Source: an uncultured Verrucomicrobiota bacterium
Lineage (GTDB): Bacteria; Verrucomicrobiota; Verrucomicrobiia; Limisphaerales; UBA9464
Direction: 5' to 3'
Length of the DNA stretch: 64,000 nt
NCBI GenBank assembly: GCA_903910585.1
Contig: CAIWAH010000048.1
Span: forward strand, 1-64,000
Part shown: in pieces, positions 1 to 64,000 of the stretch
Layout of the letters: each line of letters begins with the position of its first letter
Position numbering within the stretch: the first letter of the stretch is position 1
The notes under the pieces: generated by a model
What the model saw: the letters and a program-made list of their open reading frames with translations, nothing else
What the model was told of the DNA's origin: nothing
The model's database searches: none
Position numbers and translations under genes: made by a program

Positions 1-48
1 CGGCTTTCCCATCGCCCCCGCGCGACGGAGTTGCTAGACCACGTCGCG

Positions 49-858
49 ATGTCGGCTCCCACGATTGGATTTCTCGGTGCGGGCAAGATGGCCACGGCCC
101 TTGCCCACGGTTTCATCAACGCTCGTCTGGCGACGCCCGAACGGTTGATCGCCAGTGACCTGGTTAAGCCGGCCCGTGACTCGTTTGCCCGCGAGACGGG
201 CGCGAAGACCGTCACCGAAAACGCCGAGGTCGTGGCGGCGGCCGACGTGCTCTTCATCGCGGTAAAACCCGACCAGGTCGCCGCGTTGCTCCAGAGCATC
301 GCGCCGAAGCTCGACCACACCCGCCACCTGCTGGTGTCGATCGCCGCTGGGGTGACGCTCGCGAAATTGGAAACCGCCGCTCCGGGCAACCGCTTCATCC
401 GCGTGATGCCCAACACCCCCGCCCTCGTCGGGGCCAGCGCCAGCGCCTATGCGCTGGGCAGTTTGGCTACCTCCGCGGACGCGGACCTGACTCAACGCCT
501 GTTGGGCAGCGTGGGCATCGCCTTGGCCGTGAAGGAAAAGCTGCTGGATGCAGTCACCGGTCTGAGCGGTTCCGGACCGGCCTACGGTTTCCTGATGATC
601 GAGGCCCTCGCCGACGGCGGCGTGGCGGCCGGGTTGCCCCGGGACATCGCCCAAAAGCTCGCCGCCCAGACGCTGCTCGGCGCGGCCAAGATGGTCCTCG
701 AAACCGGCCAGCATCCCGGTGCGCTGAAGGACGCCGTGTGCAGTCCCGGCGGCACGACCATCGAGGCGATCCACGAGCTGGAAAAAGCCGGAGTCCGCGC
801 CGGACTGATCAATGCCGTCCGGGCTTCCGCGGAGAAATCGAAGAAACTCGGCGCCTGA
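49..858 (+). CDS. proC: Pyrroline-5-carboxylate reductase
   Basis: Catalyses the NAD(P)H-dependent last step of proline synthesis, reducing pyrroline-5-carboxylate to L-proline in the cytosol. The protein is 269 residues, the usual length. It opens with a Rossmann nucleotide-binding loop (GFLGAGKMA, about residues 6-14). The middle carries VMPNTPALVG, and the C-terminal all-helical dimerisation domain carries the family signature LSGSGPAYGF followed by SPGGTTIEAIHELE. I chose ATG 49; a TTG at 31 in the same frame would add six residues that the family does not need. The AI-2E permease gene starts 28 bases downstream on the same strand, so the two may be co-transcribed. The assignment is firm. 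Confidence 0.96.
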   Translation: MSAPTIGFLGAGKMATALAHGFINARLATPERLIASDLVKPARDSFARETGAKTVTENAEVVAAADVLFIAVKPDQVAALLQSIAPKLDHTRHLLVSIAAGVTLAKLETAAPGNRFIRVMPNTPALVGASASAYALGSLATSADADLTQRLLGSVGIALAVKEKLLDAVTGLSGSGPAYGFLMIEALADGGVAAGLPRDIAQKLAAQTLLGAAKMVLETGQHPGALKDAVCSPGGTTIEAIHELEKAGVRAGLINAVRASAEKSKKLGA

Positions 859-886
859 TTCCCGGGTGCTGCGAGGGCGACCGCTC

Positions 887-2164
887 ATGGCCATGAACTT
901 CCCCGGACCCACCGACAAGCAGGCGCGCACGATCTGGTTCGCGATCACGGCGCTGGCGGTCGCGCTCACGCTGGTGATCGTCGCCACCGTGCTCTGGGGG
1001 CTCGGCTACGTGATCCGCGTGCTGTCGCCGGTCCTCTGGCCGCTCGCCGTGGCGGGCGTGTTCGCCTACCTGCTGGACCCGGTCGTGGACTGGCTGGTGA
1101 AGCGCAACGTGCCGCGGCTGCGCGCCATCCTCTGCGTCTTCGCCTGCGCCGTCGTGTTCGTCGTGGGCGTGTTGGGAAGCATCATTCCGCGGGCGGTGGT
1201 CGAGGCCCGCGACCTGGCGGGGCGCGTGCCGACCTACGTGGACCGCCTCCAGCAGCGGACCGAGGACTGGATCAACCATCCGCCGGCGCCGCTGGTGCGC
1301 CTGCTGCCGCCGGCCGTTTTGGAAAAGCTTCACCTCGCCGCCGCCACCAACACCCCCGGCCCGGCGACGAATGCGGTCACGCTGACCAACCCGGTAGTTC
1401 CGGTGGCGTCCACCAACCTGTTGTCCGTTCTGCCCGAGGCCACCGCGGATTCGCCCTGGTGGGTGAAGGCCCTTGATCCGCGGGCCCTGAAGTCCGCCGG
1501 CGGCTGGCTCGCCGCGGTGCTACCCGACATCGGCAAATGGCTCGCGGGCCAGTTCGGCAAGGTGGCCTCGTGGTTCGGCATCCTGGCCGGCCTCGCGCTG
1601 ATCCCCGTCTATACGTTCTACTTCCTGCTGGAGAAGCGCGGCATCGAGCGCCAGTGGACGAACTACCTCCCCGTCAGCAATTCCAAGTGGAAGGACGAAC
1701 TCGTCTTCATCCTCAGCAACATCAACGACGCGCTGGTGGTGTTCTTCCGCGGCCAGGTGCTGGTCGCGATCTGCGACGGCATCTGCTACACCATCGGCTT
1801 CCTGCTGATCGGTCTGCCCTACGCGCTGCTGCTGGGACTGATGGCCACGGTGCTGACGATGATCCCGTTCCTCGGTGCCATCACGACCTGCACGCTGGCG
1901 CTGGTGATCGCCCTGGTGCAGTTCGGCGACTGGCTGCATCCCGGGCTGGTGCTGGTGGTGTTCGCCATCGTGCAAACTCTCGAAGGCTTCGTCATCCAGC
2001 CCAAGATCATCGGCGACCGCGTGGGCCTGCACCCGATGACGATCATCGTGGCCCTGATGGTCGGCACCACCCTGCTGGGCGGCATCCTCGGCGGCATACT
2101 GGCGATCCCGCTCACCGCCGCACTGCGGGCGCTGATGTTCCGCTACGTGTGGCGGCGAAAGTGA
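887..2164 (+). CDS. AI-2E family transporter (PerM-like membrane protein)
   Basis: Polytopic inner-membrane protein of the AI-2E/PerM/YdiK family, about 425 residues. These proteins are annotated as exporters of AI-2 or other small molecules, or as Na+/H+ antiporters; the substrate cannot be read from sequence. A pair of N-terminal hydrophobic segments (about residues 14-60) is followed by a soluble stretch. That stretch contains an Asn/Thr/Pro-rich insert (about residues 155-205), and a C-terminal block of helices then carries the family-typical Gly/Pro-rich ending (PLTAALRALMFRYVW). ATG 887 is preferred, with ATG 893 close behind. An upstream in-frame extension overlaps proC and is Arg/Pro-rich, so I left it out. 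Confidence 0.9.
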   Translation: MAMNFPGPTDKQARTIWFAITALAVALTLVIVATVLWGLGYVIRVLSPVLWPLAVAGVFAYLLDPVVDWLVKRNVPRLRAILCVFACAVVFVVGVLGSIIPRAVVEARDLAGRVPTYVDRLQQRTEDWINHPPAPLVRLLPPAVLEKLHLAAATNTPGPATNAVTLTNPVVPVASTNLLSVLPEATADSPWWVKALDPRALKSAGGWLAAVLPDIGKWLAGQFGKVASWFGILAGLALIPVYTFYFLLEKRGIERQWTNYLPVSNSKWKDELVFILSNINDALVVFFRGQVLVAICDGICYTIGFLLIGLPYALLLGLMATVLTMIPFLGAITTCTLALVIALVQFGDWLHPGLVLVVFAIVQTLEGFVIQPKIIGDRVGLHPMTIIVALMVGTTLLGGILGGILAIPLTAALRALMFRYVWRRK

Positions 2165-2249
2165 CGGGCTTTCGGCGGATCGCTCGCCGGAGCTCCGGCC
2201 ACCAGTGACTTGCGCCCGCTCGCCGCGAACGCTTTCCTACGCGGGCGTC

Positions 2250-2333
2250 GCGGACGTGGCGAAATGGCAGACGCGCCAGACTTAGGATCTGGTCCCGCAA
2301 GGGGTGGAGGTTCAAGTCCTCTCGTCCGCACCA
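2250..2333 (+). tRNA. tRNA-Leu (anticodon UAG)
   Basis: All arms can be folded by eye. The acceptor stem pairs GCGGACG (2250-2256) with CGTCCGC (2323-2329). The anticodon stem CCAGA/TCTGG encloses loop CTTAGGA with anticodon TAG at 2283-2285. A long class II variable arm follows, and the T arm GGAGG-TTCAAGT-CCTCT is intact. CCA is encoded at 2331-2333. The UAG anticodon reads CUA leucine codons. It sits alone between the permease gene and a convergent lipoprotein gene. Confidence 0.96.
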
Positions 2334-2362
2334 ATTCTTCCCCTTGGCGGCCTTCCCCGGAC

Positions 2363-2770
2363 TCAGCGCGCCTGGCGGACCCTCACGGTGTATTTCGTGG
2401 CCTGGTTGTTCATCGAGGTGAACCGCACCGTCTCCTGGCCGTTCTCCGTCAGGATCACGTCCTGCCAGGGCGTCTCGTCGCCGGTGCTGAAGCCGGCCGA
2501 ATCCTTGAACACGCACTGCACCTGCACCTGGATACGCCGGTTTTCCCGGTTGCGCAGGATCGCCCCGACTTCGAGGCGCCCATCGGCTAGGGTCTTCTCC
2601 TCCAGACCGCCGGTGGTCACGGAGCGTTGCGCGCCGGAATCCATCAGCACGAACTTCGCGTTCGTCTCCTGATTGTATTTGTTCTCGTTCTTGGGCGCGT
2701 AGGCGCCGCCAGCGCAGCCGGCCAGCAGCAGCGCGGCGGTTCCGAGGGTGAGGACGGGGATGGGCTTCAT
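2363..2770 (-). CDS. YcfL-like (DUF1425) lipoprotein
   Basis: Small periplasmic lipoprotein of 135 residues. The N-terminus is a lipoprotein signal peptide with lipobox LLAGC, placing the lipidated Cys at about residue 17. The mature part resembles DUF1425/YcfL, a beta-rich domain, with a typical segment on variation of protein length in paired beta strands (RRIQVQVQCVFKD, then TPWQDVILTENGQETVRFTS). In gammaproteobacteria ycfL lies next to lpoB. Here it is the last gene of a minus-strand cluster with COG3014 (gap of 10 bases) and an LpoB-like gene, which supports the family call and a role around peptidoglycan synthases. ATG 2770 is the only start that gives a clean signal peptide. Confidence 0.82.
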   Translation of the reverse strand: MKPIPVLTLGTAALLLAGCAGGAYAPKNENKYNQETNAKFVLMDSGAQRSVTTGGLEEKTLADGRLEVGAILRNRENRRIQVQVQCVFKDSAGFSTGDETPWQDVILTENGQETVRFTSMNNQATKYTVRVRQAR

Positions 2771-2780
2771 ACGGTGGGAA

Positions 2781-3911
2781 TCACTGGTTGCGGTCGCTGA
2801 CGAACAGGACGGTGTCCCGTCCGGCAAGGACCTGAAAATCGAGCGTGCGGGTGGTGAGCGGCTGACCCTGCGGGTTCTGGAACTGCACCTGCAACGAATG
2901 TGCTCCCGGCGGCACGCGGAGTGCGGCGAAGCCCAGGAAGTTCGGCAGGTTGTCCCAGGTGCGCGTGTCGGCGGACGGCGTCGTGGCGGCGGAAATGGCC
3001 TTGCTGATGAGGCCCGCCGCGAGCAGGCCGAAGCCCACCTCGTCGGCTGCACCCCGGCTGCCCTGACCGCCCGCGGCCAGAATGGCGCCCGAGATCACCG
3101 CGGCGTCGCCAAAGGCATCGGTGCCGCTCTTGAACACGGCCTTGCCGGCCAGCACATGGTCCATCACCCGCCCGCCCCGCGTGGTGGCCTGGTATGTCAG
3201 GTCGTCGTAGGGGCCGAACTTGTGGGTCTGACCGTTCACCACCAGTTGCAGGAGCGAGCCCGGCGCGCTGCCGGTGCGGAAGCGGAGCTGTTCTCCGTAT
3301 TCGCCGGTCGAGTATTTGGTTGGCCCCGTGCCGCATTCGTAGAAGACCAGCACGTTGGCCTGCGGATCGTAGTCGGGCGGCGGATTGATCCGGGATTCCT
3401 TGCGGGCACGCTGGAGCTGGTCCTTACCGTCCCCATGGAGCTTCACGGTGGCGAAGCCGTCGAGGTAATCGAGCAGGGTCCAGTCGGCCTCGGTGATGCC
3501 GATCTCGGGGGCCATGTCCTGCACCGCGGCGCTGCGGAAACACGCTCGGGCGTTGTCCGGTTCGCCGTCCATCCAGTAGAGGATGCCCCGGTAGTAGAAG
3601 GCCATCGCGCGCTCGTAGGGTTCGCCGCGGAAGTTCTTCCGGGACTCCTCCTTGAAGTAGTTGCGGGCTTCCTTGGCCGTCTTGTCGCCCACGCTCAGGC
3701 CGCCCAGCGTGAGGGTGGCGTTGTCGAACCGCTGGCGGGCAGTGAGGAGATCGCCCCCGCGCAACGCCCTGAGGCCGGCGCGATAGTCGTCGAGCTGGCG
3801 GTTGCGCTCAGCCTGCTTCTCAGGCGACAGGCCGGCGCAGCCGGAAAGGGCCAGTGCCAAGACCAGCAGGCTGACCAGGCGGACACAGAAAGCTGGAGCA
3901 GGGAACATCAT
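2781..3911 (-). CDS. COG3014-like lipoprotein
   Basis: Predicted lipoprotein of 376 residues with signal peptide and lipobox LALSGC (Cys about residue 25). The N-terminal half (about residues 30-170) is helical and TPR-like, with phrases such as GLRALRGGDLLTARQRFDNA and ERAMAFYYRGILYWMDGEPD. The second half is predicted to be beta-rich, ending in an Ig-like strand pattern. I recognise it as COG3014, an uncharacterised family that co-occurs with YcfL and LpoB homologues. Its gene lies 10 bases before the YcfL-like gene and downstream of the LpoB-like gene. The function is unknown; envelope or peptidoglycan synthesis is inferred only from context. Two consecutive ATG codons stand at the start. 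Confidence 0.78.
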   Translation of the reverse strand: MMFPAPAFCVRLVSLLVLALALSGCAGLSPEKQAERNRQLDDYRAGLRALRGGDLLTARQRFDNATLTLGGLSVGDKTAKEARNYFKEESRKNFRGEPYERAMAFYYRGILYWMDGEPDNARACFRSAAVQDMAPEIGITEADWTLLDYLDGFATVKLHGDGKDQLQRARKESRINPPPDYDPQANVLVFYECGTGPTKYSTGEYGEQLRFRTGSAPGSLLQLVVNGQTHKFGPYDDLTYQATTRGGRVMDHVLAGKAVFKSGTDAFGDAAVISGAILAAGGQGSRGAADEVGFGLLAAGLISKAISAATTPSADTRTWDNLPNFLGFAALRVPPGAHSLQVQFQNPQGQPLTTRTLDFQVLAGRDTVLFVSDRNQ

Positions 3912-4009
3912 GAATCAGCGGGCCGTTGAAGCGGGCAGACGCGGGGCAGCGACAAACAGCTGCCTATTTTCGAAACGAGAAAGCATCGGAGGTAAAACAA
4001 CTTCTGTAA

Positions 4010-4432
4010 TCAGTCGAATGCGATAGTGCGCACCATCCGCTCACAGTCAGGAAGCTCCTTGCTCGCCTGGTCGTATTCACATGTGAAAGTAACAAAGGCA
4101 ACACTTCAGCCGTTTGAAACATACCACGCCCGCATCCAGAGATCGGGGCGGAAACTTGCTGCTGCCAAAAGCAGCGAGTTCTCTTCGACACAGATATCAT
4201 GGGCCATTCCTAAGCGGTTTCTCTCAGCAAACTCAAAAAGCAACGTGCGCAAGTCCTCAGTGCTTGGGTTTGGAATGGCGCCAGAGCGGTAGTTTGCGAC
4301 CGAAAACTGTAGTGCTCCCCACCCTTCAGGCTTCGCGATGGTGATCGGTGGGTTTTCGCCTTCGACCTCATGCGTGACGTCATACCAATCTGGTTCAAGC
4401 GCTATCGAGAAACCTGGGAACTGGACATTCAT
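4010..4432 (-). pseudogene. Hypothetical cytoplasmic protein interrupted by an in-frame TGA
   Basis: Translation from ATG 4432 gives about 108 residues ending WYVSNG, then a TGA at 4106-4108. The same frame then continues for 33 sensible codons (SVAFVTFTCEYD through CERMVRTIAFD) to a TGA at 4010-4012. The tail has the hydrophobic strand plus C-terminal helix expected of a small immunity-like or PsbP-like domain, so the first stop looks like a nonsense mutation. No family is recognised with confidence. G+C is visibly lower than in the flanking genes, and the gene separates lpoB from the COG3014 gene, so it may be a recent insertion into that operon. Selenocysteine seems unlikely. Confidence 0.6.
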
Positions 4433-4458
4433 GCCGGACACAGCTGATTGGGTCTCAA

Positions 4459-5091
4459 TCAGCGATACGCCGCATCCTCGAGCCCCTGCTTCTTCACCTC
4501 CGCGGAGTCTTCCCAGAGGATGTCCGAGGTGCGGGCGTCGATGAGCTGGAAGCTGTAGAGGATGTAGTCGCTCGTGCCGGCCTTGGTCTTGGTGGTCAGG
4601 CCGGAGAGCTTGCCGGTGAGGAAGAAGTCGGCGCCCTTGAACTCCTGCACGTTCGGGTTCGTGGTCGAGGTCAGCGAGCCTTCGCGCTTGAGCTGCCGTT
4701 CCTTCTCCAGGTCAGCCAGCGCCTCGCGGGCGAGGAAGCGGACCTGACCGTTGGCCTTGGAGTTTAGCTGCACCCGGATGCGCGTGAGGAAGATGTCCTT
4801 GTTGATCGCGAACCGCGTCTCGTTGTTCACGGGCAGCAGCGCTACGCGGGGCGGGCCGCCGGCGAAATTCCTGATCTCGGCGGTGTTGAGGACGCTGCGG
4901 GCCATCTTGTCGGTCACGGCCACGAGGTCCTGCGACTCGATGCCGGTGCCGGCGACAAAGCCCTGTTCGTCGGGCTTCATCACGGTCACGGGCACGCCGG
5001 ACGGGTTTTTGACGCCGGAAGCGCAGCCGGTCCCGAAGAGGGCGGCAGCAGCGGCCAGGGAAAGGAGGGACAGCGGACGCAGGTCGTTCAT
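4459..5091 (-). CDS. lpoB: LpoB-like penicillin-binding protein activator lipoprotein
   Basis: Outer-membrane lipoprotein of 210 residues resembling LpoB/YcfM (COG3417), which in enterobacteria crosses the peptidoglycan to activate PBP1b. The signal peptide ends in a lipobox-like FGTGC (Cys about residue 23). The folded domain follows from about residue 60, with RVALLPVNNETRFAINKDIF, FLAREALADLEKER and the C-terminal YSFQLIDARTSDILWEDS, all typical of the TolB-N-like fold of the family. ATG 5091 is the first gene of the minus-strand lipoprotein cluster reaching to 2363. The linker before the globular domain is short compared with E. coli LpoB. The PBP partner is not in the window. Confidence 0.82.
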   Translation of the reverse strand: MNDLRPLSLLSLAAAAALFGTGCASGVKNPSGVPVTVMKPDEQGFVAGTGIESQDLVAVTDKMARSVLNTAEIRNFAGGPPRVALLPVNNETRFAINKDIFLTRIRVQLNSKANGQVRFLAREALADLEKERQLKREGSLTSTTNPNVQEFKGADFFLTGKLSGLTTKTKAGTSDYILYSFQLIDARTSDILWEDSAEVKKQGLEDAAYR

Positions 5092-5282
5092 ATGCGGCGG
5101 AATCAAGTGGAAGGCCCCGGCCCGGTCAACCGGACTTCCGCCAACCACGGCACCGGACCTTCCGCGCCACCAGACGCGGCCCGCCGCCGGACATTCAACG
5201 GCCCCGGCGGCCGCGGACCGACACGGCCCAATTCCGCGCTTGGGCCACGGGCGGGTTCGGTGCCAATCTCCGGCGTCGTCCC

Positions 5283-8054
5283 ATGTCATTGCGCCTGCGC
5301 CAACTGCTGCAACCGGTCGTGGTCGGCCTGGCCTGCACGGTCGCGGTCCTGACCGGGCGCGGCGAGACGAAGGGCGATCCGCAGGAACGGGCACGAACCC
5401 ACTGGGCTTACCAGCCGCTGCGCCGGCCGGAGGTCCCGGCGATCGGGCATCCCGTGGATGCCTTCATCCGCGCCACGCTCCGCACGAATGGCCTTTCGCC
5501 GAGCCCGCCGGCCACCCCGCGGGAAATGGTCCGGCGCGTATATTTCGACCTGATCGGTCTGCCGCCCACTCCGGCCGAGGTCGAGGCGTTCGTCCGCGAG
5601 TGCGCGGCGGAACCGGCCGGCAGCGAGACCACCGGCAGCCCGGCGGACGCGGCCTACGGTCGTCTGGTGGACCGCCTGCTGGCCTCGCCGCACTACGGGG
5701 AACGCTGGGCGCGGCACTGGCTCGACGTGGTCCGCTTCACCGAAAGCCAGGGCTTCGAATACGACCGCCCCCGGGATCACGCGTGGCCTTACCGCGATTA
5801 CGTCGTCCGCGCCTTCAACGCCGACAAGCCCTACGACCGCTTCATGCGCGAGCAGGTCGCCGGCGATGTGCTCGAGCCGGTCACGGCCGACGGCATCATC
5901 GCCGCGAGCCTGCTGGTCTGCGGTCCGTGGGACCAGGCCGGCAATTCCCAGGCCAATGCGACCCAGCGGGCGCTCACCCGCGAGGACGAGCTCGAGGACC
6001 TGCTGGGAACCGTGGGCCAGACCTTTCTCGGACTCACGGTCAACTGCGCCCGGTGCCACGACCACAAGTTCGACCCGATTCCGCTGACCGACTACTACCG
6101 GCTGAAGTCGGTCTTCGACGGCGTGAAACACGGCGATCGTGCCACCGAAGGCGCCGCCGAGGCGAAGTTCCGCGAGGAACGTGTGGCCCGGGCGAAGCGG
6201 GAACTCAACGAAGCCCAGGCCGAAGTCTCCCGGATCGAGGCGGAAGGAACCCGCCGTGCCCTGAGCCTCCAGTCACCGGGCCGGTCCACCGAACCCGGCC
6301 CGGTGCCCTTCCGTCGCTGGGACTTCGCCCGCGCCACGGCCGCGATGCCGGAGGGACAGCCCTTCGACGGTGCCGCGATCGCCGATGGCCAGCTCCAGTT
6401 GCCGCGGGCCGGGGCCTACTTCCAGTCTCCGCCGCTGGATCGGGAGATCCGCGAAAAGACCTTGGAAGCATGGGTGTCGCTCAGCGACCTCGGGCAATCC
6501 GGCGGGGCGGCCATTTCGCTGGAGACGGCCGACGGCCGGCAGTTCGACGCCCTCGTGTTCGGTGAACGCCAGCCCCGGAAGTGGATGGCCGGCAGCGAAG
6601 GTTTCGCGCGCACCCGCGATGTCGCTGCGCCCGAGGAGTCCGCAGCGCCGGGAACGTGGGTGCATCTGGCGGCCGTGTATTCCGCCGACAACCGCGTCGC
6701 CCTTTACCGCAATGGCCAGCCCTACGGCGAACCCTACGTCGCCGGACCGTTGGTGACCTTCCGGGCCGGCGACGCGCGGGTCACGCTGGGCCGCCGTCAT
6801 CTGGGCGGCACCAAGCCCTGGCTCACCGGTGCCCTCCGGCAGGCCGCGCTTCATGACCGGGCGCTGGATGCGCAGGAAGTGGCCGCCGCCTTCCGCGCGG
6901 GCGGATTTTCGGTGACGACGGAGGCGATGCTGGCCCAGCTGACGGCCGGCGAGCGGACGGCCCGCGAAGCAGCCCTGACCCGAGTTGCCCGCGCGTCCGA
7001 GGCGGTGAAGGCCGCCAGCAAGTCCGGTCCGCTCGCCTACGCGGGCGTGCGGCAGCAGCCGGAACCGACCAAGGTCCTCCTCCGCGGCGACGTGAGAAAG
7101 GCCGGTGACATCGTGGCACCGGGAGCACTGTCGCTGTTCGCCGCGGTGCCCGGCGAGCTGGGACTGGCACCGGACGCGCCGGAGTCCGAACGGCGGCGGC
7201 GGTTCGCGGACTGGCTCGCCGACCCGCGCAACCCGCTGCCTGCCCGCGTGCTGGCCAACCGTGTCTGGCAATTTCACTTCGGCCAGGGCCTGGTGACGAC
7301 GCCGAGCGACTTCGGGCTGAGCGGCACCCGGCCCAGCCATCCGGAACTGCTCGATTGGCTGGCTTCCGAATTCATCGCCCGCGGCTGGAGCGTGAAGGCG
7401 CTGCACCGGATCATCCTGACCTCGGCCACCTATCGGCAGTCATCGGGAAGCGGCCAGCCCGACGGCAAGCCGACCGCTGCGTTTGCCTTGGCGGCCGCGA
7501 AGGACGCCGACAACACGCTGCTGTGGCGCTTCACCCCTCGGCGGCTCGAAGCCGAGGCCGTCCGCGACGCGATGCTGGCGGTCAGCGGCCAGCTCAACCC
7601 GGCGTTGGGCGGCCCGAGTTTCCGGCCCTTCACCACCACGGAATACGGTGCGACCTTCTACCACCTGTTCGACCGCGGAGAGCCCGAGTTCAATCGACGC
7701 ACGCTCTACCGGATGAACATCAACTCCGGGAAGGAACCGCTGCTGGACGCGTTCGACTGCCCCGACCCTTCCGTGCGAACGCCGCGCCGCGGCGTGACCA
7801 CGACCCCCCTTCAGGCCCTCAGCGTCATGAACGGATCCTTCGTGCAACGCCAGGCGGCGGCCCTCGCCGACCGGGCCCTGGCGGCCGCCGGCGGCGACTC
7901 TGCCCGGGCCGTCTCCGCCGCCTACGAACTGGCCCTCGGCCGTCCCACCAGCGCCGCCGAACAGCGCCGTGCCGCGGCGGCAGCCCGCGAACGGGGCCTC
8001 GCGAGCGTCTGCTGGGCCCTGCTCAACTCGACCGAGTTCGTCCACGTCCGTTAG
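5283..8054 (+). CDS. PSD1-type DUF1549/DUF1553 protein with internal LamG domain
   Basis: Secreted protein of 923 residues in a family expanded in planctomycetes and verrucomicrobia. A signal peptide (about residues 1-27) is followed by DUF1549 (about 60-270), which has LDVVRFTESQGFEYDRPR and the invariant CARCHDHKFDPI. That CxxCH looks like a haem site, but whether it binds haem in this family is unclear. A LamG/concanavalin-like domain (about 340-545) and DUF1553 (about 630-900; LANRVWQFHFGQGLV, GVTTTPLQALSVMN) complete it. Such proteins usually pair with a DUF1501 sulfatase-like gene and often act near polysaccharide degradation loci; no DUF1501 partner is adjacent here. Confidence 0.93.
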   Translation: MSLRLRQLLQPVVVGLACTVAVLTGRGETKGDPQERARTHWAYQPLRRPEVPAIGHPVDAFIRATLRTNGLSPSPPATPREMVRRVYFDLIGLPPTPAEVEAFVRECAAEPAGSETTGSPADAAYGRLVDRLLASPHYGERWARHWLDVVRFTESQGFEYDRPRDHAWPYRDYVVRAFNADKPYDRFMREQVAGDVLEPVTADGIIAASLLVCGPWDQAGNSQANATQRALTREDELEDLLGTVGQTFLGLTVNCARCHDHKFDPIPLTDYYRLKSVFDGVKHGDRATEGAAEAKFREERVARAKRELNEAQAEVSRIEAEGTRRALSLQSPGRSTEPGPVPFRRWDFARATAAMPEGQPFDGAAIADGQLQLPRAGAYFQSPPLDREIREKTLEAWVSLSDLGQSGGAAISLETADGRQFDALVFGERQPRKWMAGSEGFARTRDVAAPEESAAPGTWVHLAAVYSADNRVALYRNGQPYGEPYVAGPLVTFRAGDARVTLGRRHLGGTKPWLTGALRQAALHDRALDAQEVAAAFRAGGFSVTTEAMLAQLTAGERTAREAALTRVARASEAVKAASKSGPLAYAGVRQQPEPTKVLLRGDVRKAGDIVAPGALSLFAAVPGELGLAPDAPESERRRRFADWLADPRNPLPARVLANRVWQFHFGQGLVTTPSDFGLSGTRPSHPELLDWLASEFIARGWSVKALHRIILTSATYRQSSGSGQPDGKPTAAFALAAAKDADNTLLWRFTPRRLEAEAVRDAMLAVSGQLNPALGGPSFRPFTTTEYGATFYHLFDRGEPEFNRRTLYRMNINSGKEPLLDAFDCPDPSVRTPRRGVTTTPLQALSVMNGSFVQRQAAALADRALAAAGGDSARAVSAAYELALGRPTSAAEQRRAAAAARERGLASVCWALLNSTEFVHVR

Positions 8055-8120
8055 GCGCGGGCACCGGCCAGCGGCGGAAAGATTTCAGCTGACACCGCCA
8101 AATTCCCACTTCCGATCCCC

Positions 8121-8504
8121 ATGAGCACCCCCACCTGCGGCCATGTTGGCTGGTTCGACCTCACCGTTCCCGACGCGGAGGCGCTGCGATCCTTCTATCA
8201 GCAGGTCGTCGGCTGGAATGCCGAAGCCGTCGAGATGGATGGCTACAATGACTACTGCATGAAGCCTCCGGGCGCGGAGGTGCCGGTGGCCGGAATCTGC
8301 CACGCCCGCGGTTCAAATGCCGCCCTCCCCGCGCAGTGGCTCCTCTACATCACCGTCGCCAACCTCGACGAAAGCCTCCGGGCCTGCGAGGCGGCCGGCG
8401 GAACCCGGCTGACCCCGCCGCGGGACGCCGGCACGGGCCGGTTCGCCGTGATCCGCGACCCGGCCGGCGCGGTCTGCGCCCTCTACCAGGCGGCTGCGAG
8501 CTGA
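8121..8504 (+). CDS. VOC (glyoxalase/bleomycin-resistance-like) family protein
   Basis: Cytosolic protein of 127 residues with two beta-alpha-beta-beta-beta modules. It opens GHVGWFDLTVPDAEALRSFYQQVVGW, the classic start of a VOC module, and ends with FAVIRDPAGAVCALYQ. VOC proteins bind a metal between the modules and act as glyoxalases, dioxygenases or binding proteins; the substrate cannot be assigned. The length fits single-domain PhnB-like or YpcA-like members. It stands alone between two secreted-protein genes. Confidence 0.9.
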   Translation: MSTPTCGHVGWFDLTVPDAEALRSFYQQVVGWNAEAVEMDGYNDYCMKPPGAEVPVAGICHARGSNAALPAQWLLYITVANLDESLRACEAAGGTRLTPPRDAGTGRFAVIRDPAGAVCALYQAAAS

Positions 8505-8654
8505 AGATCTGCGGGCCGCCTGATCCCTGCGGGCGGCGGACGCAACCGGGCCCGTGACTGCGTTTTGACAGTCGTCGTTTTGACGGCCGGCTTCGCGCAC
8601 GCATCCTCATCCGCACCCGGCAGCCGTTCCACGCTGCCGGCCAAGGAGCGTCCG

Positions 8655-9644
8655 ATGAACTTCCGAATCCCAGTTTGCGCAATCGCCGTCGCGGTGGTCG
8701 CAGGCACGATTTCCGCCCGCGCCTCGTCGTGGCTCAGCGAGTATCACCTGATCGTCAGCGGCGAGCTCACGAAGGTTTCCGAGGTGGAAGGCCGCGCAGT
8801 GATCGGCAGTCTCGCCTACGGAAACTCGTTCAACGTGGGCGTGAACTACAGTTCCGCGCCGTCCCAGATCAATTTCGCGATCGCGGGCTCAATCGTGGGC
8901 GGCAACGCCCTCCAGCTCAACTCCGGGAGCGTTTACGTGCCCGCCGGCGCGACGCAGAGCGGGAATCAGGTGACCCTGTCCGGCGGCCGCCTGCTGAACC
9001 TCAACGGCGGCGGCTCCCTCCAGACGGGCGCCCCGGCCTTTGATTTCCCGTCCGTTTTCAGCGGCATCGCCGCCGAGTCCGCCCACTACGACACCTTCGC
9101 CGCGAACAGCACGCTGACCCTGCCCACCGGACAGCCGGGCGCCGCGACGTTTGAGGTCGGCACCAGCCTCGGGTCGGACAACGTGGCCGTGTTCAATCTC
9201 TCCGCCACGGAGGCCGCCACGCTCTTCAACAGCAGCCTCGTCCAGCAGATTGACCTCGACCTGAACGGCACCTCGCCGGCGGCCGTGCTGATCAACGTGG
9301 ACGGATCCGCCATCAGCTACATCGCGGGCGGCAACTTTGTCGGCAGTTTCATCGGCACCAGCGCGACCGGGAAGGTGCTGTGGAACTTCACGGAGGCCAC
9401 GAGCATCTCGATGAACAAGAGCTTCTACGGGGCGGTGCTGGCGCCGAACGCCACCCTGTCGAGCACCGCCGGTGCGCTTGAGGGCGCCGTGGCCGTCAAG
9501 AATCTGAGCGCCGACGTCGAGGTGCATCCCCCGCTGTTCAGCGGCACCCTCCCCACGGTCGCCGTGGTGCCCGAGGGTTTGACCTACGCCGCGGGCATCG
9601 CGGTGCTGGGGCTCGTGGGCTGGCTGCGGCTTCGGCGGCGCTGA
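8655..9644 (+). CDS. Choice-of-anchor A family exported protein with PEP-CTERM-like anchor
   Basis: Surface protein of 329 residues. ATG 8655 is preferred because AAGGAG lies 9 bases upstream and a signal peptide follows at once. The body (about residues 28-300) matches the choice-of-anchor A domain. Features are SEYHLIVSGELTKVSEVEG near the start, VLINVDGSAISY in the middle, and the late GKVLWNFTEATSISM and FYGAVLAPNATLSS. The C-terminus is a PEP-CTERM-type sorting tail: VPEG motif, a hydrophobic helix and a final Arg cluster (RLRRR). Exosortase would remove this tail at the cell envelope; no exosortase gene lies in the window. The role of the domain is unknown, probably matrix or biofilm. 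Confidence 0.88.
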   Translation: MNFRIPVCAIAVAVVAGTISARASSWLSEYHLIVSGELTKVSEVEGRAVIGSLAYGNSFNVGVNYSSAPSQINFAIAGSIVGGNALQLNSGSVYVPAGATQSGNQVTLSGGRLLNLNGGGSLQTGAPAFDFPSVFSGIAAESAHYDTFAANSTLTLPTGQPGAATFEVGTSLGSDNVAVFNLSATEAATLFNSSLVQQIDLDLNGTSPAAVLINVDGSAISYIAGGNFVGSFIGTSATGKVLWNFTEATSISMNKSFYGAVLAPNATLSSTAGALEGAVAVKNLSADVEVHPPLFSGTLPTVAVVPEGLTYAAGIAVLGLVGWLRLRRR

Positions 9645-9704
9645 CCGGCCGCGGAAATTCCCCGCGGACTTGTCCCTACCGCCGCGTCCCCTAACGTCCC
9701 CGCC

Positions 9705-11456
9705 ATGCGGCGCGCAGTCGGAGTCCTGATCCTTTGGCTTGGTCTCGGGACAAACCCCGCGATGTCGGCCACCCCCGAGCTGCGGGGCTGGTGGGTGGAC
9801 ACGTTTCATGCCGGCCTGCGCAATGCGTCCGAGGTCGCCCAACTGGTTGCGAACGCCCGGGCCGGCAACTTCAACGCCCTGTTTGTCGAGGTCCGCAAGC
9901 GCGGTGACGCCTACTACAATTCCGCCTTCGAACCCAAGGCATCGGACGTCTCCCCGCAGTCGTTTGACCCGCTCGCCGAACTGCTCCGCCTGGCGCACGA
10001 CACGAGCGGCGGGACGCAGCGGCTCGAGGTCCACGCCTGGATCGTCACCTACAACATCTGGAATTCGCAGAACGGCCAGCCACCTCAGGCTGCCCATCCT
10101 TACCGGCGGCATCCGGACTGGCTCACGCAGAACAACCTCGGCGCGAAATGGGACGGCGCGAACTATGCCTTCGACCCCGCGCATCCCGCGGTGCAGGAGC
10201 ACACCTTCAACGTCGCGCTCGATCTTGTGACGCGTTACGCGGTGGACGGCCTGCACTTCGACTACGTGCGCTACGCCGGTCGCGAGTGGGGTTACCACCC
10301 GGTGGCGCTGGAGCGCTTCCGGCGGATCTACGGCCGGGCCGGCACGCCGCTGCCCGAGGACCTGCTTTGGCGGCAGTTCCGCCGCGACCAGGTGACCGCG
10401 CTGGTGCGCCGGGTGTATCTCGCCACGGCCGCGGTGAGACCCGCGGTAAAGGTTTCCGCGGCGACGATCACGTTCGCGCCGGGCATCACCAGCACGGCGC
10501 AATGGACCTCCTCGGCCGCCTACACCGACGTGCTGCAGGATTGGCGGGCCTGGATGCAGGAAGGCATCCTCGACCTCAATGTGCCGATGGCCTACTTCCG
10601 CCAGCCGCAGAACGGCGCGGACTGGAGCGCCTGGAGCACGTTCGCGAAGAACCACCGTTACCAGCGGCACGTCGCGCTCGGCGCGGCCACCTACCTGAAC
10701 ACTCCCGCTGACTCGCTGCGGCAACTGCGCTCGACCCGCACCGCGGCCACGCAGGGTCCGGCCGACGGCATGGTGATGTATTCGTATGCCGCGCCGGCCA
10801 GCGATGGCACCACCCGCGCCCAGTTCCTCCACCAACTCACGGCCGGTCTGCCCGGTGATACGAATCCGCCGCTGTTCACCGAATGGGCCGACGTGCCGGA
10901 AATGCCCTGGAAATCCGCGCCCACCAAGGGCCACCTGCTGGCCCAGTTGCCCCAGGCGGACGGGAACCTCGTCCAACTGTCGGGTGCGGTGAACCGGACG
11001 GCGCGCACTGATGCGAACGGCTGGTTCGGGGTGGTGGATGTGCCCCCAGGCGAACTCTTCTTCGCCACGACGAACGCCGGGGTGCGCTGGGTGGGGCAAG
11101 TTGCGGTCACCGCCGCCACGGTGGCTCGGCCCACCCTGCTCGCGGCGGCGGCGGATGACGATGGCGACGGCGTGGCCAATGAAGATGAGCTGCTGTTCGG
11201 CACGGCGCCGGACGCGGCAGACTCCCTGCCCCGACTGCGCGCCGTCCTAACGCTCCAACAGCTTCGGCTGGAACTCCGTCCCGGACTGACCGCACGGGAC
11301 TATGTGCTCGAGTCGCGAATGAGCCTCGCCGAGAGCGACGAGTGGCAGGAAGTCGCCCGCGGAACGGCGAATGCCTCCGGTGCCGTTGAGTTCACTCCCG
11401 ACGCAAACTCACAGACGAACGCATTCTTTCGCGTCCGGCCCGGGCGGCGCCCGTGA
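9705..11456 (+). CDS. Glycoside-hydrolase-like family 10 (GHL10/DUF187) secreted protein
   Basis: Predicted secreted protein of 583 residues with a signal peptide (about 1-21). The TIM-barrel GHL10 domain spans about residues 25-390. It starts ELRGWWVDTFHAGLRNASEV and contains FNALFVEVRKRGDAYY, the HAWI strand, GLHFDYVRYAGREWGYHP and DLNVPMAYFRQ. GHL10 proteins include peptidoglycan-modifying and putative polysaccharide hydrolases; the substrate is not known. A carboxypeptidase-regulatory-like segment follows (about 400-465). A calcium-binding DDDGDGVANEDELLFGT then leads into a beta-sandwich tail near residue 480, typical of verrucomicrobial extracellular proteins. Confidence 0.88.
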   Translation: MRRAVGVLILWLGLGTNPAMSATPELRGWWVDTFHAGLRNASEVAQLVANARAGNFNALFVEVRKRGDAYYNSAFEPKASDVSPQSFDPLAELLRLAHDTSGGTQRLEVHAWIVTYNIWNSQNGQPPQAAHPYRRHPDWLTQNNLGAKWDGANYAFDPAHPAVQEHTFNVALDLVTRYAVDGLHFDYVRYAGREWGYHPVALERFRRIYGRAGTPLPEDLLWRQFRRDQVTALVRRVYLATAAVRPAVKVSAATITFAPGITSTAQWTSSAAYTDVLQDWRAWMQEGILDLNVPMAYFRQPQNGADWSAWSTFAKNHRYQRHVALGAATYLNTPADSLRQLRSTRTAATQGPADGMVMYSYAAPASDGTTRAQFLHQLTAGLPGDTNPPLFTEWADVPEMPWKSAPTKGHLLAQLPQADGNLVQLSGAVNRTARTDANGWFGVVDVPPGELFFATTNAGVRWVGQVAVTAATVARPTLLAAAADDDGDGVANEDELLFGTAPDAADSLPRLRAVLTLQQLRLELRPGLTARDYVLESRMSLAESDEWQEVARGTANASGAVEFTPDANSQTNAFFRVRPGRRP

Positions 11457-11476
11457 GCCACTCGCGGCCAGCCCGG

Positions 11477-11818
11477 TCAATCCACCCCGAAGTCCTCCAC
11501 GAAGCGTCCGTCTTCACGGTATTGGTCGGGGTGGATGGCCAACTGTTCGAGCACGATCCGGCGGACAGCCCCGGCGATTTCATCCCGCGACAGCTTGGGG
11601 CGCACCACGGCCGGATCCGGCGAGCGGGCGTGGTTGGTGACGAACCAGCCCGTCTTCCGCGGTGGCGGTGGCCGGAACAGCTCGCCTCGTTCTTGCGCAG
11701 TCACCAGCCACTCGATGACGTCCCGGGGTGTCCCCATCTGTTCCGCGGCGGCGGCGGAAATCTCGATTCCGAATTCTTCCTCCATGGCCATCACCAGTTC
11801 CACGGCATCGAGTCCCAT
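11477..11818 (-). CDS. Acyl-carrier-like protein with circularly permuted halves and no serine
   Basis: Protein of 113 residues. Residues 1-43 (GLDAVELVMAMEEEFGIEI and a MGTPRDVIEWLV helix) match helices II-IV of an acyl carrier protein, the part that normally follows the phosphopantetheine serine. After a Pro-rich linker, residues 75-113 (LSRDEIAGAVRRIVLEQLAI to RFVEDFGVD, then stop) match helix I up to the same serine. The order is therefore swapped and the chain ends where the DSL motif should begin. The serine position is a Gly at residue 2, so no 4'-phosphopantetheine site is visible. It may bind a partner rather than carry acyl groups. It is divergent from the peptidase gene and has no fatty-acid genes nearby. 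Confidence 0.75.
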   Translation of the reverse strand: MGLDAVELVMAMEEEFGIEISAAAAEQMGTPRDVIEWLVTAQERGELFRPPPPRKTGWFVTNHARSPDPAVVRPKLSRDEIAGAVRRIVLEQLAIHPDQYREDGRFVEDFGVD

Positions 11819-11864
11819 GACTTCGCTCTGCCCTCCGGCGCGGTCCCATGTCAAGCTGCGCGGC

Positions 11865-13814
11865 GTGCGCACGCTGTTCCTCCTCCTGCTCACCGTTTCG
11901 TCCGTTGCCCTTGGCGCGGACTGGCAGCCGCTCTTCGACGGCAAGACCCTCGCCGGCTGGACCCCGACCAAGTTCGGCGGCGGCGGCGAGATCGAGGTGA
12001 AGGACGGCGCCCTCGTGCTCAACCAGGGCATCCTCACGGGGATCAACTACACCAATCCCGTGCCCACGGTGGATTACGAGGTCGCCTTCGAGGCCCGGCG
12101 CACGATGGGACAGGACTTTTTCTGCGGCCTGACGTTTCCGGTGCGCGATTCCCACGCCACGCTGGTGCTGGGCGGCTGGGGCGGCGCCGTGGTGGGCATC
12201 TCCTCGCTCAACAACCAGGACGCCTCGCAGAACGACACGACCCAATACCGCAACTTCAAGACCGGCCAATGGTATCGGTTCCGCTTGGCCGTCACCGCGA
12301 CGAATCTCAGCCTGTGGCTGGACGACGAGCAGGTCATCAACGCAGACATCACCGACGTCGAGGTGTCGCTGCGCCCGGGGGAAATCGAACTGAGCAAGCC
12401 CTTCGGCATCGCCACCTGGAGCACCACCGGCGAAATCCGCGACCTGAAGCTCCGCCGGCTCAAGGACGATCCGAAGGCCGCCCCGACGCACCGCGGTCCC
12501 GCGACCAACGCGGTGCCGCTGCCGGCCGCACTGGTCGGCCAGCTCCAGCGCCTCGTCGCGGTCGCGACCAATTCCGGGGTCGGTCACCTGCGGCTCGCGG
12601 AACTGTGCGACACCTTCGGCGCACGTCCTTCCGGCTCGACGAACCTTTCCGCAGCCGTGGACTGGGCGCTGGCCAAGCTCAAGGCCGACGGCCTGGAAAA
12701 CGTCCGGCGCGAACCGGTTAAGGTCCGCCGCTGGACCCGCGGTGAGGAAAGCGCGGAGCTGGTTTCGCCTCGGGCCGAAAAACTGCCGGTGCTCGGTTTC
12801 GGCGGCACCGCCGCCACGCCGCCCGAAGGCATCACGGCGCCTGTGCTGGTGGTTTCCGGCTTCGCCGAGCTCACCAACCGCGCCGCCGAAGCCAAAGGGC
12901 GCATCGTGATCTTCAACGCGCCTTACACCGGTTACGGCGACTCCGTGCGCTATCGCTGGAGCGGCGCCGTCGAGGCCGCGAAGGTCGGCGCGGTGGCCAG
13001 CGCCACGCGGAGCATCACGCCATTCTCCCTGCGCACGCCGCACACCGGCATGATGCGTTACGACGACGCGGTGCCGAAGATTCCCCACGCCGGCCTCGCG
13101 ACCGAAGACGTCGAACGCCTCGCCCGCCTGCAGGGCCGCGGCCAGACGCCCGTGCTGCGCCTGAAGCTTTCCGCGGCCTTCGGTGAGGAAGTCGAGGATG
13201 CCAACGTCATCGCGGAACTTCGCGGGCGGGAAAAGCCGGAGGAGATCGTCGTCATCGGCGGGCATTTCGACTCGTGGGATGTCGGCCAGGGCGCCCTAGA
13301 CGACGGCGGCGGCTGCATCGCCGCGTGGGAAGTGTTGCGGTTGCTCAAGGAAGCCGGCCTCACGCCGCGGCGAACCCTCCGGCTGGTGCTGTGGACCAAC
13401 GAGGAGTTCGGGCTCGGCGGCGCCAAGGCCTACCGCGACGCCCACCGCGCCGAACTCGCCCGCCACGTCGCCGGCATCGAGACCGACAGCGGCACGTATG
13501 AACCGTCCGGCTACGGTTTCACCGGCAGTGAACGCGGCGGGGAGCTCATCCGCGGCATCACGGCATTTCTCGGCGAAGCGCTCGGCGCCGGCGAGTTCGG
13601 CCTGGGTGCCGGCGAGGCCGATCTCACCCCGCTGCTGGAGGAAGGCGTGCCGTCGCTGGGACTGCGGCTCAAGCCGAACAACTACTTCTGGTTCCACCAC
13701 ACCGACGCCGACACCGTGGACAAGGTGGACCCGCAGGCCCTGCGCCGCTGCACCGCCGCGCTGGCGGTGATGGCCTACGCGCTGGCCGAACTCGAAACCC
13801 CGCTGCCGCGCTGA
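11865..13814 (+). CDS. Secreted M28 aminopeptidase fused to an N-terminal DUF1080-like domain
   Basis: Exported protein of about 649 residues. After the signal peptide comes a 3-keto-disaccharide-hydrolase-like (DUF1080) sandwich, about residues 20-200 (DWQPLFDGKTLAGWT, TTGEIRDLKLRRL). The rest resembles M28 carboxypeptidase Q-type zinc peptidases. A PA-like insert (about 285-430) is followed by metal ligands in GGHFDSWDVG (about 465), DDGGG (about 478), TNEEFG (about 511), ETDSGT (about 541) and WFHHTDADTVDKVD (about 609). Two zinc ions and peptide cleavage are expected. The start is uncertain: GTG 11865 gives a compact signal peptide, while ATG 11817 would overlap the divergent gene. RidA follows 4 bases downstream, suggesting co-transcription. 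Confidence 0.87.
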   Translation: MRTLFLLLLTVSSVALGADWQPLFDGKTLAGWTPTKFGGGGEIEVKDGALVLNQGILTGINYTNPVPTVDYEVAFEARRTMGQDFFCGLTFPVRDSHATLVLGGWGGAVVGISSLNNQDASQNDTTQYRNFKTGQWYRFRLAVTATNLSLWLDDEQVINADITDVEVSLRPGEIELSKPFGIATWSTTGEIRDLKLRRLKDDPKAAPTHRGPATNAVPLPAALVGQLQRLVAVATNSGVGHLRLAELCDTFGARPSGSTNLSAAVDWALAKLKADGLENVRREPVKVRRWTRGEESAELVSPRAEKLPVLGFGGTAATPPEGITAPVLVVSGFAELTNRAAEAKGRIVIFNAPYTGYGDSVRYRWSGAVEAAKVGAVASATRSITPFSLRTPHTGMMRYDDAVPKIPHAGLATEDVERLARLQGRGQTPVLRLKLSAAFGEEVEDANVIAELRGREKPEEIVVIGGHFDSWDVGQGALDDGGGCIAAWEVLRLLKEAGLTPRRTLRLVLWTNEEFGLGGAKAYRDAHRAELARHVAGIETDSGTYEPSGYGFTGSERGGELIRGITAFLGEALGAGEFGLGAGEADLTPLLEEGVPSLGLRLKPNNYFWFHHTDADTVDKVDPQALRRCTAALAVMAYALAELETPLPR

Positions 13815-13818
13815 GCCC

Positions 13819-14280
13819 ATGACCGCCGAACAACGCCTTCACGTTCTCGGTCTCACGCTACCGCCGGCACCGGCCGCGGTGGCGGCCTACGAACCGTGGG
13901 TGCGCACGGGCAACCTGGTGTTCACTTCCGGACAGCTTCCGTGGCGCGACGGCCGGATTGCCTTTGCGGGCCGATTGGGCGCGGAGTTCACGGTCGAGCA
14001 GGGCTACGAGGCCGCCCGCCAGTGCGCGCTCAACGTCCTCGCGCAGCTCAAGGCCGCGGCCGGCGATCTCGAAAAGGTCCGCCGGCTGGTGCGCGTTGAG
14101 GGCTACGTCCACTGCGCGCCCGGATTTCGCGGCCATCCGCTGGTGCTGAACGGCGCCTCGGAACTGTTCAACGCGGTCTTCGGCGAACGCGGCGCCCACG
14201 CCCGGCTGGCCGTGGGCATCAGCGACATGCCGCTGGATGCCGCCGTGCAACTCACCGTGACCGCGGAAGTCGCGGACTGA
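13819..14280 (+). CDS. RidA family protein (YjgF/YER057c/UK114)
   Basis: Protein of 153 residues in the longer YjgF-like-1 subgroup. RidA proteins hydrolyse reactive enamine/imine intermediates from PLP enzymes; this subgroup is less well understood. Recognisable parts are the N-terminal PPAPAAVAAYEPWVRTGNLVFTSGQLP, YEAARQCALNVLAQLKAA, and the C-terminal strand ARLAVGISDMPLDAAVQL. The canonical substrate-binding arginine and glutamate of classical RidA are not clearly conserved: the R-x-AVGVxxLP equivalent reads LAVGISDMPL. It starts 4 bases after the M28 peptidase gene and ends just before a MITE-like repeat. Confidence 0.92.
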   Translation: MTAEQRLHVLGLTLPPAPAAVAAYEPWVRTGNLVFTSGQLPWRDGRIAFAGRLGAEFTVEQGYEAARQCALNVLAQLKAAAGDLEKVRRLVRVEGYVHCAPGFRGHPLVLNGASELFNAVFGERGAHARLAVGISDMPLDAAVQLTVTAEVAD

Positions 14281-14288
14281 GTCCGAAA

Positions 14289-14410
14289 CCCGAAGTTGGA
14301 GCTCTGAAAGAGCGGCCCCAGCCAGCCAAGGGCGTTGCCCCGGGCTGACTTGTTGCAGGCCGTTGGCCTGCCCCGTGGCGCTGGTGCGAAATTTCAATCC
14401 GGAGTTCGGG
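14289..14410. repeat. MITE-like palindromic repeat, copy A (short form)
   Basis: Non-coding element of about 122 bases placed 9 bases after the RidA stop. It starts with CCCGAA and ends with GGAGTTCGGG, so its termini are inverted copies. Inside are the GCTCTGAAAGAGCG hairpin, a CCAAGGGCGTTGCCCCGGGCTG block and GGCGCTGGTGCGAAA. All recur in copies B (21866-22092) and C (26073-26309). This copy lacks the central GCCCTTTCAGGGC section of the longer copies. There is no coding capacity; movement by a transposase elsewhere is an inference. Confidence 0.75.
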
Positions 14411-14466
14411 TTGAGTCCAGGCACCGAGAGCTGCCTTCGCAAACACGCGGGCGCCGGTCTTCAGCC

Positions 14467-14904
14467 TCACCGTCGGCGAGGCCGGCGGGTGTCCGCGGCG
14501 AAGGCATTCACGACGTGGCGCACTTCCCGGACCGCACCGTCGGCGAGCAGCACTTCCACCACGTCGAAGCGCCACTTGACCCGTGGGTCGCGGAGCTGCC
14601 GACGGTAATCCTCGGCGGTCAACGACAGCGCCCGGCGTTTGCGCGCGTCCACCGCCGCCGCGGGACGGACCCAATCTTCCGAGGAACGGGTCTTCACCTC
14701 GACGAACACCAGGCAATCGCCGTCGCGGAACACGAGGTCGAGCTCGCCGTGGGGCGAACGGTAATTCGCGGTGAGAAACGTGAGTCCGGCCCGCTCCAGC
14801 TCACGTCGGGCCGCCTCCTCGCCCAACCGCCCCCGGCGCAAGTGCTCGGGCACGGGAGCCGCGTTCCGAAAGAACAGTCCGCGGAGTTTTGCCAGCAGGC
14901 TCAC
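14467..14904 (-). CDS. YraN/UPF0102 family nuclease-fold protein
   Basis: Protein of 145 residues from GTG 14904 (a TTG at 14940 would add 12). It belongs to UPF0102, a small restriction-endonuclease-like fold related to Holliday-junction resolvases, of unproven function. The hallmarks are present: RRGRLGEEAARRELERAGLTFLTANYR, GELDLVFRDGDCLVFVEVKTR with the D-(x)n-ExK catalytic-like residues, and KRRALSLTAEDY. In many bacteria yraN lies near rnhB or LPS genes; here it faces a hypothetical membrane-anchored protein across a 109-base gap. A MITE-like repeat lies 56 bases beyond its 3' end. Confidence 0.92.
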   Translation of the reverse strand: MSLLAKLRGLFFRNAAPVPEHLRRGRLGEEAARRELERAGLTFLTANYRSPHGELDLVFRDGDCLVFVEVKTRSSEDWVRPAAAVDARKRRALSLTAEDYRRQLRDPRVKWRFDVVEVLLADGAVREVRHVVNAFAADTRRPRRR

Positions 14905-15013
14905 GTCGCCGACGACACCACGGCCGGAATCGGAAAACAAATGAACTCCCGAACCGGACGGCGGGCAGACGCGAACCCGCCGCCCGCAAATCCCCCGGCA
15001 AACCGGGTTCCCG

Positions 15014-16309
15014 GTGAATTCCGCCGGACCCGCCGCGTCGGAGGCAGGCGTCTCCGGAGCCTGGCCTCACTTGAACTTCCCCACCACCGCCCGCTGGATC
15101 GGCCTCGCCGTCCTGCTCGCCGTCATCGCGGTGCTGGCCCGGACCGCAACCGTCCCGCGTGAATGGCCCCTGCCGGACGGCACGCGGCTGCGTTACGTCG
15201 GCGCGACCTACGGCACGAATCACCCGTCGCCGCTCAAGCATTTCTGGGAACATTGGCCGCTGCCCGCGTTCCTGGCCCGGCGGCTGCCGTCGGAGGGCTG
15301 GGGACGGGACTGGCCCAGCCAAGGGCCGGCCTTCCTGCTGTGGTTCCGCACCGACCGGACCGTTTCGCCCGAGGAAAGCTACCGCTGGGATCTGGCGGAT
15401 GAATCCGGACTCGTTGCGGCCGACTTCAATTTCCTTCAACTCGCGGCCACCAACGGTGCGACCGGGCTGCGGCTCGATTACGGGGCCTTTCCCCGTCATG
15501 GCCGGCGGCTGCGCCTGATCGCCCAGCACTACGACCGCGGGTCGAACTGTTACCGGCCGGTGCTGGAACTGGAATTGCCCAATCCGCGTCCTCTCCAACT
15601 CACCAACACCACAATGGCGCCGCCGCTGCCGCAGACCGTCCGGGACGGCGAGCTCGCATTCACGCTGACCACCTTTACCACCGGACTGGAACGTCACTCG
15701 GGCTTCAGCCTTGTGCCGGCCAGAAGCAATTCCGTGCCCACGGCCCGGCTCGATTTTCTCACTCTCAGCAACGGCGTGCCCAACCGGACGTGGTTCCCGC
15801 TCAACGCCCGGCTCACCGATCTCGAAGGACATGCGCTGAACGCTCAGCCCATTGACTGGCTGGGGTCGCAGAACGGCTGGTCGCTCAAGCTCGAACCGGC
15901 TCCCTGGGCCGGTCAGCCGTGGCGCCTGAAAGTTGAATTCTCCCGCAACGAGGGCTTCGCCGAGGATGAGCTCACGACGTTCAAGACCCTGCCCTTGCCG
16001 GGCGTGAACGGTGAACTGCTGGACCTCCGGCGGACGATTGGTGGACGGGAATTCGTGCTGACCCAGGTGCGGCAGGGTGCAGATGATCGCGACTGGAAAG
16101 TGCAGGCGCGACTCACGCGCAGGGAACCGGGCGTGAGCCTCACCCTCGTCGAAGCCCGCGACAATCACGGTCGCCGGCTTTGGCATCATCCGCGTCACCT
16201 GACGTTCCGGGAATGGACCGACACCCAATCCGTGGACCTGACCTTCGCGGTCCACACCAGCCGCTTTGCCGAGTTCGTGGCCGAACCCAGCGACGTGCGG
16301 ACGCGTTGA
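15014..16309 (+). CDS. Hypothetical membrane-anchored protein
   Basis: Protein of 431 residues from GTG 15014. One hydrophobic segment lies near the N-terminus (WIGLAVLLAVIAVLA, about residues 29-43) and acts as a signal anchor. The remaining roughly 390 residues would lie outside the cytoplasm. This part is Trp/Arg-rich and predicted mainly beta; it has LPDGTRLRYVGATYGTNH early and two domain-like halves (about 60-210 and 215-420). The Thr/Asn-rich FTLTTFTTGLERHSGF and the strand ELTTFKTLPLPG resemble beta-sandwich repeats. I recognise no family. It is read convergently with the amidase gene (15-base gap). Confidence 0.7.
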   Translation: MNSAGPAASEAGVSGAWPHLNFPTTARWIGLAVLLAVIAVLARTATVPREWPLPDGTRLRYVGATYGTNHPSPLKHFWEHWPLPAFLARRLPSEGWGRDWPSQGPAFLLWFRTDRTVSPEESYRWDLADESGLVAADFNFLQLAATNGATGLRLDYGAFPRHGRRLRLIAQHYDRGSNCYRPVLELELPNPRPLQLTNTTMAPPLPQTVRDGELAFTLTTFTTGLERHSGFSLVPARSNSVPTARLDFLTLSNGVPNRTWFPLNARLTDLEGHALNAQPIDWLGSQNGWSLKLEPAPWAGQPWRLKVEFSRNEGFAEDELTTFKTLPLPGVNGELLDLRRTIGGREFVLTQVRQGADDRDWKVQARLTRREPGVSLTLVEARDNHGRRLWHHPRHLTFREWTDTQSVDLTFAVHTSRFAEFVAEPSDVRTR

Positions 16310-16324
16310 GGCCGTGGCGTCCGA

Positions 16325-17989
16325 TCACGGTGCCGCGAGCTTGCTCAGATCCGGCCGCTGCCGATGCCACGCGGTGGCGCGTTGGTAGGCCGCGGCCGCC
16401 TCGAGCGCGGCGCCGTCGCCGAAAAGTTTGCCGAGGAAGCACAGGCTCGCCGGGGCGCCGCCGGACTTGTCGCCGTTGGGCACCACCACGCAAGGATGCC
16501 CGGTCATGTTTGAAAATAGCAGCGCGTTGCCGTCCCACGCCGGGACGACCAGCACGTCGAGCCCACGGAACAGCGCGTCCATGGCCGTCATCAGCTCCAT
16601 CCGCAGACGCGTGGCCTGGACGAACTCCACCGCCGGGATGAAACGCGCGCTGCGGAACAGGTTGGGCCAGTTGCCCGATCCCTGCTGCACCAGCGTGTCG
16701 TCGAGATTCGACCGGGTGAGCTCGTCGAACGCCGCGGCGCTCTCCACCTCCAGGATGCTCCAGAGCGGACCCGCCGGCAGGTCGGGCAGGGCGACCGGCT
16801 TCAGCTCCGCCCCCAGGGAACGCAGGGCGTTCAACGCGGTCTGGTTGTTCGTGAAGTTGCCGTGCGGCCGGCTGAGGTCCGCTTCCAGGAAACCGAGCCG
16901 CAACGTCCGCAGCTCGCGTCCCGCGGCGAAGGCGAAGGGCGCATCCACGGCGGAGCGATCCTCGCCGTCGGCACCCCGGATGACCTCCAGCACGAGGGCG
17001 CAATCCTCGGCGGTGCGGGCCAGCGGACCGAGCTTGTCGAGCGACCAGCAGAGCGTCATCGCCCCGGTGCGGCTCACGCGGCCAAAGGTCGGCCGCAACC
17101 CCGTGACGCCGCAGACCGTGGCGGGCGAGACAATGGACCCGAGCGTTTCCGAGCCCAGCGCGAACGGCACCAGGCCCGCGGCGACCGCCGCCGCCGAACC
17201 GGCCGAAGAGCCGCTGGAACCCTTGTCCGGCTGCCACGGATTCCGCGTCTTGCCACCGAACCACACGTCGCCCATCGCGAGTTCGCCGAGGCTGAGTTTG
17301 GCCACGAGCACCGCGCCCGCGGTCTCCAGCTTCCGGATCACCGTCGCGTCCGAGTCGAAGACCTGGTTGGTGAACGGCGTCGCGCCCCAGGTGGTGGGCG
17401 CTCCGCGGGCGGCGAGCAGATCCTTCGCGCCGTAGGGAAGGCCGTGGAGCGGACCGCGCCAGTTGCCCGCAGCCAGCTCCCGGTCCGCGGCCCGCGCGGC
17501 CGCAAGCGCACGCTCCTCGGTCAGGCTGACGACGCAGTGCAAGGCCGGTCCGTAACGCCGCAGCCGGCCGAGCGCCAGCAAGGTGAGTTCCTCGGAAGTG
17601 ACCTGCCGCGAGCGGAGCAACGCGGCCAATTCCGCGACTGAAAGAAACGCGAGGTCCTCGGGATTCTTCGGCCGGGTTACACCCGCGGGCGGCGCCCAAC
17701 GGAAGTCATCGTTCGCCACCGGAAAGCGGAAGCCTGAAGGTCGCGGATCGAAGACCCCGGCGGGCGGGAGCGAATTGGGAAATCGACGCGCCCGCAGTTC
17801 GGCAAAGCCACGCTCCGTCCGCTGGGACACTCCCGGCGCGAGCAGTTTCAACTCCGCGTCGGTGAACTGGAGTCCGGCCACCCGGGCAGCGGCGCCGACA
17901 TCGGCGACCGGCGGATTCGTCGCCTCCTCGGCGCGTCCCCCGAGGGTCAGGCACAGCAGGAAGAGGGGGATCAGCCGGCGTCGCGTCAT
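16325..17989 (-). CDS. Amidase signature family enzyme, exported
   Basis: Protein of 554 residues with a signal peptide (about 1-20). It hydrolyses C-N bonds of amides through the Ser-cisSer-Lys triad. The lysine is in GLPYGAKDLLAARG (about residue 195). The Gly/Ser-rich signature GSSGSSAGSAAAVAAG (about 270) supplies the cis-serine, and the nucleophilic serine is in GSETLGSIVSPA. The architecture resembles GatA but the leader and the roughly 110-residue N-terminal extension point to a periplasmic amidase, not an amidotransferase subunit; no gatB or gatC is nearby. ATG 17989 overlaps by four bases (ATGA) the end of a small open frame upstream. The substrate is unknown. Confidence 0.92.
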   Translation of the reverse strand: MTRRRLIPLFLLCLTLGGRAEEATNPPVADVGAAARVAGLQFTDAELKLLAPGVSQRTERGFAELRARRFPNSLPPAGVFDPRPSGFRFPVANDDFRWAPPAGVTRPKNPEDLAFLSVAELAALLRSRQVTSEELTLLALGRLRRYGPALHCVVSLTEERALAAARAADRELAAGNWRGPLHGLPYGAKDLLAARGAPTTWGATPFTNQVFDSDATVIRKLETAGAVLVAKLSLGELAMGDVWFGGKTRNPWQPDKGSSGSSAGSAAAVAAGLVPFALGSETLGSIVSPATVCGVTGLRPTFGRVSRTGAMTLCWSLDKLGPLARTAEDCALVLEVIRGADGEDRSAVDAPFAFAAGRELRTLRLGFLEADLSRPHGNFTNNQTALNALRSLGAELKPVALPDLPAGPLWSILEVESAAAFDELTRSNLDDTLVQQGSGNWPNLFRSARFIPAVEFVQATRLRMELMTAMDALFRGLDVLVVPAWDGNALLFSNMTGHPCVVVPNGDKSGGAPASLCFLGKLFGDGAALEAAAAYQRATAWHRQRPDLSKLAAP

Positions 17990-18291
17990 GGCCCCAGCAT
18001 GGATCGTCCGCGCGAACCGGCGAGCGTCTTCTCGCGGAACCGGCTGTAAACCTCCGGTAACTTCAGCGAATGGCTGGAAGCCACCCAGCACACCGCAACG
18101 GCGACCGAGAGCAGCCGCGAAACGGCGGTGCCGGCCGCCGAAACGGCCCGGTTCTTCCGGGTCGTGGTGCTTCCGCCCTGAGTGGTGGTGGAGCAGGAGA
18201 GCGCGGATTGCCGCGGCACCAAGGAGGTTGAGGCCGGGCATCTCCCATCGCCTCGTCGGAGCGGGCCGCGGCCTGGCGCCTGCTCCGGCAT
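17986..18291 (-). CDS. Possible small protein overlapping the amidase start
   Basis: Open frame of 101 codons whose TGA overlaps the amidase ATG in the arrangement ATGA, the usual sign of translational coupling. The predicted protein is Ser/Arg/Thr-rich with one hydrophobic stretch (about residues 57-73) and no recognised family. GC-rich sequence produces many spurious frames, so I rate this low. The interval 17990-18353 otherwise holds only unassigned sequence between the amidase gene and the truncated release factor gene. I see no terminator or RNA there. Confidence 0.2.
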   Translation of the reverse strand: MPEQAPGRGPLRRGDGRCPASTSLVPRQSALSCSTTTQGGSTTTRKNRAVSAAGTAVSRLLSVAVAVCWVASSHSLKLPEVYSRFREKTLAGSRGRSMLGP

Positions 18292-18353
18292 CAGGCACTG
18301 GAGGTGCCAAATCCTTCCCGGGTATCCGCCGCGACCCCGCGTTGAGGGCGGGT

Positions 18354-19211
18354 TCAGTTCAGCTCCGGCACCGAACGGCCGCGGGGCGGGGCGGAATACT
18401 GGAGGAAGCTGTCGAGCAGGAGCTGCACGCCGAAGTTGTTCACGCCGGAACCGAAGAAGACCGGAGTCAGCTTGCCGGCCAGCACCTGGGCGTGATCGAA
18501 CCCGGCGCCGGCCAATTCGATCATCTCGATCTGTTCGCGGACGGTGGCGTAGGTCTGCTCGTCGAGCTTCTCGCGCACCAGCGGATCCTCCAGGCCGGTC
18601 ACGTTGACCGCGGCGCGGTATTTGCCGCCGACCACGCGCTCGAACAGGTGGACCTTCTTCTCGGCGCGATCATACACGCCGCGGAATTCCGCCCCGTTGC
18701 CGAGCGGCCAGTTCATGGCGCAGGACTTGATTCCCAGCACGGCTTCCAGCTCGTCCATCAGCGCGATCGGATCACGCGCCGGACGGTCGAGCTTGTTCAT
18801 GAAGGTGAAGATCGGCACGCCGCGCCGGGCGCAGACCTCGAAGAGCTTGCGGGTCTGGTTCTCCACGCCCTTGCCGGCGTCAATGACCATGATCACCGCG
18901 TCCACGGCGGTGAGCACGCGGTAGGTGTCCTCGGAGAAATCCTTGTGGCCGGGCGTGTCGAGCAGGTTCACGCGGAAGCCGGAATACTCGAACTGCAGCA
19001 CCGTTGAGCTGATCGAGATGCCGCGCTTCTTCTCCAGCTCCATCCAGTCCGACGTGGTGGCGCGCTGGTTCTTGCGCGCGGTGACGGAACCGGCGAGCTG
19101 CACCGCGCCGCCGTAGAGCAGCAGCTTTTCGGTGAGCGTCGTCTTGCCGGCATCGGGATGCGAGATGATCGCAAACGTGCGCCGGCGCTGGATTTCTTCC
19201 TGCAAGGTCAC
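18354..19211 (-). pseudogene. prfC: Peptide chain release factor 3, truncated after the G domain
   Basis: From GTG 19211 the protein (285 residues) is an excellent RF3 GTPase domain. It shows [20 protein letters not shown] with the P-loop, [13 protein letters not shown] (switch I), [14 protein letters not shown] (G3) and [10 protein letters not shown] (G4). RF3 recycles RF1/RF2 from the ribosome and normally has about 530 residues. Here translation stops right after [11 protein letters not shown], at the junction to domain II. None of the three minus-strand frames downstream contains the expected domain II sequence, so this is a truncation and not a frameshift. A possible RF3-like C-terminal scrap lies on the same strand at 26365-26474. 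The remnant could at best hydrolyse GTP. Confidence 0.85.
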
Positions 19212-19414
19212 GAGGGCGGAGACGCTAACAAGGGCCGCCGACAAAACAAAGCCGGAGCTGTTGGGCCGCAGCCAAAGTGCCGCCGGCATCCTGCCGGGAG
19301 TCACCGTGACCAGGCGCGAACTGTTTCTGGGAACGGACCGTTGCGGGTGGCCGCAACCGCCGTAACCCCGTTCCGCCGGCTTGCTCCACCCGCCAACGCC
19401 GGTAGCGTCACCCC

Positions 19415-21202
19415 ATGCTGAATCTCCGCTCCGCGGCGCTGCTTGCGCTGCTGGCCCCGACGGTTCTTCTCGCCGCCGCGCCCGTGCAGGAACGCGCCGA
19501 CCGCTTCCTCAGTCTCGTCAATTCGGGTTACCAGTCGCTCTCCCGCATCGAGCAGGAGGCGCAGTGGAAGGCCGCCACCGACGTGAAGCCCGAGCACGAC
19601 GCGGCGGCCGAAGTCGCCGGCAAGGCCCGCGCGGCCTTCAACGGCAACCCCGCCATCATCCGCGAGGCGAAGGAACTGCTCGCCCAGCGCGGCGACCTCA
19701 CGGAGCTCCAGATCCGCCAGTTGGAAAAGGCGCTGCTCAACGCCGCCGAGGGGCCGATGACGAATCCCGAGCTCGTCGCGAAGCGTATCGCCGCCGAGAC
19801 CGCGCAGAACTCCACGCTCAACGGCTTCCAGTTCAAACTGGGCGGCTCGAACGTCGTTGCCAACGACCTCGACCGCATCCTCAGCAAGTCCACCGACCTC
19901 GCCGCCCGCCGCGCCGCGTGGGAAGCCTCGAAGCTCACCGGCCCCGCGCTGAAGCCTGGGCTCGTGAATCTTGTTGGCCTACGCAACGGCTGCGCCCGTG
20001 AGTTGGGTCACGCCGACTACTTCGCGCTGCAGACGGCCGGTTACGGTATGAGCGCCGCGGAGATGGTGAAACTGAACGACGAATTCCTCCGCGAGCTGCG
20101 TCCGCTCTACCTCCAGCTCCACACGTGGGCGAAGCACGAGCTGGCAAAGAAGTTCGGCCAGCCCGTGCCGAAGCGCATTCCGGCGCACTGGCTCAACAAC
20201 CGCTGGGCGCAGGAATGGGGCGGCCTCGTGGACGCGGCCAAGCTCGACTCCTATTTCGAGAAGCGCGATCCGGCGTGGGTGACCAAGACCGCGGAGCAGT
20301 TCTGGGTCGGCATCGGGTTTCCGAATTTGCCCGCGAGCTTTTGGACCAAGTCCGACCTGTTCCCCGCGAAACCGGGCGAAGCGCGCCTGAAGAATTCCCA
20401 CGCCTCGTGCTGGCACGTGGACTTGGAGAACGACATCCGCTCGCTCATGAGCGTCGAGCCGAACCAATGGTGGTTCAACACCGCGCACCACGAGCTCGGG
20501 CACGCTTACTACTTCATCGCCTACACGCGGCCCGAGGTGCCGCCGCTCCTGCGCATCGGCGCGAATCCGGCCTTCCACGAAGGCGTCGGCGAGCTCATCG
20601 GCCTCGCCTCCGGCCAGATTCCCTACCTCAAGGCGATGAACATCCTGCCGGCGGACTTCCAGGCGGACCCCACGGCCATCCTGCTCGACAACGCGCTGCT
20701 CCACTCCGTGCCGTTCCTGTTCTGGGCCAGCGGCACGATGACGCACTGGGAAGCCGACGTGTATGCAGGCAGTCTCGCGCCGTCGGAGTGGAACCGCCGC
20801 TGGTGGGACCATGTGGCGAAGTTCCAGGGCGTCGAGCCGCCCGGCGGCGCAGGCTCCCGCGGCGAGGAGTTCTGCGACGCGGCGACCAAGACGCACATCA
20901 ACGACAATCCCTGCTACTACTACAGCTACGCCGTCGCCACGGTGCTGAAGTTTCAGTTCAACGACTACCTCGCCAAAAACATCCTCCGGCAGCCGCCGCA
21001 GAACTGCAATTACGCCGGGAACAAGGAGGTGGGCGCGTTCCTGCGGAAGATGCTGGAACACGGCGGCACCCGTGACTGGCGCACGCTGTTGAAGGAAACC
21101 ACCGGCGAAGACCTCAGCACCCGCGCCATGCGCGACTACTTCGCCCCGCTGATGGCGTGGCTGGAGCAGCAGAATGCGGGACGGCAGATCGGGTGGGAGT
21201 GA
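19415..21202 (+). CDS. M2 family metallopeptidase (ACE-like peptidyl-dipeptidase)
   Basis: Exported zinc peptidase of 595 residues, the typical length of bacterial single-domain ACE homologues, which release C-terminal dipeptides. The signal peptide (about 1-21) is followed by a mostly helical protein. The active site [10 protein letters not shown] (about residues 358-367) provides the HExxH zinc ligands and catalytic Glu. The third ligand lies in [16 protein letters not shown] (about 385-400). Substrate-binding [10 protein letters not shown] and [21 protein letters not shown] are conserved. A small membrane-protein gene follows closely and may be co-transcribed. Confidence 0.94.
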
Positions 21203-21236
21203 GTGTCGCGTAAAGGGACTCCACCAAAAGGGAAAC

Positions 21237-21461
21237 ATGCCTAAGATCTTGGATTTAGTGGTAGGGATTGTGTTCGTGCTGTGCGGGTTGATTTTCCTGA
21301 CAACGCGAAAGAGCTACGAAGCTGCCATCCTCCAAGACCTCCAGCGCGGCTGGCTGACCCCAGAGCAAGCCGACGCCAAACGCCGGAGCCGGGTTTGGAT
21401 TGGCGTGGGAGGTGTGGCCGTCGGTTGTGGTCTCGCAGCCGGTTATTTTCTGAACCGCTGA
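21237..21461 (+). CDS. Small membrane protein, unknown function
   Basis: Protein of 74 residues with two predicted membrane helices (about residues 7-22 and 53-70). They are separated by a charged loop containing EAAILQDLQRGWLTPEQADAKRRSR. ATG 21237 follows AAGGGA by four bases, a good ribosome-binding site, and lies 34 bases after the M2 peptidase stop. No family is recognised; the loop WLTPEQADAKRR is reminiscent of SHOCT-like motifs. Confidence 0.6.
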   Translation: MPKILDLVVGIVFVLCGLIFLTTRKSYEAAILQDLQRGWLTPEQADAKRRSRVWIGVGGVAVGCGLAAGYFLNR

Positions 21462-21557
21462 TGGCGTGGCCGGAAAAAGAATACCGCATGGCAGCTCGGG
21501 GCGAGCAGTGGCGAGCGGAGTCGCGCGGGACGCAGGCACCCTGGCGCCGCAAACGGA

Positions 21558-21932
21558 ATGAACGTCAGCTACGAAGGGGAAATGGTCATGATCAGTCGCA
21601 CTGCGCGCGGCCATTGGGTTGCTTGGCTGCTTGTGATGGCTGCAGGCAGTTTGCTGATGGCGGTGTGTCTTTCCGTGGCCGTGTCCGGTGTGGTGGGAAT
21701 GACCTCGCCGCGGGATCTGGTGCTGGCCCTCCTTTTCGCCGTGGGCGCCTTGCTTCCGGGTTGGGTTCTTCGGCTTAGCTTTTTCGCCTTCCTGCCGGTG
21801 CGTTACGAACTGCATCCGCTGGCAACCGGAGGCGTGAAGGCGCGTTGGAGCCTGGGCCTGCTCCGAAGCCGAAGCTCTGAAAGAGCGAAACAGGACAGCC
21901 CAGGGCAACGCCCTGGGTGGGCTGTCGAGTGA
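21558..21932 (+). CDS. Small membrane protein ending inside a repeat
   Basis: Protein of up to 124 residues from ATG 21558 (ATG 21588 is an alternative) with two hydrophobic helices (about 21-45 and 55-78). After KARWSLGLLRSR the reading frame runs into the MITE-like repeat copy B. The last 18 or so residues (SSERAKQDSPGQRPGWAVE) and the stop codon are repeat-encoded. The native C-terminus has therefore probably been replaced. No family is recognised. It lies 96 bases after the preceding small membrane-protein gene. Confidence 0.5.
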   Translation: MNVSYEGEMVMISRTARGHWVAWLLVMAAGSLLMAVCLSVAVSGVVGMTSPRDLVLALLFAVGALLPGWVLRLSFFAFLPVRYELHPLATGGVKARWSLGLLRSRSSERAKQDSPGQRPGWAVE

Positions 21933-22092
21933 AACACCCAGCCCTGTAAGGGCGGGACATTTCTTGCGCCCTTTCAGGGCTGTCCCAGATCCGGCCTGGT
22001 CACCCAGGGCGTTGCCCTGGGCTGTCTTGTTACAGGCCGTTGGCCTTGCCCTTCCCGCTACACCCAGCAGGGTTCTGCTGCGGAGTTCGGCC
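21866..22092. repeat. MITE-like palindromic repeat, copy B
   Basis: About 227 bases with the same parts as copies A and C: GAAGCTCTGAAAGAGCG at the left, a CCCAGGGCAACGCCCTGGG perfect palindrome, and AGCCCTGTAAGGGCG and CGCCCTTTCAGGGCT hairpins. An inverted CCCAGGGCGTTGCCCTGGGC follows, and CGGAGTTCGG ends the element. The left end is inside the 3' end of the membrane-protein frame. The boundaries are approximate to about 5 bases. The many inverted pairs would make a strongly structured RNA if transcribed. Confidence 0.75.
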
Positions 22093-22147
22093 TGCAAAGG
22101 GGCTCCACCTGTTCGAAGCGTCGCCAATCGCCGCTGCTGCACGTCCA

Positions 22148-23434
22148 TCACGCCTTCCACACCTGGCCCGGCCGGGCGGCGGCGCCCGCCAGCACATTGC
22201 GGGTGTCCACGATGCAGTCGGCCCACGCGATCAGGTCCGCGTGGGGCCCGGCCGAATGCGCCGTGACAATGACCACGGCGTCGAAGGCGGCAATCGTCTC
22301 CCGCTCCCAGGCGACCGACTTCAGGCCTTTCCACTGCGCATGCTCGCGGGTGGGGCCGATGACCGGGATGTAGGGATCGTGATAGGCGACTTCCGCACCG
22401 TGTGCGCGGAGCAGGTCAAACAGCGCGAACGCGGGCGACTCACGGAGGTCGTCCACGTTGGGTTTGTAGGCCAGGCCCACGACCAGCACCCGGCTGCCGT
22501 TGACGGGCTTGCGCCGGGCGTTGAGGGCATCCGTGGTGACGTGGAAGACGTGGGCCGGCATCGCCGTGTTGACCTCGCCGGCCAGCTCAACAAAGCGGGC
22601 AGTCTGGCCGTATTCACGGGCCTTCCACGCGAGATAGAACGGATCAATCGGCAGGCAATGGCCGCCGAGGCCGGGACCGGGATAGAACGGCATGTAGCCG
22701 AACGGCTTGGTGCGCGCGGCGTGGATGACTTCCCAGACGTCGATGCCCATGGCGCCGTAAACGAGCTTCAGTTCGTTCACGAGCGCGATGTTCACCGAGC
22801 GGAAGATGTTCTCGAGGAGTTTGGTCGCCTCGGCCACGCGGCACGACGACACCGGCACCAGCGTCCGGATCGCCCGGGCATACAGGGCGCGGGCGCGTTC
22901 GAGACAGGCCGGCGTGTAACCGCCGACGACCTTGGGAATTTCCGCGACCCGGCTGTCAGGATTGCCCGGATCTTCGCGCTCCGGCGAGAAGGCGAGGTGA
23001 AAGTCAGTGCCCGCGGTGAGGCCCGAACCCTGCTCCAGCACGACGCGCAGGTCGGTGTCGGTGGTGCCCGGATAGGTCGTGGACTCAAGCACCACCAGCG
23101 CGCCGCGGTTGAGGAACTGGGCGATCGTGCGGCCGGTGTTGAGGATGTAGGAAATGTCCGGCTCACGGTTCGGCGTGAGCGGCGTCGGCACGCAGATGAT
23201 TACCGCCTCGACGTCGCTGACGGCGGCGAAGTCCGTCGTGGCAGAGAACCGTCCGGCGGCGACTTCGGCCGCGACCTGTTCGGCCGGAATGTGCCGGATG
23301 TAGCTGCGGCCGGCGTTGAGGGCGGTGGTCTTGTCCGGATCAATGTCGAGGCCAACGACCGCCACGCCCGAGCGGGCGAAGTGCAGGGCCAGCGGCAGGC
23401 CGACATAACCGAGTCCAACAACGGCGATCTTCAT
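22148..23434 (-). CDS. Nucleotide-sugar (UDP-sugar) dehydrogenase
   Basis: Cytosolic enzyme of 428 residues that oxidises the C6 hydroxyl of a UDP-hexose to a carboxylate using two NAD+. This feeds uronic-acid-containing surface polysaccharides. It starts KIAVVGLGYVGLPLALHFA (Rossmann loop) and has VVLESTTYPGTTD and LAFSPERE. The catalytic cysteine is in GPGLGGHCLPIDPFYL (about residues 255-270), and the C-terminal UDP-binding domain contains KPNVDDLRESPA. The sequence is closer to UDP-GlcNAc/GlcNAcA-type dehydrogenases (WbpA/WecC) than to UDP-glucose dehydrogenase, judged by eye. No polysaccharide cluster surrounds it. Confidence 0.93.
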   Translation of the reverse strand: MKIAVVGLGYVGLPLALHFARSGVAVVGLDIDPDKTTALNAGRSYIRHIPAEQVAAEVAAGRFSATTDFAAVSDVEAVIICVPTPLTPNREPDISYILNTGRTIAQFLNRGALVVLESTTYPGTTDTDLRVVLEQGSGLTAGTDFHLAFSPEREDPGNPDSRVAEIPKVVGGYTPACLERARALYARAIRTLVPVSSCRVAEATKLLENIFRSVNIALVNELKLVYGAMGIDVWEVIHAARTKPFGYMPFYPGPGLGGHCLPIDPFYLAWKAREYGQTARFVELAGEVNTAMPAHVFHVTTDALNARRKPVNGSRVLVVGLAYKPNVDDLRESPAFALFDLLRAHGAEVAYHDPYIPVIGPTREHAQWKGLKSVAWERETIAAFDAVVIVTAHSAGPHADLIAWADCIVDTRNVLAGAAARPGQVWKA

Positions 23435-23587
23435 CAGGATGGGGCGTTGACGGCGTGACCGTAGCGGAGCGGGGCGGCGACGGCAGCGGGAATCGTGGCC
23501 GGTGGCGGGCCGCGGGCGGCAGCACAATGTGCTGCCGGACGCGCCTGCCGATTGCGTCGGTGGATTCCGGCGGGCAGGCTTCGCGCC

Positions 23588-25513
23588 ATGAAACTGCCGG
23601 TGCTCGCCCTGCCGTTCGCCCTTGCCGCCGCCTTTGCCCAAGCGCCGGACAATCTGGTGGTCGAGGGCGTGCCAGCCGCGCCGCCGACGCTGCAACGCGA
23701 GGTAGGCCGGTATCTGGAGTTCCGCACGGCGGCGTTTCAGTCGTGGCATCCGCAGCGGCGCGAGATGCTCATCACCACCCGTTTCGCCGATACCGCCCAA
23801 CTGCATTCGGTGAAGGCGCCTGGTGGGGCGCGGCGGCAGCTCAGCTTCCTGAACGAGCCGGTCAACGGCGGCAGTTACGAGCCGAAGGACGGCGGCTACA
23901 TCGTTTTCGCGCAGGACAATGGCGGGGGAGAATTCTTCCAGCTTTACCGGCTCGATCCCGATGGTCGGGTAACACTGCTGACCGACGGCAAATCGCGGAA
24001 CATGGGCGCGCGTTGGGCGAAGTCCGGCCGCCAGCTCGCCTACACCAGCACCCGCCGCACGGGCAAGGACACCGACCTCTACTTGATGAATCCGACGGAG
24101 CCCAAGTCCGACCGGCTGGTGGCCCCGATGAAGGGCGGCGGCTGGTCCGTGCTCGACTGGTCGGACGACGAATCCCGACTGCTGGTCGCGGAATACGTCT
24201 CGATCAACGAAAGCCATCTGCACGTCCTCGAGCTGAAGTCCGGCCAACTGACACCCCTGACGCCGGCCGGCGAAAAGGGCGTCGCCTGGGCGGGCGCGAA
24301 GTTCAGCCCCGACGGCAAGGCGGTGTTCACCACCACGGACAAGGATTCCGAGTTCCGACGCCTCGTGCGCCTGGAAATCGATTCGGGCAAACTTGCCGTC
24401 CTCACGCCCGCTCTGAACTGGGATGTGGAAGCGTTCGAGCTGTCGCCGGACGGCCGCACGCTGGCCTTTTCCGCGAATGAGGACGGCGCGAGCGGGTTGC
24501 ACCTTTTCGACCTCGCCACGAACGCCGAGAAGCCCGCCCCCAAGCTTCCCCTCGGGGTGCTGACCGGCCTTGAGTGGCACCGCAACGGCCGCGATCTCGG
24601 CTTCTCACTGTCCCACGCCAATTCTCCGGCCGACGCCTATTCGCTCGACGTCACGACCGGCGAGCTGACCCGCTGGACCGAAAGCGAGACCGGCGGCCTC
24701 GACGCGGCGAAGTTCCGTGCGCCGGCGCTCATCCGCACGAAATCCTTCGACGGACTTACCGTCAGCGCCTTCGTCTATCGGCCCGACCCGGCGACGTTCC
24801 CCGGCAAGCGTCCGGTGATCATCAACATCCACGGCGGTCCCGAATCGCAATCCCGGCCGATCTTCCAGGCCCGGAACAACTACTACCTCGACGAGCTGGG
24901 CGTGGCGTTGGTCGTGCCCAACGTCCGCGGCTCCGCCGGCTACGGAAAGACCTTCCTGACGCTCGACAACGGCTTCAAACGCGAGGACTCGGTGAAGGAC
25001 ATCGGGGCGATCATCGACTGGGTGAAGGCCCAGCCGGAGTTCGACGGCGCGCGCATCGCGGTCACCGGCGGCAGCTACGGCGGCTACATGACGCTGGCGG
25101 CGCTCACGCACTACAGCGACCGCCTGAAGTGCGGCGTGGATGTGGTTGGCATCTCCAACTTCGTGACGTTCCTCGAGAATACGCAGGACTACCGCCGCGA
25201 CCTGAGGCGCGTGGAATACGGGGACGAACGTGACGCCGCGATGCGGGCGCACCTGGAGCAGATTTCGCCGACCACCAACGTGAAGCGCATCGGCGTGCCG
25301 CTGTTCGTGGTGCAGGGGAAGAACGATCCACGCGTGCCAGTGACCGAAGCCGAGCAGATGGTGAAGGCCGTCCGCGGCAACGGCGGCACCTGCTGGTATC
25401 TCATGGCGAAGGACGAGGGCCACGGCTTCCAGAAGAAGAAGAACGCGGACTTCCAGTTCCTGAGCATGATCCAGTTCTGGCAGCAGCACCTGCTGGCGGA
25501 GAAGGTGAACTGA
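23588..25513 (+). CDS. S9 family prolyl oligopeptidase-like peptidase
   Basis: Exported serine peptidase of 641 residues with a short signal peptide (about 1-18). Residues about 40-370 form a TolB-like beta-propeller, with repeated motifs such as GARWAKSGRQLAYTS, AKFSPDGKAVFTTT and FELSPDGRTLAFSAN. The alpha/beta hydrolase domain (about 390-641) has the nucleophile elbow GGSYGGYM (Ser about 497), Asp in GKNDPRVPV (about 580) and His in DEGHGFQKK (about 613). Such enzymes clip short proline-containing or acylated peptides. The start ATG 23588 is the only one giving a signal peptide. It is divergent from the dehydrogenase gene. Confidence 0.94.
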   Translation: MKLPVLALPFALAAAFAQAPDNLVVEGVPAAPPTLQREVGRYLEFRTAAFQSWHPQRREMLITTRFADTAQLHSVKAPGGARRQLSFLNEPVNGGSYEPKDGGYIVFAQDNGGGEFFQLYRLDPDGRVTLLTDGKSRNMGARWAKSGRQLAYTSTRRTGKDTDLYLMNPTEPKSDRLVAPMKGGGWSVLDWSDDESRLLVAEYVSINESHLHVLELKSGQLTPLTPAGEKGVAWAGAKFSPDGKAVFTTTDKDSEFRRLVRLEIDSGKLAVLTPALNWDVEAFELSPDGRTLAFSANEDGASGLHLFDLATNAEKPAPKLPLGVLTGLEWHRNGRDLGFSLSHANSPADAYSLDVTTGELTRWTESETGGLDAAKFRAPALIRTKSFDGLTVSAFVYRPDPATFPGKRPVIINIHGGPESQSRPIFQARNNYYLDELGVALVVPNVRGSAGYGKTFLTLDNGFKREDSVKDIGAIIDWVKAQPEFDGARIAVTGGSYGGYMTLAALTHYSDRLKCGVDVVGISNFVTFLENTQDYRRDLRRVEYGDERDAAMRAHLEQISPTTNVKRIGVPLFVVQGKNDPRVPVTEAEQMVKAVRGNGGTCWYLMAKDEGHGFQKKKNADFQFLSMIQFWQQHLLAEKVN

Positions 25514-25526
25514 CTTTCCTGCCGAA

Positions 25527-26072
25527 ATGCCCTCTGACGTTTCAGGCACAGACCGTTGGCGGCGTGCGCGGCCCCGTTTCTTCCTGCTATTGGCCTTGGG
25601 CCTTGGACTGGCTTTGGCTTCGTGGTGGTTCCGCCCTGCCGCGGTTTCTGCCCGCCGCCTGCCCGGCTTCCAACTCACCGCCGACAACTATGGCTGGATG
25701 GCAAAACTTCCGGCTGGAAGCCCACGGCTGTTGGGTCGCGAGCTCACCCTGAAGGTGGACACTCGCGAAACGCCGGACGAGCCGCGGATACTCCCACCGG
25801 TCAGGGAAGCGCAGGTCCGGCTGTTAAGGCGCATCTTGCCAGCACTTCCAACCCTGGTGCCAAAGGCTGAAGCCGAGCTGACCGCTTACGATGCCGAAGC
25901 GAAGGAGGCCACGTTTCGGGAGACTTTACGGTCGGTCGAGCTCTGGTTGCCGGCCAAGCCGGACAGTGACCTCCACTGGACCCTCGTCGTGGAACGAACC
26001 GACATGCCCGACTTCGGCTACCATGTGGAGTTCGTGGACCTCGACTTTCGCGAAGTCTGGGCGGGCGATTAA
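25527..26072 (+). CDS. Hypothetical single-span membrane protein
   Basis: Protein of 181 residues with one N-terminal hydrophobic segment (about 17-34) and an extracytoplasmic domain. The domain reads as a mixed alpha/beta fold: ILPALPTLVPKAEAELTAYDAEA, then WTLVVERTDMPDFGYHVEF and a terminal FREVWAGD. The pattern resembles small proteins often called immunity-like or DUF6985-like, but I cannot assign a family. It starts 13 bases after the S9 peptidase stop, so the two are probably one transcript. MITE-like repeat copy C begins directly at its stop codon. Confidence 0.6.
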   Translation: MPSDVSGTDRWRRARPRFFLLLALGLGLALASWWFRPAAVSARRLPGFQLTADNYGWMAKLPAGSPRLLGRELTLKVDTRETPDEPRILPPVREAQVRLLRRILPALPTLVPKAEAELTAYDAEAKEATFRETLRSVELWLPAKPDSDLHWTLVVERTDMPDFGYHVEFVDLDFREVWAGD

Positions 26073-26309
26073 GCCCGAACTCCGGTGTAAACTTTCGCAC
26101 CAGCGCCACGTGGCAGGCCAACAGCCGGCGACAAGTCAGCCCAGGGCAACGCCGTGGGTAGCCGGTCCGAATCCGCGGCAGCCCTGAAAGGGCGACCCAC
26201 TTTGCCCCGCCCTTTCAGGGCTTCGATTTCATGCGCAACAGCTTACCCAGGACGCTGCCCTCGGCTGGCTTGTCCCGCTCCTTCAGAGCTTCAGCATCGG
26301 AGTTCGGGC
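26073..26309. repeat. MITE-like palindromic repeat, copy C (complete form)
   Basis: The clearest copy, about 237 bases. It begins GCCCGAACTCCG and ends CGGAGTTCGGGC, an exact 12-base terminal inverted repeat. Inside are GGCAGGCCAACAGCC, CAGCCCAGGGCAACGCC, GCCCTGAAAGGGCG, CCGCCCTTTCAGGGC and a GCTCCTTCAGAGC hairpin. It is in inverted orientation relative to copy A: its left end is the reverse complement of A's right end. No reading frame is worth calling. It lies between the stop of the 25.5-kb gene and a short coding remnant. Confidence 0.8.
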
Positions 26310-26364
26310 TGAACCGGAGGAGGCGAACTCCGCCCAGCCGATCGCGGCAAGGTCCGGATCGCGC

Positions 26365-26474
26365 TCACTCCCCCGGCGTCTTCTTCGGCGCCAGCGGGTT
26401 GAGCGGCACTTTGGGATTGTTCTGGGCGAAGTAGCTCAGCGACCAGTCGGTCGGGAACAGCGCCACCCAGTTGC
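26365..26474 (-). pseudogene. C-terminal coding remnant, possibly release factor 3
   Basis: About 36 codons ending in TGA at 26365-26367 read GNWVALFPTDWSLSYFAQNN then a Pro/Lys-rich tail. This looks like the last segment of a protein: a strand, an amphipathic helix and a disordered end. It has no start, and a TGA lies a few codons upstream in the same frame. The VALFPTDWSLSYFAQNNP pattern resembles the C-terminus of RF3 proteins. It would then be the missing end of the truncated prfC at 18354-19211, although it lies on the wrong side for a simple insertion. The RF3 identity is tentative. Confidence 0.4.
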
Positions 26475-26773
26475 CGTCGTTTGGCGGCAAGATCCCGTCA
26501 CATCAACCCTTCGTTGGCACCGGAGAGCTGGCGGCGGAAATTTGGCGCCAGCGCGAGGTTCTTCCGGGCGTCGGACGACATTCCGTCGTCGGCATGCGGA
26601 GAAACAGGAGACGGACGCACCAACCGTCGGAGTGGCTCCGATCACTGGAGGAACCTCCCGACCGAACCGGCCGCTTGACCGGGCTGGCGGGAAAAACCTA
26701 GTTTCCCGCCTCTTTGCCAGCCGCCAACGCCGCGGCCGGCGCGTCTAACAAGCATTTCGAAAGGCCAGTTACA

Positions 26774-28111
26774 GTGAACGTTTCCGTCGAAAATCTCGGT
26801 CCGTGCAAAAAGCTCCTCCGCGTCGAGGTGCCGGTCGAAAAGGTCAACGCCGCCTTTGACGAAGTATTGGGCGCATTCCAGAAGCAGGCCTCCCTGCCCG
26901 GCTTCCGGCCCGGCAAGGCCCCGAAGCATCTGGTGGTGAAATCCTACGACGGACGCATCCAGGAGGAGACCCGCAAACGCCTGTTCGACGAATCCTACCG
27001 CCAGGCGACGCAGGACCAGAAGCTCCGCGTGATCGTGACGCTGAACGTGGAGGAACTGTCCTTTGCACGCGGCCAGGCGTTTTCCTACGCGGTGACCCTG
27101 GAGCATTCGCCGGAGTTCGGGCTGCCGAGCTACAAGGGGCTGAAGGCCCGCCGCGAGCTGGCCACCGCCACCGACGCCGATGTCGAGCGCGCCATGAACA
27201 TCCTCCGGGACCAGCAGGCCCGCTTCAACGACGTGCAGCGCGAGGCCGCCGTGGGCGACGCGGTCGTGGTCAACTATTCGGGCACGTGCGAGGGCAAGCC
27301 GATCACCGAGTTCAACGCCACGGCGACGGGACTGACCTCCAAGCAGAACACCTGGATCCTGATCGGCGAAGGCCAGTTCATCCCGGGTTTCACCGAACAG
27401 CTCGTGGGCGCCAAGGCCGGCGACAAGCGCACGGTGACCATCACCTTCCCGGCCGAGTTCGTGATCAAGGAAGTGGCCGGCAAGCAGGGCGTCTTCGAGG
27501 TCGAGATCACCGGCGTGAAGGAAAAGGCGCTGCCGGTCGTGGATGAGGCCTTTGCGAAGGGCTTTGGGGCCGAGAGCGTCGAGCAGCTGGTCCAGGGCAT
27601 CCGCCGTGACCTGCAGAACGAACTGGATTTCCGCTCCAAGCGCGCGGTCCGCGACCAACTGCTCAAGCAGCTGCTCGAACAGGTGGCCATTGAGCTGCCG
27701 GAGAGCGTGGTGGCGAGCGAAACCCGCAGCCTGATCTACAACATCGTCAACGAGAACCAGCGCCGGGGCGTCGCCAAGGAGATCATCGAGGGCAAGAAGG
27801 ACGAGATTTTCCAGAGCGCGAACACCAGCGCGAAGGACCGGGTGAAGGCGGCCTTCATCCTCAACCAGATCGCGGTCGCCGAGAAGATCTCGGTGGACCA
27901 GAAGGAGCTGACCCAGCGGATCCTCCAGCTCGCCCAGCAGAACAACGTGAAGCCGGAGCAGATGGTGAAGACGCTGCAGGAGCGGAACCAGTTCCCCGAA
28001 CTGCAGCAGGACATTCTCACCGGCAAGGTGCTCGACTGGCTCGAACTGAACGGCCAGATCGAGGACGTGGTGGCCGGCATCCCGACCCCGGCGTCCGCGC
28101 CGGCGGCCTGA
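26774..28111 (+). CDS. tig: Trigger factor (ribosome-associated chaperone)
   Basis: Ribosome-bound folding chaperone and prolyl isomerase, 445 residues from GTG 26774; a TTG at 26714 in frame would add 20 non-conserved residues. The N-terminal ribosome-binding domain (about 1-115) has the tail signature GFRPGKAPKHLV, although the canonical GFRxGKxP loop precedes by variation only. An FKBP-type PPIase domain (about 160-250; AVVVNYSGTCEGKPI, PGFTEQLVGAKAGDKR) and the helical C-terminal arms (about 260-430) follow. A strong terminator stands 27 bases downstream. The bases 26475-26773 upstream hold nothing I recognise beyond a weak AAAGG before the start. Confidence 0.95.
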   Translation: MNVSVENLGPCKKLLRVEVPVEKVNAAFDEVLGAFQKQASLPGFRPGKAPKHLVVKSYDGRIQEETRKRLFDESYRQATQDQKLRVIVTLNVEELSFARGQAFSYAVTLEHSPEFGLPSYKGLKARRELATATDADVERAMNILRDQQARFNDVQREAAVGDAVVVNYSGTCEGKPITEFNATATGLTSKQNTWILIGEGQFIPGFTEQLVGAKAGDKRTVTITFPAEFVIKEVAGKQGVFEVEITGVKEKALPVVDEAFAKGFGAESVEQLVQGIRRDLQNELDFRSKRAVRDQLLKQLLEQVAIELPESVVASETRSLIYNIVNENQRRGVAKEIIEGKKDEIFQSANTSAKDRVKAAFILNQIAVAEKISVDQKELTQRILQLAQQNNVKPEQMVKTLQERNQFPELQQDILTGKVLDWLELNGQIEDVVAGIPTPASAPAA

Positions 28112-28137
28112 AGCATTCACCGGACATTTGCGTGAAG

Positions 28138-28170
28138 ACGGCGGCCCTCCGGGGCCGCCGTTTTCGTTTT
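28138..28170 (+). terminator. Rho-independent terminator of tig
   Basis: ACGGCGGCC (28138-28146) pairs with GGCCGCCGT (28153-28161) around a six-base loop. It is followed by TTTTCGTTTT. A nine-pair GC-rich stem with a T tract, 27 bases after the trigger factor stop, is a textbook intrinsic terminator. Confidence 0.88.
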
Positions 28171-28306
28171 GCCACCACAGACGGCGGTCACAGTGGTCCC
28201 CATCGTCCGGACCCTGAGCTTCAGTGCCAACTTTCCGGCCCAAGTCGCAACCGCTTTGCGGGTCAGGCAAAGAAGCACACGGGGCGTGTCCCACGCCAAC
28301 GGCCCC

Positions 28307-30580
28307 TCACGGCTTCTCGATGAAGCCGTGGTAGAGGCCCAGGTAGTAGGGCAGGAGGAACACGGTGCCGCTGCCCAGGACGTTGCCGGAGCCGCCGTAG
28401 TCGAGGTCCCAAGGGTCGGTGTTCCAGTGATTGAAATGGCGGTTCTCGACGGGCAGCACCTTCCCGTTGGTGCGGTGACCGCGGCCGCTGTCCTCGGGAT
28501 CATAGAGGTCCTTGGACTTCTGCTTGGGCAGCTTGACCACGTCGAGGCGATGGGAGTTGCGGTGCGCCCAGTTGAGGCGGTCGAGCGGGAATCCGCGCAG
28601 CGTGGCGAGGGACTCCTCCTGCCAGCCGGCCCACGGTTCGACCGGGAACTGGCCCCACACGTTGGTGATTTTCTGGCCGCGGCCGTGAACGGCGAAGGCG
28701 AAGTTGAAGAACGGGTTCAGCTCGGGCGCCTCGTTGGCCCAGTAGGCGTAGAAGGAATAGCGGGCGCTGTTCAGCAGGGCCGGGTCCTGCGCGTAGCGGA
28801 GCAGGTTGTAGAAGCACATCACCGCCATCTCGTCGTCGGAGTGGTTTCCGGAGCCGGGTCCGTATTGGACCTTGGGGAACATCAGGTTCTGGCCGTAGCC
28901 GTGCTTCTTCACCAGCTCGCCGGCGAGGGCGTGATACTTGGCGTCGCCGGTGACGTGCCCGGCCACGGAAAGGTAGCTGAGAATGCTGAGCGCATTCAGG
29001 CCGCGCTCGGCCCACCAGCGGGGATCGCCGTTCATGGCCTCGGGGGAGTAGACGCCCCATCGCGTCGGCTTGCCGTCGTGGTCGGTCAGGGTGAATCCGT
29101 GGGTCACCAGATGATCGGTCAGGTCGCGGACGACTTCGCGCACGCGTTCCTTCTCTGCCGGCGTTTCGGCGACGAGGTCAAAATAGAGCGGGTAGAAGAA
29201 GTAATGCCCGTCGAGTTCGTCACTGCTGGTGTCGGATTTCCAATACCACTTCCCGTCGGCGCTCTTTGGCCAGCGCGGTTCATACACCTTCCACAACCCG
29301 TCGCGCTTGGCCTCCTCGCGGTCGCCCTCGATGCGGCCAATATTCGGGTCGCGCCATTCGATGGGACGGATGGTGCGGGCGACGTAGCCCTTGGGCGGCG
29401 CATGGGGTCCGCCCTGCGTCACCTTCTGGAGAAAGCGCAGCGCCTCGAACGCATGGGTGGCGCGTTCACGGGCTTTGGCATCTTTGGTCGCGCCGTAGGC
29501 AAAGCACTCGCCGGCGCCATACATGGCGGTCCACAGACCGTCGTTGTCGGAGTCGTCGGGCGAGGCGGTGGACTTGTCCGCGACGGTCTTCAACGGCGCC
29601 TCGGCCGTGTAGCCGAACGGCGTGCGCTTCACGTAGCGCTCGATCTCGCCCTCATAGAACTCGGCCTTCTCCGCGAAGGTCATGGTCGGCCGCTCGATCA
29701 CCCCGAGCCCGCCGGCCGTCGCCAGCCACGCCCGCCCCGCCGTGTCCACCGCCGCCGCCCGCACATCGTCGTGCGGCAGCCAGCGCTGGCCTTGCCGATA
29801 GTGGAAATCCTGGCCGTCCCAGCGGATCACGCCGAGATGCGTCGTGAACCACACTTCGTCGCCCTCGCCGGTCGCGATGCCCGTGAAATCGTTCCACGGC
29901 AGCCCGTCCTTGCCTTCGTAGAACCTCCAGCCTTGGGCGGTCTGGCAACCGACGCCCGCCTTCGTGGCGAACCACAGTCGGCCCGCATTGTCGAAACCCA
30001 CACCCAGCACGTCGTTCACCGCCCAGGCGCGGCCCAACCCGTCGAACACATCCAGCTTGGCCCAGCCATTGTCCACGCGCCGGAACAGTCCGCCGCCGGA
30101 GGCCACCACGACGTCCCCGGCCGGACTCGCGGCCAGCTGGTTCACGGTCCATTTGCTCGGCCAGCCCTGGGAAACGAGGCGACCATCCTGCACGAGGTAA
30201 GGATCGCCTGCGGTGACGAGCCAGACGCCCTTGGGCGTGCGGACCAGCTGCTTCACCGATTTCCACGGCAACGCCACGGTGACGTTCCGGCCGCGATTGT
30301 CGGTGAGCGTGAATTCGGCGTCGGACTTCGGCGCGAGCGCTGCCAGCGGCGTCCACTGGCCGTCGCGAATTTCACCCCAGCGCCCGCCGGCAAACACCCG
30401 GTGGCGTCCGTCCGCCGCGAGGTCGAGCAACTGGATATCGGGGGCCGGCAGTCCGTTCGTCTGCGTCAGCCGCCGGGCGATCTCCTGGCGGAACTTCTGG
30501 GGCGCCGGTGTGAGGTCGGCAGCCAGCAGGGCGAATCCGGTGAGACCGGCGACAAGGGCAAGACAGGTGCGGGAGCGCAT
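28307..30580 (-). CDS. Two-component-regulator-propeller protein with helical glycosidase-like domain
   Basis: Secreted protein of 757 residues with a signal peptide (about 1-21). Residues about 50-310 contain propeller repeats of the two-component-regulator type (for example GVWLVTAGDPYLVQDG, GRLWFATKAGVGCQ, DEVWFTTHLGVIRWDGQDF and GRAWLATAGGLGVIE). The remaining 440 residues are mostly helical with many aromatic residues (LWTAMYGAGECFAYGA, YFFYPLYFDLVAE, GSGNHSDDEMAVMCFYNLLRY, WNTDPWDLDYGGSG). This suggests an (alpha/alpha)6 toroid like polysaccharide lyases or unsaturated glucuronyl hydrolases. There is no histidine-kinase or DNA-binding part. A carbohydrate-related role is inferred; no catalytic pair is identified. 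Confidence 0.75.
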   Translation of the reverse strand: MRSRTCLALVAGLTGFALLAADLTPAPQKFRQEIARRLTQTNGLPAPDIQLLDLAADGRHRVFAGGRWGEIRDGQWTPLAALAPKSDAEFTLTDNRGRNVTVALPWKSVKQLVRTPKGVWLVTAGDPYLVQDGRLVSQGWPSKWTVNQLAASPAGDVVVASGGGLFRRVDNGWAKLDVFDGLGRAWAVNDVLGVGFDNAGRLWFATKAGVGCQTAQGWRFYEGKDGLPWNDFTGIATGEGDEVWFTTHLGVIRWDGQDFHYRQGQRWLPHDDVRAAAVDTAGRAWLATAGGLGVIERPTMTFAEKAEFYEGEIERYVKRTPFGYTAEAPLKTVADKSTASPDDSDNDGLWTAMYGAGECFAYGATKDAKARERATHAFEALRFLQKVTQGGPHAPPKGYVARTIRPIEWRDPNIGRIEGDREEAKRDGLWKVYEPRWPKSADGKWYWKSDTSSDELDGHYFFYPLYFDLVAETPAEKERVREVVRDLTDHLVTHGFTLTDHDGKPTRWGVYSPEAMNGDPRWWAERGLNALSILSYLSVAGHVTGDAKYHALAGELVKKHGYGQNLMFPKVQYGPGSGNHSDDEMAVMCFYNLLRYAQDPALLNSARYSFYAYWANEAPELNPFFNFAFAVHGRGQKITNVWGQFPVEPWAGWQEESLATLRGFPLDRLNWAHRNSHRLDVVKLPKQKSKDLYDPEDSGRGHRTNGKVLPVENRHFNHWNTDPWDLDYGGSGNVLGSGTVFLLPYYLGLYHGFIEKP

Positions 30581-30696
30581 GAGCGGGGCGGAACAGCGGA
30601 CGACAGCGTGGCGGCGGAATTCAGCGGCGGGCAGTCCCTTGTTCGCGGGACCGGAGCGGCGGTTGGGCGCACGCTGCCGCCTCGGTCGGCAGCCGC

Positions 30697-31320
30697 TCAC
30701 GCCGGCTGCAGTTCCCGGGGACGAATCTGGAACCGGCCCCCGGGCACAGGACGGGATGGGATCGACGACGCCGGATGGCGGCCGCGGCGACGGCTCATTT
30801 CCTCGCCGATTGCCCTCAGTTCGCCCCGGGACAGGATGCGCACTGCCAACGGAAACACCTCCCCATCCTCCAGCGCGATGTGCTGCGAATACATTTCCGC
30901 CAAGGCGGCCACCATCCGGCAGAACAGATGATGGTCGTCCGCCTCGAGGTGTCCCCGTTCCAGCCAGCGCTGTCCGAGCAGGTCCACCAGTTCGTGCCGG
31001 GGCCGCGCCGCCGCGTGGTCCGATTCCAAGGCCGCGAGACGGTGCATCGCGGCGATCGCCAGGGGATGGGTCGCGTGGCGCATGCGGGGAAACAGCGACT
31101 CCTCCTCGTCCGCCAGGTGGGCCGGCACCGATTCCCGGAAGTATCGCAGGGCCAGGGCGAGAACGTCCCGGTCATGATCGCCCAGCTCCGCATCGGCCGG
31201 CCGGGCGGCATAGACGGCGAGGACGTGGAGGCAGCGTTCAATCCGCCGATGGCATTCGGCGAGCAGGTCGAGCGGGCGGCCCAGGGAAGAACTCGGCGGC
31301 ATTCCGGTGGTCAGCGGCAT
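30697..31320 (-). CDS. Hemerythrin-domain protein
   Basis: Protein of 207 residues from ATG 31320, preceded by GGAGA. A four-helix hemerythrin/HHE domain (about 15-170) carries the likely di-iron ligands: His in AECHRRIERCLHVL, HLADEEESLFPRM (H-x-x-x-E), LESDHAAAR and YSQHIALEDGEVFPLA (H-x-x-x-E). Such proteins bind O2 or NO or repair iron centres. The roughly 35-residue tail is Arg/Pro-rich and probably disordered. The gene is divergent from the S8 protease gene, with 244 bases of shared upstream region; no clear operator is visible there. Confidence 0.92.
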   Translation of the reverse strand: MPLTTGMPPSSSLGRPLDLLAECHRRIERCLHVLAVYAARPADAELGDHDRDVLALALRYFRESVPAHLADEEESLFPRMRHATHPLAIAAMHRLAALESDHAAARPRHELVDLLGQRWLERGHLEADDHHLFCRMVAALAEMYSQHIALEDGEVFPLAVRILSRGELRAIGEEMSRRRGRHPASSIPSRPVPGGRFQIRPRELQPA

Positions 31321-31564
31321 GGCAGTGTCTCCGGGAAAACGTTGAAGGTCGGCCCGCGGAAGCCTGAACCGTCCCATGCTTCTGCCGGATTGGCTGTCAC
31401 CGTGAACCGTCGCCAAGGAATTGGCAGGCCCGAACGTTTTCCGTTCCTTGCCCATCGCTGCCCGCCGCTTGGCTGGTCCGGCGGTCTCCCAAACCCGTTC
31501 CGCAATCGCCGGCGGCCGGACAATCGCCCGTGACAGGTGCGGGGTCGGTTGCCACGTTCACAAC

Positions 31565-34231
31565 GTGAATCGCCCGCTCCACCTGCCGCTCCTCGCCACG
31601 TTCGCCTTGCTGGCAGGCGCCGAAAACCTGCACCTGCGGGCCCCGTTTGCGATCGAAGTGGAGTTGCCGTCGGGCTCGGCTGTTGCGCGGTCAGCCCTCC
31701 CGGATCCGGAAAGCGAATGGCTGGAGCTGACGGTGAATGGTTCCGAAACATGGGAGTTTGGCCGGCACTTGGCGCTGGAGTGTTCCCCGGAAACCGATCG
31801 CACGAACCTGCTGGCGGAGCTTGGGCTCCAAGTGATCCGCGAGGTCACTCCTCGGCTGGTGCTGTTGGACGCGGGTTCTCCCCGGCGGGCGCTGAAGCTG
31901 GCGGCCGAACTGGCCGCGATGCCCGGTGTCCGTTCCGCCCTGCCCGTCTGCCGCCGTCCGGCCAGCCTTGGCTTCGCCTACGCACCGGCTCCGAACGACG
32001 ACTTCTTCCCGGGCCAGGTCGCGAACGTCCAGGGACAGTGGTATCTCGAAAACCGCGACCCGGAAACCGGCGCGTTGCTGGGCGCGGATGTGAATGCCCG
32101 CGGGGCGTGGGCTTTCACCCGCGGCTCGGGAATCGGCATCGCGGTTGGCGACGTGGGCATCGAACTCACCCATCCCGAGCTGTCCGAAGGGCTGCTCGGC
32201 ATGCCGCATTTCAATTTCGGCAGCGGCCAGCCCACGGGCACCCCGGTGGCTTCCGGCAGCACCGGAGCCCACGGGACTTCGTGCGCGGGGCTGATCGCCG
32301 GCACCGCCAACAATGTGCTCGGCATGAGCGGACTCGCGCCGGAAGCGCAGCTCGCCAGCTGGGTGGTGTTCCGCAACAACGGCCGGCTGGCGGCGGACGA
32401 TGCCTTGGCCACGATGTATGCGACCTCGCCCGAGCTGATCAGCGTGCAAAACCACAGTTGGGGCAATGCGACGGCCCGTCAGCTCGGCCCCACCGCCTTG
32501 GAACACACCGGCATTGAGACCGCCTGGCGGGATGGCCGGGGCGGACTGGGGACGGTGCTCGTCCGCATCGCCGGCAACGGGCGCACGACCGTCTTCAACG
32601 CCAACGACGACGGCTGGGCCAATGATCCGCTCGCCCTCTGCGTCGCCGCCGTCGGCCCCACCGGACGGGCGGCCAGCTACAGTTCGACCGGCGCGTGCAT
32701 TCTGCTCGCGGCCCCCGGTGGCGATTACGAGACCGGCGGGCTGTTCACCACCGACCTCACCTCCTTCAGCGGCGCGAACCCGATCAGCTTCTTCCCGCCC
32801 TACGAGTATCTCAGCGATTACCGCTTCAACTCGCTCGGCATGATCGGCACCAGCGCCGCCGCCCCGCTGGTGAGCGCCGCCGCCGGCCTGATGCTTTCGG
32901 TCAATCCCGGCCTCACGGCGCGCGATGTCCAGCAGGTGCTCGCGCTGTCCGCCCGCCACTTCGATCTCGCCGACCCGTCGCTGGTTACCAACGCCGCCGG
33001 CCTCCGGGTCAGCCATCACACCGGTTTCGGCGTGCTGGATGCCGGGGAAGCGGTCCGGCTCGCCCAACGCTGGGTCAACCGGCCCGCGGCCACGACCGTG
33101 CGGATCACCAATGCCATTCCCGGCGCGATCGCGGACAGCCAGTTGCGGGTGGAACTCCGGCCAAACGGCGAACCAGCCAATACCCTTGCCTTCGTCGGTC
33201 TGCCCGGCACGGGGCCGCAGCCGGACTGGGAAATGCCCTTCGCCCGGCTAGTGGACCTGGGCGTGGCGACCAATGTCCCGGCGCAGAACCTCGCCGGCGC
33301 GGGCGCGCTGATCGAGCGCGGGGCGAATGATTTCACGGAGAAGCTGGGCCATGCCGCGGCGGCGGGCGCGACGTTCGCCGTGATCTACAACTATGCCGAA
33401 GGTTCGCCAGATTCCTGTCCGCCCGGCGAACAGCTTTGTCCGCTCGGCGGCACGGATTTCGCCCCCATTCCGGCCATCTTCGTCCGGCGCAGCGCGGGGC
33501 TGGCGCTGAAGGCGGCGGCCACCAACGCGGCGGCCGTGGGACGGCTGAGTGCGCGGGGGCTGGAACGGACCTTCACCGTCACGGAGTCGCTGTCCTGCGA
33601 ACACGTCCAGCTCCGGCTGCGCACCGGCCATCCGCTGCGCGGCGATCTCCGGGTGATCCTCACGTCGCCCACCGGCACCCGCAGCGTGCTGCAGACCTAC
33701 GGCACCGACACCAACGCCGGTCCCGCCGACTGGACCTATCTCAGCACCCAGCATTTCTTCGAACCGACTGCGGGCGAATGGCGCCTCAACGTGGTGGATG
33801 AAGGCGAGGGCGCGGACGGGCCTTTTCTCGACGCAGAGCTCATTCTCCACGGCGCGCCGATTGCCGACACCGACAGCGATGGGTTGGACGATGCCTGGGA
33901 ACAGACCCGCCTCGGTTCGCTCGCAGCCGGCGCGGGCGGGGACGCCGACGCCGACGGCTACTCGAACCTCCGCGAGTTCATCGCCGGCTCCGATCCACGG
34001 ACTCCGGAGCAGGCGCTCGCGCTGCGCTTCGACTTCTGGAATCCCACCGTCGTGCGCCTCAGTTGGCCGGGCCATCCCGGTCGCTTCCGGCTCTGGTCGG
34101 GCGAGGATCCCGCGAAGCTGACCGTGGCCGCGGAGCTCACCGGCACCTTTCCCGAAACCGTGTGGACCACTCCGGCGGCCAGTGCGGCCCGATTCTACCG
34201 GCTGGAACGGCTCACCGAATCGGCACCCTGA
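31565..34231 (+). CDS. Kexin-like S8 serine protease with PA and P domains
   Basis: Secreted subtilase of about 888 residues from GTG 31565, which gives a short signal peptide. A propeptide-like region (about 20-135) precedes the S8 domain. The catalytic residues are Asp in VGDVGIELTHPEL (about 194), His in GAHGTSCAGLIAG (about 235) and Ser in IGTSAAAPLVSAA (about 430), with the oxyanion Asn in RIAGNGR. A PA-like insert (about 575-670) and a proprotein-convertase P domain (about 660-770; LRGDLRVILTSPTGTRS) follow. The end carries two calcium-type motifs, DTDSDGLDDAWE and DADADGYSNLREF, and a beta tail. It probably processes other exported proteins. Confidence 0.92.
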   Translation: MNRPLHLPLLATFALLAGAENLHLRAPFAIEVELPSGSAVARSALPDPESEWLELTVNGSETWEFGRHLALECSPETDRTNLLAELGLQVIREVTPRLVLLDAGSPRRALKLAAELAAMPGVRSALPVCRRPASLGFAYAPAPNDDFFPGQVANVQGQWYLENRDPETGALLGADVNARGAWAFTRGSGIGIAVGDVGIELTHPELSEGLLGMPHFNFGSGQPTGTPVASGSTGAHGTSCAGLIAGTANNVLGMSGLAPEAQLASWVVFRNNGRLAADDALATMYATSPELISVQNHSWGNATARQLGPTALEHTGIETAWRDGRGGLGTVLVRIAGNGRTTVFNANDDGWANDPLALCVAAVGPTGRAASYSSTGACILLAAPGGDYETGGLFTTDLTSFSGANPISFFPPYEYLSDYRFNSLGMIGTSAAAPLVSAAAGLMLSVNPGLTARDVQQVLALSARHFDLADPSLVTNAAGLRVSHHTGFGVLDAGEAVRLAQRWVNRPAATTVRITNAIPGAIADSQLRVELRPNGEPANTLAFVGLPGTGPQPDWEMPFARLVDLGVATNVPAQNLAGAGALIERGANDFTEKLGHAAAAGATFAVIYNYAEGSPDSCPPGEQLCPLGGTDFAPIPAIFVRRSAGLALKAAATNAAAVGRLSARGLERTFTVTESLSCEHVQLRLRTGHPLRGDLRVILTSPTGTRSVLQTYGTDTNAGPADWTYLSTQHFFEPTAGEWRLNVVDEGEGADGPFLDAELILHGAPIADTDSDGLDDAWEQTRLGSLAAGAGGDADADGYSNLREFIAGSDPRTPEQALALRFDFWNPTVVRLSWPGHPGRFRLWSGEDPAKLTVAAELTGTFPETVWTTPAASAARFYRLERLTESAP

Positions 34232-34324
34232 TCGACCGGCGTCGCCGGTCGTCCCCACGCATCGGGCCATCGTCCCCCAAATCATGGCTGGCGAAGGCCG
34301 GGGTTCCGCCGCTTCCATGCGGGC

Positions 34325-37030
34325 ATGTTCAGCCGTTTCGTGTGGGCGGGTTTCGTGGCGGTCGCGGTGGCACAGGCCGCCGAGCCGGACATCTCCGCCG
34401 ACCAGATGCCGCGGGTGCCGGCCACGGAACCGGACCGGGCCGCCGCGACATTCTTTTTCCGGCCGGGGTTTTCCGCAGAACTGGTCGCCGCCGAACCCCT
34501 GATCGCCAGCCCGGTGGCGGTGGATGTCGATGAACAGGGCCGCGCCTACGTCGTGGAGATGCGCGATTACTCGGAACGCCGCCCGGAACAGCTCGGGCGC
34601 ATCCGGCGGCTGGAGGACACCGATGGCGACGGCCGTTATGACCGCGCGACGGTGTTCGTCGCGGGCCTGCCGTGGCCCACCGCGGTCACCTGCTGGCGCG
34701 GCGGCGTGTTCATCGGCGCGACGCCGGATGTGATTTACGCCAAGGACACCGACGGCGACGGCGTCGCGGACGTGCGCGAGACGGTCTTCACCGGCTTTGC
34801 CAGCGACTACGCGCCCTTCGCCACGAACAAGCTCAATGTCCAGGCGCTGCTGAACTCCTTTCATTGGGGCGTGGACCAGCGCATTCACGGCGCGACGAGC
34901 GTGAGCGGCGGCAAGGTGCGGCGGGTGGACAGCCAATTCACCCGCGATTGGGTAGGCGGTGACGTGAGGAAGCGGACCACGGCCGGCGTCGCGACCAATC
35001 CGCCGCCTCACATCGGCGACTACCTCGACCTGCGCGGCCGTGATTTCTCCTTCGACCCGCGCACGCTCGAACTCCGGGCCGAACCCGGCGGTGGCCAGCA
35101 CGGAATGTCGTTTGACGACACCGGCCGCAAGTTCGTCTGCTCGAACTCCGATCATCTCCAGCTCATCGCCTTCAACGAGCTGGCCGCGCCCGCCAACCCG
35201 TTCCACGAGTTCCCTGCCGGCCGCAGCAGCATCGCCGCCGACGGTCCGGCCGCCGAGGTCTTCCGGCGCAGCCCCGACGAACCGTGGCGCGTTCTCCGCA
35301 CCCGCTGGCGGGTCACCGGTGTGGTCGAGGGCATGATCGAGGGCGGCGGCCGGGCGAGCGGCTACTTCACGGGCGCCACCGGCGCGACGATCTGTCGCGG
35401 CGACGCCTACGGCGACGCGTTCGCGGGCGACGCCTTCATCGCCGACTGCGGCAGCAATCTCGTCCACCGGAAGCGGCTGCGCCGGGCACCCGACGGGGTC
35501 TGGCTGATCGGTGAACGCGCGGCCGATGAACAGGACTCGGAGTTCCTCGCGAGCACCGACAACTGGTTCCGGCCCGTGCAGTTCTTCAACGCGCCCGACG
35601 GCTGCCTGTGGGTCGTGGACATGTATCGCGAGACCATCGAGCACCCGTGGTCGCTGCCGGCGAACCTGAAGAAGCACCTCGACCTCGACAGCGGACGCGA
35701 GCGCGGCCGGCTGTGGCGGATCGCGCCCAACGGGTTCAAGGTCCAGAGTTCGAGATTCAAGGTTGCCGATTCCGACACCGGCGCGTTGGTGAGCCTGCTG
35801 GCGCATCCCAACGCCTGGCATCGGGACACGGCCAGCCGGCTGCTGGTGGAGCGGGCGGACGCGAGCGCATCGCCGCTGCTCCGTTCCGCGGTTCGGGAAT
35901 CGGCGACCGCGCCGGGCCGGTTGCACGCGCTGCGGGTGCTGGCAGCGCTCGGCGGACTGGAAGAGGCCACGCTGGTCGCCGCCCTGCAGGATCGCGATGC
36001 CGCCGTCCGCCGCCACGCGATCCAGCTCACCGCCCAGCGCGGCGTGGATGGTCAGGTCCGCGTGACCACGCCCGCCGTCCGCGGCACCGTGGTCGCGCGC
36101 GCCGGGGCGGAAACGGACCCGCTCAACCAGCTGGAACTCGCGTTGGCGCTCGGTCACCTCCCCGTAGCGGAAAAGCTGCCTGCGCTCGCCCGGCTGCTGC
36201 GTTCGCAGTCCGGACCCGTGCTGTCCGCGGCCGCCCACGCCGGCGCCGGCACCGAGGCCCAGCTGTGGATTGCCCTCGCCGCTCCGCCCGCGGCGGCGGC
36301 GGGTTTGACCGAACTCGCCGGGATTCTCGGCCGCAAGGGTGACGCCGCCGATATGGCCTTGGTGGCGCGCTCATTGCGGGCCTGGACAGGCACACCCGGT
36401 TTGGAACCGGTTGCAGACGCCTTCGCCAAGGGATTGGTCCGGGGCGGGCATTCTCTGGGCAAGCTCTCCACGGCCGACGCGGAGCTGCTGCGCGCCGCCT
36501 GGCAACGCGCCACCAACCGGCCGGTCGCGCCCAAGGCCTTCGTGACCGGCCCGCGCGACACCAACCGCCTCGCGGTCATCGCGTCCTACCTGCCGGCGCT
36601 CGACCTGAAGGGCGATGCGCAGCGCGGCGCGGCGATTTTCCGGGAACGCTGCGTCACCTGCCACGCGCTCCGCGGGGAAGGCACCGCCCTCGGTCCTGAT
36701 CTGGCCTCGGTCGCGGCCAATGGCGGCGACAAGCTGCTCGTCTCCATCTTTGATCCCAATCGGGAAGTCGCGCCCAACTTCACCGCGTGGACCGTGGAAA
36801 CCGCGGAGGGCGAGACCCTCACGGGCCTGCTCGTCCGCGAAACCGATTCCGCAGTGACCCTCAAGCTCGCGGGCGGAACGGAGGCCGTGTTATCGCGCGC
36901 GCAGATCAAGGTGCTCCGGCAGGAATCCCGCTCGCTGATGCCGGAGGGACTGGAATCGGGGCTCACACCTTCCGATGTCGCGGGCCTTTTGGCGTGGCTT
37001 ACGGTGCGGCCGAACACCACCCCGCGATGA
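34325..37030 (+). CDS. PVC-type haem-binding CxxCH protein
   Basis: Exported protein of 901 residues belonging to the large membrane-bound dehydrogenase/PVC haem-binding family found in planctomycetes and verrucomicrobia. A signal peptide (about 1-19) leads into a beta-propeller (about 45-480). Its first blade reads PLIASPVAVDVDEQGRAYVVEMRDY, and calcium-like DTDGDGRYDRATVF and DTDGDGVADVRETVF follow. HEAT-like repeats (about 495-740) come next. The C-terminal cytochrome c domain has one haem site ERCVTCHAL (about 774-782), with a possible Met ligand in SLMPEGLESGLTP. These proteins are thought to oxidise sugars or pass electrons; the substrate is unknown. The next gene overlaps its stop by four bases. 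Confidence 0.92.
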   Translation: MFSRFVWAGFVAVAVAQAAEPDISADQMPRVPATEPDRAAATFFFRPGFSAELVAAEPLIASPVAVDVDEQGRAYVVEMRDYSERRPEQLGRIRRLEDTDGDGRYDRATVFVAGLPWPTAVTCWRGGVFIGATPDVIYAKDTDGDGVADVRETVFTGFASDYAPFATNKLNVQALLNSFHWGVDQRIHGATSVSGGKVRRVDSQFTRDWVGGDVRKRTTAGVATNPPPHIGDYLDLRGRDFSFDPRTLELRAEPGGGQHGMSFDDTGRKFVCSNSDHLQLIAFNELAAPANPFHEFPAGRSSIAADGPAAEVFRRSPDEPWRVLRTRWRVTGVVEGMIEGGGRASGYFTGATGATICRGDAYGDAFAGDAFIADCGSNLVHRKRLRRAPDGVWLIGERAADEQDSEFLASTDNWFRPVQFFNAPDGCLWVVDMYRETIEHPWSLPANLKKHLDLDSGRERGRLWRIAPNGFKVQSSRFKVADSDTGALVSLLAHPNAWHRDTASRLLVERADASASPLLRSAVRESATAPGRLHALRVLAALGGLEEATLVAALQDRDAAVRRHAIQLTAQRGVDGQVRVTTPAVRGTVVARAGAETDPLNQLELALALGHLPVAEKLPALARLLRSQSGPVLSAAAHAGAGTEAQLWIALAAPPAAAAGLTELAGILGRKGDAADMALVARSLRAWTGTPGLEPVADAFAKGLVRGGHSLGKLSTADAELLRAAWQRATNRPVAPKAFVTGPRDTNRLAVIASYLPALDLKGDAQRGAAIFRERCVTCHALRGEGTALGPDLASVAANGGDKLLVSIFDPNREVAPNFTAWTVETAEGETLTGLLVRETDSAVTLKLAGGTEAVLSRAQIKVLRQESRSLMPEGLESGLTPSDVAGLLAWLTVRPNTTPR

Positions 37031-37473
37031 ACGCCGTCTTCTGCTGTCCCCGCTGCAACACCGCCCTCGGCACCCCCGACAATCCGCGGCCGGAACCGCT
37101 GCCGCCCTGTTCCCACTGCGGCTGGAGCCGGGCGGCCGTGCCCGGGCGGAACTGGAACCTCGGCCTGTGGCTCACCGCGGGCATGTTCGCGCTGCTGGGG
37201 CTTGGGGCGGGCGGGTTCACGGCCCACTCCAAGGTGGCGGTGCTGTTCACGCTGATCCTGTGCGGTCCGGTGGCCACCGTGGGCATCGCGCGGCGCTTCT
37301 CGGAAGGCTGGGTGCCGCTCACCGCCGCCTACACGGTCGGCTTGGCGGCTGGCTTCGTCTTTCTGTCCGACGGGGAAACCTTCACCCCGGGCAACCTCCG
37401 TTTTCCCCTCGCGGCCGCGGCCGGCAGTTTGCTCCTCGGCTGGCTGGTCGGCTGGTTGAAACATTCCGAGTGA
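37027..37473 (+). CDS. Zinc-ribbon membrane protein
   Basis: Protein of 148 residues. The N-terminal zinc ribbon has CCPRC and, 17 residues later, CSHC (Cys at about 7, 10, 28 and 31). Four hydrophobic segments follow (about 46-63, 67-86, 93-113 and 123-143). The start ATG overlaps the stop of the PVC haem protein (ATGA), so the two are translationally coupled. No family name is recognised; a role linked to the haem protein is only inferred from coupling. Confidence 0.78.
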   Translation: MNAVFCCPRCNTALGTPDNPRPEPLPPCSHCGWSRAAVPGRNWNLGLWLTAGMFALLGLGAGGFTAHSKVAVLFTLILCGPVATVGIARRFSEGWVPLTAAYTVGLAAGFVFLSDGETFTPGNLRFPLAAAAGSLLLGWLVGWLKHSE

Positions 37474-37501
37474 CACCTTCACGCTTCAACGGTTGCCCGG
37501 C

Positions 37502-38227
37502 TTAATCCTTCCAGCGCCCGCAGCAGATCCGCCAATTCCTCGTCCACGCTGCTGTCGTCGGGTTGGGTTTCGCGGACTTCCTCGCGCAGGGCTTCGCAGG
37601 GCGTTCGCGGAGGCGGTGCAGCGCGACCTTGAAGGCACCGCCGCTCAAGCCGACCGTGCGGCCGGCGGTGTCGTAGTCGGCCTGGCTGGCACCCGCGGTC
37701 AGGAAAGGACGCAGCGCGGCGAATTCGGCGTCCTTACCCCGGTGGGCATAGGCGGCGGCTACGCGGGCGAGGGCACGTTCGAGCAGCGTGAGCGCCCATT
37801 GCCGGTCGAAGTAGTGCTCCGGCGTTTCCTCCAAGGCGGGTTCCTCGCGGAACCAATCCTCGGCTTCGGCGGCATCGAACGACACCACCCGGCCGCCGCC
37901 GCGGCGCTCGGCGCCGGCCTTCACCTGTTCGTCGCGCAGGTGCCGGCGGAACACGGTGAGCAGGAAGGTGCGGAGCCGGCCGCGTTCGGCGTCGGCGCGG
38001 TCGAACAGGCGCTGGTGCAGCACGGCGGCAAAGAAGCCCTGCACGGCGTCCTCGGCATCGGCGGGGGCGAGTCCGGCCCGACGCGCCCACGCGTAGAGCG
38101 GGAACCAGTAGGCGGCACAGAGTTCCTCCAGCGCGGCAGGGGCCCCCGCGCCGCCGGACCGCGCCTGCAGCACAAGGCTCCAGCGGGTCGGGGCAAAGGC
38201 GGCGGGGGCGGGTGAGTCACCGGGCAC
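37502..38227 (-). CDS. ECF-type RNA polymerase sigma factor, PVC type, C-terminus frameshifted
   Basis: Sigma-70-family protein of about 241 residues. The region 2 equivalent is APTRWSLVLQARSGG through CAAYWFPLYAWARRAGLAPADAEDAVQGFF. The region 4 helix-turn-helix is about 185-215 (DYDTAGRTVGLSGGAFKVALHRLRER). The 23 or so residues between them, with WALTLLERALARVAAAY, are typical of verrucomicrobial and planctomycete sigma factors that accompany protein kinases. After RLRER the frame gives Pro/Lys/Trp-rich sequence. One base shift earlier would give EALREEVRETQPDDSS and DEELADLLRALEG up to a stop at 37479-37481, so a single base is probably missing near 37605. GTG 38227 is the likely start. 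Confidence 0.82.
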   Translation of the reverse strand: MPGDSPAPAAFAPTRWSLVLQARSGGAGAPAALEELCAAYWFPLYAWARRAGLAPADAEDAVQGFFAAVLHQRLFDRADAERGRLRTFLLTVFRRHLRDEQVKAGAERRGGGRVVSFDAAEAEDWFREEPALEETPEHYFDRQWALTLLERALARVAAAYAHRGKDAEFAALRPFLTAGASQADYDTAGRTVGLSGGAFKVALHRLRERPAKPCARKSAKPNPTTAAWTRNWRICCGRWKD

Positions 38228-38399
38228 CTGAAAAAAGTAGGGGCGGAGGTGTAACCGCGCCAGCGGCGTTCCCAAGAAGGGGGTGCAAGATGAAGAAGGA
38301 AACGTCAGTGGCGGTTAGGCAAGACCCTGCAACCGGAGGAGAAGAGGTCACGAAGCTCACTTTGGGGAAAGTGAGCCGCCGGAAGTCGGCTGAGGAAGC

Positions 38400-38697
38400 C
38401 CGCCCTCACCCTGACCCTCTCCCCCGGGAAGAGGGAATCGCTCGCTGGGCCACAGCAAGTTCACAGGCATCGCTGTCGAGGACTGCGCTGCGGACCGCTG
38501 GATCGGAGAGTCCCGCGAGCGGAGGCGATTCGCTCCGTGATCGTCTCCCTCTCCGCCCGCCGGAGCGGGGGGAGCGGGCCGGGGAGAGGTGGGTTCCGAA
38601 AGGGCTGAGAACGTCGTTGGGGCCGACTTCGGTCCGCCCGGGACAGCCTGGCAGGCTGTCCTGCTTTGCCGGCGGCTGGAAATCCGCCGCTCCGGGG
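38400..38697. repeat. Non-coding repeat-rich leader (HPDPLP-type and palindromes)
   Basis: Between the sigma factor and the propeller gene the sequence 38228-38697 does not look like coding DNA. CCCTCACCCTGACCCTCTCC (from about 38403) belongs to a widely dispersed type of repeat that translates as PHPDPLPREEG. Near 38560-38595 lies a matching GC-rich CCCGCCGGAGCGGGGGGAGC half. A perfect stem GGACAGCCT-GGC-AGGCTGTCC stands at 38641-38661, followed by GGCGG/CCGCC arms. The frame of the downstream gene remains open through it from ATG 38290, which is why the 5' end of that gene is ambiguous. Confidence 0.6.
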
Positions 38698-41600
38698 GTG
38701 CTGCTGGCGCTGACATTGTTCCGGGCATCGTCAGCGGAACCTCCCGTCACGACGGTGGGCTTTCTCAATCTGTCCCGGCCGGAGGCGCCCGGCACCCTGC
38801 TGAGTCACCCGGCGACCAATGACTCCGCCACGCTCGGTCGCACGACGACGATCAACTACATCAACGGCTGGCTGATCATCGGCGCCGAGGAACCGGGCTC
38901 GGCTCCCAACTCGGACCGCCTGCGCCGCGTGTATGACATTTCCGACCCGGCCCACCCGGTGCGCCGTTTCCCCTCGGACTTCGACCTAAACTATCCCGAC
39001 AACCGCTGGACGTTCGGCAACGATGGTTGGGACGCCCACGGAAGCGCCCAGAGCGGTCCCTACCTGCTGCCAAACGTGCTGCGGGTTAATTCGTTTGGCG
39101 CTCCCGTGGAACTGGGCGGCACCAGCGGCATTCCCAATCTCGGCGAGATGGCTCTCGGCTACAACCGCTCCAGCCAGGCCGGGCCGTGGGAAGCGACGAT
39201 GCTGTGGTATGGCACGCCGAACCAGCAGATGCAGGTCCGGCGGGTCGGCCTGAGTTCCGGTGGCGCCGCGGAATTCCATACCCTGGCCACGTTCGACCAC
39301 GTCGGTGCCTTCGGCGGCGGCGACTGGCACCCGATGTTCTTCGGAGACCTGCTGATCTACGCCCGCAGCGGCGGTGCGGCCCGCGACGGCGTAGTCGTTT
39401 ACCGGCTCGAATATCACGACCCAAACGACGACGGCACGCTGGATTCCGTGACGCCGAACTTTGTCAGCTCGCTGCCGGGCGGCTTTCAGGGCTACTGGCC
39501 GAACCTGTTCAGCGACGGCAACGGGCTTTATGTGATCGGGTCGGCGACCGACATCCTCACTTCGGCCGACATCACGGCAGCGGCCAGCGCCGCGGGCGGC
39601 CCGGTCGTGCCCGGCCCGACGCTGACCATTCCGGGGTTTTCAAATGCGTCGTATCCGGTCTATCAGGACCAGTTCGGGTTCATCCACAACCGGAAGATCA
39701 ACCTGACGCAGTTCCTAGCCGGCCAGGGCGCGAGCTCGATCGTGCTCACCTTGGACGAGGTCGGCACCGGTGTGGACACGACCCAGATGAGCCTGCCGCT
39801 CGGGAATCTCTGGATCACGGGCGGCTATCCGAACCAGCCGCGGACGCAGGGCATGGCGGTGTGGGTTCACCAGCAGGGACCGGACACGAACGCCCCGGCG
39901 GTCACCTTTCACATCCCGCAGGCCAACCGCACCAGCTACCCGCGCTTCGCCCCGCTCAGCTTCCTGCTGCACGAACATCCTCGGAACGGCGGGCTTCGTA
40001 ACGGCATCGATTTCACCGTGCGGCCGGTCGCGGCCGACGGCACGACGCTGGGAGCGTTCGTGCCCGGCTACCTCATCCACGACTTCGCGGGTGTGCTGAC
40101 CTTCACCCCGAGCACCGGCCTGGCCGCCGCCACCACCTACCAGGTGGATTTCCATTCCGATGTCTCCGATCCGCTGCAACCGGTCGGCTTCCAGGACGCC
40201 GCCGGCAACCGGATGGCGCCCTACTCTTTCCGCTTCTCCACCGGCGGGGGCGTGGACGCGTTGCCCGCACCGCAGATCAACGCGTTCACCGCGAACGACT
40301 ACAAGCCGGAGCCGGGCGAATCCTTCACGGTGAACGCCACCGCGAGCGGCACGGGCCCGGTCGAGTTCCGCTTCAACTTCGCCGGCACCTGGTCCGATTG
40401 GGCGGCGCATTCCACGACGAACCACGCCTACGCCAATGCCGGCCGTCACCGCGTGCTGGTGCAGGCCCGCGATGCGAGCGGCCTCGTCGCCACCGGGCCG
40501 CTGAACCTCCTCGTGCTGACGCCGCCCGCCGGACCGCGGCCGACGCACAGTTCGACCCTGGCCATCGGCGACGACGGCGCCGCGGGTCGCCGGGTCTGGG
40601 TGGTGAATCCGGACGCAAACACGGTGACCGTGCTGAACGCGACGAATGGCGCCGCCGTGGCCGAACACGTCGTCGGCCAGAATCCCCGCGCCATTGCCCG
40701 CGACGCGCAGGGCCGCTACTGGGTGACCTGCATGGGCTCGGATGAGATCCGCGTGCTCAACGCCGACGGCACCACGGCACACAGCCTCGCGCTGCCCTAC
40801 GGCTCCGCCCCCTTCGGTGTCGCCTCGTCGTCCGATGGCCAGTCGCTGTTCGTCTCCCTTTACGGCTCCGGCCGGCTGCGCCGCTACACGGCCGCCGATC
40901 CCGCCGCCGCGCCGCTCGACATTGCCACGCCGTTCCCGACCCCACGCGCCCTCGCGGTGAGCGGGGATGGCCAGCGCGTGCTGGTCACCCGATTCATCTC
41001 CCCGGAACTCGAAGGCGAGGTGGGCGAATTCGCTGGCTCCACTCTGGCCCACGTTCGGACATTCCGCCTTTCCAGCGCCAACTCGACCGATGGGGGCGAC
41101 CGCGCCGCGGGCGTGCCCAATTACCTTGCCGGCATCGCGATCTCGCCCGACGGCACCCGGGCGGCCGTCGTGTCAAAGCAGGACAACGTGCAGCGCGGCA
41201 CCTTCTTCGGCGTGGGCAATCTCACGCACGAGACCACGGTTCGCGCCGTCGTGTCGTTCCTGAACCTCGAGGCGAATCAGGAAATTCGCCACGCCCGCCG
41301 CGACTTCGACAACTCCGACAGCCCCAGTGCGGTCGCCTACACGCCGCTCGGTGACACGCTGCTGGTGACGTTCCAGGGCAACAACCGCGTCGTCGGCCTT
41401 GATGCGTTGAATCTCGATCCCGTCACCGGGAACTCCGCCCAAGGCGCGACCCTGACCTCGCCCGTGGTGAAGACCGTGGAAGCCGCAACCGGCCTGGCGC
41501 CCCAAGGACTGCTGGTCGATCCCGGGGAGAACGGATCTACGTCCAGAACTTCATGGGGCGCTCCGTCACCGTGTTCGACGGCCATCCGTTGCTGGGAGAA

Positions 41601-41762
41601 AACCGCACCGCGCTGCCCACCGAGGCAACCCCCGGGACGGTCGGCACCGAGCCGCTTCCGCTTCCGGTGCTGACGGGCAAACGCATCTTCTACAACGCCG
41701 CCGACACGCGGATGAGCGCCGACGGCTACCTCAGTTGCGCGAGCTGCCATGTGGATGGCGGC
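38698..41762 (+). pseudogene. Exported beta-propeller/cytochrome c protein, frameshifted and 3'-truncated
   Basis: Starting at GTG 38698 an abbreviated signal peptide (LLALTLFRASSAEP) leads into about 940 residues of secreted protein. These comprise an N-terminal propeller-like part, an Ig-like middle (about 435-600), and YVTN-type propeller repeats (for example WVVNPDANTVTVLNATNGA and DEIRVLNADGTTAHS). At about 41521-41528 (GATCCCGGGGAG) one G seems lost. The other frame then resumes with RIYVQNFMGRSVTVFDGHPL, and later LSCASCHVDGG, a CxxCH haem site. The homology ends at 41762, where transposase sequence begins. The 5' end abuts repeats, so it too may be damaged. Intact relatives continue as a haem-bearing domain. 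Confidence 0.72.
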
Positions 41763-41970
41763 ACCTGCCAGCCGGTCTTCTCGCAGGCCTCGCCGAGAGT
41801 GACCAGGCAGCACGTGCGGTCCTGGTCATCGTTGAACCTGGGTTCGCGCCGGTCGCCCCGGCTCATGGGACGACAGAGGGCACCGGGGAACTGGAGGCGC
41901 AACGGGAGGGACCTGGCCCGGACCACACCGCCCGCCCGCGCGATGGTCACTGGTTAGAACTGACCCCTTT
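41763..41970 (-). mobile_element. N-terminal fragment of a REP-associated (Y1/IS200-like) transposase
   Basis: Read on the minus strand, codons between about 41950 and 41763 give LPLRLQFPGALCRPMSRGDR, REPRFNDDQDR, then LVTLGEACEKTGWQV. This is the classic start of a Y1_Tnp/RAYT transposase (PLR-EFPGALYHV-SRGDRRE-IF). The gene is cut after about 60 codons at the junction with the cytochrome gene, so the HUH and tyrosine catalytic parts are absent. Upstream, AAAAGGGGTCAGTTCTAACC (41970 leftwards) resembles leader sequence often seen before such transposases. It cannot move by itself. Confidence 0.68.
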
Positions 41971-42012
41971 TCTGGCGGGTGTGCTGCCAGCACCCGCAGC
42001 AGGTGCAATGCC

Positions 42013-42387
42013 TCAGTTGGGCTTCAGCAGGAACCCGTGGACCTGGGTAGTGCCGTTCTTGGTCAGCGAGCCGTAGCCCACCACCCAGTGGGAATCGTTG
42101 ATGCCAGTAGGCCGGTCCAAGACCCATGAACCGCCACCAACCACGGTGACATTGGAGAGTGTCGGAGCCCCGGTTTCGACGTATTGCAGATCAATCGAAT
42201 AGCGGCCGTCGTTCCACCAGAGGACCGGCACGTAGCGGGCGACCGCGTTGCTGAAACGCCACCCGGCCACAATGCCGCTGTTGCTGATGCCCACGGCCCC
42301 AGAGGTCGAGGTCTGGTAGGCGTAGAACTGCGCGTAGGCGGTGTTGGGCGCGCCGTGGCCCAACCAGAGCACGGCCTGGCCGTTCAT
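42013..42387 (-). pseudogene. Detached C-terminal fragment of the HAF-repeat surface protein
   Basis: An ATG at 42385-42387 overlaps the stop of the pseudopilin gene and starts a 124-residue frame. It is nearly identical to the last 120 or so residues of the protein ending at 44196: QAVLWLGHGAPNTAYAQFYA, then GISNSGIVAGWRFSNAVA (a HAF repeat), [20 protein letters not shown] and HGFLLKPN. Differences are scattered (GRYS for GSYS, ETGAPTLSNVTVVGG for [15 protein letters not shown]). There is no signal peptide, so an exported product is unlikely. It is the distal piece of a tandem rearrangement. Confidence 0.75.
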
Positions 42388-43211
42388 TTCAGGTAGGCAG
42401 TGGCGTGTTCCCAGACCCAGAGCAGATCCTGCTTTTGGCTGCCAGGCATTATACCTACGTAGGTGGTGCGCGTGACTGGCAAGCGAGTGCTTTCGTTGAT
42501 CCATTTATGGCGTTCGACGTGACCGTCAGCGAATGAGAAAGTTCCGCCCTTGCTATGACGAGAGGTGGGAAGCTCATCCCACGCGATGGGTTTTGGAATC
42601 ACATTGAACTTTCCATCCCCGATTGCGTCATCGTGTTCATCCGTGAAAACGAATGCGTTGGCCGTAGCTATTCGTCGGAAATCTGACAGTTTCTGCTGCA
42701 CCTCCTGAGAGTCGGCCGAAATGCCATCCACAGGGTTCATGTATTCGTTAATGGAATAGGACCTGACCCTTGAACGCCGCTTGCCGTCCAGCAAGATGTA
42801 GCTCTGATCGGCTGGACATTTGTAGCTGCCTACAGCCCGGACATACGGACCCAGCCTGCCTGGCCCATCCTTGAGCAGCAGCGCGGTGTTCGTGGACTGC
42901 CACCGTAACACTTGGGCAGGCGTCGTCTCGTAGGCCATCATCCCCTCAACCCACATGGGGACTTCCGACAGGGCATTGGGGTAGTTGGCGTTCGGTGGCA
43001 GTTCGTCCCTGTTGTCGTGGGCATAGCTCAGCCACGCGAACTGAAGTTGCCGCAGGTTGTTCAAGCAACCGGCGGTCAGCGCCTGGGCTTTGGCTTTGCC
43101 CAGGGCGGGCAGCAGCAGCCCCGCTAGGATCGCGATGATCGCGATCACCACGAGGAGCTCGATCAAAGTGAAGGCGTGATGCGGCTTACTTGTTGGGCGC
43201 AAGGGGCTCAT
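42384..43211 (-). CDS. Type II secretion-like pseudopilin, copy B
   Basis: Protein of 275 residues. The prepilin signal [22 protein letters not shown] has Ala where the usual Gly precedes the cleaved Phe. The mature protein begins with the hydrophobic helix, then [19 protein letters not shown]. The C-terminal part contains [17 protein letters not shown] and [13 protein letters not shown], the verrucomicrobial and planctomycete DUF1559-like pseudopilin ending. These proteins are inserted in the inner membrane and assembled into pseudopili or used as surface proteins. It is a close paralogue of copy A (43300-44136), from which it is separated by 88 bases. Lower G+C than the window average suggests later acquisition. 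Confidence 0.9.
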
Positions 43212-43223
43212 GTTTCGAAAAAG

Positions 43224-43252
43224 GGGTGCTGGCGGGTGTGCCGCCAGCACCC
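43224..43252 (-). terminator. Hairpin between the pseudopilin genes
   Basis: Perfect 12-base arms GGGTGCTGGCGG (43224-43235) and CCGCCAGCACCC (43241-43252) enclose a five-base loop. On the minus strand the stem is followed by CCTTTTTC, so it reads as an intrinsic terminator or a transcript-stabilising hairpin after copy A. The same hairpin occurs at 44150-44178 and, truncated, at 41972-41990, each time after the HGFLLKPN tail sequence. Confidence 0.65.
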
Positions 43253-43257
43253 ATAGC

Positions 43258-43298
43258 AGGTGCAATGCCTCAGTTGGCTTCAGCCGGAAGCCGTGCAT
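43258..43298 (-). pseudogene. Twelve-codon tail remnant of the HAF-repeat protein
   Basis: Directly after the stop of pseudopilin copy A, the minus strand reads HGFRLKP then a shifted AACTGAGGCATTGCACCTGC. In the intact gene the end is HGFLLKPN, stop, GGCATCGCACCTGC. One C has been lost. It is the left-over junction of the duplication that produced the two pseudopilin genes. Confidence 0.6.
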
Positions 43299-43299
43299 T

Positions 43300-44136
43300 T
43301 CATTTCAGGTAGGCAGTCGCGTGCTCGAAGACCCAGCGAATGTCGCGGTTGTCGGCGCTGCCGCCGCCGGCTTGGGATTTTCGCTCGACCGGGAACCGGG
43401 TGCGCGGATCCACCCACTTGTGGGACTCCACATGACCATCCGCGAAGGAGAAAGCTCCCAGGCCACGATGGCGGGTCGCCGGCCATTGATCCCATGCTAC
43501 TGGTTGCGGGTTCACTGCGAATTTTCCGTCGTTAATACTATCCTCATGTTCGTCCGTGAAAACGAACGCCGAGCTTTGTGGTAAACTTCTGAAGTCTGAT
43601 AACCGCTTTTGCACTTCTTGCGGAATTCCGTTTGGCATGGCTGAAATCCCGTCCACCGAATTCATGTATTCATTGATGGAATAGGAACGGACCCGGCCCT
43701 GCCGTTTGCCGTCCAGAACGATGTAGCTGCGGTCGCTGGGGCATTTATAGCTTCCGGCAGCCCGGACATACGGGCCAAGCCGGCCCGGCCCGTCCTTCAA
43801 AAGGAGGGCCGTGTTGGTGGACTGCCCATGGAGCAACGCGGGGGGCGTTGTCTCGTAGGCCATCATGCCCTCGACCCACATGAGCACCTCCGACAGGGCA
43901 TTGGGATAGTTGGCGTTGGGTGGCAGCTCGTCATTGTTGTCGTGCGCATAGCTCAGCCAGGCAAACTGAAGTTGTCTTAGGTTGTTCAGGCAGGCCGTGG
44001 TCTGGGCCTGCGCTTTGGCTTTGCCCAGGGCGGGCAACAGCAGCCCCGCCAGGATGGCGATGATGGCAATGACCACCAGCAACTCGATCAGCGTGAAGGC
44101 CGGCTGAGGATGTTTCGTTTGGCGCTGGGCATTCAT
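43300..44136 (-). CDS. Type II secretion-like pseudopilin, copy A
   Basis: Protein of 278 residues from ATG 44136. The prepilin motif [16 protein letters not shown] has Ala before the conserved Phe and Glu5, as in copy B. Then follow [40 protein letters not shown], the cysteine-bearing [17 protein letters not shown], and the C-terminal [14 protein letters not shown] and [13 protein letters not shown]. Most of the sequence is the same as copy B, with clustered differences near the C-terminus. It follows the HAF-repeat gene by 59 bases including a hairpin, so the two could be functionally paired. No secretion ATPase or prepilin peptidase gene is in the window. Confidence 0.9.
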
Positions 44137-44149
44137 GGCGGGATTGAAA

Positions 44150-44178
44150 GGGTGCTGGCAGCACGGCTGCCAGCACCC
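44150..44178 (-). terminator. Terminator-like hairpin after the HAF-repeat gene
   Basis: Perfect 13-base arms GGGTGCTGGCAGC (44150-44162) and GCTGCCAGCACCC (44166-44178) around a three-base loop. On the minus strand it is followed by TTTC and lies just after the stop at 44196. The run of T is short, so termination may be partial and allow read-through into the pseudopilin gene. Confidence 0.65.
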
Positions 44179-44195
44179 GTAGCAGGTGCGATGCC

Positions 44196-46822
44196 TCAGT
44201 TGGGCTTCAGCAGGAAGCCGTGAACCTGGGTGGTGCCGTTTTTGGTCAGCGAGCCGTAGCCCACCACCCAGTGGGAGTCGTTGATGCCGGTGGGCCGGTC
44301 CAGCACCCACGAACCGCCACCGAGCACGGTGACGCCCGACAGGGTCGGGGCACCGCTCTCCACGTATTGCAGGTCAATCGAGTAGCTGCCGTCGTTCCAC
44401 CACAGGACCGGCACGTAGCGGGCGACCGCGTTGCTGAAACGCCACCCGGCTGTGATGCCGCTGTTGTTGATGCCCACGGCCCCTGAAGTCGAGGTCTGGT
44501 AGGCGTAGAACTGCGCGTAGGCCGTGTTGGGCGCACCGTGGCCCAGCCAGAGCACGGCTTGGTTGCCCGTTGTTCCCACGACTTCGTCGAAGTCGTTGAT
44601 GGCATTGGCTTCGCTGTAGGTCGCGCCGAGTGGGGTGCCCAAGTCGTCGTTTGCTGAGTTGATTGCTTGGTCAGCAATCGTTCGGAATGCCCGAAACGCG
44701 CTGGTAGTCCCCTGTGCTTTGCCAACTACTCGCCCTAACCGGTTTACACCAAAAGCGTAGCTCGCTTTTGCCGAACTCAGGGTTGGATCCAATGAACCCA
44801 AGTCTAGGACCGCCCCGTTCTTCCACAGCGTCGCCCGCATGGTGCCGTTCACATACAGGTCGGTGAACGCCTTGCAGTAGCCCACCGTGTAGCGGTCGCC
44901 ACCCACCAAGGCCGTGCTGGCGGCACCGGAGTCAGCCGCCAGCGTCAGCAGTTGTTCCACCGGTCCGCCTGTGGGAAAGCGATAGGCCCGCGGACAACTG
45001 TTCCAGAAGCCCTGCCCCACCACGGTGCCGGCATCGTCAATCGCATTGGCCACGCTCCAGGTGGTGCCCACGGGGAACGGCGTCAGTTCCGTAATCGTGC
45101 CCCCAATCGCTGTGGCCGTGGGCGTGGCGACCAGGGTGACCGCCTTGGTGTTGGTGACGCCCGTGGCATAACGGGACCAGCCGACAATCGTGGCGGTGCC
45201 GTTGACGGCCGGACCGATGCCGGTCGCCCGGCTCTGGATGCCGGTGCCCAGCACCCCCAAGTCGTAGAGCTTCCAGCCCGTGGGCATGGTCACCGTATCG
45301 TTGGCCACAATGTTGACCGTGGCCTTGTCCGCCGGAGCCGCCGGAATGGAGTAGCGCGGTAGCAGTCCCGTCGGAGGCGTGTCGGCCTGGAGCGTGAGGA
45401 TCACCGACTCGATGCTCTCCTTCCGGCTGTCGTCGTAGGCGCTGACATTGACGACCACTGAGGTTTGGTTTTCGGGAATGATCACGGACTTGATGTTGCC
45501 GGAAACCACACCCAAGGGCGAACCATTCGCCGTCGCCAGATAGTCGGTGTCGAACGTGGCGGCGCCGGTGACCTTCACCGGAACCGTGAGTTCCGGCCCT
45601 GGGGCGCTGCGGCTGATGGTGATCTGGGCCGGATTGGGACTGCCCTCGGCCGTGCTGGCGACGGTCGCTCCGATGGTGAGCTTGGGCGCAACCGTCAGCG
45701 GTGCAAACGCCACATGCTCTAGGATCGAGGCGCAGCCCGCCCCCAACGCGGCCAACGACAGTTGGCCGCCCAGTGCCTGCAGGTGCAGGAAGTTGGGCGT
45801 GCCGGAGGTGGTTTCGCCTTCCTGTGTGATAAGGAGGTCGCCCGCCATGGCCGGAGTGAGCTGGGCCGGGTCGCCATGATCGCTGAAGAGGCCATTGCTG
45901 CTCCAGTTGGCTGCGTGCAGGCGTTCGCCATCCTCGATCAGGTCGAGGTCTTCTGCTGCGATTGTTGAACCGCCAACGGTCGAAATCCCGCCATTGCCAT
46001 CGTCGAACAGTTGCTGCACCGCGCCGGTGGTGGGATTGATTTTCCAGAGGCCCTGCTGGTATTACTGGGTCTGCTGGTCAAGGTTATCACGGCCGGCAAG
46101 GATCATGCCGGCCAGAATTCCGTAACGGGCGGAATCATTGGGCACCACCACGCAAGCTTCCACCTGTTGCCCGCCGGGGATGGTGGCCAGTGGGCCGGCT
46201 CCGATGGTCCCGCCGGCCGAATTGACCTTCCACACCTTTCCGTCGGCAGTCAGCGCCACCAAGGCGCCCAACAACGCGCCATCGCGATCATGCGTGATGC
46301 CCCGGACCACGGCCGTGGCTCCCGGCAAAGTGGCGAACGCCAGCGGCCGATTGTTGACCACGTCTTTCTGGCCGAGCCGTCGGCGTTGATGCGCATGATC
46401 TGTCCGGCGATGCCAGTGCCGCAGAAGGTGTCACCCAGGGTGAACCCGCCGGCCGTCACGGTGTTGTTCCGCAGGTTGCGAATGGTGACCAGCTTTAACT
46501 CGGCTCCAACGGGCAGTTCCTTCACCCAGTCCACGGTGTTCAGGTAATACGCGAAGCTACTGATGTAGCCGTCGGCTGTGACCTTGAAGAACTTCACGCT
46601 GTCTGGCGTATCGCGGTTGGCAGATACGACAAGGAAACGGTCGCTCGCGCTGGCGCCGTCGTGATAACCTACGCCCACAGGCTGGTTGATTCCGCTGATC
46701 AGGGTGGTCAGGTCAACCGCCGGCAGGGACAAGGCTGCCCCTGCCGAAACTACGGCCACCGCCAACCGCTTCACCACCCGCACGAGAAACGGGTTGCTTG
46801 GTCTGGAGTTGTGACTACTCAT
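44196..46822 (-). pseudogene. Secreted HAF-repeat / Calx-beta surface protein, one frameshift and one nonsense codon
   Basis: Starting at 46822 a signal peptide (KRLAVAVVSAGAALSLPAVD) leads into a propeller-like region. Near 46365-46372 the frame shifts: INADGSA continues in another frame as QKDVVNNRPLAFA, consistent with one missing C. That frame reaches a TAA at about 46059-46061 after NLDQQTQ, yet continues as YQQGLWKINPTTGAVQQLF and is then open to 44196. The downstream part has a Calx-beta domain (for example FDTDYLATANGSPLGVVSG) and several HAF repeats: AIDDAGTVVGQ, GVNRLGRVVGKA, AINDFDEVVGTT and GINNSGITAGW. The intact product would be about 870 residues, exported. As read, no full protein can be made. 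Confidence 0.75.
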
Positions 46823-46941
46823 GTTTGTGTTTCGCCCCGGGGCATGGTTGGAGCTTCCTACAGCCGCGGCGGACCACTCGGTCCATCGCGTTTTATCCGG
46901 CCGGCCCCGGGGCAGATTGTGTCGTTTTCAGGGTGTTCAGT

Positions 46942-47293
46942 TCACGGCCTGGCCACCGCCTTCACGATGTCGCTGGGCAGGCCGATTTCCTCGTCGCCGT
47001 CGAGGTAGCGGGTTTGGTATTCGCGGGCCTCCGGTTTGCCGGCCACGGCCAGCGGGTGGGTGTCCACGTAGGCGAGTCGGTGTCCACGGCGAGAAAGGTC
47101 AATCCGGCCTCACCTTCGCTTCGGCCGCAAATCCGCCGGCCGGTCCACCCCGGCCCGGCAAGCCCGCAGGCTGATCGGGTTCCGCAGTGGGGACCGTCTT
47201 CCCAGGCGGTTCAGCCATCGCCAGACAGACAGCACCGACCAGGCCCCCGAGTCCGGCCGGAAAGCGAAGAAGGAGTTTTTTGGGCGGCAGCAT
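46942..47293 (-). pseudogene. Eroded exported protein (signal peptide plus C-terminal scrap)
   Basis: From ATG 47293, MLPPKKLLLRFPAGLGGL and the following AVCLAMAEPPGK form a convincing signal peptide. The frame soon stops after a Gly/Pro-rich stretch. In another frame the strand ends with AYVDTHPLAVAGKPEAREYQ, RYLDGDEEIGLPSDIVKAVA and a stop at 46942-46944. Together these look like the two ends of one gene with the middle deleted and at least one shift. No family is recognised. The rest of 46823-47543 (spacer before the HAF gene and before the phosphotransferase gene) shows nothing further. Confidence 0.45.
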
Positions 47294-47543
47294 GGCGGCA
47301 AGGCGATTCAGCGATGGTTGAGGGGAGACGGTTGGGCCGCAGCGGAGTCCGCAGTCGGTTGAATTGGGATTAACTGTCATCATCCGCAGCATGGGGGGTA
47401 ATCGCGTCAAGCGGGTTTCGCTTCCGGCCGCTCCGCTCCGCGCGGAAAGGTCTCCCCCGACTGACTTGCCGGCAGCACGTTGGGGTCGGCCCGCTCTTGC
47501 CGGCCGGGAGCGCGGCCCGTATCACGACCCGGCCTTTCGCGTG

Positions 47544-48659
47544 ATGTCTGCCAAGCCACCTTCTTCCGGCCCGTTGCCGGCGTTGCTGCTCTGTGAACCG
47601 GCCACCGGCGGCCTGCGGGTGGCCGCCTTGACGTTGCTGGACCGGCTGCTGGTCGCCGTCCATCGCGCCGGTGCCGGACCCATCCGCGTGGTCTGTGCCG
47701 GCGAACTGCCCATCGTGAAACGGGCGCGCGCCCTTGGGGTGGCCTTTGAAGTCATCCGGGAAATGCCCCCCATCGCGGAGCCCATGCTGTTGGCCAGCAC
47801 CGATCAACTGGTGCAAACCGGCGAGGTGAAGGCCGTTCTGGCCGGTCGCGGCCGGCTGCAAATGTCGTCGGGTGGCCAATTGCCCGTGGGAGTGGCGGAC
47901 AGTTGGCTGGGTTCGGTGACCGCGAGCGTGGCCGACGCTCCGGCGATCACGGCCACGGGCGTGGCGCAGCCCATCCGGTCGGCTGCGGACGCCCAAACGG
48001 CGGAACGGGCGCTGTGGGCGTCGTTGACCAGTTCGTCCGACGGACTGGTGGACAAGTGGTTCAACCGGCCGGTGGGACGCCCGTTGTCGAGGCTTCTCAT
48101 CCACACGCCGATCACGCCCAACCAGGTTTCGCTGGCTTCCATCCTCATCGGGGTGGTTGGCGGGGTGCTGTTCGGGCTGGGTCAGCATATCTGGTCGGTC
48201 GTGGCGGGCGTGCTGTTCCAGATTTCCGCGATCGTGGACTGCGTGGATGGCGACGTGGCGCGGTCGGTGTTCAAGGAATCCCCGCTGGGCAAATGGCTGG
48301 ACCTCATCGGCGACCAGGTGGTGCACGCTGCGGTCTTTGCCGGCATCGCGGTCGGCCTGTGGCGCAGCGGTCTGAACGGGCCGTTTCTCTGGCTGGGCGG
48401 CTCCGCGGTGTTGGGCGGCCTGATCGCCTTCGCGGTGGTCGTCCGGGGCATGACCAACAAGGGCGAGCCCAACCGCCGGCTTCAAAAGCTCATTGACGGC
48501 GCCACCAGCCGCGACTTTTCGGTGCTAGTGCTGGCCTTGGCCTGCCTGAACCACCTGGAATGGTTCCTCTGGCTGGCGGCGATTGGCAGCCATGTGTTCT
48601 GGGTGCTGGCGCTGGCACTCCAGTTGTTCCCGGGGAAGGCGGCGGAATCCGCGCGATGA
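47544..48659 (+). CDS. CDP-alcohol phosphatidyltransferase family protein with N-terminal NTase-like domain
   Basis: Protein of 371 residues. The C-terminal membrane domain (about 195-365) has the full active-site motif at about 232-258: D-C-V-D-G-D-V-A-R, eight residues, G-x-x-x-D-x-x-x-D. This binds a CDP-alcohol and Mg2+ and transfers a phospho-alcohol. About six helices are visible. Residues 1-175 resemble the nucleotidyltransferase-like half of bifunctional IPCT/DIPPS proteins (inositol-phosphate cytidylyltransferase fused to phosphotransferase). The GG and KP signature loops are missing, so this half is probably inactive. Two genes follow, the first overlapping by four bases; the third encodes an active-looking nucleotidyltransferase that may supply the CDP-alcohol. 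Confidence 0.88.
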   Translation: MSAKPPSSGPLPALLLCEPATGGLRVAALTLLDRLLVAVHRAGAGPIRVVCAGELPIVKRARALGVAFEVIREMPPIAEPMLLASTDQLVQTGEVKAVLAGRGRLQMSSGGQLPVGVADSWLGSVTASVADAPAITATGVAQPIRSAADAQTAERALWASLTSSSDGLVDKWFNRPVGRPLSRLLIHTPITPNQVSLASILIGVVGGVLFGLGQHIWSVVAGVLFQISAIVDCVDGDVARSVFKESPLGKWLDLIGDQVVHAAVFAGIAVGLWRSGLNGPFLWLGGSAVLGGLIAFAVVVRGMTNKGEPNRRLQKLIDGATSRDFSVLVLALACLNHLEWFLWLAAIGSHVFWVLALALQLFPGKAAESAR

Positions 48660-49654
48660 AGGTCGCCTTCAAGCTCCTCCTCTTCGGTGTCGGGCTGGCC
48701 CTGTTCGGCTGGTATGTGCAACGGGTCGGCCTCGCGGAGATCGTGTCGGCCCTGCGGCAACTGGGCTGGGCCGCGCCGCTGGTGCTGCTGCCCTACGGCA
48801 TGGTCTATGTCGTGGACTGCCTCGGCTGGCGTTGGACGCTGCCGGCCCGGCTGCCGCTCGGCTTCTGGTCCCTGCTGCGCATCCGGTGGGCCGGTGAGGC
48901 GGTCAACAACGTGGTGCCGTCCGCCTACGTCGGCGGTGAGGCGGTGAAGGTGTTTCTGCTCGGCCAACGCGGCGTTCCCACGGCGGTCGCAACGTCCGCG
49001 GCCATCGTCTCCAAGTCCGCCCAGACCGTGGGCCAGATCGGGTTCATCGCGCTGGCGGCGCTGGCGCTGCTGCTGATCGCGCCGGATCAGCCGGGGCTGA
49101 AGCCGGCTTTGGCGGTGGTGCTGGTGGGCGGGACGGCGACCGTGGCGCTGCTCTTCTGGCTGCAGCGGCGTGGGATTTTCCGCAGCGTTCTGGGCGTCGC
49201 GGACCGGTTTCAACTCGCCCAGACGTGGCTCTGCGACCGGCGCGCGGGCTGGCTGGAGACCGATCGCATCATCGGCAGCTATTACCGCGAACATCGGGGC
49301 CGGATGCTGGCCAGCGTCGCCTCGTATTTCGGCGGCTGGCTGCTTGATTCGGTCGAGATCTACTTGGTCGCGCACCTGCTGGGCCAGCCGATCAACTGGT
49401 TTCAGGCCATTTCCGTCGAGGCCCTGACGGGTGTGGCCAAGATGATGGGCATGTGGATTCCCGGCGCGCTCGGGGTGCAGGAAAGCGGCTTGCTGCTGGC
49501 CGGACGCTGGGCCGGGTTGCCGGAGCCGTTCTGTCTCGCCTACGCGGTGTTGCGCCGGGCGCGCGAGGCCGTGTTTGTCGGCATCGGCTGGCTGTTCCTC
49601 TACCTCGGCCACGTCAACCTGCGCCGGGTGACGTCCCCCGCGGACACCCGGTAG
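48656..49654 (+). CDS. UPF0104 / lysylphosphatidylglycerol-synthase TM-like membrane protein
   Basis: Polytopic membrane protein of 332 residues with about eight helices. It belongs to the UPF0104 (AglD2/GtrA-like flippase, HpnL) family: WAGEAVNNVVPSAYVGGEAVKVFLL is the conserved GGE motif region, and MWIPGALGVQESGLLLAGR is the C-terminal signature. Members are proposed to flip lipids or to support glycolipid assembly. The start ATG overlaps the stop of the CDP-alcohol phosphotransferase gene (ATGA), indicating coupled translation. I infer that it moves the product of the phosphotransferase across the membrane. Confidence 0.88.
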   Translation: MKVAFKLLLFGVGLALFGWYVQRVGLAEIVSALRQLGWAAPLVLLPYGMVYVVDCLGWRWTLPARLPLGFWSLLRIRWAGEAVNNVVPSAYVGGEAVKVFLLGQRGVPTAVATSAAIVSKSAQTVGQIGFIALAALALLLIAPDQPGLKPALAVVLVGGTATVALLFWLQRRGIFRSVLGVADRFQLAQTWLCDRRAGWLETDRIIGSYYREHRGRMLASVASYFGGWLLDSVEIYLVAHLLGQPINWFQAISVEALTGVAKMMGMWIPGALGVQESGLLLAGRWAGLPEPFCLAYAVLRRAREAVFVGIGWLFLYLGHVNLRRVTSPADTR

Positions 49655-49688
49655 CCAATCGCGGTTTCGCCCGCTAGGCTCCGGCTCC

Positions 49689-50447
49689 GTGAACGCGATC
49701 ATCTACGCCGCCGGCCGCGCGACGCGCCTGGGGCCGGCCTTTGCCGAACGTCCGAAGATCCTGCTCGAAGTCGGCGGGCGCACGTTGCTGGACTGGCACG
49801 CGGAACGGTTGGCCGAAGTCGGGGTGGAAAACCTCTACCTCGTCACCGGCCACCGGCGGGAACAGATCGCCGCAGTGCTGCCCGAACTCTCCGCCAAGCA
49901 CGGCCTCCGCCTCTACGAACTGCACAATCCCGACTTCACCGAGGGCAGCGTGGTGTCCATGCAGGTTTCGCTGGGGGTCATCGAGCCTTCCCGGGAGCCG
50001 GTTCTCATCATGGACGGCGACGTCATCTATGATTCCGAACTCCTGCGCCGGCTGGTCCGTTCCCGCTACGCGTCGGCCGGCCTGATTGATTTCAGCTACC
50101 GCGACGTGGACGACGATCCCGTGATGGTGCCCATCCGGGACGGGTGGCCGGTGGAGTTCATGAAACAGTGGCGGGGCGAAGCCGACCGCATCGGCGAATC
50201 GGTGGGGTTCTTCAAGTTCGCCGCCGAACACATTCCGGCCTTGGTCGAAGGCACCCGCAAACGCATGACCGGCCTGAGCCGGCGCGATTCGATCGACGAG
50301 GTGATCCGCGACGTGGTCAAGGCCGGCCTGGTCGGCTTCGAGGAGATCACCGGCCTCCCGTGGACCGAAATCGACTTCCCGCATGATCTGGAATACGCGC
50401 GGAACGAGGTGATCCCGGCGCTGCTCGGGAAAACGCCGGCCCGCTGA
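49689..50447 (+). CDS. Sugar/alcohol-phosphate nucleotidyltransferase
   Basis: Cytosolic protein of 252 residues with a Rossmann-like NTP transferase domain. It opens MNAIIYAAGRATRLGPAFAERPKILLEVGG; the shortened G-x-G-x-R-(x)n-PK loop binds the nucleotide. LIMDGDVIYDSELL provides the metal-binding Asp pair, and PWTEIDFPHDLEYA is typical of choline-phosphate, inositol-phosphate and 2-aminoethylphosphonate cytidylyltransferases. It starts with GTG 35 bases after the UPF0104 gene. The substrate cannot be read from sequence; together with the CDP-alcohol phosphotransferase it suggests CTP-dependent activation of a phospho-alcohol. Confidence 0.88.
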   Translation: MNAIIYAAGRATRLGPAFAERPKILLEVGGRTLLDWHAERLAEVGVENLYLVTGHRREQIAAVLPELSAKHGLRLYELHNPDFTEGSVVSMQVSLGVIEPSREPVLIMDGDVIYDSELLRRLVRSRYASAGLIDFSYRDVDDDPVMVPIRDGWPVEFMKQWRGEADRIGESVGFFKFAAEHIPALVEGTRKRMTGLSRRDSIDEVIRDVVKAGLVGFEEITGLPWTEIDFPHDLEYARNEVIPALLGKTPAR

Positions 50448-50462
50448 CGGCTCCGGACGGAC

Positions 50463-50849
50463 TCAGGCCTTCTTGCCGTAGATCTGCTCCGGCGTCTCCA
50501 ACTGGGCCTCGGTCACTTTCCAGCCCTCGCCGTCGAGGCTGCGGAAGAAGCAGCTCTGGTAGCCTTCGTGGCAGGCGGCGCCGGTCTGCTCGACCTGGAT
50601 CAGCACGGTGTCGCCGTCGCAGTCGAACGACAGGTCCTTCACGACCTGCACGTGGCCGCTGGACTCGCCCTTCATCCAGAATTTCTGGCGGGAGCGGCTC
50701 CAGAACCAGGTCTTGCGCGTCTCGATGGTCTTCTCCAGCGAGGCGCGGTTCATCCAGGCCATCATGAGCACGCGGCCGGTGGACTGCTGCTGGATGATCG
50801 CCGGGATGAGGCCGTCGGCGTTGAACTTGAGCTGGTCGAGAAACTTCAT
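50463..50849 (-). CDS. hisI: Phosphoribosyl-AMP cyclohydrolase
   Basis: Histidine-biosynthesis enzyme of 128 residues that opens the adenine ring of phosphoribosyl-AMP. Conserved stretches are [39 protein letters not shown] and the metal-binding [21 protein letters not shown], which supplies the Asp and Cys residues for Mg2+/Zn2+. There is no HisE domain, so the pyrophosphohydrolase is encoded elsewhere. ATG 50849. It lies 16 bases after a DUF486 gene and, with hisF upstream, forms a minus-strand operon. Confidence 0.95.
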
Positions 50850-50865
50850 GTCAGGCGGGGCGAGG

Positions 50866-51225
50866 TTACTTGGTGGGCAGGAAGGTGAACAGCACGGCGG
50901 CGAGGATGCAGGCGAAGGCCGCGAGGTGGTTCCACTGGGGCTTGGTCTGGAAATAGAAGAAGGCGAACCCGATGAAGACCGCCAGGGTGATGACTTCCTG
51001 GGCGATCTTGAGCTGGTAGAGCGAGAACCGCTCCGAGCCAAAGCGGTTCGCCGGGACGGCGATGCAGTATTCGAGAAAGGCCAGTCCCCAGCTCGCGAGG
51101 ATGGCGATCCAGAGCGGCTGGTGTTCCTTGAATTTGAGGTGCCGATACCAGGCGAACGTCATGAAGATGTTGCTGAGGAACAGCGCCGCGAAGGGAAACC
51201 ACTTCGATTGTAGCACGGAGTTCAC
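50866..51225 (-). CDS. DMT-like DUF486 family membrane protein
   Basis: Protein of 119 residues with four predicted helices, matching DUF486: [62 protein letters not shown] and a final helix. The family is related to small multidrug resistance-like proteins; transport function is unproven. GTG 51225 is used, GTG 51216 is an alternative. Its place between hisF and hisI with gaps of about 20 bases indicates co-transcription with the his genes. Confidence 0.92.
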
Positions 51226-51245
51226 GGTGGGCCGGGCAGGAGGGT

Positions 51246-52028
51246 TCAGCGGACGAGGCGACGCACGGGGATGCCACGTTGGGCCAGGTAGTCCTTCACC
51301 TGCCCAACGGTGAATTCGCCGAAATGGAAGATGCTCGCGGCCAGCACCGCGTCCGCCTTGCCGGCCAGCAGCACCTCGGCCATGTGCTCCAGCGAACCCG
51401 CGCCGCCACTTGCCACCACCGGCACGCCCACGGATTCGCTGACCCGGGCGGTGATGACGAGATCGAAGCCCTTCTTGGTGCCATCCGCATCAATGGAATT
51501 GAGCACAATCTCGCCGGCACCCAGTTCGACCGCACGCCGCGCCCACGCGACGGCTTCGAGTCCGGTGGCCTCGCGTCCGCCCTTGGCGAAGACTTCCCAG
51601 CGGTCGGGAGCGACCTTTTTGGCATCGATGGAAACCACGATGCACTGGGCACCGAACTTCTCCGCGCCTTCCCGGATCAGCCCGGGGTTGGCGAGGGCGC
51701 TCGAATTGATGCTCACCTTGTCCGCCCCGGCCTGGAGCATGGTGCTCATGTCCTCGCGCGTGCGGATGCCCCCGCCGACGGTCAGCGGCATGAAGCAGCG
51801 GTCCGCGGCGCGCTCAATCACGTCGATCATGGAGCGGCGTCCATGGGCGCTGGCCGTGATGTCGAAGAAGACCATTTCGTCCGCCCCCTGGTCGTTGTAG
51901 CGGATGGCGAGTTCGACGGGATCGCCGACCTCGCGCAGGCCGCCGGTCTCCGCCCGCCCGAACTGGACGCCGCGGGTAACCTTGCCGTCGTGAACATCAA
52001 GACAGGGAATGACTCGGCGGGCTAACAT
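51246..52028 (-). CDS. hisF: Imidazole glycerol phosphate synthase subunit HisF
   Basis: Cyclase subunit of 260 residues. With HisH it turns PRFAR and ammonia into imidazole-glycerol phosphate and AICAR. The TIM barrel starts [22 protein letters not shown] with the first catalytic Asp (about residue 11). It continues with [14 protein letters not shown] and [10 protein letters not shown] with the second Asp (about 130); phosphate-binding [17 protein letters not shown] and [14 protein letters not shown] close the barrel. The length is standard. It heads the minus-strand his operon, 42 bases after the terminator of the preceding minus-strand gene. Confidence 0.97.
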
Positions 52029-52069
52029 GGGCGGAGGTCTCCAAAAATGCGGTGGGAATAAACGGCAAA

Positions 52070-52088
52070 GCCCGCCAAAGAGGCGGGC
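52070..52088 (-). terminator. Intrinsic terminator of the HARE-HTH-like gene
   Basis: GCCCGCC (52070-52076), loop of five, GGCGGGC (52082-52088). On the minus strand the stem is followed by TTTGCCGTTTATT. It lies 22 bases after the stop of the gene at 52110 and separates it from hisF. Confidence 0.75.
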
Positions 52089-52109
52089 TCGCGGAGTCTT
52101 AGAATCGGA

Positions 52110-52478
52110 TCAGGCGAGACCAAAGGTGCCGTCGCCGAAGTTCTTGAACACCTTCTTATTGGAATAAAGGAGGGTGTTGAGGGAGTTCAGCGGATCCTTG
52201 GCCGTGAACGTGTAGCCGGCCTTCTCCACGGCCTTGAGAATCTCGGGACGCGTGAGCGGCTTGGACTTGATCACATCCGACACGGCGGCCTTGAGGGAAA
52301 CGGAATTCTGGGCCCGTTTGCGGGTCCGGACCGGTGCGGCCTTGGCGGCGGAGGCCTTGGCGGGAGTGGCTTCGCCGAGGGCGGAATTGATCTTGGCCAG
52401 CTCCGCTTCGAGGGTGGCCTTCCGTTTCAGAAGGGACTCACGGAGCGAAACATATTGCTTTAACGGATCACGTTTCAT
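52110..52478 (-). CDS. Coiled-coil plus HARE-HTH-like winged-helix protein
   Basis: Protein of 122 residues from ATG 52478 (GTG 52490 possible). Residues 1-35 (DPLKQYVSLRESLLKRKATL, then EAELAKINSAL) form a charged coiled coil. A basic Ala/Lys linker is followed by a C-terminal domain LKAAVSDVIKSKPLTRPEIL and KDPLNSLNTLLYSNKKVFKN, ending FGDGTFGLA. This has the helix-turn-helix and wing pattern of HARE-HTH domains (as in RNAP delta subunit and ASXL proteins). It may bind DNA or RNA polymerase. Short relatives are common in verrucomicrobia but, as far as I know, uncharacterised. Confidence 0.75.
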   Translation of the reverse strand: MKRDPLKQYVSLRESLLKRKATLEAELAKINSALGEATPAKASAAKAAPVRTRKRAQNSVSLKAAVSDVIKSKPLTRPEILKAVEKAGYTFTAKDPLNSLNTLLYSNKKVFKNFGDGTFGLA

Positions 52479-52724
52479 TGCGGGCCCCACCTTATGTTGC
52501 AGCCGGAAGGGTGCAACGTATTAAAAGCGATCCGGGTGCCCGCCTCGCCGATGACCGTTGGGACGGTGGTTCCGGATGCCTGCCGGCGTTCATGGGACTG
52601 AAGTCGAGCTTCTGGGGGGCTTCAACCCGTTCCCCGGCCCCCGGAAGGGCAGTGCAACCAACCGACAATAATCCGCAAACCGCCGGCAGCGTGGACGCGG
52701 AAGGTCCCGTAGCTTCGTCGGAAA

Positions 52725-54905
52725 ATGAGGACGCTGAAATGTGGTGCGGCGCGGGCGGCGGTGGCGATGACGGGTGCCCTGGGGGGAGGATTGGCCTCCG
52801 CCTGGGGCGCTGATGGGGCCACCAATGTGGTGGTGCTCGAGAAGATGGAGGTTGTCGGCGAAAGCGAGTCGCAGGCCCTGGTCCAGGAACCGTTTCTGCC
52901 GGACGTCACCGGGGAACGGATCTTCTCGGGGAAACGCACCACCGTGATCGATCTCGACGCCTTTCCCAAGGTGCAGGCCAACAACTATCGGCAGGCCTTG
53001 GCGCTGACGCCGGGACTCCTGTTCTCCGAGGAAACCACGCCGCTGGTGAGCCTTGGCTACCGGGGCATTGGTGAGCCGCACCGTTCGCAGTTTCTGCAGG
53101 TGCTGCGGGACGGCGTGCCGATCCATGCGGATCCGTTCGGGTATCCGGAGGCGTATTTCACCCCGCCGCTGGACGTCGTGGACCGGATCGAGTTCGTCCG
53201 GGGTGGCGGCGCGCTGATGTATGGCCCGCAGCCGGCCGGGGTGCTGAACTATGTCACGCATCAGCCGAGGCAGGACCGCGAATTCTCGGGGCGATCTCAG
53301 CATGTGTTCGGCAGCGACGGGCTCTATTCCACCTACAATGCCGTGGACGGAACCGTCGGCCGGTTGGGCTACCTGGCCTATTTCAACCACCGCGAAGCCG
53401 ACGGATTTCGGACCGCGAACAGCGATTACCGGCTCGATGGCGGACATTTCAAGCTGGTGCTGGATGCGAACCGGGATTCGCGCTGGATGCTCGGCCTGGA
53501 CGCTTACGAGGAGAACCATGGTGAGCCGGGTGGACTTTCGTTCGGCACCGGCGCCAATGACGTCAACTACCTGGCGGATCGCAATCAGGCGTCCCGGAAC
53601 AACGACCGCTTTGCGCTCCGGCGCTACGTGCCGTCGGTCGAGTATCAGCTCAATGCGGACGACAACACGTCGCTGGGCGTGCGCAGTTGGGGCGGCTACT
53701 ATGACCGCTACAGCCGGCGCCAGCGCGGGGGCGGTTTTGGCGTCCGGCCAAACGGCGCTGTGGCCACGACCAACGACATCGAACGGCAGGAGTTTTTCAC
53801 GTTAGGAGTCGAACCGCGGGTCCGGCATGACTGGGAGGCCTGGAGCGGGCAGCACACGCTGACCGCCGGAGTGCAGTATTATCATGTGGATTCCCCGCGC
53901 ACCGACCGGCGGGGAGCCACAGCGGACGCCACGACCGGGGTGCTGTTCCGCGACATGCAGCGGGAGGTCCACTATGGGACCCTGTTCGCGGAGAACCGGT
54001 TTACGTTTGGCCGATTGGCCATCACTCCGGGGTTCCGGTTGGAGAACGTTTCGCAGGATCTGGCGTTGGATAACTTCGATCCGGTCACCGGTGCTTCCAC
54101 GGGTTCACGTTCCAAGGCGAAACTCGACACTGAGCCGTTGGTGGGGATTGGCCTGGCCTTCGATGTGCAACCCCGGATTCAGGCCTACGGAAACGTGTCG
54201 CAGGGATATCGGACCACGGTCTTTACCGAAAGCCTGATACCGACTCCCGGGGCGGTGCTCGACCAGGATCTCGATCCGATGACGAGCTGGACGTATGAGA
54301 TCGGGTTCCGCGGTAACCCGCGGCCGTGGCTGGCGTGGGACACCAGTCTGTTCCTGGTGGACCTCGACAACAAATTCGGCGGCACCGTGACCGCGGGCGG
54401 CCTCACTTCGCTGCGATCGGTGGGGCGGACCGTCAACCAGGGCTGGGACGCAGCGGTCCAGTTCGATGTGATCGGCGCATTGGACGAATGGCGGGAAACC
54501 GACCATGCCGAGACGCTTGGCGCATTCCACCTTTATGCCAATGCGACTCTGCTGGATGCGGAAATCCGTGGCGGTGCTTCGGACGGCCTCAGTCCCCAAT
54601 ATGCGCCGGATTATCTCGTCCGGGCCGGCGTGATCTACCAATGGCACAGCCGGGTGAAACTGGCGTTTCTGGGCACCTTTGTGGCGGAACATTTCGCGAC
54701 CGATGACGAAAATCCGACCCGGCTGATACCCGCCTACATGACGTGGGACCTGACGCTGGAATGGCAGGTCGTGCCCCAGCGCTTTCGGCTGATGGCCGGG
54801 CTGAACAACGTCTTCGACGAGGACTACTTCGCCCGAATCCGGAGCGATGGCATTGACCCCGCCTATGGCCGGAACTTCTACGCCGGCGCCGCCTTGGAGT
54901 TCTGA
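52725..54905 (+). CDS. TonB-dependent outer-membrane receptor
   Basis: Outer-membrane transporter of 726 residues with a signal peptide (about 1-29). The plug domain (about 50-190) contains NNYRQALALTPGLLFSEE, RGIGEPHRSQFLQVLRDGVP and VDRIEFVRGGGALMYGPQPAGVLNYVT. The 22-stranded barrel follows and ends in the classic terminal Phe (AALEF). FhuA/FecA-like plug features suggest a siderophore or similar ligand; the substrate is not known. A TonB-box-like VVVLEKMEVVGE lies before the plug. No TonB-ExbBD genes or ligand-uptake genes are beside it; a respiratory operon follows after 391 bases. Confidence 0.93.
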   Translation: MRTLKCGAARAAVAMTGALGGGLASAWGADGATNVVVLEKMEVVGESESQALVQEPFLPDVTGERIFSGKRTTVIDLDAFPKVQANNYRQALALTPGLLFSEETTPLVSLGYRGIGEPHRSQFLQVLRDGVPIHADPFGYPEAYFTPPLDVVDRIEFVRGGGALMYGPQPAGVLNYVTHQPRQDREFSGRSQHVFGSDGLYSTYNAVDGTVGRLGYLAYFNHREADGFRTANSDYRLDGGHFKLVLDANRDSRWMLGLDAYEENHGEPGGLSFGTGANDVNYLADRNQASRNNDRFALRRYVPSVEYQLNADDNTSLGVRSWGGYYDRYSRRQRGGGFGVRPNGAVATTNDIERQEFFTLGVEPRVRHDWEAWSGQHTLTAGVQYYHVDSPRTDRRGATADATTGVLFRDMQREVHYGTLFAENRFTFGRLAITPGFRLENVSQDLALDNFDPVTGASTGSRSKAKLDTEPLVGIGLAFDVQPRIQAYGNVSQGYRTTVFTESLIPTPGAVLDQDLDPMTSWTYEIGFRGNPRPWLAWDTSLFLVDLDNKFGGTVTAGGLTSLRSVGRTVNQGWDAAVQFDVIGALDEWRETDHAETLGAFHLYANATLLDAEIRGGASDGLSPQYAPDYLVRAGVIYQWHSRVKLAFLGTFVAEHFATDDENPTRLIPAYMTWDLTLEWQVVPQRFRLMAGLNNVFDEDYFARIRSDGIDPAYGRNFYAGAALEF

Positions 54906-54924
54906 TTTCGCCGGCGGGCCCGTC

Positions 54925-54985
54925 GGTTGTAAAATCGCGGTTCAACGGCGGTGTGGCGATTTGCAACCAGTTGGAAATCAACTGG
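54925..54985. other. Paired stem-loops after the TonB receptor gene
   Basis: Two neighbouring inverted repeats: GGTTGTAAAATCGC (54925-54938) with GCGATTTGCAACC (54956-54968), one mismatch and one bulge, and the perfect CCAGTTG-GAAAT-CAACTGG (54967-54985). No T tract follows. They could end the receptor transcript in a factor-dependent way or be operator-like. The surrounding interval 54906-55296 holds no gene I can support. Confidence 0.45.
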
Positions 54986-55041
54986 AAACTGCGGAGTCTC
55001 CCAGTGTGCCCAAAACGAAGGCTTGCACCGTAAGCCGAGCT

Positions 55042-55057
55042 TGTGATTTTTTTCACG
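55042..55057. promoter_or_regulatory. CRP/FNR-family-like dyad
   Basis: TGTGA (55042-55046), six T, TCACG (55053-55057). Nine of ten half-site bases agree with the E. coli CRP consensus TGTGA-N6-TCACA. It lies 240 bases before actA, adjacent to another dyad. A cAMP or redox/oxygen-responsive CRP/FNR-type regulator of the respiratory operon is a reasonable inference; no regulator gene is in the window. Confidence 0.5.
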
Positions 55058-55059
55058 AA

Positions 55060-55075
55060 CTGTTCGCGCGAACAG
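55060..55075. promoter_or_regulatory. Perfect 16-bp palindrome matching the LexA-type motif TGTTC-N4-GAACA
   Basis: CTGTTCGCGCGAACAG is a perfect palindrome. Its core TGTTC-GCGC-GAACA equals the motif that, as I recall, was described for LexA of Verrucomicrobia. It starts two bases after the CRP-like dyad. An SOS-type site before alternative complex III genes would be unexpected, so another regulator with a similar palindrome is possible. The exact symmetry makes chance unlikely but not impossible in GC-rich DNA. Confidence 0.5.
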
Positions 55076-55296
55076 GTCAACCACGCCGAACCCGGGTTTT
55101 TTGGCGGCTAATTGGCCGGATTAAGGGGCCGAAAACCGTGGATTTGGGGTGAGTTTGCGTTTGAGCGCGTCCTGCTAAGGCGACATAGGCTTCCTGCCGA
55201 CAGTCAGGAGTCCTTTCCGGATTGAGCACGAAATCGAACCAAATGCGGCGGCTGGTCCCGGGAAACGGGCCGGTATCGCCGCCACATTGCTGACCG

Positions 55297-55932
55297 ATGC
55301 CACAAATTTTCCCCAAATGGGCCAACCAGTTGGCCCCGAAACTCGGTCTCCTTGCCGTGTTGGTCGGCACGGTGGCGATGGCGGGTGTGACCTATTACCT
55401 GACCCCGAAATACACGCGGGTCGGTTATCAGCCGAAGCAGCCGGTGGCGTTTTCCCACAAGATCCACAACGAGCAGCTCGGGATCGATTGCCGCTACTGC
55501 CACAACAACGTGGACGGCTCCTGGTTCTCCAACATTCCGGCGGCCTCCACCTGCATGAACTGCCACAGCCTCATCCTGAAGGATGACCCGAAGCTGGCGC
55601 TCGTGCGGGAGTCGTTTGCGACCGGCAAGCCGATCCCGTGGGTGCAGATCCACAAGGTTCCGGATTACGTCTATTTCAACCACTCCGTCCACGTGAACCG
55701 GGGCATCTCGTGTGTGCATTGCCACGGCGAGATCAACCAGATGGACGAAGTGCAGCACGCGAAACCGCTTTCGATGTCCTTCTGCCTCGATTGCCATCGT
55801 GCTCCCGATCAGAAGATCCGCCCCGTGGATCTGGTGACCCAGCTCGACTGGAAAGGCCAGGTTGACGGCAAACAATTGGTCCATGACTGGAAGGTCCAGC
55901 CCGGCCAGAGCTGCTCCACCTGCCACCGCTGA
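55297..55932 (+). CDS. actA: Alternative complex III subunit ActA, pentahaem cytochrome c
   Basis: Subunit of the quinol:electron-acceptor oxidoreductase complex, 211 residues. An N-terminal membrane anchor (about 14-35) is followed by five CxxCH haem sites: CRYCH (about 65), CMNCH (about 86), CVHCH (about 139), CLDCH (about 163) and CSTCH (about 206). It relays electrons on the periplasmic side to cytochrome c or the oxidase. ATG 55297 is the first gene of an operon reaching beyond the window edge, with actB 21 bases downstream. The length and haem number fit the family. Confidence 0.95.
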   Translation: MPQIFPKWANQLAPKLGLLAVLVGTVAMAGVTYYLTPKYTRVGYQPKQPVAFSHKIHNEQLGIDCRYCHNNVDGSWFSNIPAASTCMNCHSLILKDDPKLALVRESFATGKPIPWVQIHKVPDYVYFNHSVHVNRGISCVHCHGEINQMDEVQHAKPLSMSFCLDCHRAPDQKIRPVDLVTQLDWKGQVDGKQLVHDWKVQPGQSCSTCHR

Positions 55933-55953
55933 TTTTACCGGCCTGCTACGCTG

Positions 55954-58900
55954 ATGAAGACGATCCCACCGCCTTGCCCCGAGCCGGAATCCGGCCCGAA
56001 ATACTGGCGTTCGCTCGCCCAGCTCAACGAACAGCCGGAAGTCCGGCAGTGGATTGAGCAGGAGTTTCCCGCCGGTGCCAGCCTGGCGCCGGAAGGTGAA
56101 AGCCGCCGCGACTGGATGAAGCTCATGTCCGCCAGTTTCATGCTGGCGGGCCTTGGTGGAGTGGGAGCCGGATGCCGGCGCCCCGAGGAGCAGTTCCTGC
56201 CCTTCGGCAAACAGCCGGAAAACTACGTGCACGGCGGCTGGCAGCATTTCGCGACCGCGTTTCCCATCCGCGGCACCGCGGTGCCGGTGCTGGTCAAGTC
56301 CACCGACGGCCGGCCGGTGAAGATCGAGCCGAATGACAAGCATCCGGATGCTTCGGGCACCGACTCGCTCGTGCAGGCTTCCGTGCTCGGGCTTTACGAT
56401 CCCGACCGGGCGCATCGCCACACCCTGAACGGCAGCGATGCCAAGCTGACGGCCGTGCAGGACGGGTTGGCGGCCTTGGCGAAGAAGTTTGCCGGAAACG
56501 CCGGCGAAGGGCTCTACATCCTTGCCGAACGCAGCAGCTCGCCGACTCGGGCCCGCCTTCAGGTCCAGCTCGCCGACAAGCTGTCCAAGGCCCGCTGGGT
56601 CAACTACGAGGCCGTGGACTTCGCGGTCGCCCGGGTGGCCGCCTCGACCGCCTTTGCGGCCGATGTCCAGCCGTTCTACAAGCTGGGTTCAGCCAAACGG
56701 ATCCTGTCGCTGGATGCGGATTTCCTCGGCACCGAGCTGGAATCGGCGCGCTACGGCCGCGGCTTTGCCCGTGGCCGCAAGCCCGGCGACGACATGAACC
56801 GCCTGTATGCGGTCGAGTCGCTGATGACTCTGACCGGCGGTCAGGCCGATCACCGGCTGCGGGTCAAGCCCAGCGATGTCGTCAAGGTGGCTGCGCAAGT
56901 CGCGAGCTTCATCATCACCGGCGGCGAACTCGGCAATGCGCTCAGGACGTTGGCGCAGGGTTCGCCGGCCCCTGCCAAATGGGCCGAGGAGTGCGCGAGC
57001 GATCTGGCTTCGAAGAAGGGTGAAGCCGTGGTGCTGGCAGGTTATGCCCAGCCGCTCGCGGTGCAGCTGATTGCCTTGGCGCTGAACGAAGTCCTGGGTG
57101 CGGTCGGCAAGACCGTCGAACTGCACAAGGCGGAGCAGCCGGCCGACACCGGCAGCATTTTGGAACTGGCGGCGGCCCTGAAGTCCGGCGGCGTGGACAC
57201 CTTGGTCATTCTCGGTGGCAATCCGGCCTACAATGCTCCGGCCGATGCCGACTTCGCCAACGTGACCAAGCTGGCGAAGACAATTGTCCGGCTGGGGGCC
57301 TACGAGGACGAGACCGCGGCGTTGCGGGGCAAGGAAGCTACCTGGCATCTCGCGGCCGCCCACTACCTCGAGTCGTGGGGCGACGCCCGGACCAGTGACG
57401 GTTCGGTGGTGCCGATCCAGCCGCTGATTGAGCCGCTGTTCGGTGGTCTCACGGAAATAGAGGTGCTCAGCCGCCTGCTGGGTGCGGAGAAGCCGTCGGC
57501 TTACGAGCAGGTGCGGGAAACGTTCAAGGGACTGGCCAGCGCGGACGAAAACGCGTGGAAGAAGTTCCTGTTCCAGGGCTTTTTGGACGACTCCGCCGCG
57601 AAGCCCGTGTCAGCCAGTTTGGACGCCGGCAAAGTCGCCGGAGTGCTGGCGGCCTACAAGCCGGCCAAGTCCGAGGGATTTGAAGTCGTCCTGGCGCGGG
57701 ATGCCAAGGTGGACGATGGCCGTTACAGCAACAACGGCTGGTTGCAGGAACTGCCCGATCCGGTCACGAAGGTGACGTGGGAGAACGTGATTGTCGTTTC
57801 GCCCAAGACCGGAAAGGAGCTGGGCGTAAGCGGCCAGGGCAAGGGTGACAAGGCTGACAATTCCCAGGCTCACGACGGGCAATACAATCAGGCCTTCCTG
57901 AAGGTTTCCGTGAACGGTGTGGCCGTCGAAGGTCCGGTTTGGATTCAGCCGGGCTTGGCCGATGGGGTTGTCGGCCTGGCCTTGGGCTACGGTCGGAAAG
58001 TGGTCGGCCGGGTTGGCCGGAACTGCGGGTATGACGCCTACGCGCTTTTCCAGAGTGCCAGCCGGCACTTGGTCGCCGGGGCCAAGGTCGAAAAGGTCTT
58101 CCGCAAGCAATACCTCGGCGTCACCCAGGAGCACGGCCTGATGGAAGGCCGCCCGGTGATCCGCGAAGCCAATCTGGACCAGTTCAAGGCGAAGCCGGAG
58201 TTCGCCAAGAACATGGACTTGGACGCGCACTTGCCGCACTTCGTCCCCCGGGAGGACGACAACGATCCGAAGAGTCCGCTCAAGAACATCTACAAGCATC
58301 CCTACAAGCAGAATCCCTTCACCAAGTCGGAGATTCACCAGTGGGGCATGGTGCTGGATTTGGCGAGCTGCACCGGCTGCTCGGCCTGTGTGATCGCCTG
58401 CCAGGCCGAGAACAACATCCCCATCGTCGGCAAGGCGCAGGTCATGCGCGGCCGCGAGATGCACTGGATGCGCATCGACCGCTACTACAGCCACGATCCG
58501 GCGTCGGATGTGACCGCGGAGACCGCCGCGGCCGACCCCCAGATGGCGGTCCAGCCGATGTTCTGCCAGCACTGCGAAAGCGCGCCGTGCGAAAGCGTCT
58601 GCCCGGCGAACGCGACGGTTCACGACGAGGAAGGTCTCAACGTAATGGCCTACAACCGCTGCATCGGCACGCGGTATTGCGCCAACAACTGCCCGTATAA
58701 GGTCCGGCGCTTCAACTTCTTCGACTACAACAAGCGGGAAACTGCCTACGGCAGCGGCAAGGGGAACTTCTTCTTCAACGTCGAGGATCCCCTGTATCAC
58801 GGTCCGCTCGGCAAGAACCGCAATGCCGATCCGGAGTGGGAGATCATCAAGCTGGTGAAAAACCCCGACGTCACGGTCCGCATGCGCGGTGTGATGGAGA

Positions 58901-59319
58901 AATGCACCTTCTGCGTGCAGCGGATCGAGCAGGCCAAGATCGCGCAGAAGAACAAGGCGAAGGGCAGCGGCGACGTGCGCGTGCCGGATGGAACCGTCAA
59001 GACGGCGTGTCAGCAGGCCTGTCCTGCCGAGGCCATCACATTCGGTAACATGCTCGACCCGGAGAGCGCGGTCAGCAAGCTGAAGCAGGACGTGCGGGAT
59101 TACACCGTGCTCGGCTTCCTCGATAACAAGCCCCGCGTCACCTATCTGGCGCGTGTGCGCAACCCGAATCCGAAGATGCCGGAATCGCCCAAGACCCCGG
59201 ATTCACAGCGCGACTACGAACGATTCCGCCACGAGAACCCGTTTGAAGAACATGGTGCCGGACATGGCCAAGACGAGAAACACGCCGCCTTGCCGGCCAG
59301 CCAGAAAGGAGCCGCGTAA
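55954..59319 (+). CDS. actB: Alternative complex III subunit ActB (molybdopterin-like plus iron-sulfur fusion)
   Basis: Protein of 1121 residues. A Tat-like twin-arginine stretch [18 protein letters not shown] (about 50-67) targets it to the periplasmic face. Residues about 75-760 resemble a molybdopterin oxidoreductase fold that in ActB carries no cofactor. The iron-sulfur part starts near residue 800. Cysteine clusters are [45 protein letters not shown] and CQQACP, giving three [4Fe-4S] and one [3Fe-4S] as in known ActB. The two halves are one chain here, as is usual. The stop TAA overlaps the actC ATG (TAATG). Confidence 0.96.
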
Positions 59320-60800
59320 TGGCTAAAGCCGCCGCCATCCCCGCCGGGGTCGCCGCCAAGGCGGATTCACACGACCATCACGCGCCGCCGCAGCTGAAGG
59401 TCGCCGAGCCGCCCAAGGAACTGGAGCGCGAGCCACTGGTGCTCAACAACCGTTCGCTGACGTGGATCACGGACGCCATCGCCGGCGTCTGCGAGAAGCC
59501 GATGCCGAAGTGGTGGTGGCCGGCCTTCATCCTCAGCGCGGGCACGATGGGCATGATGTTCTCGCTCATCGCCTACCTGATCTCGACCGGCGTCGGTGTC
59601 TGGGGTCTGAACCAGCCCGCCGATTGGGCGTGGGACATCACGAACTTCGTCTTCTGGATCGGCATCGGCCACGCGGGCACGCTGATCTCCGCGGTGCTCT
59701 GCCTGCTGCGGCAGAAGTGGCGGACCTCGATCAACCGCGCCGCCGAAGCAATGACCATCTTTGCCGTGGCGTGCGCCGGTATCTTCCCGGTGGTGCATAC
59801 GGGCCGTGTCTGGTTTGCGCTGTTCCCGGGCTACCTGATTCCGTTCCCGAATTCGAATGGCATTTGGCCGCAGTTCCGCTCGCCGCTGCTGTGGGACGTG
59901 TTCGCCGTCTCCACCTACGGCACGGTCTCGTTGCTGTTCTGGTATACGGGTCTGATACCCGACCTCGCCACGCTCCGTGACCGGGCGACACACAAGGTTC
60001 GCCGGTTCTTCTACGGGCTGTTCTCGCTGGGTTGGACCGGCTCGAACCGCCACTGGAGCAACTACGAGAAGGCTTACCTCATCCTCGCCGGCCTGAGCAC
60101 GCCCCTGGTGCTCTCCGTGCACTCGATCGTGTCGTTCGACTTCGCGGTGTCGCAGGTTCCCGGCTGGCACACGACCATCTTCCCGCCCTACTTCGTCGCC
60201 GGCGCGATCTTTTCCGGCTTCGGCATGGTGCTGACGCTGATGATCCCAATGCGGGCGCTGTTCAACCTGCACGACATCATCACCACCCGGCACATCGAGC
60301 TGATGTGCAAGGTGCTGCTCGCGACCGGTTCCATCGTGGGTTACGCCTACGGGATGGAGTTCTTCATCGCGTGGTATGGCGGCAGCCCCTACGAGCTCTA
60401 TGCCTTCAAGAACCGCGCGTTCGGCCCCTACTGGTGGAGCTACTGGAGCATGATCACCTGCAACGTGATCAGCCCGCACTTCTTCTGGTTCAAGAAACTC
60501 CGCACCAACGTGGTGTTCGTCTGGATCGTGTCGTGCTTCGTCAATGTGGGCATGTGGTTCGAGCGCTTCGTGATCATCGTCACCTCGCTGCATCGCGACT
60601 ACCTGCCGTCGAGCTGGGGTTATTTCACTCCGACTTGGGTGGACGTGTTCACCTTCGTCGGCAGCTTCGGCCTCTTCATGACGCTGTTCCTGCTGTTCAT
60701 CCGCTTCCTCCCGGCGATCTCGATCACCGAGGTGAAGGCGGTGACACCGCAGGCCGATCCGCATCATCCGCTCGGCGGCGCGAAGGGGCACCATCACTGA
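59319..60800 (+). CDS. actC: Alternative complex III subunit ActC (NrfD/PsrC-like)
   Basis: Integral membrane subunit of 493 residues with about ten helices, a member of the NrfD/PsrC family that carries the quinol site. The N-terminus is a soluble Ala/His/Pro-rich stretch; [20 protein letters not shown] leads to the first helix. Conserved parts include [73 protein letters not shown] and [20 protein letters not shown]. The start codon overlaps the actB stop, with AGAAAGGA upstream as ribosome-binding site. Confidence 0.95.
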
Positions 60801-60812
60801 GCAAGGAAACGA

Positions 60813-61355
60813 ATGAGCGCTAAACCTCTTGGCCTCCTGGCCCAGTTTGAGACCGCGGCGGACATCATGAATGCCGCGCTCGCCGTGCGGGATGCCGGCT
60901 TCAAAAAGTGGGACGTGTTCACGCCGTTCCCGATCCACGGGATGGACGACGCCATGGCCCTGCCCAACTCGAAGGTGGGTTACTTCACCTTCGCGGGCGG
61001 CCTCACCGGCTTCTTCACCGGCATGAGCATGATCTGGTTCATGAACAAGTTCGACTACCCGCTGGTGGTCGGCGGCAAACCGCTGTTCACCCCGCTGTTC
61101 GCTTTCCCGGTGAGCTACGAACTGACCATCCTGCTGAGCGCCTTCGGCACGCTCTTCGGCCTCGCGCTGCTCAACCGTCTGCCGAAGCTGCACAATCCGC
61201 TGTTCGCCTCCGAACGGTTCAAGCGGGCGACGAACGACAAGTTCTTCGTCTTTGTGGAAACCGCCGACCCGAAATTCTCGGAAACTGAGACCCGCGCCCT
61301 GCTGGAAAAGCTGGGCGCCTCGGCCATCGAGGAAATCCAGGACACGAAGGACTGA
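60813..61355 (+). CDS. actD: Alternative complex III subunit ActD (DUF3341)
   Basis: Membrane subunit of 180 residues. It begins with a cytoplasmic domain (GLLAQFETAADIMNAALAVRDAGFKKWDVFTPFPIHGMDDAM). Two membrane helices follow (about 58-78 and 93-113), then a C-terminal ferredoxin-like part with FKRATNDKFFVFVETADPKFSETETRALLEKLGA. This DUF3341 layout is characteristic of ActD. ATG 60813 is 12 bases after actC, and actE starts 3 bases after its stop. Confidence 0.94.
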   Translation: MSAKPLGLLAQFETAADIMNAALAVRDAGFKKWDVFTPFPIHGMDDAMALPNSKVGYFTFAGGLTGFFTGMSMIWFMNKFDYPLVVGGKPLFTPLFAFPVSYELTILLSAFGTLFGLALLNRLPKLHNPLFASERFKRATNDKFFVFVETADPKFSETETRALLEKLGASAIEEIQDTKD

Positions 61356-61358
61356 GCC

Positions 61359-62042
61359 ATGTTTGAGAAAATCGCCCTCTTCTTTCTGTCACTGCTCGGC
61401 AGCCGCTTCAAGGTGACCGTGGGTCTCTTCGCCCTCACCGTGGTTGCGGTGGTTTCCGTCGCCGGTTTCCGTGGCTCCGCCACCCGCCGGACCCCGATCG
61501 AACTCTTCCCGGACATGGACCGGCAGCCCAAGCTGCGGCCCCAGACTGCCAGCGCCTTCGCCGCCTTCGCCGACGGCCGCAGTTCCCGCACCGTTCCGGT
61601 CGGGACGGTGGCCCAGCGCCGTGGCTTCTCCGAAAACGCCTACTGGGAGGACAACGCCTTCAACACCGGCAAGGACAACGGCGCCTTCGTTGAGGTCGGC
61701 CCCCTGCCGGTCACCGCCGAATTCCTCGCGCGTGGTCAGCAGCGGTTCAACATCTACTGCCAGCCCTGCCATGGCGCGCAGGCCGACGGCAATGGCGGCA
61801 TCACCAAGAAGCTCGGCATGAGCACCGTCGCCAACCTGATGGACCCGCGCATCATCAAGATGAACGACGGCGAGATCTTCAACACCATCACCCACGGCAA
61901 GGCCACCATGATGGGCTACGCGACCCAGGTTCCGCCTGAGGACCGTTGGGCCATCATCGCCTACGTCCGGGCGCTGCAGCTCAGCCGGCTTGGATTTGAA
62001 GCCGATGTGCCCGCTCCTGAACTGGCCAAACTGAAGAAGTAA
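61359..62042 (+). CDS. actE: Alternative complex III subunit ActE, monohaem cytochrome c
   Basis: Membrane-anchored cytochrome of 227 residues. One N-terminal helix (about 18-38) is followed by a c-type domain with haem site YCQPCHGAQADGNG (about 133-146) and a probable Met ligand in KATMMGYATQVPPEDRW. It accepts electrons from the ActA/ActB side and can pass them on to an oxidase. It lies 3 bases after actD and 4 before actF. Confidence 0.95.
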   Translation: MFEKIALFFLSLLGSRFKVTVGLFALTVVAVVSVAGFRGSATRRTPIELFPDMDRQPKLRPQTASAFAAFADGRSSRTVPVGTVAQRRGFSENAYWEDNAFNTGKDNGAFVEVGPLPVTAEFLARGQQRFNIYCQPCHGAQADGNGGITKKLGMSTVANLMDPRIIKMNDGEIFNTITHGKATMMGYATQVPPEDRWAIIAYVRALQLSRLGFEADVPAPELAKLKK

Positions 62043-62046
62043 CCCC

Positions 62047-63372
62047 ATGAACTTTCCCCTCTTCTTCAAGCGTATCCTCGCCGCGTTGGCGTGCGTCGGA
62101 ATTCTGACGTTCGCCACCGCCCGGGTCCTCGCTGCCGAACATGCTGAAGCACCGAAGGCCGTCGCCGGACAGGCAGCCCATGCGGAAACTCCGGATGCCC
62201 ATGGGCACGATGCGCATGGCCATGGCGGTCCCGATTCCTCCGACATCGTCCAGCAGTTCGGATACAGCTACCTCACCGCGTTCATGTTCGTGCTGAGCCT
62301 GATCGTGGCCTCGATGTTCTTCATCCTGATCCACCATCTGTTTGACGCCGCGTGGAGCGTGCCCGTGATGCGCATCGCGGAACACATGGCGAACCTGATC
62401 TTCCCATGGGGCTTCGCGGCCCTCCTGCCGATCATCGGCCTCGCCTTGGCCGGCAAGCTGCACCCTTGGATGCCGCTGACCGACTGGAGCCTGACTCCCA
62501 CCGCCGCCGCCGATCCGTCGCTGGCCGTGAAGTCGGTGATGTTCAACAAGCTCAGCTTCACCGTGCTCTTGCTTGGCATCTTCGGTTTTTGGGCCTGGAT
62601 GGCGCGCAGTTTCCGAGGCTATTCCTTGGCGCAGGACAAGGACGGCGCCGCGATCTGGACGCGCAAGGCCCGTTTCCTGGCGGGCTGGGGCATCTTCGCC
62701 TTTTCGGTCACCGTGACCGTGGCGGTGTTCCTGCTGATGAAGTCGCTGCAGCACCAGTTTTTCAGCACGATGTATGGCGTTTACTACTTCGCCGGCAGCA
62801 TGTGGACGACGCTGGCGACGTATTACGGCATCACCCGCTGGCTTCAACGCAAGGAACTCAGGCCCGTCATCCTGCCGAACCACATCCACGATCTCGGCAA
62901 GTGGTTCTTCGCCTTCACCGTCTTCTACGCCTACATCCATTTTTCGCAGTATTTCCTCATCTGGAACGCCGCCGTGCCGGAAGAGACGTTCTGGTATGTG
63001 CTGCGTGAGAAGGGCACGTGGGAACATATGGGCTTCCTGATCCTGTTCGGGCACTTCTTCCTGCCGTTCCTGCTGCTCCTGCGCATCGATACCAAGATGA
63101 GCCTCAACGTCATGGGGCCGATGATTTTCTGGGCCTGGCTGATGCACTACGTGGACATGACCTACAACGTCATGCCGGTCCTTTATCCCAAAGGTCTGAA
63201 CATCACGTTGTGGGACCCGCTTTGCTTCGGTGCCTTGGTGGCGGTGTTTGGCTGGGCATGGCTGAAGGACTTCCGCGCCTTCCCTGCTTGGCCGCAGAAA
63301 CACCCGCGCCTCAAGGAAGCGTTGGTTCACCATGAAATTCCCAAGGCCGGTCAGGCTGCGGCGCACCATTGA
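62047..63372 (+). CDS. actF: Alternative complex III subunit ActF (NrfD-like)
   Basis: Integral membrane subunit of 441 residues, structurally related to ActC, with about ten helices. A His-rich linker (HAETPDAHGHDAHGHGGP, about 51-68) follows the first helix. Recognisable parts are FVLSLIVASMFFILIHHLFDAAWSVPVMRIAEHMANLIFPWG, YAYIHFSQYFLIWNAAVPEETFWY and WLMHYVDMTYNVMPVL. This pattern is typical of quinol:cytochrome c oxidoreductase ActF. The start ATG 62047 is four bases after actE. A small membrane-protein gene follows. Confidence 0.95.
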   Translation: MNFPLFFKRILAALACVGILTFATARVLAAEHAEAPKAVAGQAAHAETPDAHGHDAHGHGGPDSSDIVQQFGYSYLTAFMFVLSLIVASMFFILIHHLFDAAWSVPVMRIAEHMANLIFPWGFAALLPIIGLALAGKLHPWMPLTDWSLTPTAAADPSLAVKSVMFNKLSFTVLLLGIFGFWAWMARSFRGYSLAQDKDGAAIWTRKARFLAGWGIFAFSVTVTVAVFLLMKSLQHQFFSTMYGVYYFAGSMWTTLATYYGITRWLQRKELRPVILPNHIHDLGKWFFAFTVFYAYIHFSQYFLIWNAAVPEETFWYVLREKGTWEHMGFLILFGHFFLPFLLLLRIDTKMSLNVMGPMIFWAWLMHYVDMTYNVMPVLYPKGLNITLWDPLCFGALVAVFGWAWLKDFRAFPAWPQKHPRLKEALVHHEIPKAGQAAAHH

Positions 63373-63383
63373 GGACTCTGGCC

Positions 63384-63740
63384 ATGAGCAATTGCTGTTC
63401 TGACAAATGCACGAAATCCGCGGCATGGTTTGCCGCCGGACTGGGCACCCTGGCCGTGTTCGGCGTCTTGGCGCTCTACTTGGTCCGCACGGAGAAGACC
63501 GATCCGATTGCCGCGCAGCGCGGTGCGTTCCGGCTGCAGCAGTGGACGGAGCTCAAGCAGGCCAACTCCCAGGGCCTCGAGGCCTATGGAGTTGTGAAGG
63601 CTGAAAACGGCGTTTACCGGCTGCCCATTGCCAAGGCCCTGGAAGTAATGGCGACGGAGTGGAAAGAGGGCAACGCCGCCGGCCGCGCCAAGCTGCTCCA
63701 GCGCCTGGAGACCTCGACCAAGGCCCCTTCCTACGAGTGA
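63384..63740 (+). CDS. Small membrane protein between complex III and oxidase genes
   Basis: Protein of 118 residues from ATG 63384 (TTG 63369 would overlap actF's stop region). The N-terminus is cysteine-rich (SNCCSDKCTKSAAW), and one membrane helix (about 15-37) and a soluble tail follow. The tail has GVVKAENGVYRLPIAKALEVMATEW and the C-terminal LLQRLETSTKAPSYE. The short helical tail resembles small proteins often found between actF and oxidase genes in verrucomicrobial operons. It may help couple the two complexes; I know no functional data. Confidence 0.78.
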   Translation: MSNCCSDKCTKSAAWFAAGLGTLAVFGVLALYLVRTEKTDPIAAQRGAFRLQQWTELKQANSQGLEAYGVVKAENGVYRLPIAKALEVMATEWKEGNAAGRAKLLQRLETSTKAPSYE

Positions 63741-63748
63741 TTCCGCGA

Positions 63749-64000
63749 TGAGCGATTCCGCGAAAACCGCGACCACCTTGGAACCGCATGAGCAGACCGC
63801 GCGCGGTCCGGTGCTCTATCTCCTTGCCGGTGGTTTGGCGTGGCTTCTGATAGGCTTGGTCCTGACCTGTCTGGCCTCGCTCAAGTTGCATGCGCCCGGA
63901 TGCCTGCCCTTTGCTTGGGCGACCACCGGCCGCCTTCAGGCGGCGGCCAGCAACGTTCTCCTGCTGGGCGCCGCCGCTCAGGGCGGGTTGGGAATTGCCC
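63749..64000 (+). CDS. ccoN: cbb3-type cytochrome c oxidase subunit I, N-terminal part (cut by window edge)
   Basis: The first 84 codons are visible from ATG 63749. A short soluble N-terminus (SDSAKTATTLEPHEQTARGP) leads to a helix LYLLAGGLAWLLIGLVLTCL, then SLKLHAPGCLPFAWATTGRL and QAAASNVLLLGAAAQGGLGI. This pattern, with LHAP and the N(x)3LLxG turn, is the start of subunit I of cbb3-like oxidases in verrucomicrobia. The metal ligands lie beyond the edge. Its place right after the act genes suggests an ACIII-oxidase module. Confidence 0.8.

Follow-up and report, generated by a model that had tools for sequence, protein, structure and literature searches.

The window, by which is meant the whole stretch of DNA that was analysed, 64,000 nucleotides in length, carries the operon for an alternative complex III (ACIII), the respiratory complex that substitutes for cytochrome bc1 in many bacteria and about whose control of expression, to our knowledge, little is known. 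That such an operon lies here had been called in the original prediction and is borne out by the domain content of the genes downstream of the two dyads that are the subject of this report (Table 1). Past the end of the window, COX1, FixO-like and cytochrome c genes follow the actF-like ORF on the same strand, and for that reason the act transcript may include the terminal oxidase, i.e., the operon may continue into cbb3-like oxidase genes with a single transcript for ACIII and the oxidase. Downstream of the act and oxidase genes, after dnaG, recA is on the opposite strand (L276:6831-8036, minus; about 68.8-70.0 kb on contig C48 of this genome, G000), and its promoter falls beyond the contig end.

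Table 1. Features at the act locus, in order along the window
Feature	Position	Strand	Basis
CTTGC box	55022..55026	+	kept 15-19 bp 5' of the operator; each base common to 23-26 of 26 aligned promoters
Predicted Rex operator (left dyad), TTGTGATTTTTTTCACGA	55041..55058	+	core GTGA-W6-TCAC at 55043-55056, 254 bp before the actA ATG; conservation, rarity, Rex consensus match
Perfect 16-bp palindrome (right dyad), LexA-like, CTGTTCGCGCGAACAG	55060..55075	+	chance frequency; absent from relatives
actA, multihaem cytochrome c subunit of ACIII	55297..55932	+	cytochrome c7/c3 Pfam, partial QrcA matches; first gene after the operator
actB, fused molybdopterin-oxidoreductase-like and 4Fe-4S protein	55954..59319	+	Fer4_7, TAT-variant MoCo domain, partial QrcB/QrcC matches
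actC, NrfD-like membrane subunit	59319..60800	+	PF03916, 5.2e-21
actD-like ORF	60813..61355	+	operon position
actE-like ORF with c-type haem motif	61359..62042	+	CQPCH in translation
actF-like membrane subunit ORF	62047..63372	+	operon position

The two dyads are present exactly as first described, 222-256 bp 5' of the operon: the left one, TGTGATTTTTTTCACG (55042-55057), is the inner part of TTGTGATTTTTTTCACGA, and a gap of 2 bases separates it from the right one. Is either of them more than what chance would place in a stretch of this length? Within the window alone, neither is above chance. Allowing one mismatch, TGTGA-N6-TCACA has 1 match there against 0.97 expected and TGTTC-N4-GAACA 1 match against 1.32 expected, while perfect 16-bp palindromes number 3 against 2.65 in shuffled windows, the other two, at 56271 and 56338, both being inside actB. 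Once genome-wide counts and relatives are considered, the standing of the two diverges. GTGA-W6-TCAC has 3 sites in the 5.33 Mb genome where about 0.16 are expected (reversed control 0), and the genome-wide search for exact TGTTC-N4-GAACA yields just 2 sites against 1.7-3.4 expected, which is no enrichment.

Conservation was sampled in 33 members of this genome's family (f1) for which the sequence upstream of actA is readable. The 16-base core TTGTGATTTTTTTCAC is letter-identical 5' of actA in 26 of them, and the 7 that lack it make up precisely genus g3 (G003, G010, G016, G021, G024, G028 and G032), outside which the core is invariant in 26 of 26; degenerate Rex sites were sought in the g3 act promoters and none that convinced was found. 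In the aligned act promoters the sequence flanking the operator is poorly kept, except for a few operator-adjacent bases and the CTTGC box, possibly a -35-type promoter element; a scan with the sigma-70 consensus recognised no promoter in the act upstream region. In more distant families GTGAAAAATTTCAC, GTGAAATTTTTCAC and similar sequences are found 5' of actA, and among 107 act loci, drawn from two collections with some species counted twice, 63 have GTGA-W6-TCAC at most 450 bp upstream. The proposal had been that both dyads are regulatory, and the comparison of actA upstream regions separates them: the left dyad is conserved to the extent just given, and the right dyad was not found in any relative whose act promoter was compared, the same genus included, where its counterpart reads CTGTTTGCGCGCCCAG.

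What genes stand behind the sites? Of the only three copies of GTGA-W6-TCAC in the genome, one is 254 bp upstream of actA, another 92 bp upstream of nuoB (complex I, nuoBCD) and the third about 90-102 bp upstream of atpB (ATP synthase subunit a). In relatives a site is within 450 bp upstream at 21 of 30 nuoB loci and 16 of 30 atpB loci, and the remainder of the same loci, about 724 kb, has 1 site. The act promoters of genus g3 (L099, L101, L102, L103, L105, L108, L240) have lost the act site with the nuoB site mostly kept, and genus g8 is the reverse, the nuoB site being lost and the act site kept. Of 77 sites listed for this genome and 15 relatives, 34 precede actA, nuoB or atpB; 33 of the other 43 were inspected, and they mostly have different flanks, many being within reading frames, as expected of chance sites. 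Full TTGTGA..TCACAA flanks are present at 5 of those inspected, and all 5, in relatives, are before an operon that encodes first a secreted protein carrying a carboxypeptidase-regulatory-like domain and then a CtaA-family haem A synthase (cytochrome-oxidase assembly); one further remaining site, TTGTGAAAAATTTCACGA, precedes a class V aminotransferase. This arrangement, with the secreted-protein gene directly before CtaA and a Rex-like site upstream, was seen in five genomes of the order (L244, L246, L252, L262, L265), and the secreted protein has perhaps to do with copper handling or oxidase assembly.

Rex is a repressor that senses NADH/NAD+. Its consensus is TTGTGAA-N4-TTCACAA (PMC2883068), given in the same form, after Ravcheev et al. 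2012, in PMC5317091, and 12 of the 14 arm bases of TTGTGATTTTTTTCACGA match it. For Staphylococcus aureus Rex it is TTGTGAAW4TTCACAA, an A/T-rich spacer being best (PMC2883068); the operator here is alike in its spacer, and differs in having GTGAT, in place of GTGAA, in its left half-site and a G at position 17. With the footprinted atpI Rex site of Streptomyces avermitilis, TTGTGATACGGTTCACGA (PMC5355995), all 14 arm bases are shared and only the 4-base spacer differs. One Rex is encoded in the genome (L134:1166-1831; NF003992 at 9.5e-74 and Rex models at about 1e-73), and its matches to Rex chains in the PDB are at 1e-41 to 1e-43. The eight residues with which Thermotoga maritima Rex contacts DNA, K43, Q46, R48, K49, G58, R60, G61 and Y64 (PMC8836258), are all preserved in it, in a 23-residue stretch, and the NAD-binding GVGNLG Rossmann motif is retained. 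In the sequence read at the rex locus of this genome, no GTGA-N6-TCAC core was seen at rex's own promoter.

The TGTGA-N6-TCACA half-sites of CRP/FNR operators are common to the Rex consensus. The left dyad has 9 of the 10 CRP consensus bases and was originally ascribed to a CRP/FNR-type protein, and one such protein at least, with a clear Crp-type HTH, is encoded in the genome (G000:C109). Because the two consensus sequences overlap, the presence of rex and of CRP genes was compared with that of sites in 38 genomes, 32 with a Rex match and 6 without. At least one site is present in 30 of the 32 with rex, and 4 of the 6 without a rex match have none (Fisher p=0.003, kinship ignored); the mean number of sites per genome is 3.2 with rex and 0.33 without a match. 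The exceptions are G010 and G046, with rex and no site, G038, with no rex and one atypical site, and G015 (76% complete), which has a site and no rex match. Four genomes (G041, G044, G045, G048) have neither rex nor sites, yet do have strong CRP/FNR-type HTH proteins, and two (G036, G047), although they give no match to PF13545, the CRP/FNR HTH, retain the nuoB and atpB sites, G047 having one at actA as well. Since relatives without rex are mostly siteless despite their CRP/FNR proteins, and those with no detected CRP/FNR protein keep sites, the left dyad is best read as a predicted Rex site and not a CRP one. A spacer of purely A/T bases and a gene set of nuo, atp, act and cta are also Rex-like, and with the sites before nuo, atp, act and ctaA tracking rex rather than Crp-type genes, the CRP/FNR identity was dropped, it being improbable that a member of that family is what the left dyad serves.

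How might such a circuit work? Binding of Rex to the left dyad, the sign of its effect on transcription and the layout of the promoter are taken here by analogy with the Rex family. At a low NADH/NAD+ ratio, Rex with NAD+ bound would occupy TTGTGATTTTTTTCACGA and keep the act operon repressed; as NADH accumulates, Rex would be released, and because it is NADH that releases it, complex I, ACIII with its oxidase, and ATP synthase would rise together, with NADH being reoxidised. In S. avermitilis, Rex represses the nuo, atp and cyd operons and NADH relieves the repression (PMC5355995). The likeness is in the Rex sites before the nuo and atp operons; the difference is that other respiratory targets there include cydABCD and rex-hemACD (PMC5355995), whereas in the present lineage the predicted ones are the ACIII/oxidase operon and, in relatives, the ctaA operon. 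S. aureus differs in that Rex there acts mainly on genes for fermentation and nitrate respiration (PMC2883068). The left dyad would be a new Rex-site assignment, as a predicted site, within a known type of circuit, and a limited literature search found no paper that links Rex to ACIII. It is the combination of ACIII regulation being little studied and the prediction being directly testable that makes the Rex site moderately interesting: the predicted NADH-sensing circuit, with complex I, ACIII plus oxidase and ATP synthase co-regulated in the largely uncultured Verrucomicrobiota, is concrete and open to direct experiment.

What then of the right dyad? The most likely reading is that it is a recent, species-specific chance palindrome without function. 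For the two together, it is highly probable that the left dyad is a Rex operator at which NAD+-Rex represses act, and that its neighbour is a nonfunctional palindrome of recent origin.

Though perfect 16-bp symmetry, a position 2 bases off the Rex core and proximity to the promoter would suit a species-specific operator for another dimeric repressor acting beside Rex, the count of such palindromes in the window is about that of the shuffled windows, and the right dyad is not conserved, so such an operator is unlikely. The same small weight attaches to species-specific dual control, in which the family-wide Rex site would have been joined by a newly evolved palindrome adjacent to it for another repressor, perhaps one resembling LexA whose gene escaped the incomplete assembly; if true, it would be a recent rewiring of the respiratory chain in one species. 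That the right dyad belongs to a terminator of transcription or to an RNA leader is very doubtful, and the idea was dropped: it could fold into a 6-bp stem closed by a loop of 4 bases, but no T-run follows the right dyad, the terminator scan does not include it and the region has no Rfam match.

There remains the reading that gave the right dyad its initial appeal, a working LexA (SOS) operator coupling DNA damage to ACIII. TGTTC-N4-GAACA, which the right dyad matches, is reportedly the LexA motif of Verrucomicrobia. In two genomes of another genus of the family (G019, G022) CTGTTCATTTGAACAG adjoins lexA, and both its arms equal the CTGTTC-N4-GAACAG of the right dyad; the genome's only other exact copy of the motif, TGTTCCAAAGAACA (L002:1501-1514; G000 C72:8026-8039), is 17 bp 5' of the start codon of dnaN. 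Against it, neither the LexA DNA-binding domain (PF01726) nor the S24 peptidase domain (PF00717) was found in this genome or in that of its same-genus relative (G001), where absence of lexA is likely, and not certain, because both assemblies, the present one at 89%, are less than 90% complete. Moreover, both TGTTC-N4-GAACA sites of G001 are within coding regions. This genome departs from the Verrucomicrobia LexA system in having no detectable LexA and in the right dyad's lack of conservation, and with a genome count at the level of chance as well, the LexA identity was abandoned as the least probable of all the readings, scarcely to be entertained. The proposed link between SOS and respiration is unsupported on the same grounds, and as an account of the right dyad it was misleading and is here corrected. 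As to the motif on its own, G039 (98% complete) has ten exact TGTTC-N4-GAACA sites, although neither a LexA nor an S24 domain was detected in that genome, and base composition may explain them.

Taking TGTTC-N4-GAACA for a LexA motif was reasonable, as it does adjoin lexA in G019 and G022; where this goes too far is in generality, for even in this order other lexA genes bear different palindromes. The lexA promoter palindromes of G007, G037, G043, G044 and G048 do not match the motif of the right dyad. In the lexA-upstream loci compared (L132, L239, L235, L127 in reverse, L128, L131 in reverse, and L124), the lexA-proximal palindromes are, besides the one shared by G019 and G022, CTGGTCATGTGACCAG (G007), CTATCCATTTGGATAG (G043), CTATCCATCCGGATAG (G037), CTATACATTTGTATAG (G044) and CTATACAAATGTATAG (G048). 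They differ among these relatives with one frame in common, which suggests that the LexA operator changes rapidly within a single order, even inside genus g7.
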